From a bacterium (GTDB taxonomy: Bacteria > Campylobacterota > Campylobacteria > Campylobacterales > Sulfurimonadaceae): 34,626 nt of DNA. The DNA lies in the NCBI GenBank assembly GCA_018822665.1, contig JAHJJX010000025.1, positions 1-34,626 on the forward strand. Reading direction: 5' to 3'. Position 1 is the stretch's first letter. Each line of letters opens with the position of its first letter. The notes under the pieces were generated by a model. It made no database searches. It saw only the letters and a program-made list of their open reading frames with translations, and was not told the DNA's origin. The position numbers and the translations under genes were made by a program. Positions 1 through 34,626 of this stretch are shown here, one piece after another.

Positions 1-145
1 CATAATATCTTATTATCCATTATTTAATTTTATGAAAGATTATAACCGCTTTTGTATTAAAGTACTTTTTATGATTTGAAAATTTGCAAAATATAGGAAA
101 ATATGAAATACTAATAATATATTTATACTTTAATATAAAACTATT

Positions 146-559
146 ATGTGATTGAACTGACTGACAAATTATGAAGAGAAAGAAGTTGACTTAGCTTTTT
201 CAGATGTAGAAATCAAAATGGCTAAAAAATGGATTCAAGAACTTTACGAAGTTTTTGAGCCTGAGTTTGAATTAAACATAGATGAACTTATTGAAAAAAT
301 TAAAAAAATTAAAACAGATACTTTTTTACCCTTCATGCTTAAGGCTATAATTTTAATGAAGAAAAATTGAGCAAAAAACTTAACTGAATTAGATAAATTA
401 TATAGTAGTATTGTTAAAAAAGAATCGTCAGTAAAGTTTTTAAAAAAAGATTTTGAAGAGTTAAATCTACACGAAGAATGGGAAAAACAACAAGTACAAG
501 ACTTTGAAGAAGCAAAATTATTATCTGAGCAAATAAGAAATGGTAAAATAGACAAATAA
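146..559 (+). CDS. Unknown 137-residue protein, readable only with UGA as glycine
   Basis: Seen: from ATG 146 to TAA 557 the frame has three in-frame TGA codons (codons 2 and 5, and one in a Lys-Asn-TGA-Ala context about two thirds of the way in the first half) and no other stop. Read with TGA as Gly the protein starts MGLNGLTNYEEKEVDLAF and continues as a lysine- and glutamate-rich, probably all-helical protein ending NGKIDK. An in-frame TAA lies shortly upstream, so ATG 146 is the natural start. Under the standard code only a truncated piece would be made. No family is recognised. A DUF3024 gene with a strong Shine-Dalgarno follows 28 bases later and uses ordinary TGG and GGN codons. Inference: same foreign origin as the frame at 2489-4069. 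The length and amino-acid pattern support a real gene; function is unknown. Confidence 0.6.
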
Positions 560-587
560 TTTTTAAGATTTAAAGGAGGACTTCCTA

Positions 588-932
588 ATGCCAATCCCAC
601 CAATCCAAAAACAACTAGTTGAAAAACTAATGCAAAACTATTGCGATAAAAAAGCCCCTAAAGAGTTGAATGAGAGTATTCAGCTCTTTTATTATATCAG
701 AGGTAACAACATCACTTTAGTTGAATCTCGTCCGTCATGGCACGATAAAACAGAGTGGATAGATATGAAAATCGCTCAGATACGATTTGAAAATGAAAGT
801 AAAACTTTTACTCTTTATTGTCCTGATAGAAATGAAAAATGGCATTTATATGATTTTATTGAAGCATCTACAGAACTTGAAAATTTATTAAAAGAAATTG
901 ATAGAGATCCTACGGGCATATTTTGGGGCTAA
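588..932 (+). CDS. DUF3024 family protein
   Basis: 114 residues. The C-terminal two thirds matches the DUF3024 pattern as I know it: LFYYIRGNNITLVESRP near residue 33, then a Trp, then a W-x-D-M-K-I-A-Q-I-R-F block, then CPDRNEKWHLYD and the end ErDPTGIFWG. The function of the family is not known; it occurs as short stand-alone cytoplasmic proteins. The start is fixed by a near-perfect Shine-Dalgarno, aaaggagg, at about 570-577. It uses TGG for tryptophan five times and has no in-frame TGA, so it is a standard-code gene although the frame just upstream needs TGA as sense. A hairpin with a T-run overlaps the stop codon. Confidence 0.85.
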   Translation: MPIPPIQKQLVEKLMQNYCDKKAPKELNESIQLFYYIRGNNITLVESRPSWHDKTEWIDMKIAQIRFENESKTFTLYCPDRNEKWHLYDFIEASTELENLLKEIDRDPTGIFWG

Positions 933-951
933 ATTGTTAGCTCTTTTTTTT
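926..951 (+). terminator. Intrinsic terminator after the DUF3024 gene
   Basis: A 7-base-pair stem (GGGCTAA / TTAGCTC, one G-T pair) with a 4-base loop is followed by a run of eight T. The 5' arm contains the TAA stop codon of the DUF3024 gene. Confidence 0.65.
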
Positions 952-965
952 GAAGTGTTTTTTAG

Positions 966-988
966 AATCCAAGCCTAAGTCTTGGATT
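966..988. repeat. Perfect 8-bp hairpin
   Basis: AATCCAAG, a 7-base loop, then CTTGGATT. It lies between convergent genes. Neither strand shows a following T-run, so a terminator role is only possible. Confidence 0.4.
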
Positions 989-1020
989 ACTAGTATAGAA
1001 CTAAGGTATCTATCTTAATA

Positions 1021-1254
1021 TTAAACATAAAAAGCTATCTTAAAATCTAGATATTTACTTTCTAGCATATCTGCAACAGCTTGATTTTTAAATGTATGTA
1101 GATGAGAAAGTTCCCCTTTTCTTAATGTGCCTTCTTGTGTTGCTTGAAATTTATTTTTCATTAAACTGCTTGCATCAAATAAATTAATGTTGAAATGTTC
1201 TTCATTAATATTTTCTTCATATATTTTTCCATTAGCGGGAATTTTAATATTCAT
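1021..1254 (-). CDS. Unknown 77-residue protein downstream of the XRE regulator
   Basis: No family recognised. The protein starts MNIKIPANGKIYEENINEEH and ends KYLDFKIAFYV, with no signal peptide or membrane segment. On the minus strand AAGGAT lies about 7 bases before the ATG, which supports translation. It is on the same strand as the XRE regulator at 1328-1579, 73 bases downstream of it, so the two are likely co-transcribed. Such a small partner beside an XRE protein could be part of a regulator or toxin-antitoxin-like pair, but nothing in the sequence proves that. Confidence 0.55.
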   Translation of the reverse strand: MNIKIPANGKIYEENINEEHFNINLFDASSLMKNKFQATQEGTLRKGELSHLHTFKNQAVADMLESKYLDFKIAFYV

Positions 1255-1327
1255 ACTTATATCCTTTTTTGTAAATGATAGTTAATAATAATACATTACA
1301 ATAAAAATATGGCAAATTGACATGCTT

Positions 1328-1579
1328 TTATGACATTTTAAAAAACTCACAAACATCAACTTCCAAAACTTCAGCAATTTTCACTAAATGCTCAATATTA
1401 AAGTGCTTATTATTCAAACAAATCTCAGCCATAGAAATTGTTCCGACTGCTTTATGCCCTATAGCCATTGCAAGAGCTAATTGTGATACACCTTTTTCAT
1501 TTCTAATATCTTTTACTTTCTGCCCAATTTTTTTATAAATCTCAAGCATTTTTTCATCCGTAATGCTAGTTTCTTTCAT
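1328..1579 (-). CDS. XRE-family helix-turn-helix transcriptional regulator
   Basis: 83 residues. A single HTH_3/Cro-C1 domain covers about residues 13-75: IGQKVKDIRNEKGVSQLALAM, then a turn, then ISMAEICLNNKHFNIEHLVK, IAEVLEVDVCEFF. This is the classic layout of small phage-type repressors and restriction-modification controller proteins. It probably acts as a dimer on the palindromes in the divergent promoter region (1592-1608 and 1637-1654). A further half-site ATAGTTA sits over its own start codon (1578-1584), which suggests autoregulation. Divergent neighbour: the small gene at 1684. Family assignment is firm; the target genes are inferred. Confidence 0.85.
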   Translation of the reverse strand: MKETSITDEKMLEIYKKIGQKVKDIRNEKGVSQLALAMAIGHKAVGTISMAEICLNNKHFNIEHLVKIAEVLEVDVCEFFKMS

Positions 1580-1591
1580 AGTTACCTACCC

Positions 1592-1608
1592 ATAGTTAAG
1601 CTAACTAT
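1592..1608. promoter_or_regulatory. Candidate XRE operator 1
   Basis: Perfect inverted repeat ATAGTTA-AGC-TAACTAT in the intergenic region between the XRE gene and the divergent small gene. It shares the heptamer TAACTAT with operator 2. Confidence 0.6.
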
Positions 1609-1636
1609 AAGTGTAGGAAGTATAGAATTTTTCATC

Positions 1637-1654
1637 AACTAACTATAGTTAGTT
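1637..1654. promoter_or_regulatory. Candidate XRE operator 2
   Basis: Perfect 18-base palindrome AACTAACTATAGTTAGTT, 28 bases beyond operator 1 and 29 bases before the ATG at 1684. It contains the same TAACTAT/ATAGTTA half-sites. Confidence 0.65.
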
Positions 1655-1683
1655 ATTTGGAGATAAAAAGTTGAGGAAGGCAG

Positions 1684-1881
1684 ATGAGTATTGAATCACA
1701 ACAAAAAAAGTATATGCAAGACCATTATAAATGGACAGATAAAGTTCAAGAGATTGAACAAAAAATTAGAGAAGCAAATGCAGAAGGTAGAGATGGAAAA
1801 GCCATTTATGAATACCAATTAAGTGAAGCAAGAAGTCAAGCCAGACTTTGTTATGAACTAGCTACAGATAGAGGATTTTAA
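1684..1881 (+). CDS. Unknown 65-residue charged protein
   Basis: Starts MSIESQQKKYMQDHYKWTD and continues with a Lys/Glu/Gln-rich, probably helical body (KVQEIEQKIREANAEGRDGK) ending ATDRGF. No signal peptide, no membrane segment, no family recognised. AGGAAGG lies just upstream of the ATG, a good ribosome binding site. It is the first gene after the XRE operator region and probably heads a short operon of small genes reaching 2408. TGG is used for Trp and GGN for Gly, so it is a standard-code gene. Confidence 0.6.
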   Translation: MSIESQQKKYMQDHYKWTDKVQEIEQKIREANAEGRDGKAIYEYQLSEARSQARLCYELATDRGF

Positions 1882-1882
1882 T

Positions 1883-1991
1883 ATGGCAACAATAAGGTAA
1901 AGAATCAGATAAAGAAAAAGGTAAACCAAAAACAAAAAGTGGAGAACATAGAAAGCAAAAGCAGGGTGGAAATAAATCTAAAAAATGGTGA
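1883..1991 (+). pseudogene. Small basic protein gene with an apparent +1 frameshift
   Basis: The ATG at 1883 begins MATI and then meets TAA at 1898. Skipping one base after codon 4 gives an open, strongly basic tail: GKESDKEKGKPKTKSG, then EHRKQKQGGNKSKKW and TGA at 1989. The tail looks like a real lysine-rich, disordered nucleic-acid-binding type of peptide. The break could be a one-base insertion, a sequencing error in the AATAAGG stretch, or programmed frameshifting. The gene starts two bases after the preceding stop, so it would be translationally coupled. Function unknown. Confidence 0.4.
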
Positions 1992-2024
1992 TTTGATAAG
2001 AAAATACAACACAAGGAAATATAG

Positions 2025-2183
2025 ATGAAAAAGGTTTTAAAATTTAGTGTAATAAAAATTGCAGATAGTAATTATCAAGGTAGTGCATGTTCTCAATGTT
2101 CTTGTAAACAGTTTGTAATCTCAAGCGACCCTCAATTTTGTGATAATTGTGGACATTCTCGGTCTTCTCATTATGGAAAGTAA
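2025..2183 (+). CDS. Small zinc-ribbon-like protein, 52 residues
   Basis: ATG 2025 preceded by ACAAGGAAAT, a fair ribosome binding site. Translation starts MKKVLKFSVIKIADSN and contains a SACSQCSCK knuckle and, about 15 residues later, an FCDNCGHSRSSHYGK tail. The two CxxC pairs are spaced as in zinc ribbons, so zinc binding is likely. No specific family recognised. It ends 6 bases before the next gene, which supports an operon of small genes. Confidence 0.55.
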   Translation: MKKVLKFSVIKIADSNYQGSACSQCSCKQFVISSDPQFCDNCGHSRSSHYGK

Positions 2184-2189
2184 TTAAAA

Positions 2190-2408
2190 ATGAAAAAAAT
2201 ATTTTTATTACTATTTTTATTATTTTCTACAATTTCTTTTGCTACAGACAACAACCAAACTAAAGAAATGTCTAAAGAAGATGTTGATAAATGGTTTGAA
2301 GAATATGCAGAATTAGAAGAAAAAACTAAAAAGCTTAAAAAACTCAATAATACTCTTGACGAATTAAATGGTATGTTAGAAGTAAAAAAAATAGAAGCTA
2401 CAAAATAG
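2190..2408 (+). CDS. Small exported protein with helical tail
   Basis: 72 residues. Residues 1-19 form a clear Sec signal peptide (MKKIFLLLFLLFSTISFA) with cleavage expected after SFA. The mature part is about 53 residues, highly charged and probably a single coiled coil (EEYAELEEKTKKLKKLNNTL). A periplasmic location is expected. No family recognised. It is the last gene of the small-gene operon starting at 1684, and a weak hairpin overlaps its stop. Confidence 0.55.
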   Translation: MKKIFLLLFLLFSTISFATDNNQTKEMSKEDVDKWFEEYAELEEKTKKLKKLNNTLDELNGMLEVKKIEATK

Positions 2409-2420
2409 CCTCTATTTTTT
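2402..2420 (+). terminator. Weak AT-rich terminator-like hairpin
   Basis: AAAATAG-CCT-CTATTTT followed by two more T, overlapping the TAG stop of the preceding gene. The stem is AT-rich, so activity is uncertain. Confidence 0.35.
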
Positions 2421-2488
2421 GCACCACATCCAAAAATATGATAAAATCTATATAACTCCTAAAATCTTACAAAATTAATAATCAATTT

Positions 2489-4069
2489 ATGTCAATAGAA
2501 TGAATGTCATCTCATATCAATGAATGACCTAGTTTAAAAGATACACCTGAATATCAAAAGCAACTCAATGAAAGGGTTGAAATAATTAAACAAGATGAAA
2601 AAAACTATAAGCATTTAGTAAAAGTAAATGATGTTCTAAATGTGCTTGATGTGACGGATGAGCAAGAAGATATGTTAAGACCAAGACTTGAAACACTAGA
2701 CAATGAAACTCTCAAAAGTTTAACAACAAAAACTAGATGAGAGATTTTTGCAATTTTAAAAAATCAAGTGCAAGATGTTCATAACGAAGAAGTAGAACAA
2801 ACTGACTCAAAAATCTCAAAACTAAAAGCAATCTTCACACCTGAACTTTTAAAGCAACATTCTAAAATAAAAGAGCAATTTGAAGAATTAGACACTACAG
2901 CAGATAAAGAAAAGATTTTTAGAAACATTATCAATATTTTAAAAAATGAACCTTGAGAATTAAAGTCTATCATAGATTCTTTTTGATGAGCTAACCCAAA
3001 TAATCCTCAATATCTTGAATTTAAAAACACTTTAATAGGTTTAGATAGCAGTTTTGAAAACTACTTTAATGATTTAGAGAAACTAGAGGCTTGAGTGAGC
3101 TTGAATTCAAATGAAATCATAGAATGAATTGAAAAAAAATCTTGATGAATGTTAGATATAGATTTGAAAGCTAATGTTTCAAAATTGCATCTTCCTGAAA
3201 GTAATTATAGTTTTGATAAAAAGTTAGATAAACAAGCACTAAGTGAACTTGAAAATACAAAAGATAATAAGGTAAATGATATTAAGAGAAGCTACGCTTC
3301 TCTTAAAGGATTGTACAATCCTTTTGCTAGTTTAAGCAGTAAAATAGAGCAGGGTTTATCAGAGCAAAACTCAAAAGAAAGTTCTCATGATTTTCTGAAT
3401 AATTTTCCAAATGATATTTTTAGTGAGATGGATGATGTTTATGAAACTATGAATATTGACTCAAATATTCAAATAACTAAATCAGATATGAACTCTTTAT
3501 CTGATAGTAAAACTATAGAAGAATTTAGAGCAAAAAAAGAAAATATAGAAAATAAATTTCAAAAAATAGTAACTCAAATTAATTCACAAAAAGCGTGAGT
3601 TGAAACAGAGTATAAATCAAATCTTGAAAAATTAGCAACAAGAGATTCTGAGGCAAAAGAAAAGCAAGTAGAAGTTTTGAAGTTTTTTAAGAACAGTGGG
3701 TTTGATTTATTTCCCAAAGAGCTAACGGACAAAGTTATAAATATGCTTCAAAGTGGAATGTTAATCGTACCATGACTTGATTTGAATATTCAAAACATAG
3801 ATTTAGAAAATTGACACTTTTGAGAGAGTTCAGCATTTTTAGATAAAGATTCTTGAATTAACACATTAGCAAAAAGAAATCTAGTGAAATTTATGAATAA
3901 AATGATTAGTTGAGATACTACTGAACCTCTATGAGTAGAAGCGATTGTAAACTGAATCTCAGTAGCTAATCCAGCTAAGCTTAAAAATGATTTTTTAAAA
4001 GCTGATATAGTTGGTGGTCTTGGATGGAAGTATAGTAAAATTCTTGAAAATTTAAAAAAAGTTTCTTAA
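2489..4069 (+). CDS. Unknown 526-residue protein, readable only with UGA as glycine
   Basis: Seen: from ATG 2489 to TAA 4067 the frame contains 18 in-frame TGA codons and no internal TAA or TAG. Several TGA sit in glycine-like places: tandem TGA TGA before Ala-Asn-Pro and before Met-Leu-Asp, and VP-TGA-LDLN near the end. The frame also uses TGG (GGLGWKYSK) and about eight GGN codons. Reading TGA as Trp would give two WW pairs and an improbable Trp content. UGA as Gly is the documented code of Absconditabacteria and Gracilibacteria (table 25). The protein is Glu/Lys/Asn-rich, mostly helical, without signal peptide or membrane segments, and starts MSIEGMSSHINEG. No domain recognised. In a UGA-stop host only short internal pieces (2768-2956, 3149-3598) would be open. 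Inference: recent transfer from, or assembly join with, a code-25 genome or its phage. Confidence 0.75.
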
Positions 4070-4127
4070 TGTTTAAAGTAAGGCTGTTTTCACACTTAGT
4101 ATACTATATGCGAAATCTATTTTTTAA

Positions 4128-4146
4128 GGGACTTTCACGGGACTTT
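4128..4146. repeat. GGGACTTT tandem direct repeat
   Basis: GGGACTTT occurs at 4128-4135 and 4139-4146, 11 bases apart, just past the end of the UGA-recoded frame. Helically phased short repeats like this can be integrase arm-type sites, but no integrase is present in the window. Confidence 0.4.
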
Positions 4147-4267
4147 AAAGAAAAAAAGGTTATAATAATGCCCTCAAAAGCCCTATACATTGGGATTTAA
4201 AATTTTTCTTACAAAAGAGTGTCGTATTCTCTGTAGATGCTCAAGATGTACCCTTTGTGTTTGAATG

Positions 4268-4293
4268 TCGGCATGTGGAAATAGAGATGCCGA
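4268..4293. repeat. Hairpin containing the dispersed 11-mer
   Basis: TCGGCAT and ATGCCGA form a 7-bp perfect stem with a 12-base loop. The left arm includes the start of GGCATGTGGAA (4270-4280). Confidence 0.5.
4270..4280 (+). repeat. Dispersed 11-mer GGCATGTGGAA, copy 1
   Basis: Exact match on the plus strand, intergenic, inside the hairpin at 4268-4293. Confidence 0.7.
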
Positions 4294-4319
4294 TAATTTT
4301 GATATGTAATTTTACACTA

Positions 4320-4362
4320 AATCACTTATGATAGCATTAGCAAAAAGTAACATAATGTAAAC
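4320..4362 (+). repeat. Direct repeat, left copy
   Basis: Begins AATCACTTATGATAGCATTA and ends CATAATGTAAAC. The copy at 5168-5213 matches 26 of the first 27 bases and then CATAATGTAAA after a small indel. The two copies flank the outer-membrane protein gene. Confidence 0.7.
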
Positions 4363-4387
4363 TAATGTTTTAATTATAAAATATTAG

Positions 4388-4416
4388 TTTACATTAAATT
4401 ATATACTAGATAGAAT
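4388..4416 (+). promoter_or_regulatory. Sigma-70-type promoter of the barrel protein gene
   Basis: TTTACA (4388-4393), 17-base spacer, TAGAAT (4411-4416). The -10 box is also the left arm of an inverted repeat TAGAAT-N7-ATTCTA, a possible operator. Confidence 0.5.
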
Positions 4417-4444
4417 AGGATAAATTCTATAGGGAGAAAATAAA

Positions 4445-5050
4445 TTGAAAAAAATAATTACAGCAGCTTTAGCATCCGCAACTCTACTCTCAACAGCATC
4501 TTTTGCTGATATCTATCTTGGTGTGGATGCTATAAGCGGGGATAGTATGTCTTATACGATGAAAGCCAATACCGGAGGCAGTGCGACATGGGATGCGACA
4601 GAAACCGGTTATCGTATTAAACTAGGAGCAGGTGAACTTGATGATTGGACATGGCAGTTGTATTATAGTGCGATCGAATCCAATAAATACTATTGGTCAA
4701 GTAAAAGTTTAACGGAGTTTGGATATGACCTGCGACCGGGTTGGGAAATTGGAAATAATTTTTATTTTACTCTCCCTTTTGGTATCAATTATGGAATAAC
4801 TGAAACTGACTCAACGGTAGACAGCAGTTCCTGGGCGAGAGTTGGTTTTAAAGTGGGAGCAAGCATTAGTTATGTTGTGGCAGATCAAATTGAATTTTTA
4901 GCCGGATACGATTATAAAGGTGTAGTGTGGCAGGATATTGTGGTGGGCTCTACTACCTTTAGCACAACGGGCAGCGGTTCAGGAATGTATTTTGGTGTGA
5001 ACTTATGGTTTGGAAATGCAAATCAAAAAGCAATCGGAGCAGTAAAATAA
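4445..5050 (+). CDS. Outer-membrane beta-barrel-like protein
   Basis: 201 residues from a TTG start with AGGGAG 8 bases upstream; the TTG places the signal peptide MKKIITAALASATLLSTASFA at the very N-terminus (cleavage after residue 21). The mature protein alternates polar and aromatic residues in the way of short transmembrane beta strands (YRIKLGAGELDDWTWQLYYS, FYFTLPFGINYGI, VGFKVGASISYVVADQIEFL, MYFGVNLWFG), which suggests an 8-strand barrel of the OmpA/OmpW size class. It does not end in the usual terminal aromatic residue; after NLWFG it continues with NANQKAIGAVK. No specific family recognised. It stands alone, with its own promoter and a strong terminator, between two direct repeats. 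Confidence 0.7.
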   Translation: MKKIITAALASATLLSTASFADIYLGVDAISGDSMSYTMKANTGGSATWDATETGYRIKLGAGELDDWTWQLYYSAIESNKYYWSSKSLTEFGYDLRPGWEIGNNFYFTLPFGINYGITETDSTVDSSSWARVGFKVGASISYVVADQIEFLAGYDYKGVVWQDIVVGSTTFSTTGSGSGMYFGVNLWFGNANQKAIGAVK

Positions 5051-5108
5051 AATAATGTGCATTAAGCACTGGCGAGTGTTTTTCATCAAATTGCCTAGTG
5101 CTACACTT

Positions 5109-5137
5109 TAAACAGGTTTTTAAAACCTGTTTACCTC
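5109..5137 (+). terminator. Strong hairpin terminator
   Basis: TAAACAGGTTTT-T-AAAACCTGTTTA, 12 paired bases around a single central T, then ACCTCTTT. It follows the barrel protein gene by about 60 bases. The U tract inside the arms makes it potentially bidirectional. Confidence 0.6.
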
Positions 5138-5167
5138 TTTAAAACAACTCTCAATTCTTTTACGCTC

Positions 5168-5213
5168 AATCACTTATGATATCATTAGCAAAAAATAATG
5201 CATAATGTAAAAC
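5168..5213 (+). repeat. Direct repeat, right copy
   Basis: Near-copy of 4320-4362, ending 17 bases before the ABC-F start codon, so one copy sits upstream of the barrel gene and one upstream of ABC-F. Confidence 0.7.
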
Positions 5214-5229
5214 AATACAAAAGAGTCTC

Positions 5230-7062
5230 ATGATACAACTAGTAAATATTTCTAAAAGCTTCTCAAGCCAAGAGCTTTTTAGCAATCTCAATTTTAAATT
5301 AAACGGCGGAAATAAAATCGGTCTGGTCGGTAGAAACGGGAGTGGGAAATCTACTCTGTTTAAACTTATTTTAAGGGAAGAAGCCCCTGATAGCGGTGAA
5401 ATTATCATCCCTAAAGGGTATAAAATAGGAGCACTCAAGCAGCATCTTGAGTTTAGCCAAAACACACTCAGAGAAGAGGCGGCATTAGCATTGGAAGAGG
5501 AGATGAAGTACGACCTTTACAGAGTGGAGAAAATTCTTTTTGGTTTGGGTTTTACTCAAGAGGACTTGGAAAAAGACCCTCTTTCGTTTTCGGGAGGTTA
5601 TCAGATTCGTATTAACCTTGCAAAACTTTTAGTGACTGAACCAAATCTGCTTCTATTGGATGAGCCTACGAACTACCTTGACATTATCTCGATGCGTTGG
5701 TTAAAAACCTTTTTGAGAGCCTTTGAGGGTGAAATTATTTTGATAACCCACGACAGGGATTTTATGGACAGCGTCACCACTCACACAATGGGAATTATCC
5801 GTCGTAATTTAAGTCTGATAGCAGGTGATACGCATAAGTTTTATGAACAGCTCAAGGCAAATGACGAGTTGTATGAGAAACAAAAATTAAGTCAGGACAA
5901 AAAAGTAAAAGAACTTGAAGATTTCATCGCCCGAAATAAAGCGCGTGCTTCTACGGCGGCGCTTGCACAGTCTAAAGTCAAACAGCTGGAGAAAATGGAG
6001 CTGTTGGATGATTTAGGATTTGACGCAACTTTGAAGTTTGATTTTAACTTCAAAGAAACTCCTGCAAAAGTTTTGCTGGATGTAAAAGATTTGAGTTTTG
6101 GGTACAGCCCTGAGAAGATTCTTTTTAAAAATATCTCTTTTGCACTTGAAAAAGGGGAATGTCTTGGAATTATCGGAAAAAACGGCAAAGGAAAGTCAAC
6201 GCTTTTAAATACTATTGCGGGAGAATTAAAGCCTCTTAGAGGCAGGGTTGATTTTCATACAACGACATCTTATGCGCATTTTGGGCAGACAAATATCAGT
6301 CGGTTGAATCCTAAAAATTCAGTAATTGATGAGATTTATGTTGGAAATCCAACCCTCTCTGCTGCAAGCGTTAGAGGAATTTGCGGGGCAATGATGTTTA
6401 GCGGAGACAGCGCTGAGAAAAAAGTATCTCTGCTCTCTGGGGGAGAAAAAAGCCGTGTAATGCTGGGGCAGATTTTGGCAAGAAGCGTGAACCTTCTTTT
6501 TCTTGATGAACCGACAAATCACTTAGATATGGATTCCATTGAAGCTTTGAGTGAAGCGATTAAAAACTTTAAAGGTTCGGTTATTATTGTTACCCACTCC
6601 GAAGAGTTATTGCGCCGTGTTTGCGATAGACTTATAATTTTTTCAAAAGAGGGTGCCGAGTATTTTGATGGCGGATATGACCTTTTCTTAGAAAAAATCG
6701 GCTGGGAAGAAGAGGAGCAGGTTGAAAAAGTAAAAACCGCTCCAAAAGTGAACAAGCAGGAAAATAAAAAGCTTCGGGCAGCCCTTGTGCAAGAGAGAAG
6801 CAAACTGATAGCTCCCTTAAAAAAAGAGATAGAAAAACTGGAGAAGTTTATTATGCAGACAGAGGATGCCCTTGAACTGTATCACAAAGATTTGATTGTT
6901 GCTTCAAACAGCGGCGACAATAGCAAAATCATGGAACTCTCACAGCGTATCTCTAAAAATGAAAGTGAAGTTGAAGAAAAATTTGAGCTTTTAGAAACAG
7001 CACAAAATGCTTTGGATGAACTTATGGCGGAGTTTGATGTAAAACTTGCAGAGTTGGAATGA
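5230..7062 (+). CDS. ABC-F family ATPase (ribosome-associated type)
   Basis: 610 residues, two ABC domains in one chain and no membrane segment, which defines the ABC-F class (EttA/Uup/YheS relatives that act on the ribosome rather than in transport). Domain 1: Walker A GRNGSGKST at 34-42, signature FSGGYQIRINLAKLL, Walker B LLLLDEPTNYLD. A charged linker with ELEDFIARNKARASTAALAQ lies between domains. Domain 2: Walker A GKNGKGKST near 316, signature LLSGGEKSRVMLGQ, Walker B LLFLDEPTNHLD near 422. The last 100 residues form a charged coiled coil, as in Uup and YheS. Both catalytic Glu are present. It stands alone and ends in TGA, showing that UGA is a stop in this genome. Which ABC-F subfamily cannot be decided by eye. 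Confidence 0.93.
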   Translation: MIQLVNISKSFSSQELFSNLNFKLNGGNKIGLVGRNGSGKSTLFKLILREEAPDSGEIIIPKGYKIGALKQHLEFSQNTLREEAALALEEEMKYDLYRVEKILFGLGFTQEDLEKDPLSFSGGYQIRINLAKLLVTEPNLLLLDEPTNYLDIISMRWLKTFLRAFEGEIILITHDRDFMDSVTTHTMGIIRRNLSLIAGDTHKFYEQLKANDELYEKQKLSQDKKVKELEDFIARNKARASTAALAQSKVKQLEKMELLDDLGFDATLKFDFNFKETPAKVLLDVKDLSFGYSPEKILFKNISFALEKGECLGIIGKNGKGKSTLLNTIAGELKPLRGRVDFHTTTSYAHFGQTNISRLNPKNSVIDEIYVGNPTLSAASVRGICGAMMFSGDSAEKKVSLLSGGEKSRVMLGQILARSVNLLFLDEPTNHLDMDSIEALSEAIKNFKGSVIIVTHSEELLRRVCDRLIIFSKEGAEYFDGGYDLFLEKIGWEEEEQVEKVKTAPKVNKQENKKLRAALVQERSKLIAPLKKEIEKLEKFIMQTEDALELYHKDLIVASNSGDNSKIMELSQRISKNESEVEEKFELLETAQNALDELMAEFDVKLAELE

Positions 7063-7162
7063 CACATTAGAACAGTTGTTAATAAATCAGAGGTAGTTTC
7101 AAAAGGGATTTTTTAAGTACATCTTCTTATGTTATTATTAGAAAAAAAGAAAAGAGATTATT

Positions 7163-9763
7163 ATGAGTGAAGTAAGAACAATTTATTTAAAAGAGTATAA
7201 AGCGCCGGAGTTTCAAGTTGTAAAATGCAACTTGGAATTTGAACTTTTTGAAGAATATGCGCTAGTAAGCAATGTTATGAAGATAAAACAAATGGACAAG
7301 CAACATAAAAATATCAGTCTGGATACACAGGAACTGGAGCTTGTGGAGTTATGGCTTAATGATTTAAAACTAAGCGATACCCGTTATGTGCTCGAGGAAG
7401 AGAGCCTCAAGATTTTGAATGTCCCAAGTGAATTCAGTTTAAAAATTATTAACAAAATATATCCTCAAAACAACACCGAACTTGAAGGGCTCTATAAATC
7501 CGGAACGATTTTTTGTACGCAAAATGAACCGGAGGGTTTTAGAAAAATCACACCATATTTAGACCGTCCGGATGTGATGAGTGTTTTTACGACTACGATA
7601 AGTGCAGATAAAAAAAAGTATCCGATTCTCCTTAGCAACGGAAACAAAAGAGCGCTAAAAGAGTTAGAAGACGGCAGACACAGTGTAACTTGGGAAGACC
7701 CGCATCCAAAACCATCTTATCTTTTTGCCCTCGTTGCAGGAGATTTGGGAGTTGTAAGCGATACATTTACAACCGCAAGCGGCGAGCATGTGGATTTAAA
7801 TATATACTGCGACAAAGGAAATGAATCCAAATGTGCACATGCCATGAAATCTCTCAAAAAATCTATGATTTGGGATGAGCAAAAGTATGGCAGAGAGTAC
7901 GATTTGGAAGTTTACAACATCGTGGCGGTCGATAGTTTTAATATGGGAGCCATGGAAAACAAAGGTTTAAATATTTTTAACTCCCATTATGTTCTGGCAG
8001 ACAAAGACAGTGCGAGTGATGCAAACTTTATGGGGATTGAGAGTGTGATTGCGCATGAGTATTTTCATAACTGGACAGGAAACCGTATCACTTGTCGAGA
8101 TTGGTTTCAGCTTACTCTCAAAGAGGGGCTTACCGTCTTTCGTGACCAGTGTTTCTCAGCGGATTTAAACTCAGCGGAGGTTCAGCGCATAGAGAGTGTA
8201 AAAGCTCTCAGAGAAAGACAGTTTGTAGAAGATGCTTCCCCAACGACGCACCCGATTCAGCCGGATTCTTATATGGCTATCAACAATTTTTATACGGCAA
8301 CGGTATATGAAAAAGGTGCTGAGGTTATTCGAATGATTCATACTCTTTTGGGTGAAGAGTTGTACCGCAAAGCTACCGATTTGTATTTTGAGAGTTTTGA
8401 CGCTCAAGCTGTAACGACGGATGATTTTTTATGGGCGATGGGTGAGGCAAGCGGGCAGGATTTAACTCAGTTTACAAGATGGTATCATCAGTCGGGTACA
8501 CCAAAACTGGATGTAAAAGAGAGTTATGAGGAGGAGAGATATACATTAACCCTTACTCAAATAATTCCACATGCCATTGATGGAGGAGAGCAAAAGCCTT
8601 ACTATTTTGCGTTAAAAATGGCACTGCTAGATGAGAATGGCAGAGAGATGAAGCTTGCATGTGAATCTCAGCAGAGATTAAACGACGGAATTCTCATCGT
8701 ATCCAAAGAGAGTGAAGAGTTTATTTTTACGGGTTTAAAATCGAAGCCCGTGCTATCAATCAACCGTGATTTTTCGGCACCTGTTATCATTATACAAGAG
8801 CAAAGCAATTATCCGTTTTTAATGAAGCATGATTCAAACAGTTTTATACGGTATGAATCTGCACAATCTTTTGCAGTTGCAACTATCGAAGGAATGATGT
8901 CGGGTAAAAATATAGAAACAGATTTTGTTGAAGCCTATGGCTATATTTTAGACCTTGATATTGATTTATCTTTCAAAGCTCTCTTGTTGGAGTTTCCGAC
9001 AGTCTCAACACTTATGCAAAGACAGACCGAGGTCGATTTTGAACCTATTTATGAGGCAAAAGAAAAATTGGCAAAACATTTGGCGCTAAGGTATAAAGAT
9101 AAACTTTTAGAGATTTATCATACATTCCACATGCCAAAGTGCGATGATATAGACGCTCAAAGCATAGGCAAAAGAGCGATAAAAAACAGTTGTCTGAAAC
9201 TTCTTTGCTCCCTTGAGAGCGAAGATGTGATTCTGATGGCAAAAAAACAGTATGAAAATTCTCTGACCATGACAGATAGAATCGCGGCTCTTGATATTTT
9301 GGAAAATACACATGCCCAATTTGCCGAGGTGGCATTGGCTGACTTTTATGCAAGATATAAAGAAGATACTTTGGTTATGAATAAGTATTTCTCTATACTT
9401 GCAGCCTCGCACAGAGAGGGAACATTAGATAGGGTTATGGCACTTCAAAATGATGAAGTGTATGATGAAAAAGTTCCAAATCTTGTGCGCTCTCTTATTG
9501 GTGTTTTTGCAAGAAACTATAAACATTTTCATGCAAAAGACGGTTACGGTTATAAGTTTGTAGCAGACAAGATAATAGAGATAGATGCAATCAATGCACA
9601 GATGGCTTCAGGACTTGCAGGCGCATTTAAGATATATGAGCGCTTAAACCCAATCAATAAAAAATGTATGAAAAACGAATTAGAGCGTGTACTTTCTACA
9701 CACACCCTCTCAAAAAATGTCTATGAGATAATAAGCAAAATCTTAAAAATAAACCATAATTAG
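7163..9763 (+). CDS. pepN: Aminopeptidase N (M1 zinc metallopeptidase)
   Basis: 866 residues, close to the 870 of E. coli PepN and of the same subfamily (short N-terminal beta domain, thermolysin-like domain, long helical C-terminal domain). Substrate-binding GAMEN at 262-266; zinc motif HEYFH at 298-302 with the third ligand Glu at 321 in LKEGLTVF; the proton-donor Tyr is expected in the NNFYTATVYEKGAEV block. It removes N-terminal residues from peptides in the cytoplasm. No signal peptide. It is preceded by a 100-base spacer after ABC-F and followed by a terminator at 9781, so it is probably monocistronic. Two copies of the dispersed 11-mer lie inside it, in different reading frames. Confidence 0.96.
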   Translation: MSEVRTIYLKEYKAPEFQVVKCNLEFELFEEYALVSNVMKIKQMDKQHKNISLDTQELELVELWLNDLKLSDTRYVLEEESLKILNVPSEFSLKIINKIYPQNNTELEGLYKSGTIFCTQNEPEGFRKITPYLDRPDVMSVFTTTISADKKKYPILLSNGNKRALKELEDGRHSVTWEDPHPKPSYLFALVAGDLGVVSDTFTTASGEHVDLNIYCDKGNESKCAHAMKSLKKSMIWDEQKYGREYDLEVYNIVAVDSFNMGAMENKGLNIFNSHYVLADKDSASDANFMGIESVIAHEYFHNWTGNRITCRDWFQLTLKEGLTVFRDQCFSADLNSAEVQRIESVKALRERQFVEDASPTTHPIQPDSYMAINNFYTATVYEKGAEVIRMIHTLLGEELYRKATDLYFESFDAQAVTTDDFLWAMGEASGQDLTQFTRWYHQSGTPKLDVKESYEEERYTLTLTQIIPHAIDGGEQKPYYFALKMALLDENGREMKLACESQQRLNDGILIVSKESEEFIFTGLKSKPVLSINRDFSAPVIIIQEQSNYPFLMKHDSNSFIRYESAQSFAVATIEGMMSGKNIETDFVEAYGYILDLDIDLSFKALLLEFPTVSTLMQRQTEVDFEPIYEAKEKLAKHLALRYKDKLLEIYHTFHMPKCDDIDAQSIGKRAIKNSCLKLLCSLESEDVILMAKKQYENSLTMTDRIAALDILENTHAQFAEVALADFYARYKEDTLVMNKYFSILAASHREGTLDRVMALQNDEVYDEKVPNLVRSLIGVFARNYKHFHAKDGYGYKFVADKIIEIDAINAQMASGLAGAFKIYERLNPINKKCMKNELERVLSTHTLSKNVYEIISKILKINHN
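8565..8575 (-). repeat. Dispersed 11-mer, copy 2
   Basis: TTCCACATGCC on the plus strand, inside pepN, encoding part of Ile-Pro-His-Ala. Confidence 0.7.
9125..9135 (-). repeat. Dispersed 11-mer, copy 3
   Basis: TTCCACATGCC inside pepN, here read as Phe-His-Met-Pro, a different frame from copy 2. Confidence 0.7.
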
Positions 9764-9780
9764 AGAGTTAAATCTAAGCT

Positions 9781-9809
9781 AAACCCTTATTTATAGGGGT
9801 TTGTTTCTT
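9781..9809 (+). terminator. Intrinsic terminator after pepN
   Basis: AAACCCTTA-TTTA-TAGGGGTTT, a 9-bp stem with one G-T pair, followed by the T-rich tail GTTTCTT. Confidence 0.65.
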
Positions 9810-9918
9810 CCATAAATTATTTATATAATTGTTATTTGTAATTTAATAATTCTTTGTGATAACTTTGTGATTTATTTTTGATAGAGTTTTTATGGAATTT
9901 GAAAATGAGGAAAAATAT

Positions 9919-11388
9919 ATGGCAAGATTAATTGTTTTAGGCGGTGGTGTTTCAGGACATACTGCAGCGACATTCGCGGCAAAGTGGCTTGGTTCATCGC
10001 ACGAAGTTGTAGTTGTGACTCCAAATTCAAAATGGAACTGGATTCCATCAAATATTTGGGTCGGTGTTGGCCAAATGACAAAAGAAGAGGTTACTTTCGA
10101 TTTGGCACCTGTATATAAAAAAGCAGGCATTACGTATAAGCAGGCAAAAGCGCTTGGCATTCATCCTGAAGGGAATGAATCAAGTGACAAACCTTATGTG
10201 GTTATTGAATCTACTGAAGCCGGTTCAGCAGGCAAAGTAGAAAATATAGAGTACGATTACCTTATTAACGCAACTGGACCAAAACTTAACTTTGGTGCAA
10301 CTCCGGGTCTTGGCGAAGGTTCAAACTTGGGTGAGTATACAGTTTCCGTTTGTACGGCAGACCATGCAGACCATGCCGCACATGAATTGCAAAAATGCAT
10401 TGAAAAAATGAAAAAAGGTGAGCGTCAAAAGTTCTTAATCGGAACGGGACACGGCATGTGTACATGTCAAGGTGCCGCATTTGAGTATATTTTCAATATT
10501 GAACACGAATTAAATAAAGCTGGCGTTCGTGACATGGCAGACATCAAGTGGATTTCAAATGAATCTTTTTTGGGTGACTTTGGTGTTGGCGGACTTCACA
10601 TGAAAACTATGGGTTATGCTGTTAGCTCTAAAATATTTGCCGAATCACTTTTTACTGAAAGAGGGGTGGAGTGGATTATCGGTGCGCATGTTAACAAAGT
10701 TGAAAAAGGCAAAGCACACTATGAACTTCTTGATGGAACTATGGGAGTAGAAGAGTTTGATTTTTCTATGTTGATTCCTCCTTTTGCCGGTGTTGGACTT
10801 AAAGCTATAAATAAAGCAGGTGAAGATATCACTGCAACTGTTTTTGCTCCAAACGGATTTATGAAAGTAGATGCGAATTATGCGGCAGGTGCTTATGAAA
10901 ACTGGAAAGCGAGCGACTGGCCTTCAACATACCAAAATCCAACCTACGGAAATATGTTTGCATGTGGAATCGCATTTGCACCGCCGCATCCAATTTCCAA
11001 ACCAATGAGTTCACCAAACGGAACTCCTATCAATCCAACTCCTCCTCGTACGGGTATGCCTTCGGGTATTATGGGAAAAACAGTTGCACATAGTGTTTGT
11101 GACAGAATTCTCAAAGGTGAGAACGCTCCACTTCATGAAGCTTCTATGGCAAATATGGGCGCTGCCTGTGTTGCTTCTGCGGGTAAAGGTTTATTTAACG
11201 GAACTGCGGCTGCAATGACAATTTATCCGGTTGTGCCTGACTTTGAGAAATATCCGGGAACAGGCCGTGATACAGATTACACTTTTGGCGAAATCGGTCT
11301 TGCAGGTCACTGGATTAAACATATTTTACATCACTTGTTTATTTGGAAAGCTAAGCTTAAAGCTGGCTGGACACTTATCCCAGAATAA
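9919..11388 (+). CDS. Sulfide:quinone oxidoreductase-like flavoprotein
   Basis: 489 residues from ATG 9919. An ATG nine codons earlier (9892) is in frame, but GAGGA sits 9 bases before 9919 and the FAD motif should be at the N-terminus (GGGVSGHTAA at 8-17). The protein has the SQR-type Cys set: Cys145 in VCTADHADHA, Cys181/Cys183 in GMCTCQGAAFEY, and Cys349 in MFACGIAFAPPHPIS, which match the redox-active Cys positions of SQR. The known role is oxidation of sulfide to sulfur or polysulfide with electrons passed to quinone, on the periplasmic face of the membrane. The C-terminus (HWIKHILHHLFIWKAKLKAGW) looks like an amphipathic membrane-binding helix. At about 490 residues it is longer than common SQR types, so exact type and substrate are uncertain. 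A small membrane protein gene follows after 28 bases. Confidence 0.82.
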   Translation: MARLIVLGGGVSGHTAATFAAKWLGSSHEVVVVTPNSKWNWIPSNIWVGVGQMTKEEVTFDLAPVYKKAGITYKQAKALGIHPEGNESSDKPYVVIESTEAGSAGKVENIEYDYLINATGPKLNFGATPGLGEGSNLGEYTVSVCTADHADHAAHELQKCIEKMKKGERQKFLIGTGHGMCTCQGAAFEYIFNIEHELNKAGVRDMADIKWISNESFLGDFGVGGLHMKTMGYAVSSKIFAESLFTERGVEWIIGAHVNKVEKGKAHYELLDGTMGVEEFDFSMLIPPFAGVGLKAINKAGEDITATVFAPNGFMKVDANYAAGAYENWKASDWPSTYQNPTYGNMFACGIAFAPPHPISKPMSSPNGTPINPTPPRTGMPSGIMGKTVAHSVCDRILKGENAPLHEASMANMGAACVASAGKGLFNGTAAAMTIYPVVPDFEKYPGTGRDTDYTFGEIGLAGHWIKHILHHLFIWKAKLKAGWTLIPE

Positions 11389-11416
11389 AAACACATAGAT
11401 TACAAGGAGAAAAACA

Positions 11417-11578
11417 ATGAAGCACGAAGAAAAAAATATCAAAGCATACAGTCAAAACTTTACTACGATGACACCTGGTCCATTTGCTAAAAGAATGAGA
11501 ACCTGTGTCCTTTTTCAAATAATAAGATTTATAGTAATTAATCTTAAAATGTTAGTAGTGGTAAGCAAAAGCCACTAA
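11417..11578 (+). CDS. Small membrane protein co-transcribed with the SQR-like gene
   Basis: 53 residues: a polar start (MKHEEKNIKAYSQNFTTMT), the segment PGPFAKRMRT, then one membrane-spanning stretch VLFQIIRFIVINLKMLVVV and the tail SKSH. AAGGAGA lies 6 bases before the ATG, an excellent ribosome binding site, and the gene is 28 bases after the SQR-like stop and before a strong terminator, so both are one transcript. Function unknown. The context suggests an inner-membrane partner or anchor of the flavoprotein. Confidence 0.7.
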   Translation: MKHEEKNIKAYSQNFTTMTPGPFAKRMRTCVLFQIIRFIVINLKMLVVVSKSH

Positions 11579-11587
11579 CTTCCACAA

Positions 11588-11616
11588 AAAGAGCTTAGTA
11601 AAACTAAGCTCTTTCT
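11588..11616 (+). terminator. Strong intrinsic terminator
   Basis: Perfect 12-bp stem AAAGAGCTTAGT / ACTAAGCTCTTT with an AAA loop, followed by CTTC. It closes the SQR-like operon. Confidence 0.8.
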
Positions 11617-11674
11617 TCGAAACAATTACCCTCAGCCAAAGGGAAACTATCCTCTTTTTTAACAAGGTAAATTT

Positions 11675-12493
11675 ATGGTTCAAGAGATAACAAGATATCC
11701 TTCTCCCCCTAGTGTCCAATACGGAACCGATGTAAGAGTATTTGATGAAAATTTATTTTCACTGATTGAAGATTTAAAAGATACGCTAAAGCAAAACAAG
11801 CTTGATGGGCTTGCAGCATTTCAAATAGGAAGTTATTTTAATGTTGTAGTGGTTAAAAAAGAAGACGGTAGTTTTTTAGAGTTAATCAATCCAAGAATGA
11901 TAAGCCCAAAGGGAAAAATTACAACAGTTGAAAAGACTGCTTATTTTCCGGGACTTAGCGCGGAAATATCAAGATACCAAGATATTAGTGTAATTTATCA
12001 AGACAGAGATGCAAAGCAGTGCTCCATAAAAGCAAGCGGAGATTTTGCTGTTTTGATTCAAAGAAAACTTGATTATACTTTTGGTGCAAATTTTTTAAGT
12101 AAACTCTCCAAAGAGGAAAGAAAAAAGTTTGAAAAAAAGTTAGAGTTTGGCACAGACATAGCAATATCAGAGAGTTGCCCGACAAGATTTAAAAGAGATT
12201 ATTTCTCAAAAGCTTCAAACATCTTTACAATAGCTATGCTTGTTTTGCTTCTATCTTCATTATTTGTTTCAGATACGCAAATATTATCGGGCATGTGGAA
12301 GTATCAAATATATCTATTTTTGAGTGTCCTTGTTCTGAATATAGGGTATTTCTTTTACGGACTCTATGAAGGTAAAAAATACAGCTCCTGCACAAGCTGT
12401 CAAGTAGGAAATATCATAGGAACAATCGTTATCGCAATGATAAAATTAATAGTAGTCATGTTAGTATCTTACTTTGTAATACATCCAAGGTAG
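11675..12493 (+). CDS. Membrane-anchored, degenerate peptide-deformylase-like protein
   Basis: 272 residues. Residues 1-140 follow the peptide deformylase fold in order: motif I GLAAFQIG at 45-52 (PDF GLAAPQ), motif II FPGLSAE at 91-97 (PDF EGCLS), motif III QRKLDY at 129-134 (PDF QHExDH). The metal-ligand Cys is replaced by Gly93, both His by Arg130 and Tyr134, and the catalytic Glu by Lys131. Deformylase activity is therefore very unlikely. Residues 182-199, 210-230 and 247-268 are three membrane segments, with a CTSC pair (239, 242) between the second and third. It is followed after 9 bases by a hybrid histidine kinase, so it may be a ligand-binding or sensory partner of that kinase; this is inference. 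Confidence 0.7.
   Translation: MVQEITRYPSPPSVQYGTDVRVFDENLFSLIEDLKDTLKQNKLDGLAAFQIGSYFNVVVVKKEDGSFLELINPRMISPKGKITTVEKTAYFPGLSAEISRYQDISVIYQDRDAKQCSIKASGDFAVLIQRKLDYTFGANFLSKLSKEERKKFEKKLEFGTDIAISESCPTRFKRDYFSKASNIFTIAMLVLLLSSLFVSDTQILSGMWKYQIYLFLSVLVLNIGYFFYGLYEGKKYSSCTSCQVGNIIGTIVIAMIKLIVVMLVSYFVIHPR
12290..12300 (+). repeat. Dispersed 11-mer, copy 4
   Basis: GGCATGTGGAA inside the PDF-like gene, read as Gly-Met-Trp-Lys between its membrane segments. Confidence 0.7.
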
Positions 12494-12502
12494 AAGATAA
12501 AG

Positions 12503-15160
12503 ATGAAAAAAAGGACACCGCTATTAATAGAGTCGCAAAATATTTTTATAGCATCCAAAGAGGAGATTTTGTCTCAATGGATATCTTATGAATCTCCGCA
12601 AAAAATTTTGAAACTGCATGAAATTCAAAGAGAAAAATTTTTAAACGAGTATGCCGATGCGGTATTTGATTACTTTATGGGCGTCATCTCGGGTAAAACA
12701 GAGATAGGGTACTGCCCCATCATGCAAAGCTTATTGGCCTACTTGAATGACAGAGACATAAGAGCGGATGAATTATTTGAGATATGCAGTCATTTTCGTA
12801 AATCAATGATAGATTTTTCTTATGACGCAGGTATTAACTCAAAACAGATTTTTGATGAAATTTCATATATTTTTGATAAAAACTTTGCAGGTATATTGCG
12901 ATATTACACAGATACTATTTTTCAAAAAGAACAGGAGATTGACAGAAATGTCAAGCTCTTAAGTGAATATAAAAAAGCACTCGATGAAAGTGCTCTTATC
13001 TCTAAAACAGATACCAACGGATACATAACCTATGTCAATGAAAAACTGGTAGCGCTTTGCGGTTTTAGTGAATCGGAACTCATAGGGCAAAAACACAATG
13101 TTATGCGACATGAAGATATGTCGAGTGATTATTATGAAAATCTATGGTATGAACTTAAGCAGCATAGTATTTACAGAGGCACGATAAAAAATCGTAAAAA
13201 AAATGACGAGTATTTTTACATCGATGTAACCATAGTCAGGATTAACGACCCGCATGACAATTCGACCGAATATATGTCTATCGCGTATGATGTTACGAAA
13301 TTGATAGATGCCAGACTCGAAGCTCTCAAGGCGGGGCAGGCGAAGGATTTCTTTTTATCCAATATGTCCCATGAAATTCGAACCCCCTTAAATGCTATTT
13401 TAGGGTTTGTAAACCTATTACGATATGAAAACGTCTCTAAAAAACATAGAAATTATTTGGAAATTATCTTAAGCAGCGGAGAAAACCTTTTAAGCATTAT
13501 CAACGATATTCTTGATTTTTCAAAGCTTCGAAGCGGTGAATTTACGATTGAACCAAAAGTATTTTCGCTTCATGAAGAGTTAAGCCATACAATGGAGCTT
13601 TTTGTTGCAAGTGCAAACAATAAAAACATCACTATAACCTCTTTTATAGATCCAAAAATACCAAAAGAATTGTATGCGGATGCACTGAGAATAAAACAAA
13701 TCCTATCGAATTTTTTAAGCAATGCAATTAAGTTTACTCCTCGCAACGGTGTTATAAGTGTTGAGGCAAGCTGTAAAGATAAAAAACTCACCATAAGTGT
13801 TCGAGATAATGGAATAGGTGTTTCCGTAGAAGATATAAAAAATATATTTACGGCATTTGCACAAGCGCAAGACAGTGCTTTAACTAAAAGTGACGGAACA
13901 GGGCTTGGTCTGTCTATTTGTCATCAGCTTGCACATCACATGGACGGAAGTGTAAACGTAGAATCTGTACCTGGAGAAGGCAGTAGATTTTGGGTGGAAA
14001 TACCCGTAGAAGTATATACCCAAAAGTGTCAGGTATTGGACGATGTAAAAGAGTTTATAAACGTAAAAACAGTAATTTACTCAAAAAACAAAAAAACACT
14101 CTTTCAACATGAATCACTTTTAAAATATGCCAACGTATTTGGCATGGATGTTGAAATAGTTGATAATTTAGATGCAGACTCCCAAGTGCTTATTTTTGTT
14201 CACGAAAATGCTGATAAAGAATTTATAAAAAAAGTTGTAAATTCCGATAAAAAATATATAGCGTTGATGAGTAGACTCAATGATGAATACGATAAATATC
14301 CCCATATTGTGCCTATGTGTTTTCCTCTTTATTGTTCAAAAATAAAAGCAACGTTTTCAGACCTTATCAATCCGGACTTCTCTTCCCCCTACGCAGAGAT
14401 AAGTGGCAGAAAATTTATAGGTCACATTCTTATCGCTGAAGATAATGAAGCAAATCAAGAACTGATTAAAATCTTACTGATGAAATATGGTCTGAGTTTT
14501 GATTTGGCAACGAATGGTTTAGAAGCAGTTTCTTTATATGAAAACAATAATTATGATTTGATTTTGATGGATGAACAAATGCCTGTCATGGACGGAAACG
14601 AATCTGTGCAAAAAATATTGAAATATGAAAAGAAAAAAGGATTGCAACATACTCCTGTTGCTGCTTTAACGGCGAATGTTATAAAGGGGGCAAAGGAGCG
14701 TGGATTATCAAGCGGATTTGACTCATTTTTGGGCAAACCGATTATCCTAAAAGAGCTGGAAAGAGTATTTCAGACATATTTGATAGAAAGTTTTGAAACT
14801 GAGGTTACTGTTGAAGAAGAGAATACCAAACAAGGAAAGATAGAAGGTCTTGACGCTAAAAAGCTTGCTGATGAGCTCATGTTGAATGAAGAGGAACTGG
14901 TTATGCTTTTGAGCTTGTTTTTGAAAAAAATGAAAATTGCCATCCCGGAACTTGAAAATGCAATCAATGAAAAAGATTATAAAAAAATAGCATTAATTGC
15001 TCATAACGTAAAAGGTTCAAGTGCGAATTTTAGAATGGAATCTGTACAGCAGGATGCAAATGAGATAGAAAAAATGGCTAAAAATAAGAATAGCAACTAT
15101 GATTTTGAAAGTGCGTTTGAAAATATAAGAAAAAAGGTTCAAGAGATAAAAATCTCTTAG
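12503..15160 (+). CDS. Hybrid sensor histidine kinase (PAS-HisKA-HATPase-REC-HPt)
   Basis: 885 residues, no membrane segment, so cytoplasmic. Order: an all-helical N-terminal region (about 1-150) of unidentified type; a PAS domain (about 165-270: TDTNGYITYVNEKLVALCGF and HEDMSSDYYENLW); HisKA with the phospho-acceptor His near 290 in SNMSHEIRTPLNAILGF; HATPase_c with the N box FLSNAIKFTP, DNGIG and GTGLGLSIC; a variable region (about 510-630); a receiver domain with acceptor Asp near 688 in LILMDEQMPVMDG; and a C-terminal HPt domain with His near 832 in IAHNVKGSSANF. All phosphorelay residues are present, so a complete multistep relay in one chain is expected. It is co-transcribed with the PDF-like membrane protein upstream. 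The cognate regulator may be the one at 15581-16330 on the opposite strand. Confidence 0.93.
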   Translation: MKKRTPLLIESQNIFIASKEEILSQWISYESPQKILKLHEIQREKFLNEYADAVFDYFMGVISGKTEIGYCPIMQSLLAYLNDRDIRADELFEICSHFRKSMIDFSYDAGINSKQIFDEISYIFDKNFAGILRYYTDTIFQKEQEIDRNVKLLSEYKKALDESALISKTDTNGYITYVNEKLVALCGFSESELIGQKHNVMRHEDMSSDYYENLWYELKQHSIYRGTIKNRKKNDEYFYIDVTIVRINDPHDNSTEYMSIAYDVTKLIDARLEALKAGQAKDFFLSNMSHEIRTPLNAILGFVNLLRYENVSKKHRNYLEIILSSGENLLSIINDILDFSKLRSGEFTIEPKVFSLHEELSHTMELFVASANNKNITITSFIDPKIPKELYADALRIKQILSNFLSNAIKFTPRNGVISVEASCKDKKLTISVRDNGIGVSVEDIKNIFTAFAQAQDSALTKSDGTGLGLSICHQLAHHMDGSVNVESVPGEGSRFWVEIPVEVYTQKCQVLDDVKEFINVKTVIYSKNKKTLFQHESLLKYANVFGMDVEIVDNLDADSQVLIFVHENADKEFIKKVVNSDKKYIALMSRLNDEYDKYPHIVPMCFPLYCSKIKATFSDLINPDFSSPYAEISGRKFIGHILIAEDNEANQELIKILLMKYGLSFDLATNGLEAVSLYENNNYDLILMDEQMPVMDGNESVQKILKYEKKKGLQHTPVAALTANVIKGAKERGLSSGFDSFLGKPIILKELERVFQTYLIESFETEVTVEEENTKQGKIEGLDAKKLADELMLNEEELVMLLSLFLKKMKIAIPELENAINEKDYKKIALIAHNVKGSSANFRMESVQQDANEIEKMAKNKNSNYDFESAFENIRKKVQEIKIS

Positions 15161-15311
15161 ACACCTGCTTATGTCATATTTTTGGACTGTTCATAATTCT
15201 GTGTCAGCATTCAGTAGTTGCAAAATTGTAGCATATAGATAATAATGAGATAACTGTAAAATCTCAATTAAAAAAAGAAGCTCGCAATAGATAAAGAATA
15301 AGGAGCCGGGT

Positions 15312-15500
15312 ATTGCTAAAAAAATCAAAGCGATTATTTCAGATGGAAAATCATTTTGTGAAAAATCAAATCCAAAAGGCACATGCTGCACAGAAGATAT
15401 AACAAGCTTTTTAAAAGAGTATGGCATTGATTTTAACGAAACCGGAAAAACGACTTTTAGTCTTAACCCAAATCCATCCAATTATTTTGAGCATTTTTGA
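15312..15500 (+). CDS. Short Cys-containing ORF lacking a normal start codon
   Basis: An open frame runs from a TAG just before 15281 to TGA at 15498. It has no ATG, GTG or TTG in frame near its beginning. An AAGGAG sits 6 bases before an ATT at 15312; from there 62 residues would be made, starting IAKKIKAIISDGKSFCEK and containing a GTCC pair and FLKEYGIDFNETGKTTFSL, ending NYFEHF. Composition is protein-like. It is either a rare ATT-initiated gene, or the remnant of a larger gene whose 5' part is gone. No family recognised. The rest of 15161-15580 shows nothing further that I can support. Confidence 0.35.
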   Translation: MAKKIKAIISDGKSFCEKSNPKGTCCTEDITSFLKEYGIDFNETGKTTFSLNPNPSNYFEHF

Positions 15501-15580
15501 TACCCATATAGAGTAGTTTCAGCAGACTATATTTATAAATAAAGCTATACATGCATTGCGGAGTTGCGATAACCTTAGAA

Positions 15581-16330
15581 TTATTCTTCTATATAGTATC
15601 CTATGCCGGATGCATTTTTAATGATGTCGGTTTCGAGTTTATTTCTAAGTCTCCACACTAAAGTTCTCACGCTGTTTTCAGTGGCTCCGCTCTCATCCCA
15701 AACATAATTCATAGCTTGCTCAAAACTCACGACAAGCCCTAGTTGAGCCACAAGAAGTCTTAAAAAAGCGTTTTCTTTTTTTGTGAGTTTTATTTTTTTG
15801 CTTTTGTAAAATGTCTCACAAATGCTTATATCGAGATGATAGTCGCTTCCAAAGGGAACTATAGGCTTGTCTGTTGTTCTTTTTGAATACAAAAGTTTTT
15901 CAAGATTTAACTTATCTACTTTTAAGTTGGTCAAATCATTTTTTCTGCTATTTTCAACTTCATATTTAAATAATGCCATTTGAATGGTGGCATGAAGTGA
16001 ACTTGGATCAAAAGGTTTGACGATATATCCGTAAGGTTCGGTTAGTTTTGCCTGAGAGATAATGTCGTCGTCACTATACGAAGTAAGAAATATAAATGGA
16101 ATATTGTGTTTGTTGCGAATCGTTTTCGCAAGCTCAATCCCATCATTGCTCTCTTGTAAAGAGATATCTATGATAATGATGTCGGGCTTATATGTAATAA
16201 TATTACTTTTTGCCTGCGTCGCATTATCGCACATTGCTACAACATTGTAGCCTTGTTTTTGCAGTGACATATTTAAGTTCAGCGCAGTAATTTCGTCATC
16301 TTCTACTATTAAAATATTTTTATTTCCCAT
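15581..16330 (-). CDS. Response regulator with winged-helix output domain
   Basis: 249 residues. The receiver domain covers about 1-120: acidic pair DD at 11-12, phospho-acceptor Asp55 in PDIIIIDISL, Thr/Ser in FLTSYS near 83, and Lys105 in YIVKPFDP. A linker of about 45 residues follows, then a Trans_reg_C winged helix with KKIKLTKKENAFLRLL, VWDESGATENSVRTLVWRLR and the ending GIGYYIEE. This is the OmpR/PhoB class of DNA-binding regulator, although the receiver resembles the SGSYDDD type often paired with hybrid kinases. It is convergent with the hybrid kinase at 12503-15160 and could be its partner; no other kinase is adjacent. Confidence 0.9.
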   Translation of the reverse strand: MGNKNILIVEDDEITALNLNMSLQKQGYNVVAMCDNATQAKSNIITYKPDIIIIDISLQESNDGIELAKTIRNKHNIPFIFLTSYSDDDIISQAKLTEPYGYIVKPFDPSSLHATIQMALFKYEVENSRKNDLTNLKVDKLNLEKLLYSKRTTDKPIVPFGSDYHLDISICETFYKSKKIKLTKKENAFLRLLVAQLGLVVSFEQAMNYVWDESGATENSVRTLVWRLRNKLETDIIKNASGIGYYIEE

Positions 16331-16496
16331 TGTTAAACCCCAGTATCAAAAAAATATAATTATTTTGTGATACAAATATGAGTTAAATTATAATATAACT
16401 TTTTATTATTTACAAGAAAAATCTAACTGATGTGATAACTTTGTTACAAAACTATACGAAAAATAAAAAATATTTTTAAGTTAATTCTTTTACGTA

Positions 16497-17450
16497 CTAT
16501 TTATTTTTCAAAACTGAATTTGATGGATATAAAACTTTACCGCAAGGCACTACTAAAGATGAAGTTTTTAAATGTACATCCTGATCATCAAAAAAGATGT
16601 GCGCTTTAAAAGATTTCAGTATTTTGCTTTTTTCTATGCCTCCGAGAAAAAATGCTTCATCAACATAAATTCCCCAATGTCGAAGTGTTTTAATTACTCT
16701 TAAATCTGAGGGTGAACTTCTTGCTGTTACAATGGCAATTCTCACAGGGGAAAATTCCATTTTCATAGGCAGCCTTTCTTGAAGTTTTGCCAGTTTTCTT
16801 AAAAATGAAGCGAAAGGACCTTCATTCATTGGTATATTTTGAGATTTGTCTTCATTTTCATGAAAGGCTTTTAAACCGTCTTTTTTATAAACAAGTTCGC
16901 TTGTCTCATCAAAAAGAACGGCATCACCGTCAAAAGCGATTCTAACCTGTCCCTGCGATATATCACATTTATATTCCGGTGGCGTGGAGAGTATTGCTGA
17001 AGCACATACTCTGTTGTCTATCACTTTTTGCGCATCCTCTTCATTTGTCGTCAAAAACAAATCAACGTCAAATGCTTCAAGATAATCCGCACTGGATTCT
17101 CCTGCCGTAAAAGCGGAGCGGGTAATATCGAGTTTATATTGTCTGATTGTATTTAATACGCGTACTCCAGTATCCGGAGAGTTTCTGGACATGATGACCA
17201 CTTCCACTAAGGGAGCATCACCCTCTTTTTGATATCTGTTTAAACCAAGCAGAGCATTGACAAGGGGAAAACCAATCCCTTCATTTAAGGTTTTGTCCTC
17301 ATTTTTAAGCATATAATCTCTATAAATTTGTATAGCTTCGTCGGGATCTTTTCTGTACGCTTCTTTAAACAGTTTATCCGCTTCAGATAAATCAAAAAGG
17401 GCTGTTGCAGATATCCCTATAACCAATGTATTTTCCAAGTTTAATGCCAA
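16497..17450 (-). CDS. 5'-nucleotidase (PF06189 type)
   Basis: 317 residues. It matches the cytosolic 5'-nucleotidase I family found in bacteria: ENTLVIGISATALFDL at the start, VVIMSRNSPDTGVRVLNTI in the first third, the HAD-like DGD in RIAFDGDAVLFDE near the middle, then AIVTARSSPSDLRVIKTL, FLGGIEKSKIL and IFFDDQDVH. The known reaction is hydrolysis of nucleoside monophosphates to nucleosides and phosphate in the cytoplasm. No signal peptide. Its upstream region is shared with the divergent GIY-YIG gene (105 bases). The downstream regulator gene is 166 bases away, so probably separate. Confidence 0.85.
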   Translation of the reverse strand: MALNLENTLVIGISATALFDLSEADKLFKEAYRKDPDEAIQIYRDYMLKNEDKTLNEGIGFPLVNALLGLNRYQKEGDAPLVEVVIMSRNSPDTGVRVLNTIRQYKLDITRSAFTAGESSADYLEAFDVDLFLTTNEEDAQKVIDNRVCASAILSTPPEYKCDISQGQVRIAFDGDAVLFDETSELVYKKDGLKAFHENEDKSQNIPMNEGPFASFLRKLAKLQERLPMKMEFSPVRIAIVTARSSPSDLRVIKTLRHWGIYVDEAFFLGGIEKSKILKSFKAHIFFDDQDVHLKTSSLVVPCGKVLYPSNSVLKNK

Positions 17451-17555
17451 AACTAAACTCCCCTAGATAAATTTAAATGCCGAGATGTGGACAAGTAACG
17501 GCTTTTATTATATCATTTTGCACAAGAAAAGTTTGAGTTAACCGGAGATTTATCT

Positions 17556-17813
17556 ATGTCTTATTCTGTTTATATTTTACAATGCAGTGACGGAACACTC
17601 TATACGGGCATTGCAAAAGATGTGGACAAAAGAATAAAAGAGCATAACTCATCGGATAAAGGTGCAAAATATACAAAAATGCGCAGACCTGTCAAGCTTA
17701 TGTATACTGAAGATTTAGAAGATAGAAGCAGTGCTTCCAAGCGGGAATATGCTATAAAGCAACTTACACGAAAAGAAAAAAAGGTTTTAATAAACGATGA
17801 AGATATATGTTGA
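17556..17813 (+). CDS. GIY-YIG nuclease-domain protein (YhbQ/UPF0213-like)
   Basis: 85 residues, the size of a stand-alone GIY-YIG domain. The first motif reads YSVYILQCSDGTLYTGIAKD (VYI and YTGI standing for GIY and YIG), then the conserved Arg in DKRIKEHN, GAKYTK, and the C-terminal SSASKREYAIKQLTRKEK with the conserved Glu. Members of this family are small nucleases whose cellular role is not settled. CGGAG precedes the ATG. It ends in TGA and overlaps the next gene by 17 bases, so the two are translationally coupled. Confidence 0.9.
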   Translation: MSYSVYILQCSDGTLYTGIAKDVDKRIKEHNSSDKGAKYTKMRRPVKLMYTEDLEDRSSASKREYAIKQLTRKEKKVLINDEDIC

Positions 17814-18243
17814 CGGGGATGCTTTTGCAAATTTACTCAAGCCGATTCTCCTGCGTTCTATTGAAAGGCTTTCTCTTGAGACGGTTGTTGTGTCTAATAA
17901 AAAAATTAACATCGGCAAATCAAAACACATCACTTACCTGATTGTAGATGCCGGTGCCGATGAGGCCGATAACCGTATAGTCGAGATGGTTCAAGAGGGT
18001 GATTTAGTAATTACGGCAGATATTCCCCTCGCAGACAGAGTTATCAGTAAAAATGCACATGCCATAGACCAGAGGGGCGAACTTTACAGCGTCGATAACA
18101 TAAAGCAGTATCTTGCAATGAGAAACCTGATGGAAAAGATTCGAGACAGCGGAGAGATGACGCGGGGACCGACTGCCTTTTCACAAAAAGATGCGCATGA
18201 GTTTGCAAACCAACTTCACAAGTTTTTGACGAAATATTGTTAA
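17797..18243 (+). CDS. UPF0178 family protein (YaiI/YqxD-like)
   Basis: 148 residues, full length for the family. Conserved blocks: KIYVDGDAFANLLKPI at the N-terminus, VDAGADEADNRIVEM, VITADIPLADRVISKNA, and RGPTAFSQKDAHEFANQL near the C-terminus. The acidic residues and fold are of PIN-like nuclease type, but no activity is established. It overlaps the GIY-YIG gene upstream and its TAA shares bases with the TAA of the convergent GGDEF-EAL gene (stop codons overlap at 18240-18243). Confidence 0.92.
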   Translation: MKIYVDGDAFANLLKPILLRSIERLSLETVVVSNKKINIGKSKHITYLIVDAGADEADNRIVEMVQEGDLVITADIPLADRVISKNAHAIDQRGELYSVDNIKQYLAMRNLMEKIRDSGEMTRGPTAFSQKDAHEFANQLHKFLTKYC

Positions 18244-20105
18244 GATTTTTTACTTGCAAGATATACTTTTTCAAATTCATCTTTATTGATTGGTTTTGAA
18301 AAATAATAGCCTTGTAAAATATCACACTGCTGCTCTAGTAAAAACTCTTTTTGATATAACTCTTCAACGCCTTCTGCCACAATAGTCAGGTTAAGATTTT
18401 TAGCAATATCGAGGATGGTTTTTACCATTTTTCTGCCTTGTTCTGAATCTTTTAATTCACCAATGAAGGATTTATCAATTTTTAACTCATGCAAAGGTAT
18501 TTGACGCAGATAACTCAGTGACGAATATCCTGTTCCAAAGTCATCCATAGAAAAACGAATGCCAAGATTTTCCAACAAATACATGTTGCTCACAAGTCTT
18601 TTTATATCCTCAGCCGCACTTGTCTCCGTCATCTCAAATACAAGTTTTGAACATAAATCTTTGTTTAAATATTTTGAAGAAAGCTTCTTAACATCATCAA
18701 TAAAAGTATTGTGAAACACTTGTCTCATACTGATATTAATCGACAATTGTTTTAAATGAATACCTTTTTCATTCCAGCTTTTTAAAGTTTTAAAAGATTC
18801 TTCTAAAATAAAATAACCAATCTCTACGATTAAACCGGTATGTTCGGCTATTAAAATAAACTCATCAGGCGGTACATTTCCAAGCTCACTGCTGTGCCAG
18901 CGAGCCAGTACTTCACAACCGATTATTTCATCATGTGCATCTACTTGCATTTGGTATTTTAAGGATATTTCATTTTTTTCCAATGCAAAATGGAGCAATC
19001 TTTCTATTTCAAGCTTATATTCCACTTTGTGAGAGAGTTCGTCATTAAACAGAATTACACCGTCTCTTCCTTGTGATTTTGCCTCATACATTGCGATATC
19101 CGCTTCTTTGATAAATATACCGGCTTTCATTTTTGGTTTATTTACAATACTCACCCCGATGCTTGCACTTATATATAAATGATGCCCTTGTACGATATAG
19201 CTCTCTTTGATAATATTTAAAAGCTGTTGTGAAAAAGTGACCGCAGCGTGAAGGCATTCTTCTTTTGTAGCAAAATAAGAACTTAAAATACAAAACTCAT
19301 CCCCGCCAAGTCGTGACACAAAGTTATGGTGTTTTTTAGACACGTTTTGCATGCGAGCAGCAACTTCACAAAGAAGCATATCTCCGATATCATGTCCAAG
19401 CGTGTCATTGATTGTTTTAAAATGGTCTAAATCTATCAGCAAAAGATAAGTGTATTTTTTACCATTATCGTTATTTTTAATAGAATCTTCTAAGAGCTCT
19501 ATGAAATAACGGCGATTTCCAAGTTTGGTAAGATAATCATGGTAGGCTTGAAATTTACTTTTGGCTAAATAATTGTAGGTATTGTTTGAAGCATAAAGAA
19601 GCACACCGCTGAGAACAATTGTAAAAAATGCTAAGAGATAGGCATATAATTCATGAATGAGAAAGAAGTAAATAGTTAAAGGAAGCATTAAGCTTACAAC
19701 GGTGATGATTGCCAGTTTTTTTTGTGAGGCCAAAATTGTTGCAGCAACAACTGAACTTCCAAGTTGTGTTGCTATGGCTATATAATGCAATTCTATGGAA
19801 TCTTTAGATGTATAAATAATAAACATAATCGTCCATAAAGAGAAATAGGAATATAAAAAATAATTTAATTTATAAATCCACAATTTTTTTTCATGGATGC
19901 TCAAATGATAATGGGAGTATTCTCTGTGGATTTTATAGCCAAATAAAGAAACAATCAATAAGAGGAGGTACCATGACAGTTCCAGAAAATAGGATGAATG
20001 GAACCACCCCATATAGACGAAACCAGGTCCTGTTCCAACAAAAAGAGCTATAAGTACTAAGAGTTGTTTGTGTATAAAACTATAAGAATGCATGGTATTG
20101 AGCAT
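18240..20105 (-). CDS. Membrane GGDEF-EAL c-di-GMP protein
   Basis: 621 residues from the ATG at 20105, chosen because GGAGGA lies 6 bases upstream; an earlier in-frame ATG at 20156 has no such site. About six membrane segments fill residues 10-175. GGDEF domain: DYLTKLGNRRYF, then SRLGGDEFCIL, an intact active-site motif; the position of the inhibitory RxxD site reads KHHN, so product inhibition is probably lost. EAL domain: the signature is EVLAR with its Glu kept, plus SINISMRQ, FEMTETSA, SMDDFGTGYSSLSYLRQIPL, LKIDKSF and IVAEGVEE, so metal ligands and the catalytic Lys are present and phosphodiesterase activity is likely. It acts at the inner membrane on the c-di-GMP pool. Whether the cyclase is active or allosteric is not decided by sequence. 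Confidence 0.92.
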   Translation of the reverse strand: MLNTMHSYSFIHKQLLVLIALFVGTGPGFVYMGWFHSSYFLELSWYLLLLIVSLFGYKIHREYSHYHLSIHEKKLWIYKLNYFLYSYFSLWTIMFIIYTSKDSIELHYIAIATQLGSSVVAATILASQKKLAIITVVSLMLPLTIYFFLIHELYAYLLAFFTIVLSGVLLYASNNTYNYLAKSKFQAYHDYLTKLGNRRYFIELLEDSIKNNDNGKKYTYLLLIDLDHFKTINDTLGHDIGDMLLCEVAARMQNVSKKHHNFVSRLGGDEFCILSSYFATKEECLHAAVTFSQQLLNIIKESYIVQGHHLYISASIGVSIVNKPKMKAGIFIKEADIAMYEAKSQGRDGVILFNDELSHKVEYKLEIERLLHFALEKNEISLKYQMQVDAHDEIIGCEVLARWHSSELGNVPPDEFILIAEHTGLIVEIGYFILEESFKTLKSWNEKGIHLKQLSINISMRQVFHNTFIDDVKKLSSKYLNKDLCSKLVFEMTETSAAEDIKRLVSNMYLLENLGIRFSMDDFGTGYSSLSYLRQIPLHELKIDKSFIGELKDSEQGRKMVKTILDIAKNLNLTIVAEGVEELYQKEFLLEQQCDILQGYYFSKPINKDEFEKVYLASKKS

Positions 20106-20189
20106 CTGTCCTCCATCTTGCAGGTAAGAATATATTATAACAAATAAAAAACACAAAAAATCAGCTAAATATCAAGAGAGAGATTCATA

Positions 20190-20769
20190 ATGAAACTATT
20201 TATTTATATGGTGGGTATGCTTTTTATTTTTTCAAGTGCAGAGTGCAATGAAATGAAATATACGAATTTGAAAGTATTAACTTGAAATACTTTGCGTGAT
20301 TAAGAAGAAAAAATTATAGTAGGAAAAGGTACGGAAATGCCTTTTAGCGAACAGTATTATAAGTTTAAAGAAGACGGAACCCATCTTTGCAAACGGTGTG
20401 ATGCCAGGCTTTATAAATTTTCTTCAAAATTTCACAGCGGATGCCGATGGAAGAAGAGTAGAGATAGTCTGCGCAAACTGTGAGGCACATTTAGGGCACG
20501 TCTTTGAAGGGGAAGGTTATACTCTAAAAAATATCAGACATTGTGTAAACTCAGTATCTTTAAATTTTAAACCAAAGAATGTTTGCGAGTATAAAAAAGC
20601 GTATTTTGCAGGCGGCTGTTTCTGGGGCATGGAATATCACTTTGAAAACTTGGCAGGTGTGAAATCTGTTGTCTCTGGCAAAGGAGCGCAATATCTCTCA
20701 GCCGTCTTCAGCTCAGATAAGCAAGAAAAAAAGCAGCCTTATTCTCATGCGTATGTAAAAAGATTTTAA
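20190..20769 (+). pseudogene. Decayed msrB-msrA methionine sulfoxide reductase fusion
   Basis: Remnants lie in order. There is a signal peptide (ATG 20190, MKLFIYMVGMLFIFSSAECN), an interrupted linker with in-frame TGA and TAA, then MsrB pieces [39 protein letters not shown], a deletion with frame change, and [20 protein letters not shown] with VFEGEGYT. MsrA pieces follow: [20 protein letters not shown], the catalytic Cys block, then VVSG joined directly to [17 protein letters not shown], the region that normally lies well downstream. Most of the MsrB GWPSF core, the middle of MsrA and its C-terminus are missing. The intact ancestor would have repaired oxidised methionine in the periplasm. 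An open frame of 123 codons (20398-20769) survives inside but is not a functional enzyme. Confidence 0.88.
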
Positions 20770-20780
20770 TTCCACATGCC
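20770..20780 (-). repeat. Dispersed 11-mer, copy 5
   Basis: TTCCACATGCC, non-coding, immediately after the end of the msr pseudogene. Confidence 0.7.
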
Positions 20781-20908
20781 GCGTTGAATCGGTGCGTTGT
20801 TCCTCGAGATAAAAGATGTTTTGCAAGAAGAATGCGTAAATAATAAAAAATGCTATTTTATTGCTATATTTTATCAGTATAATGCAAAAAAATTTTCCGG
20901 GGTAAATA

Positions 20909-22126
20909 TTGAGCAAAAAAGTAGTAATTATTGGTGGCGGTTACGGCGGCTTGCGAGCTATTGAATTTTTAGCCAAATATAAAGATATTCATATAACTTT
21001 GATAGACAAAAATCCGTATCATTATCTTCAAACCGAAGCCTATGGCTACATTGCAGGTAGATTTGATATTCATGATATTGCTATAGATTTAGATAAATGG
21101 TGCAGCGGTTTTAAAAATAAAGTCAATTTTGTGTATGAAAAAGCCACCTTCATTGATTACGAAAAACAAACAGTAGAGATATCCGAGGGGCAAATAGCGT
21201 ATGACTATTTAGTTATAGCTACGGGTGCTCAAACGAATTTCTTTTCATTTATTGAGGGACTTAGGGAAAACAGTTACGGTGTTAAAAATTTGCGAAGAGC
21301 CTACAATTTTAGAAAAGAGTTTGAAGATTTAATATATAAAAAATTACAAAATGAAGAATTTAAAGATGAAAGTGATATTAATCTTGCTATAGGCGGAGCA
21401 GGGTTGAGCGGGGTTGAGGTAGCCGCAGAGATGGCAAATGTCATACAAATCTATAGCAAAACCATAGGGGAACGGGCAAAAGCGATAAAGATATATCTTA
21501 TTGACGCAAGTGATACCATCCTGCCGGGAATGAGCCCGTACATTGTTACTAATACAAAAAAAAGGTTAGAAAAGCTTGGCGTAAAGATTTTAACAAGTGC
21601 CTTTATAGACAAACTGGATAAAACTTTTATTTATTTTAAAAACGGGGAAAAACTACATTACCATTTTATGATTTTTACGGGGGGAATAAAAGCTTCCAAT
21701 TTAAACAATACGGTAGATAATGAAAAAAATAGAATCAATCAATTTATAGCAAATGAAGAACTTAACATCCATAACAGTAAAAATATATTCGCTATCGGTG
21801 ACTGTGTCGAGATGCGAGATATAAAGGGAAATATACTTCCTCCAACAGCGCAAACAGCCGAAAAAAGTGCAGAGTATGTCGCAAAAACAATCCGAAAAAG
21901 AATCGACTCCCAGAGCACAAAACCTTTTGATGCAAATGTGAGCGGCATGTTCATTGCTCTTGGCGGTCAATATGCGGTCGGCGAAATGTTTCAATGTATC
22001 AAAGTTAAAGGCTATTGGGCGTATTTGTTAAAAAAAGCAATCACGTACGCATATTACCTTGGTCTTCATCTGCGCATCAACACAGGGTACAAAAACAGAA
22101 TAAAAGATATGTCCCTCAACGATTGA
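20909..22126 (+). CDS. Type II NADH dehydrogenase-like flavoprotein (NDH-2)
   Basis: 405 residues from a TTG start that puts the FAD motif at the N-terminus (KVVIIGGGYGGLRAIEFL). Second Rossmann motif for NAD(P)H: NLAIGGAGLSGVEVAAEMA. C-terminal FAD motif: NIFAIGDCVEM, then PPTAQTAEKSAEYVAKTI, typical of the pyridine nucleotide-disulfide family. The C-terminus (KGYWAYLLKKAITYAYYLGL) is amphipathic and could bind the membrane. The likely role is single-subunit transfer of electrons from NADH to quinone without proton pumping; the sulfide:quinone oxidoreductase relatives share this fold, but the SQR Cys set is not apparent here. The stop is TGA. It converges with the Lon-like gene. Confidence 0.82.
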   Translation: MSKKVVIIGGGYGGLRAIEFLAKYKDIHITLIDKNPYHYLQTEAYGYIAGRFDIHDIAIDLDKWCSGFKNKVNFVYEKATFIDYEKQTVEISEGQIAYDYLVIATGAQTNFFSFIEGLRENSYGVKNLRRAYNFRKEFEDLIYKKLQNEEFKDESDINLAIGGAGLSGVEVAAEMANVIQIYSKTIGERAKAIKIYLIDASDTILPGMSPYIVTNTKKRLEKLGVKILTSAFIDKLDKTFIYFKNGEKLHYHFMIFTGGIKASNLNNTVDNEKNRINQFIANEELNIHNSKNIFAIGDCVEMRDIKGNILPPTAQTAEKSAEYVAKTIRKRIDSQSTKPFDANVSGMFIALGGQYAVGEMFQCIKVKGYWAYLLKKAITYAYYLGLHLRINTGYKNRIKDMSLND

Positions 22127-22137
22127 AAGATAGAGAA

Positions 22138-24564
22138 TTAGGTACGCTTTTTCTTTTTCTTTGCTTTTGTCCTGCTAGGGCGGCTGTATTGTAATAAAGT
22201 TTCCGAGAGTTCTTTGAGTCGCGCTATTACCTTGGCATTGACGCAAGAGGAAGGAAACTTCCCTTGAGAGTCGGCTTCTCCCGCTTCAACACCGGTAAGG
22301 ACTGATATCCCTTCATTGATTGTTTTTACGCCGTAGATGGCAAATTTTCCCTCTGTTACGGCTTGGATGATTTCTTTTTTTAACATAAGATGTTGGATGT
22401 TGGCATGTGGAATAATAACTCCATAAAAACTCTCCGGATTCTTACGCATGCAGATATCAAAAAAACCTTCGATTTTTTCATTGACTCCGCCAATGGCTTG
22501 TATCTCGCCAAACTGATTTACAGAACCCGTAACAGCGAAATTTTGTTTGATGGGTATATTTGAAAGAGAAGAAAGCAGGGCGTAGAGTTCTGTTGATGAA
22601 GCACTATCGCCCTCAATCATCCCATAAGACTGCTCAAACACCAAAGATGCAGAGAGGCTCAGAGGCATATCAGAAGCATAGGTTGAACCTAGATATGAAC
22701 TCAGAATCATTACCCCTTTGGAGTGCAGGGGACCGCCAAGCTCAACCTTACGTTCGATGTCTATTATCTCACCTTTGCCTATGCGCGTTCTGGCGGTTAT
22801 GCGTGATGCAAGACCGAAGTTATGCCCTCCCATAGAGATATAGGTTAATGCATTTATCTGACCAACCGCACTGCCGCTGATATTAATCATTATCGTGCCT
22901 TCGTCTATCTGCTCATAAAGCTTCATTTGAATTCGATTCATACGTTGTATGCGTGTTTCAAGAACTTTATTGATATCGCTTTTTTCTATGAGGGTGCGTT
23001 CCTCTTTTTTAGACCAGTAATCTGCCTCTTTGAGAAGGTCTGAAAGTGTTCTGAGATGGGTAGAAAACTTTAGAGAATGGGAAACTTCACGTGAACTTTG
23101 TTCAATAACCCTCCCGAGTGCCTCTGGTGTGAGGGGAAACAGCTTGTGACGTTTGGCAAGGCTTCCTATCATGCGGGCAAAAAGATGGATATTGTCATTA
23201 TTACGGGGAATCTCATCTTCAAAATCAGCATTTACTTTAAACAACTCTTTAAAATCAGGGTCGTAGTGGTATAAAAGATAATATAAAATCCGTTCCCCGA
23301 TGAGCACAATTTTAATATTAAGCGGAATCGGCTCGGGTTCGAGTGTGGTTGTACTGACAAAAGAATACTGTTGGGCAAGAGATTCAATGCGTATCTCTTT
23401 GGCTCTTAAAACTCTTTTGAGTTCTTCGTAGGCAAAGGGTTGCATAAGCAATTTTCTTGCGTCTAAAATAAGATATCCCCCATTTGCTTTATGCAAAGCA
23501 CCGGGTTTTATCATGGTAAAGTCCGTGACAAGAGTTCCAATCTGCGTCGTATGCTCAATCGTTCCAATAAGGTTTTGATGAATAGGGTTGTCCTCAAAAA
23601 TTACAGGCGCTTTCGTGTTTTCTTCGTGAGAGATAAAAAGGTTGACATTGTAGCGGTTGAAAGAGGGAGTATAAAACTCTTGCATAAAGGGAGGCACATT
23701 TCCAATCTCCTCAGGCTTGGCTAAAAAATCATGCACATTCCGAATGACATCGTTTTGTAAAGCATCTAGATAATCTATAATCTTGTTTACATCGGTATAT
23801 TTTTTTCGAAGCTCATCAATGGGTACTTCTACTGCTTCTTGAGTTGTTTTGTGCGCGAGTGTTTTGAGTTCTTTTTGCTCGGATTTATTTAATATGCTGA
23901 CATTGCGCAGATTTTCTTTGACTATGAGTTCAAATTCACTCATATTACGCTCAAGTTCATCTTTCTTTTTACCTGTAATTGCATTGTACTCTGTTGCTGA
24001 AAGTATTTTACCGTCCATAAGAGGCGCAAAAGTTACTCGGCTGCTTGACGTGGCATTCATGGCAATTTCGCGTTTCTTTGCTTCTTCTCGTAGATAATTA
24101 AAAATGTCGGATTGTTTATTAATATATTTTTGGTAAATAAGTTCCCGTTCATTGTGGTAATCGTTACCGTCAAAAACACTCGGAAGTATTACTTTGAGAA
24201 GTTCAATGAGTTCATATATGTCATTTTTGAATTGAGAAGCTTTTCCCGTAGGAAGTTCGAGGGCAATAGGTTTTCTCTGGTCTTTAAAATTATAGATGTA
24301 GCACCAGTCTTGCGGCGATACTTCATTTTTAGCTTTTATCTGCAAGAAGCTTTCCACCGTAGAAAATTTTCCGCTCCCTGAAGGTCCCATTGCAAAGAGA
24401 TTATAGCCGTCTTGTCGAATGTTCGCAGCAAACTCAACTGCCTCAAGGGCACTCTCCTGACCAACAGGCTGTTCAAGCAACTCTAACTCATCTGTCGTAG
24501 TAAACGATAAAAGTGAAATGTCACACGGCCGGTAGAGCTGCGATATGTGTAAACAATCAAGCAT
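22138..24564 (-). CDS. Lon-like ATP-dependent protease (AAA_32 / S16)
   Basis: 808 residues from the ATG at 24564, where AAAGGAAC lies 6 bases upstream; an in-frame ATG 11 codons earlier (24597) has no such site. Walker A near residue 65 reads GPSGSGKFST, with Phe directly after the Lys. A long helical insertion follows, then the Walker B/sensor region GGYLILDARKLLMQPFAYEE. The C-terminal S16 domain has the Ser of the dyad in MIEGDSASSTELYALLS and the Lys in GGVNEKIEGFFDICM, both intact. The layout is that of the YcbZ/LonB-like branch lacking the classical Lon N-terminal domain. It should degrade proteins in the cytoplasm; substrates are unknown. The last residues are a Lys-rich tail (RTKAKKKKKRT). 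Confidence 0.88.
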   Translation of the reverse strand: MLDCLHISQLYRPCDISLLSFTTTDELELLEQPVGQESALEAVEFAANIRQDGYNLFAMGPSGSGKFSTVESFLQIKAKNEVSPQDWCYIYNFKDQRKPIALELPTGKASQFKNDIYELIELLKVILPSVFDGNDYHNERELIYQKYINKQSDIFNYLREEAKKREIAMNATSSSRVTFAPLMDGKILSATEYNAITGKKKDELERNMSEFELIVKENLRNVSILNKSEQKELKTLAHKTTQEAVEVPIDELRKKYTDVNKIIDYLDALQNDVIRNVHDFLAKPEEIGNVPPFMQEFYTPSFNRYNVNLFISHEENTKAPVIFEDNPIHQNLIGTIEHTTQIGTLVTDFTMIKPGALHKANGGYLILDARKLLMQPFAYEELKRVLRAKEIRIESLAQQYSFVSTTTLEPEPIPLNIKIVLIGERILYYLLYHYDPDFKELFKVNADFEDEIPRNNDNIHLFARMIGSLAKRHKLFPLTPEALGRVIEQSSREVSHSLKFSTHLRTLSDLLKEADYWSKKEERTLIEKSDINKVLETRIQRMNRIQMKLYEQIDEGTIMINISGSAVGQINALTYISMGGHNFGLASRITARTRIGKGEIIDIERKVELGGPLHSKGVMILSSYLGSTYASDMPLSLSASLVFEQSYGMIEGDSASSTELYALLSSLSNIPIKQNFAVTGSVNQFGEIQAIGGVNEKIEGFFDICMRKNPESFYGVIIPHANIQHLMLKKEIIQAVTEGKFAIYGVKTINEGISVLTGVEAGEADSQGKFPSSCVNAKVIARLKELSETLLQYSRPSRTKAKKKKKRT
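22402..22412 (+). repeat. Dispersed 11-mer, copy 6
   Basis: GGCATGTGGAA inside the Lon-like gene (which runs on the minus strand), read there as Ile-Pro-His-Ala. Confidence 0.7.
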
Positions 24565-24644
24565 AGTGTTCCTTTGAAATTCTTTAGCGTGCCCCATGAT
24601 AAATGAAATGAGCTTATTAGCTAATTAAAGGGTGCAAAAAGCTT

Positions 24645-24655
24645 GGCATGTGGAA
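24645..24655 (+). repeat. Dispersed 11-mer, copy 7
   Basis: GGCATGTGGAA in the non-coding gap between the RND and Lon-like genes. Confidence 0.7.
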
Positions 24656-24680
24656 AAAAACTTCTTTTGTCTTTTTGTTT

Positions 24681-24705
24681 GCAGAGTCCTTTAGAGGGAC
24701 TCCGC
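24681..24705. terminator. Hairpin over the RND stop codon
   Basis: GCAGAGTCC-tttagag-GGACTCCGC, a 9-bp stem with one G-T pair, spans the TAA of the RND gene. The T-rich tail (ATCTTTTTCTTT) is on the plus-strand side, not downstream of the RND gene, so it may protect the mRNA 3' end rather than terminate. Confidence 0.4.
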
Positions 24706-27700
24706 ATCTTTTTCTTTGGTGCTCCAGATAAAGATGAGCGGGATAAAGAGCAAGGTTAAAAAAGTTCCGACAATAAGACCGCCGATAGCAACTGCTCCAA
24801 GGGGTGCGAGTCTTTCCAAACCTATGGCGCTTCCAAGTGCGACAGGAATCATCCCTGCGGTAACCGCAAAAGCTGTCATAAGAACAGGCCTTGTTCTGAT
24901 TTTGATAGATTCAAGCATCGCTTCGCGTTTGTTGAGACCCTCTTTCATTCTCTGCAATGCAAAATGGATAAGTAAAATCGCATTATTTACTATCACTCCG
25001 CTGAGAAGAATAAAACCCATCATCGCCGGCATCGAGGTATGATAATTTAAAATCAGCATCAGCCAAGAAGCGCCTATGACGGTAAGGGGAATAGATACGA
25101 GTATCATCAAGGATATTTTTACGGAGTTAAAAAGCGTAATAAGTGTAATGAAAATTAACACAATGGCAAAAGCAATGGCTCCTATCATCCTTTTAGCTGA
25201 ATTTTCAAACTGCTTTATGTCTCCTGTTTGCTCCATTGTAACGCTTGACGGAAGGGCGATATCGGATGCATGTTCTTCAAAAGAACTCATTATGTGAGAT
25301 ATTGCCGCTTTTTCTCTATAACCGTATATATTGAGTGTGTATTCTAAGCCCTCTCTTGTTATAAGCGTAGGCTCAACAAGTTTTTTCACTTTTGCTAATT
25401 TTTTAAGTTCAACAAAACCTGTTTTTGTAGATATTTTTGTGCTGAGTATCTCTTCAATGTTTTGTCTTTGAGACTGATTGACCCAAACTCGTATAAGATA
25501 ATCGGAGCTGTTTTCTCTTATATACGATGAAGCAAGTCCGCCGCGAAGCAAGGTTTGAACCTGAGATAATATTTCCGCACTGCTAATATTGTAACTATGG
25601 GCTGTTTTTTCATCTATCCCAAGGTCATAAACAATTTTATCCACATGCCAAGTTCTGGAGACTGAAACTATTCCTCGTGTTTTATACATGGCTTCTTCAA
25701 CCATATCTCCGGCAGTTAATAAATCATTTATATTTTCGCTGTAAAGCGTCACATCGAGGTTGGCTCGAATACTCGCTAGAGCAGTAGCCCCATAATCAAC
25801 CACTTCAAACTGTTTGATATTTTCAACTTTGGCTATCTCTTGTCTTAGATTTTTTTCTATATCCCAGATACTTGCTTCTCTTTTGTATCTGTCGACGTAT
25901 GTGGCCACGATGAGTATATTGTCAAGACCGCTTCCGCTCCCGATGCTGAGAACTCCTGCTTCGCTTCCGATAGAGCTTGAGATTCTGAGTATTTTTCCAT
26001 GCTTGTTTAAGATGGCATCCACTTGTTTTATAATCTCTTGACTTTTTGAAATAGGTAAATTTGAGTCCACTTTTATGGCAATTTTGACACCGCCTGTATC
26101 CATAGGCGGCATAAGTTCCCGTCCAACCGTCGGCATAATCCCTTTGATGCTTGTAAAAAATAAAAACAATAAAACGAGAAAATATAAAAATGCGATTTTT
26201 TTACTTTCTAATGCCATTTTTACACTATTTGTAAAAAAGTTTTGCACAAAATCCGTCACACGTCCAAAATATTTATGAAAAAACTCTTCAGATGTCAAAA
26301 TATATTTGTTATCTATTGCAAGGATTTTGAGAGATAACAAAGGAACAGCGGTAATCGAGATGATATAAGAAGCAAACAGTGCCAAGAGCAGGGTGCCTAC
26401 AAGCGGCTGAAAAACCGTTTGCGGATATCCGCCTACAAAAAGCATAGGTGCCAGAGCAATCATGGTCGTAATAGTTCCGGACAAATCGGCAAACATAATC
26501 TCTTTTGTTCCGCTAAAAACAGCTTTGTGAATATCGTCATGAAGCTCTTTATAATGCCTTTGGATATTTTCCATAACAACAACCGTATCATCAAGCAATA
26601 GGCCAAGGGCAAGGATGATGGCCGTGAGCGTCACGACGTTAAATTCTATCCCTACTATCCACATCAGGGCGATTGTGGCTGCGTAAACAATTGGAATGGT
26701 TAGCAAAACAACCAAGACCTGTCTAAAACTTGCAAGAAAGAAAAAGACAACGATGGTTGACATAATAATCGCATCGCGAAGGGATTCAAACATATTGTTT
26801 GTGCTTTGTACGATTGTGTCTTTTTGCGTGTCGCTTACTTCAAAGTTTATGTTTTGATATTTCTTTTTTAAAAGTTCTATCTCTTTTTCAACATTCTGAA
26901 TTGTTTTAACGATATCATCACTTTCCCCTCGCTGAATACTTAAAGCAATGGAGGCCTTGGAATTTCCAAAATACTCGGCACTGTTTTCATAATGGCTCAG
27001 CGATATATTGGCGATGTCGCCCAATTGTATGGCTTGCGTGATTTGTATATTTTTTAAAGCTTCGATGCTGTCTTTTTTAAGGGATGCTTTTAAAAGGTAT
27101 CTTGATTTTTCGTTATTGATAAATCCGGCTGCAAAATCTTGATTGTTTGCCGAGATGCTTGCGATAACTTGTGCTAGATTAAGGTTGAGCAATTCAAGTT
27201 TTTTCTTGTCTATCATCACTTGAATCTCTTTTTTATAGCCGCCGAAAATTTCAACATTGCTCACTCCGTCTACTTTTAAAAGTTTATGTTTGAGCTTTGT
27301 TTCTGCTAATTCCCGAATGTTTTCTAAAGAGAGTGTGTCATTTTTTGCAGAGAGTGCCATGGTGATAATAGGCGCGGTTGCAGAGGTGATTTTTATGATT
27401 TGCGGCGAAAGAATGGTGCTTGGAAGTTTGCTTTTTGTTTTCTCAAGCGCATTACTTACATCATTTGCCGCTGCGTCTATATCTTTGGAATATTCAAATT
27501 CGGCATTGATAACACTTACTTCATCGATGGTTGTTGAGTACACTCTTCTTACTTTATCGAGCGTGTAAAGCTCTTCTTCAACATTGACGGCAATATTGGT
27601 AGCCATAGACTTCGCAGAAGAGCCGTTTTGAACAATGACGACGGCAATCTGCGGATAATTTGAATCGGGGAAAAGCTTATGGTTTATTTTTGTGTACCCC

Positions 27701-27789
27701 ATGATTCCCAAAAATATAAACAGAGTTAAAAATGAAAATACAAAAGAGGGACGATTTAAGATTACCTCTATAAAACTATTGGATTTCAT
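24691..27789 (-). CDS. RND efflux transporter permease
   Basis: 1032 residues, the usual length of AcrB-type RND pumps, with twelve membrane segments in the classical 1+5 / 1+5 order. TM1 follows NRPSFVFSFLTLFIFLGIMG. TM4 carries the proton-relay Asp pair in LALGLLLDDTVVVMEN. TM10 reads GVIVNNAILLIHFA, where AcrB has a Lys that here is Asn. Two large periplasmic porter regions are present. It is the last gene of a tetR-tolC-mfp-rnd operon, overlapping the membrane-fusion gene by 14 bases. The likely role is proton-driven export of drugs, bile-like detergents or other toxic compounds across both membranes; the substrate is not evident. Confidence 0.93.
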   Translation of the reverse strand: MKSNSFIEVILNRPSFVFSFLTLFIFLGIMGYTKINHKLFPDSNYPQIAVVIVQNGSSAKSMATNIAVNVEEELYTLDKVRRVYSTTIDEVSVINAEFEYSKDIDAAANDVSNALEKTKSKLPSTILSPQIIKITSATAPIITMALSAKNDTLSLENIRELAETKLKHKLLKVDGVSNVEIFGGYKKEIQVMIDKKKLELLNLNLAQVIASISANNQDFAAGFINNEKSRYLLKASLKKDSIEALKNIQITQAIQLGDIANISLSHYENSAEYFGNSKASIALSIQRGESDDIVKTIQNVEKEIELLKKKYQNINFEVSDTQKDTIVQSTNNMFESLRDAIIMSTIVVFFFLASFRQVLVVLLTIPIVYAATIALMWIVGIEFNVVTLTAIILALGLLLDDTVVVMENIQRHYKELHDDIHKAVFSGTKEIMFADLSGTITTMIALAPMLFVGGYPQTVFQPLVGTLLLALFASYIISITAVPLLSLKILAIDNKYILTSEEFFHKYFGRVTDFVQNFFTNSVKMALESKKIAFLYFLVLLFLFFTSIKGIMPTVGRELMPPMDTGGVKIAIKVDSNLPISKSQEIIKQVDAILNKHGKILRISSSIGSEAGVLSIGSGSGLDNILIVATYVDRYKREASIWDIEKNLRQEIAKVENIKQFEVVDYGATALASIRANLDVTLYSENINDLLTAGDMVEEAMYKTRGIVSVSRTWHVDKIVYDLGIDEKTAHSYNISSAEILSQVQTLLRGGLASSYIRENSSDYLIRVWVNQSQRQNIEEILSTKISTKTGFVELKKLAKVKKLVEPTLITREGLEYTLNIYGYREKAAISHIMSSFEEHASDIALPSSVTMEQTGDIKQFENSAKRMIGAIAFAIVLIFITLITLFNSVKISLMILVSIPLTVIGASWLMLILNYHTSMPAMMGFILLSGVIVNNAILLIHFALQRMKEGLNKREAMLESIKIRTRPVLMTAFAVTAGMIPVALGSAIGLERLAPLGAVAIGGLIVGTFLTLLFIPLIFIWSTKEKDAESL

Positions 27790-28858
27790 TATCTGTCTCT
27801 ATTATATTTACTTCACTGTATTGAGGAAGAATGGAAAGTTTGGTTTGTGAAGCAATGGCGATTTTTTCAGGTACACATGGGAATATTATACTTTGATTCT
27901 CTTGAGTGAGTAAAACTTTTACATTTAAAAATTCAAATCTATTCTTATTGTAGACTACTATTTTTGTCTCAAAGTTATCATGTAAAATGGCTCTGTTATC
28001 AACAACACACCCCTCTATTTTGTTTATCATTATTTCTATATCGATATTTTCCCCATTGACGCTCGGTATGTTTTTACTAAGGGATACCTCCGCAACTTTG
28101 AGAGCATTCTGTGCATCGTTGTAAATAGTATTGATTTCGCCAATCTCTTCATGATTTAAAAAAACTTTCAAACCTTTTTTGATTTTTTTATCGACAAAAG
28201 AAAAGGTGAGCTTTTTATCCCTGCTGTTTAGTTTTATAATGGGTTTATTCGCTACGGCTAAATCACCCATATTTGTGATAAGCTCCGATACAATTCCTTC
28301 AAAAGGGGCTTTGATGTGAAGATATTCCAGCTGCGAGACAAGTGCATCTATCTTTTTTTGAGTGCTGAGCAAAGAAGCTTTTGAAGTCAAAAGAGAAACA
28401 TTGCTTAAGTCAAGCTGCTCTTTGGAGATTGCTTTGTTTTCATAAAGTTTTTGGTTTGTAGCAAATACTCGACTTTTATATTCAAACTCTTTTTGCGCGG
28501 CGGTTTGAGAGCTTTTTAATGAGTCAATATTTGTTACAATTTCGCTGTCGTCTATTGTGAGGAGAAGCGCTCCTTTTTTTACATAATCACCCTCAGAGAC
28601 TTTTATATTTTTTATATATCCGCTGAGCTTTGAAGATACGTTGATGCTTTTGTCCGCTTTGACATTCGCAAGATAGTTTTGTTTTTCTATCAGGTGTGAA
28701 TTCTCGGCATGTGCAAGTGTTACTGAAAGAGCCGGTTTTATTGCCGTGGGCATATTTGCCACCTCCGCTTTTTTTGCAATCAAAAACTTTCCTGCCGCTA
28801 GAGCGATTATTAAAAACAGAGCTATTGCAAGCACCTTTTTGTTAAAAATTTTACGCAT
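27776..28858 (-). CDS. RND periplasmic adaptor (membrane fusion protein)
   Basis: 360 residues. An N-terminal membrane anchor (VLAIALFLIIALAAGKFLIA, residues about 9-28) is followed by the split lipoyl/barrel-sandwich halves (VKADKSINVSSKLSGYIKNI and KGALLLTIDD; later YLHIKAPFEGIVSELITNMG) and a helical hairpin between them (AQKEFEYKSRVFATNQKLYE). It bridges the RND pump and TolC in the periplasm. The start codon overlaps the tolC stop as TAATG, and its 3' end overlaps the RND gene, so the three are translationally coupled. Confidence 0.92.
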   Translation of the reverse strand: MRKIFNKKVLAIALFLIIALAAGKFLIAKKAEVANMPTAIKPALSVTLAHAENSHLIEKQNYLANVKADKSINVSSKLSGYIKNIKVSEGDYVKKGALLLTIDDSEIVTNIDSLKSSQTAAQKEFEYKSRVFATNQKLYENKAISKEQLDLSNVSLLTSKASLLSTQKKIDALVSQLEYLHIKAPFEGIVSELITNMGDLAVANKPIIKLNSRDKKLTFSFVDKKIKKGLKVFLNHEEIGEINTIYNDAQNALKVAEVSLSKNIPSVNGENIDIEIMINKIEGCVVDNRAILHDNFETKIVVYNKNRFEFLNVKVLLTQENQSIIFPCVPEKIAIASQTKLSILPQYSEVNIIETDNEIQ

Positions 28859-30138
28859 TATAAATTTCCTTTTTCAAGTATGTATTCAATATAATAAACC
28901 GCTTTTTGGTAGTTGTATTTTGAATCTATCATCTGTGCTTTTGCCATCTCTTTTTGTGCATTTATGAAGAGTAAATCATTTATGGATGCCACTTCATTGT
29001 CGTATCTTATTTTTTCTATCGCAGCAGTTTTTGCTAAAAGTTCATATTTTGCATTTGTGCTCTTGTAGATTGCTATGGATTCATTGAGTTTTGCAAAGGA
29101 TGAAGTTATCTCTTTTTGTATCTCTCTTTTTAAATCATCTTTTTTGATTTTATTTTGCAATTTTTCAAGTTTTGTAGATTCCAACTCGGAGCTGTGGGCA
29201 CCAAAATCATAAAGGCTGTATTGCACTTTTAAACCAATCTGCCAAATTTCTTGGTTGTTAAAATCACCTTCGTTTGGATTTTTTGCATCGTTAAAACCAA
29301 AATTTTGCCCATAATAGCCATGGAGCGATACTTGCGGAAATAAGTAAGATTTTTTAATATCTACTTTTTTATCCATTATGTTTAGATTCAACTCTTGTAC
29401 TTTTAATCTCTCGAGAGTGTCTATGTTTTCTGCTTCATATTCTTGCTTGGATATCTCAATGCTTATATCTTCAAGTTCATCTATATCTTGATTAATAAAA
29501 TATTTTAACGATGCTTTTAAAATATCGATATTTGCCAATAATGTTTGTTGATTTGCTTTAATACTTTCCAAATCACTCATAGTTTTGAGCTCATCTATGT
29601 AGGCTTTTCGTCCAAGTTCCACTTCTTGATTGATTATAGAAGCGAAATCGCTTTGAACTTTGAGATAATTATTGACTGATTTTAATTGCTCATTAAGTGA
29701 CAAAAGAGATGCGTATATGTTTTTAACATTATAAATGATTTGCTCTTGGCTGAGTTTTTCAATGATTAAAGCGCTGTTTTTTTGGAGATTTTCAATTTCA
29801 ATGTTTTTTGTCTGCGCAAAACCTGTAAAAAGAGCAACCGAATAGTTTAGACCTACACTAAAAAGATTGTCCGTTGTTGCTATGGAAGGTGAAATGGAAC
29901 TCGGAGTGAGCGGGGCTAAAGTTCTTGGAAGATTATATTTATCGAAACTTCCGACCAAACTCAATTCTCCATAGTGAAGAGCTTCTTTTTGATGCACATG
30001 CAACTCTTTTATGTTTTTGTTCAGAGCAATCTCTTGGAGTTTTGTCGAGTTTTTGATTGCTAAATCTACACTCTCATCAAGTGTTAATGCTGCTAAAAAG
30101 ATAGCAGAAAGAGAAAAAATGCTAAGTATTTTAATCAT
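28858..30138 (-). CDS. TolC-family outer-membrane efflux protein
   Basis: 426 residues. Signal peptide about residues 1-17 (MIKILSIFSLSAIFLAA). The body has the internal two-fold repeat of long alpha-helical hairpins typical of the OEP family (LTLDESVDLAIKNSTKLQEI near the N-terminus; the second repeat begins near LKVQELNLNIMDKKVDIKKS), with beta-strand patches such as LVGSFDKYN and VSLHGYYGQNFGF. It forms the trimeric exit duct of the efflux complex. The start overlaps the tetR stop by 4 bases. Confidence 0.92.
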   Translation of the reverse strand: MIKILSIFSLSAIFLAALTLDESVDLAIKNSTKLQEIALNKNIKELHVHQKEALHYGELSLVGSFDKYNLPRTLAPLTPSSISPSIATTDNLFSVGLNYSVALFTGFAQTKNIEIENLQKNSALIIEKLSQEQIIYNVKNIYASLLSLNEQLKSVNNYLKVQSDFASIINQEVELGRKAYIDELKTMSDLESIKANQQTLLANIDILKASLKYFINQDIDELEDISIEISKQEYEAENIDTLERLKVQELNLNIMDKKVDIKKSYLFPQVSLHGYYGQNFGFNDAKNPNEGDFNNQEIWQIGLKVQYSLYDFGAHSSELESTKLEKLQNKIKKDDLKREIQKEITSSFAKLNESIAIYKSTNAKYELLAKTAAIEKIRYDNEVASINDLLFINAQKEMAKAQMIDSKYNYQKAVYYIEYILEKGNL

Positions 30139-30752
30139 AGTGTTTCCCCGTGTTTCAGAGAGTTTAAAATCATGGCGGCTATCTTCTCAGCAGCTTTTAA
30201 AATGCTAAAATCAACCGTAGTCTGCGCCTCTGAATCTATCTCGTTTTGGATTTTATGGCGTACTTTTTGAGTGTTAATCAAAAATGACAATGAACCGACG
30301 ACCATCATTTGTATGAGTACAGGTTCTACGCAATGAAATACTTTTTTCTCGGTACCTGTTTGTATGATTAAAGTGAGTATTTTGAAAATTCTAAGCATCT
30401 GCTTGAGTGCCAAAGTCGGCATGTTCTCACCTCCGTTGGACATCTCTCTCATTAACAGGGAAGATACATTTTTATTTTTATTCAACTCTTTTGCAAACGT
30501 AACAATATACGCATGAAGTTTTTGTTCAACATCTTCATATTGAGCGATGTTTTTTTCGATAGCCTCGGCAACACCTTGTAAATTGTTTTGTAAAATGGAC
30601 TCATAGAGCGCATTTTTGTCTTTAAAATGGTAGTAAATTGCCGCTTTTGTAATATAACAAGGTTTTGTAATATCGTCAATCGAAGTCGCTGCATAGCCGT
30701 TTTTCGCAAAAAGTTCTTGGGCTGTTTGGATGATTAACTCTTTTTTTGTCAA
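30135..30752 (-). CDS. TetR-family repressor of the efflux operon
   Basis: 205 residues from a TTG start with AGGAG 6 bases upstream. The N-terminal HTH matches TetR proteins: ELIIQTAQELFAKNGYAATS, IDDITKPCYITKAAIYYHFK, DKNALYESIL. The C-terminal 140 residues form the variable helical ligand-binding and dimerisation domain. It is the first gene of the operon, so it should repress itself and the tolC-mfp-rnd genes and be released by a pump substrate. The position of a TolC gene directly after it, in a 4-base overlap, supports this. Confidence 0.92.
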   Translation of the reverse strand: MTKKELIIQTAQELFAKNGYAATSIDDITKPCYITKAAIYYHFKDKNALYESILQNNLQGVAEAIEKNIAQYEDVEQKLHAYIVTFAKELNKNKNVSSLLMREMSNGGENMPTLALKQMLRIFKILTLIIQTGTEKKVFHCVEPVLIQMMVVGSLSFLINTQKVRHKIQNEIDSEAQTTVDFSILKAAEKIAAMILNSLKHGETL

Positions 30753-30778
30753 AGTATTCTCCTAAATGAACGTTAAGT

Positions 30779-30807
30779 ATTCTAACTCAACAAAAATATA
30801 TTGTCAA
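30779..30807 (-). promoter_or_regulatory. Sigma-70 promoter of the tetR-tolC-mfp-rnd operon
   Basis: On the minus strand TTGACA (30802-30807), 17-base spacer, TAGAAT (30779-30784). The short leader then holds ACTTAACGTTCAT, with the palindrome AACGTT, a candidate TetR contact, before the AGGAG ribosome site. Confidence 0.65.
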
Positions 30808-31029
30808 TATGCAGAATGTAAATACGTGTTTTTGGGAGTCTTCTATAACATTGAGTAAATATGCCCATTATGTTAAAAAGAAAGAGAAACAATTGAACAA
30901 AAAGTTGAGTTAAATAAAGAATTAAAAAACAAAATTAAAGCATTAAAATAGATTGAAATTTCAATTAGATTGATTTTTATGCAAAAATATATCAAAATAT
31001 CTCAATTAATTACAAACGAGACCTAATTT

Positions 31030-32286
31030 ATGTTAATAGAATTTAAAGTAAAAAATTATAGATCTATCAAAAATGAACAAGTTTTTACAATGGCTAAATC
31101 TAGTACAAAAGAACTAGAAGATACTAATATATTTTTGACTCCAGAAAAGAAAAAACCAATAAAACTACTTCGCAGTGCTACTCTATATGGAGCTAATGCT
31201 GTAGGAAAAAGCAATTTACTTAAAGCCATGAATGTTATGAAGAGAATTGTATTGAATTCTGATTCAAAAATTAAAAGAGGTACTAAATTACCGGTCACTC
31301 CTTTTTTACTTGATAGCGAGACATATGATGAACCTACGGAGTTGGAAGTTATATTTATATCCAAAGAGGTGCGATATCAATATGGTTTTGTTTTAAACAA
31401 TAAAATGATTTTAGAAGAGTGGCTTTATGCATTCCCAGAAGGAATAGCTCAAACTTGGTTTGAGAGAAATTATAATGAAGAAACACAAATAAATGATTGG
31501 TATTTTGGCTCAAAATTAACAGGTAATAAAAAGATTTGGAGCGAATCAACTCGTGATAATGCACTGTTCTTATCAACGGCAATTCAGCTAAACAGTGAAC
31601 AATTAAAGCCTGTGTATGATTGGTTTAATGATATTTTTCATATTTTAGATAGTACTGCCAGGTTAGACCCAAGTTTTACTTATGAGTTATATCAACAAGA
31701 GAAGTATAGAACTGAAATCAATAAGTTTTTGGCTATTGCAGATTTAGATATAGAAGAATTGAAAATCACTGAAGAAGAGTTTGATTTATCAAAACTTCCC
31801 TCTGATATACCAGATGAGCTAAAAACTAAAATCTCTGAAGATATGAAAGACAAGAAGACGCTTGATGTTGCATCTTTACATAAAAGTATTCAAGGAAATG
31901 ATGTTTATTTTGATTTCAATGAAGAGTCTGATGGAACTAAAAAGTTTTTAGCCTTTATTGGTCCATGGATAGATACATTAGAAAATGGTTATGTCCTTGT
32001 AATAGACGAACTTCATGACAACTTCCATCCTCTGATGGTTAGATTTCTTATTGAATTATTTCACAGTAAAGAGCTAAATACAAAAAATGCTCAGTTGATT
32101 TTTACATCTCATGAAACATCGGTAATGACACAAGAAATTTTTAGAAGAGATCAAATTTGGTTTTGTGAAAAGAAAAATAAAGCAACTGAACTTTTTTCAT
32201 TGGTTGAATTCAAAGCACGAAAAGGAGTGACTGATATAGAAAAAAGTTACCTCAGCGGTAGGTATGGAGCCTTACCATATTTTTAA
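31030..32286 (+). CDS. RloA/AbiLi-like AAA family ATPase
   Basis: 418 residues, full length: it starts MLIEFKVKNYRSIKNEQVFT, the usual beginning of this OLD/Smc-like class, and ends LSGRYGALPYF, the usual end. Walker A GANAVGKSN at 54-62; an ABC-type signature ESDGTKKFLAF near 300; Walker B VLVIDELHDNFHP near 323-330; H-loop FTSHETSV near 360. The middle is a helical insertion. Relatives (RloA, AbiLi, some PARIS/Septu-type ATPases) are usually paired with a second effector gene such as RloB and act in phage defence. No such partner follows: the next gene is a truncated methylase on the other strand. It uses TGG for Trp and has no in-frame TGA. A defence role is inferred. Confidence 0.82.
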   Translation: MLIEFKVKNYRSIKNEQVFTMAKSSTKELEDTNIFLTPEKKKPIKLLRSATLYGANAVGKSNLLKAMNVMKRIVLNSDSKIKRGTKLPVTPFLLDSETYDEPTELEVIFISKEVRYQYGFVLNNKMILEEWLYAFPEGIAQTWFERNYNEETQINDWYFGSKLTGNKKIWSESTRDNALFLSTAIQLNSEQLKPVYDWFNDIFHILDSTARLDPSFTYELYQQEKYRTEINKFLAIADLDIEELKITEEEFDLSKLPSDIPDELKTKISEDMKDKKTLDVASLHKSIQGNDVYFDFNEESDGTKKFLAFIGPWIDTLENGYVLVIDELHDNFHPLMVRFLIELFHSKELNTKNAQLIFTSHETSVMTQEIFRRDQIWFCEKKNKATELFSLVEFKARKGVTDIEKSYLSGRYGALPYF

Positions 32287-32524
32287 TTCTGTTGTGAAGC
32301 ATCATTTCCCATAAGTTTATTAATTCAGAATTTATATCGTTTATGGTTTCAATTTTTAATGGATTTTTAGCAAAAAACACACTCAGTCATCATCCAAATA
32401 CTTCAATATAATGCTTATGCTCTGGAAAAAGAGAAACAATTTCTTTAGAGAATTTAGATTTACCACCAACCCGACCAATGGGACTTTTTAATGTAGTGGT
32501 TTTTTGTACAATATTTTTATTCAT
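32285..32524 (-). pseudogene. dam: N-terminal fragment of a DNA adenine methylase, with UGA in place of glycine
   Basis: Read on the minus strand from ATG 32524: MNKNIVQKTTTLKSPIGRVG, GKSKFSKEIVSLFPEHKHYI, then EVFG-TGA-TGA-LSVFFAKNP, then KIETINDINSELINLWEMM. The parts match the Dam/D12-class methylases: a GGKSK near the N-terminus, the AdoMet motif E-x-F-x-G-G/A-x-S-V-F, and the NDIN motif followed by L-I-N-L-W. The two TGA codons (32387-32392) fall exactly on the glycines of the AdoMet motif, so the source genome reads UGA as Gly. About 80 codons remain of an expected 250-290; homology stops where the convergent AAA ATPase gene ends, so a junction lies at about 32286. It has its own promoter. 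Non-functional here as a methylase. Confidence 0.8.
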
Positions 32525-32554
32525 AATGTAATAGTTAAAATATAAAGTAACTAT

Positions 32555-32582
32555 ATTATAAACATAAAAAAGTGTTTGTCAA
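32555..32582 (-). promoter_or_regulatory. Promoter of the methylase fragment
   Basis: On the minus strand TTGACA (32577-32582), 16-base spacer, TATAAT (32555-32560). Just downstream lies ATAGTTA-N10-TAACTAT (32531-32554), the same half-sites as the XRE operators at 1592-1654. Confidence 0.6.
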
Positions 32583-32589
32583 ATTTATT

Positions 32590-33999
32590 TTAAAGTTCCC
32601 TACTTCGTAATTCTAAAACAATCATAAGATATGTTTGTATAAACTCTTTAACGCCTTGCTCAAAATTTGGTTTACTTTTTTTAAGTTTTTTTGCATCTTT
32701 TTCGAGTTTGTCAAGAAGCAGCATAAGCTGTGCAATATCCATTGCAAACTCTTCACCAAATACTTTAGAACACTCTAAGATAAAATCTTGCGTGAATTGA
32801 TCTAAATTATGACGGAGTTTTAGGATGTCAAATATAAACGCTGGAAGAATATGTAATTTTTGTAGGGTATTAAACGGTTTAGGAGTGTTTGCTAAAGCAA
32901 ATAGTGAGTCTATCATATTCATATATTCATCAACAAGATTGTCTCTTCTTGCACCGACTGTATCAAGTTGTGTGAATTCTTCATATGTTGTTAAAACGCT
33001 ATCGATAAGTTTTTCATATAACTCTGTATAGCTGACTCTAAGTGTACCAAGTACAGGGTGTTTTTGCATCAGAGCATCTACAACACTACTCTTTGGAGGT
33101 AATGGAATGTGTGCGTATTGTGCAAATAGGTACATAGTAACTTCAAAGAGATTTATATCTAATTTATTTTGTCCAATCTCATCCTGAAATGTTTTGAGAA
33201 GTTTTTTAGAGAGCACTAAATTTTTATTTATCGCATGTTTTTCACTTATAAAATTATCTAGTAAGGCACTTTTGGCAAATGTATCTTTTTGCGGATATTT
33301 AGCAGTTTGCATCTCAATCAGTCCAAGCGGTAAAAAAAGTCTCTCAAGAAGCCTCGTCTCTGCAATGAATGTAAAAATATCAAGCTTATCTTTTTCTCCA
33401 TAATTAAGAACTTCTAAATCATCAATGCTATCTTCTATGATTGGATACATGTCAAGAAGCAGGGCTGTATAAACTTCTGCTGTTCGAAAGTCTCTTTCTT
33501 TATCTCTTAAAAGCTGTAGCATAATGAGTGAAGAGTTGTGGACACACATCGCTTCTTGATGCCTATCAAAATAGCCGATATTCATACCTAACATAATATT
33601 AAAGAGGATTATATACTGCTCATGAGGAGTCAAAGATAGAAATTCATTCCCTTTTTTAGTGAGCAATAATTTCCCTTTTTGCACTTTAATTAGCTTTAAA
33701 CTTTCAGCGACAACTCGTGCCATATTCGCACTGAGATTTTCTTCTTCATAAAATCTGCTCTGAACGCTTAAAAATCGTTGGTCTGATATAGTAGCAGCTA
33801 CTTTAACTATACTTTTTACTACTTTTGTGGGCAAAAATCCATTTTTTGTGAGTGTTAAACCTTTTAAATCAATACTTTGGAGTAATACATTTATACCTTT
33901 GAGTAAGGGTGCTTCAAACTTTTCTAAAGTAAAAAACTCATTATTTAGTTTTATGCCTATATTTTGTAAATTCTTTAAGCTCTCTGGATACATTGACAT
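32590..33999 (-). CDS. Unknown 469-residue cytoplasmic protein
   Basis: No family recognised with confidence. It starts MSMYPESLKNLQNIGIKLNN (the third codon is also ATG). The protein is leucine-rich and almost entirely helical, without signal peptide or membrane segments. GLTLTKNGFLPTKVVKSIVK near 50-70 and KVQKGKLLLTKKGNEFLSL near 105-125 look like winged-helix-type elements, so a DNA-binding or regulator role is possible. The last 40 residues are Lys-rich coiled coil (KLEKDAKKLKKSKPNFEQ). Standard code, no in-frame TGA. Its gene begins just before the 390-base gap that precedes the tRNA genes. Confidence 0.75.
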   Translation of the reverse strand: MSMYPESLKNLQNIGIKLNNEFFTLEKFEAPLLKGINVLLQSIDLKGLTLTKNGFLPTKVVKSIVKVAATISDQRFLSVQSRFYEEENLSANMARVVAESLKLIKVQKGKLLLTKKGNEFLSLTPHEQYIILFNIMLGMNIGYFDRHQEAMCVHNSSLIMLQLLRDKERDFRTAEVYTALLLDMYPIIEDSIDDLEVLNYGEKDKLDIFTFIAETRLLERLFLPLGLIEMQTAKYPQKDTFAKSALLDNFISEKHAINKNLVLSKKLLKTFQDEIGQNKLDINLFEVTMYLFAQYAHIPLPPKSSVVDALMQKHPVLGTLRVSYTELYEKLIDSVLTTYEEFTQLDTVGARRDNLVDEYMNMIDSLFALANTPKPFNTLQKLHILPAFIFDILKLRHNLDQFTQDFILECSKVFGEEFAMDIAQLMLLLDKLEKDAKKLKKSKPNFEQGVKEFIQTYLMIVLELRSREL

Positions 34000-34364
34000 A
34001 CCTATATGTTTATTTGAATCTGTATATGATGCACATTATACAGATATCCTACTAAATATTCCAGCCACGACATCTACAGTCCATCAATTTCAAATCATCT
34101 TGTATATATATTCCTTTTAAATTATAATTTGTATCGAACTCATATATTGAAAGTTCTTATATATTATATAGAAAATTAAAGTTTTTTAAGGTTAATTTAA
34201 AATTTGCATTTAGGCGCGGTGTAGCCGAAGAAATATTGATGTTGGAATTTGTGTGATGAACTCGAAAATGTAATGATTTAATTATTGAAAAACTCTGGAG
34301 TTGGAAATAGGTTGGAAACAAATTTTGATTTGATTTCTTAAATGTGGGGGGAATAAAAGTTAAA
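34000..34364. other. Intergenic region beside the tRNA-Asn genes
   Basis: About 365 bases. No convincing gene. On the minus strand a short open stretch ends QDDLKLMDCRCRGWNI at about 34050-34140 and may be the tail of a decayed gene. GTTGGAAA occurs twice in phase (34300-34307 and 34311-34318). The region next to tRNA genes is a common integration zone, but no integrase is visible. Confidence 0.4.
34300..34318. repeat. GTTGGAAA tandem direct repeat
   Basis: Two copies of GTTGGAAA 11 bases apart, the same period as the GGGACTTT pair at 4128-4146. Possible recombinase arm sites; unproven. Confidence 0.35.
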
Positions 34365-34389
34365 CAAAGCCCTAAAATAAGGGTTTTAT
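34365..34389 (-). terminator. Terminator of the tRNA-Asn transcript
   Basis: On the minus strand AAAACCCT-tatttt-AGGGCTTT (one bulged C), followed by GTTTAACTTTT. It lies directly after the downstream tRNA. Confidence 0.5.
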
Positions 34390-34392
34390 TAA

Positions 34393-34467
34393 TGGCTCCG
34401 AATACTGGATTCGAACCAGTGACCAAGTGATTAACAGTCACCTACTCTACCGCTGAGCTAATTCGGA
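34393..34467 (-). tRNA. tRNA-Asn (anticodon GTT), second copy in the transcript
   Basis: 75 bases including the encoded CCA. Acceptor stem TCCGAAT / ATTCGGA, discriminator G, D arm TAGCTCAGCGGTAGAGTA, anticodon loop CTGTTAA with anticodon GTT, and T arm GGTTCGAATCC. All four stems pair. It is identical to the copy at 34499-34573 and lies 31 bases downstream of it. Confidence 0.97.
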
Positions 34468-34498
34468 ATATGATAAAAAGTTGTAAGTTTCAAATAAA

Positions 34499-34573
34499 TG
34501 GCTCCGAATACTGGATTCGAACCAGTGACCAAGTGATTAACAGTCACCTACTCTACCGCTGAGCTAATTCGGA
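34499..34573 (-). tRNA. tRNA-Asn (anticodon GTT), first copy in the transcript
   Basis: Same 75-base sequence as the copy at 34393-34467, including the encoded CCA and anticodon GTT. It is nearest to the promoter at 34591-34619, so both copies should be made from one precursor. Confidence 0.97.
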
Positions 34574-34590
34574 ATATTTATTGAGCCGAA

Positions 34591-34619
34591 ATTATACTTT
34601 ATGAGTTTTAAAAAGTCAA
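34591..34619 (-). promoter_or_regulatory. Promoter of the tRNA-Asn pair
   Basis: On the minus strand TTGACT (34614-34619), 17-base spacer, TATAAT (34591-34596). The following bases TTCGGCTC form a GC-rich discriminator, as is usual for stringently controlled tRNA promoters. Confidence 0.75.
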
Positions 34620-34626
34620 GTTTTTA

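Follow-up and report, generated by a model that had tools for sequence, protein, structure and literature searches.

The reading frame at positions 2489–4069 of the forward strand, here called P0001, is, as judged from its translation and its homologues, a real gene whose protein, with UGA read as glycine, has been under selection. It sits in a genome of the Campylobacterota on an integrative, mobilisable-type element, whose apparent ends share a core, with an integrase at one of them. On balance, it is probable that this element alternates between standard-code Campylobacterota and bacteria living on them that read UGA as glycine (Gracilibacteria or Absconditabacteria); both the second host and the shuttling are what we infer from the two kinds of gene that the element carries. 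The reading of UGA as glycine corresponds to NCBI translation table 25 and is known from Absconditabacteria and Gracilibacteria. The window, meaning the whole stretch of DNA that was analysed, is the entire contig C17 (34,626 bases) of a 2.5-Mb genome, G000, which is assembled in 44 contigs and is 99.99% complete and 0.44% contaminated.

A Reading Frame with In-Frame UGA Codons

Under table 25, P0001 is translated through 526 codons to a TAA stop, with 18 in-frame TGA codons and no internal TAA or TAG, as the original prediction had it; the standard reading, in which UGA is a stop, ends after four residues. Could such a frame arise by chance? Base composition alone leads to an expectation of about 11 TGA codons (10.6), so the signal lies in the missing TAA and TAG and not in a surplus of TGA. 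The chance of 526 codons without either of these stops is about 2e-18 from base composition alone, and the homologues retain the reading frame and many of the TGA positions, which bears out the earlier view that the frame is not a product of random decay. On the opposite strand, the longest frames started by ATG, GTG, or TTG reach 141 codons, even with table 25. TGG is used separately, as had also been noted, and occurs once in P0001. No Shine-Dalgarno-like site precedes the gene.

Family searches assigned no function to any of the UGA=Gly proteins. For P0001, no family was found in Pfam, NCBIfam, or PADLOC, the best match of a PDB profile search had an E-value of 0.2, and two PHROGs lacking an assigned function matched with E-values of 0.006 and 0.03. 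The AlphaFold2 model of P0001 is poor (mean pLDDT 63.6, pTM 0.33) and is helical or coil except for a few residues; a Foldseek search of this model against viral models returned nothing below an E-value of 0.2.

Distribution of the P0001 Family

Relatives of P0001 are found in nine carriers: the genome of the window (G000), G091, G130, G132, G162, G170, Sulfuricurvum sp. PD_MW2, an Aliarcobacter sp. (G183), and G327. Profile matches occur in six of 135 genomes of the same genus and in five of 397 genomes sampled from the phylum, namely G000, G132, G285 (Sulfuricurvum), G327, which was new, and G410, which was weak and is not counted. Matches in genome_contigs come from three loci, in Sulfuricurvum sp. 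PD_MW2, Aliarcobacter sp., and a Campylobacterales metagenome-assembled genome from Lac Pavin. In counting carriers, the Lac Pavin record was treated as G091, and G285 and G182 as the Sulfuricurvum record, on the basis of equal translations or codon counts. The matches in G410 (E-value 2e-4, without TGA and within a 1144-aa frame), G145, G073 (5e-4), and G146 (2e-4) were left out. G063 (locus L121) has two further element genes, b and c, with no relative of P0001, and stands outside the nine.

Identity among the homologues and fragments is 27–60%. The copies in G000, G130, Sulfuricurvum, and Aliarcobacter are full length, that of G327 is shortened at the C terminus, that of G091 breaks off shortly before its end, and fragments are present in G170, G162, and G132; a broken or partial copy is thus present in five of the nine carriers. 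The six longest copies have 9–26 TGA codons and no TAA or TAG, and neither stop is found internally in the five full-length or nearly full-length copies or in G327; the homologues of Sulfuricurvum (locus L032), Aliarcobacter (L033), and two genomes of the same genus have 13–26 TGA. The G170 fragment lies in a single-contig genome of 2.6 Mb. The G327 copy, with nine TGA codons, is the most distant (27–43% identity over the matched parts) and lies inside a 428-kb contig close to dnaA/dnaN. Its flanks are present in relatives, and its boundary is blurred by a multicopy repeat at the left edge, where no exact insertion is claimed.

Is the family also present in bacteria that read UGA as glycine? 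The search of Absconditabacteria and Gracilibacteria proposed with the original prediction was run indirectly, by scanning genome_contigs with a few short peptide patterns that were not targeted to those phyla. It yielded homologues from Campylobacterota only and no copy from a recoded phylum. Scans of viral_contigs with a few short peptide patterns found no relative, and tblastn gave no match for P0001 against phages and plasmids or for genes b and c against plasmids.

The N termini of the family (residues 1–60 of P0001 and their counterparts) fall into two types, one in G000 and G130 and the other in G091 and Aliarcobacter; Sulfuricurvum is closer to the second. The two types may point to module exchange.

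Glycine as the Residue Encoded by UGA

Which amino acid does UGA encode in these genes? A codon alignment was made of five copies with 42–60% identity, the four of full length and that of G091, and 41 of its columns contain TGA. In these columns, GGN makes up 14 of the 94 codons other than TGA, compared with 37 of 2469 in the remaining columns (Fisher odds ratio 11.5, p = 1e-9), and TGG makes up none of the 94. The assignment of UGA to glycine in the P0001 family is supported by this comparison, and the preference for glycine over tryptophan in the original prediction holds. It is highly improbable that UGA stands for another residue, such as Trp, Cys, or Sec. Reassignment of UGA to Trp is also described from bacteria (PMC8629427), but no TGA-facing codon of P0001 relatives encodes Trp, 14 encode glycine, and TGG has its own use. 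Selenocysteine does not suit the 18 UGA codons of P0001, with no tRNA(UCA) found.

The ratio dN/dS, calculated under table 25, is below 1 in 14 of 15 pairs, that is, in all 14 that gave a value. Among the five long copies of P0001 it is 0.20–0.45, with rough values where dS is above 1 and near saturation, and the closest pair of the family, G130 and the G170 fragment, has a value of 0.10. These ratios imply that the frame has been selected as a UGA=Gly protein. Among closely similar copies of gene c (about 95.7% DNA identity), L112 and L121 have 10 synonymous and 6 nonsynonymous codon differences, a nonsynonymous deficit against neutral expectation with p = 0.00005–0.0016 depending on transition bias. 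The counts are 6 and 5 for L112 and L120 (p = 0.004–0.03) and 6 and 3 for L120 and L121.

Organisation of the Element

The part of the element in the window spans positions 1–4243, with the contig edge as its left limit, and is recognised by its base composition, by modules that it shares with other loci, and by the core at its right end. The GC comparison suggested with the original prediction separates this part, at 27–29%, from the next 7 kb, at 35–42%. The first gene is a second UGA=Gly gene, P0002 (146–559, forward strand; 137 aa, three TGA codons), which the original prediction did not list. Its relative is gene b on contig C24 of G091, in the N-terminal part (33% identity over 95 aa); gene b has GGN at the third TGA of P0002. 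P0002 is followed by a standard-code DUF3024 accessory gene with a Shine-Dalgarno site (588–932, forward; Pfam PF11225, 5.5e-34), a small standard-code open reading frame (1021–1254, reverse), and a Pfam-identified HTH_3 regulator (1328–1579, reverse), around which positions 1336–1659 share 85% DNA identity with the HTH gene of the G091 element. Two further small standard-code frames from the list of open reading frames, the second Cys-rich, lie at 1684–1881 and 2025–2183 on the forward strand. The last gene before P0001 (2190–2408, forward) encodes a small protein whose start resembles a signal peptide and which has coiled-coil character, both judged by eye; comparison of loci places similar genes of G091, G130, and Aliarcobacter immediately 5' of the respective UGA=Gly gene. 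In the six frames between P0002 and P0001, glycine is encoded by 17 GGN codons and no TGA.

Downstream of P0001, two GGGACTTT repeats near the element end (4128–4146, forward) are probable integrase arm sites, and a 24-bp core at 4220–4243 is the probable attachment site. The core is identical to the first 24 bases of a phosphomannomutase gene on another contig of the same genome, C14, and has a 25-bp match to the phosphomannomutase gene of G130; similarity of the window to stretches of G004 and G068 also ends close to 4220–4243. The first gene beyond the element (4445–5050, forward, TTG start) encodes, according to a weak Pfam match, an outer-membrane protein of the beta-barrel type, and the neighbourhood consists of standard-code Campylobacterota genes, as was originally reported. 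The mobile element, which several Campylobacterota have in common, was not part of the original prediction.

Contig C14 carries a MobC-like gene (3.2e-4, which narrowly misses the Pfam cut-off), gene d, gene c, and a tyrosine integrase (7934–9040; PF00589, 4.4e-23) that adjoins the phosphomannomutase gene. Gene d has eight TGA codons in its stop-free frame, seven of them in the part used for counting, and gene c is interrupted by a Mutator-family transposase. GTCCC repeats are present at the integrase end. The GC content is 24–28% up to about position 9,000, with 34% in the kilobase of the transposase, and 36–40% beyond. The contig edge holds only the start of a relaxase-like frame. Most simply, window positions 1–4243 and C14 positions 1–9236 would be the two ends of one element whose middle is unassembled, a union that we infer from their sequences. 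The G000 element has four UGA=Gly genes in all. The same integrase–phosphomannomutase junction is found in G130, where the integrase frame has only 161 codons.

Related elements have similar contents. The Aliarcobacter locus L033, of 17.5 kb, carries a J-domain gene, a homologue of P0001 (26 TGA), a XerC/D-type recombinase, genes b, c, and d (13, 2, and 4 TGA, respectively), and a relaxase (PF03432, 4.8e-10). In G091, genes c and b come after an integrase, on a contig of 116 kb that also has chromosomal genes; this element stretch has 79% DNA identity to Aliarcobacter over 1.2 kb, and the contig ends in a recombinase gene that is 83% identical over 201 bp to the Aliarcobacter recombinase gene. 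Gene order is partly kept between these two elements over several genes. The modules common to the loci are the HTH gene (85% DNA identity between G000 and G091), the J-domain gene (G091, G130, and Aliarcobacter), and the small signal-peptide-like gene (G000, G091, G130, and Aliarcobacter). Relatives of the J-domain gene that the three sister elements carry are present on 2587 plasmids, of which 2181 are conjugative. Among the element proteins put through family searches, which are a subset, no phage structural gene was found; an ORF6N/Rha-type gene is among the matches. Some copies of genes b and c are broken: an in-frame TAA interrupts gene b of G091, and another copy of gene b, which is partial, has one TAG and one TAA.

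At a contig end of G132, two further TGA-rich genes (L038: 68–1273, reverse, and 1431–1859, forward) lie close to a P0001-family remnant of 29 residues; one of the two genes encodes a 401-aa protein with a pilin N terminus, a FecR domain, and 15 TGA codons.

Could the assembly itself have produced this arrangement? Assembly chimera or contamination during binning, with fragments of Gracilibacteria or Absconditabacteria joined to Campylobacterota contigs, is hardly credible as an explanation. The three named records are metagenome assemblies, and P0001 lies near a contig end in DNA whose GC is unlike that of the chromosome. However, UGA=Gly and standard-code genes are interspersed within 4 kb, separate assemblies show the same neighbours, and the ends of the element match at a common core. 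Moreover, there are nine carriers, including the fragment in the single-contig genome and the gene inside the long contig of G327.

Two Classes of Genes on One Element

On the G000 and Aliarcobacter elements, glycine is encoded in the UGA=Gly genes by 75 TGA and 23 GGN codons and in the standard-code genes by 0 TGA and 166 GGN codons, a contrast that is partly built in, as the classes are defined by in-frame TGA. These counts come from nine UGA=Gly pieces and 26 standard-code frames, a subset of the open reading frames. A Shine-Dalgarno-like tetramer at about −20 to −5 precedes 22 of 29 standard-code genes and none of 13 UGA=Gly genes, the latter set excluding genes c and d of G000.

Another candidate idea was that the standard-code genes are bilingual and avoid TGA stops. 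This was rejected, because TGA stops are found in five of 29 element genes compared with four of 20 host frames of the window. Because they use TGA stops, the standard-code genes of the element are not tuned for a UGA=Gly host.

A string, ACTCCTAAA, lies 32–34 bp upstream of the start codon in three UGA=Gly genes of two families (window position 2455; L035, 2442; L038, 1306, reverse). Three of its five occurrences in ten scanned sequences precede UGA=Gly genes, and it might be a common promoter or boundary signal.

Have the two classes diverged together? Between the G091 and Aliarcobacter elements, dS of the standard-code genes is 1.13 for the J-domain gene, 0.61 for the HTH gene, and 0.69 for the small secreted-type gene, and dS of the UGA=Gly genes is 0.93 for the P0001 homologue, 0.83 for gene c, and 0.66 for gene b. 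The corresponding dN/dS values are 0.08–0.41, except for the small secreted-type gene (0.75). The similarity of dS between the classes is seen in this one pair of elements only. Between G000 and Aliarcobacter, dS is 1.42–2.45 for three standard-code genes and 0.76–1.32 for P0001 and for parts of genes c and d, values that are near saturation. In comparisons of G130 with G091 or Aliarcobacter, dS is 0.76–0.79 for the J-domain gene and 1.26–1.36 for the P0001 homologue. The unequal dS of these other pairs indicates that modules have been exchanged as well.

Decoding of UGA in the Campylobacterota Host

Can the present host translate these genes? In G000, 42 tRNA matches were found, and ARAGORN gave 33 distinct sequences; the glycine anticodons are GCC and UCC and the tryptophan anticodon is CCA. 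No anticodon UCA is among the tRNAs found in G000, a set that is incomplete, as tRNA-Ile(GAU) and tRNA-Ala(UGC) are likewise missing. Release factor RF2 scores above the curated cut-off in seven of the nine carriers, including G000; of the remaining two genomes, one is 84% complete and the other is in 480 contigs. With RF2 present and no tRNA(UCA) in the incomplete tRNA set, the present host is not a table-25 organism. Translation of P0001 in a Campylobacterota cell should stop after four residues, as predicted from the sequence.

Alternatively, Campylobacterota cells might themselves decode UGA as glycine with a suppressor tRNA, either encoded in the unseen middle of the element or missed, so that the genes would be expressed as in code-switching phages. 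Purifying selection on the frames, recent copies included, would fit such decoding, as would the unassembled middle of the G000 element and the incompleteness of its tRNA set. Against it are the lack of a UCA anticodon in G000 and a search of eight carriers with a tRNA(UCA) pattern, in which none of 13 matches, from six of them, lies within a tRNA. No tRNA was found at loose thresholds on the loci L026, L032, L033, and L112. RF2 in most carriers and the missing Shine-Dalgarno-like sites of the UGA=Gly genes also speak against in-host decoding, which is quite unlikely.

An Element with Two Hosts?

Selection on the UGA=Gly frames requires a cell that reads UGA as glycine. The standard-code genes, which have no internal TGA, mostly have Shine-Dalgarno-like sites, and in some cases end in TGA, require a standard-code cell, as does a core that lies in a Campylobacterota gene. 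Since the UGA=Gly families are repeatedly found together with element genes of the same kinds, both sets travel together, at least over the time that separates the G091 and Aliarcobacter elements. These points are the grounds for the alternation of hosts proposed above, which is the most straightforward account of them. In a Campylobacterota host, the integrase, mobilisation, and regulatory genes would be read and the UGA=Gly genes would be silent, ending at their first UGA; in a UGA=Gly host, the UGA=Gly genes would be readable too. The genetic code alone would separate the two gene sets.

Literature on the presumed partners offers some context. Campylobacterales and Gracilibacteria were found together in eight of 10 groundwater samples (PMC8406219), and Vampirococcus has ComEC and type IV pili, with which it probably imports host DNA (PMC8080830). 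The Gracilibacteria described in PMC11452946 have no clear host link in that account, which favours no particular host.

Does the element need to enter recoded bacteria at all? In a rival scheme, transfer is one-way: elements of Campylobacterota repeatedly acquire DNA from attached UGA=Gly bacteria, the acquired genes are unreadable, decaying passengers, and the element is never in recoded bacteria. The UGA=Gly genes seem not to be under selective maintenance in Campylobacterota, given the broken copies in five of nine carriers; this breakage fits one-way transfer and a two-host shuttle alike. The stops in copies of gene b, the transposase within gene c of G000, and the other TGA-rich genes at the G132 contig end, such as the pilin/FecR-type gene, can be read as signs of such passengers, and the unequal dS of the classes in most element pairs allows separate arrival. 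However, random passengers should vary between elements, and in G000, G091, and Aliarcobacter the same UGA=Gly families accompany element genes of the same kinds. Furthermore, dS of the UGA=Gly genes between G091 and Aliarcobacter is like that of their standard-code neighbours. One-way transfer is a serious possibility, and a less likely one than alternation between hosts.

A more specific version of the two-host idea is that the UGA=Gly genes are code-locked cargo for a recoded epibiont, harmless as well as silent in Campylobacterota and readable only once the DNA of the host has been taken up by a predator or parasite with the UGA=Gly code. Their proteins might then act for the element, in its establishment or in control of the epibiont, or for the host, as a concealed defence, and the genetic code would serve as a switch that distinguishes prey from predator. 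This proposal is speculative and, in our estimation, rather improbable.

Comparison with Known Systems

Phages and prophages of Gracilibacteria and Absconditabacteria are described as either alternatively coded or readable in both codes, and those compatible with code 11 are targeted by both types of host (Liu et al. 2023, PMC10746230). Like the phages of that description, the element is mobile DNA tied to both UGA=Gly and standard-code bacteria. Unlike them, it is a single element, integrated in Campylobacterota, with one readable and one code-locked set of genes and with no phage structural gene seen among the proteins searched. The crAss-like and other code-switching phages use suppressor tRNAs to switch code within one host, according to the accounts in PMC9523058 and PMC10879173. 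The element resembles the phages so described in being mobile DNA with a code that differs from that of its host, but the four element loci that were scanned carry no tRNA.

Integrative mobilisable elements have a tyrosine integrase and a MobA/VirD2-like relaxase. The present elements are similar in having an integrase beside the core, a MobC-like gene in G000, a relaxase in Aliarcobacter, and a J-domain gene with relatives on conjugative plasmids. They differ in carrying conserved genes that the known host should fail to translate. Genes of Gracilibacteria and Absconditabacteria have a low GC content and encode Arg mostly by AGA, as described in PMC8629427. The UGA=Gly genes are like them in these features and in their code, but the P0001 family has so far been found in Campylobacterota only.

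Among the matches listed in a literature search, which largely lie outside subscription papers, there was no mobilisable element with gene sets in two codes and no report of UGA=Gly genes in Campylobacterota; the case for novelty of a two-code mobilisable element drawn from this negative is weak. The Vampirococcus paper discusses the speculation that reading UGA as glycine cuts the recoded bacteria off genetically from those around them (PMC8080830). If the alternation between hosts is true, a mobile element with conserved genes in both codes would supply direct evidence, from genomes, that DNA passes the recoding barrier. It would also indicate Campylobacterota as partners of recoded bacteria, most of which have no known host. 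The standard-code genes of the element provide a sequence handle that can be looked for in epibiont genomes, as a test of this partnership.

Additional Features of the Element Loci and the Window

Between genes b and c of the Aliarcobacter element is a stretch with a long AT-rich hairpin, whose core resembles a terminator (L033: 12563–12671; z −4.8, for the L033 copy, the only one folded). The stretch is conserved in five copies (L033, L112, L118, L120, and L121). An open reading frame on the same element (L033: 3717–4601) matches the PADLOC profile Aga_REase-PNTD1-PNTD2 with 3e-23 and is defence-like cargo.

In G130, the end of the UGA=Gly gene is about 190 bp from a tRNA-Asn (L035: 4286–4332). 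G170 (L036, which is G170 contig C1, 224000–243000; about position 10840 of the reverse complement) has the same right end as G130 and a tRNA-Asn remnant of about 46 bp. It seems that tRNA-Asn is a second attachment site, used by related elements. In the window, a direct repeat with 89% identity (4310–4361 and 5158–5211) flanks the outer-membrane protein gene, and two tandem tRNA-Asn genes lie at 34393–34573, near the right end of the contig.
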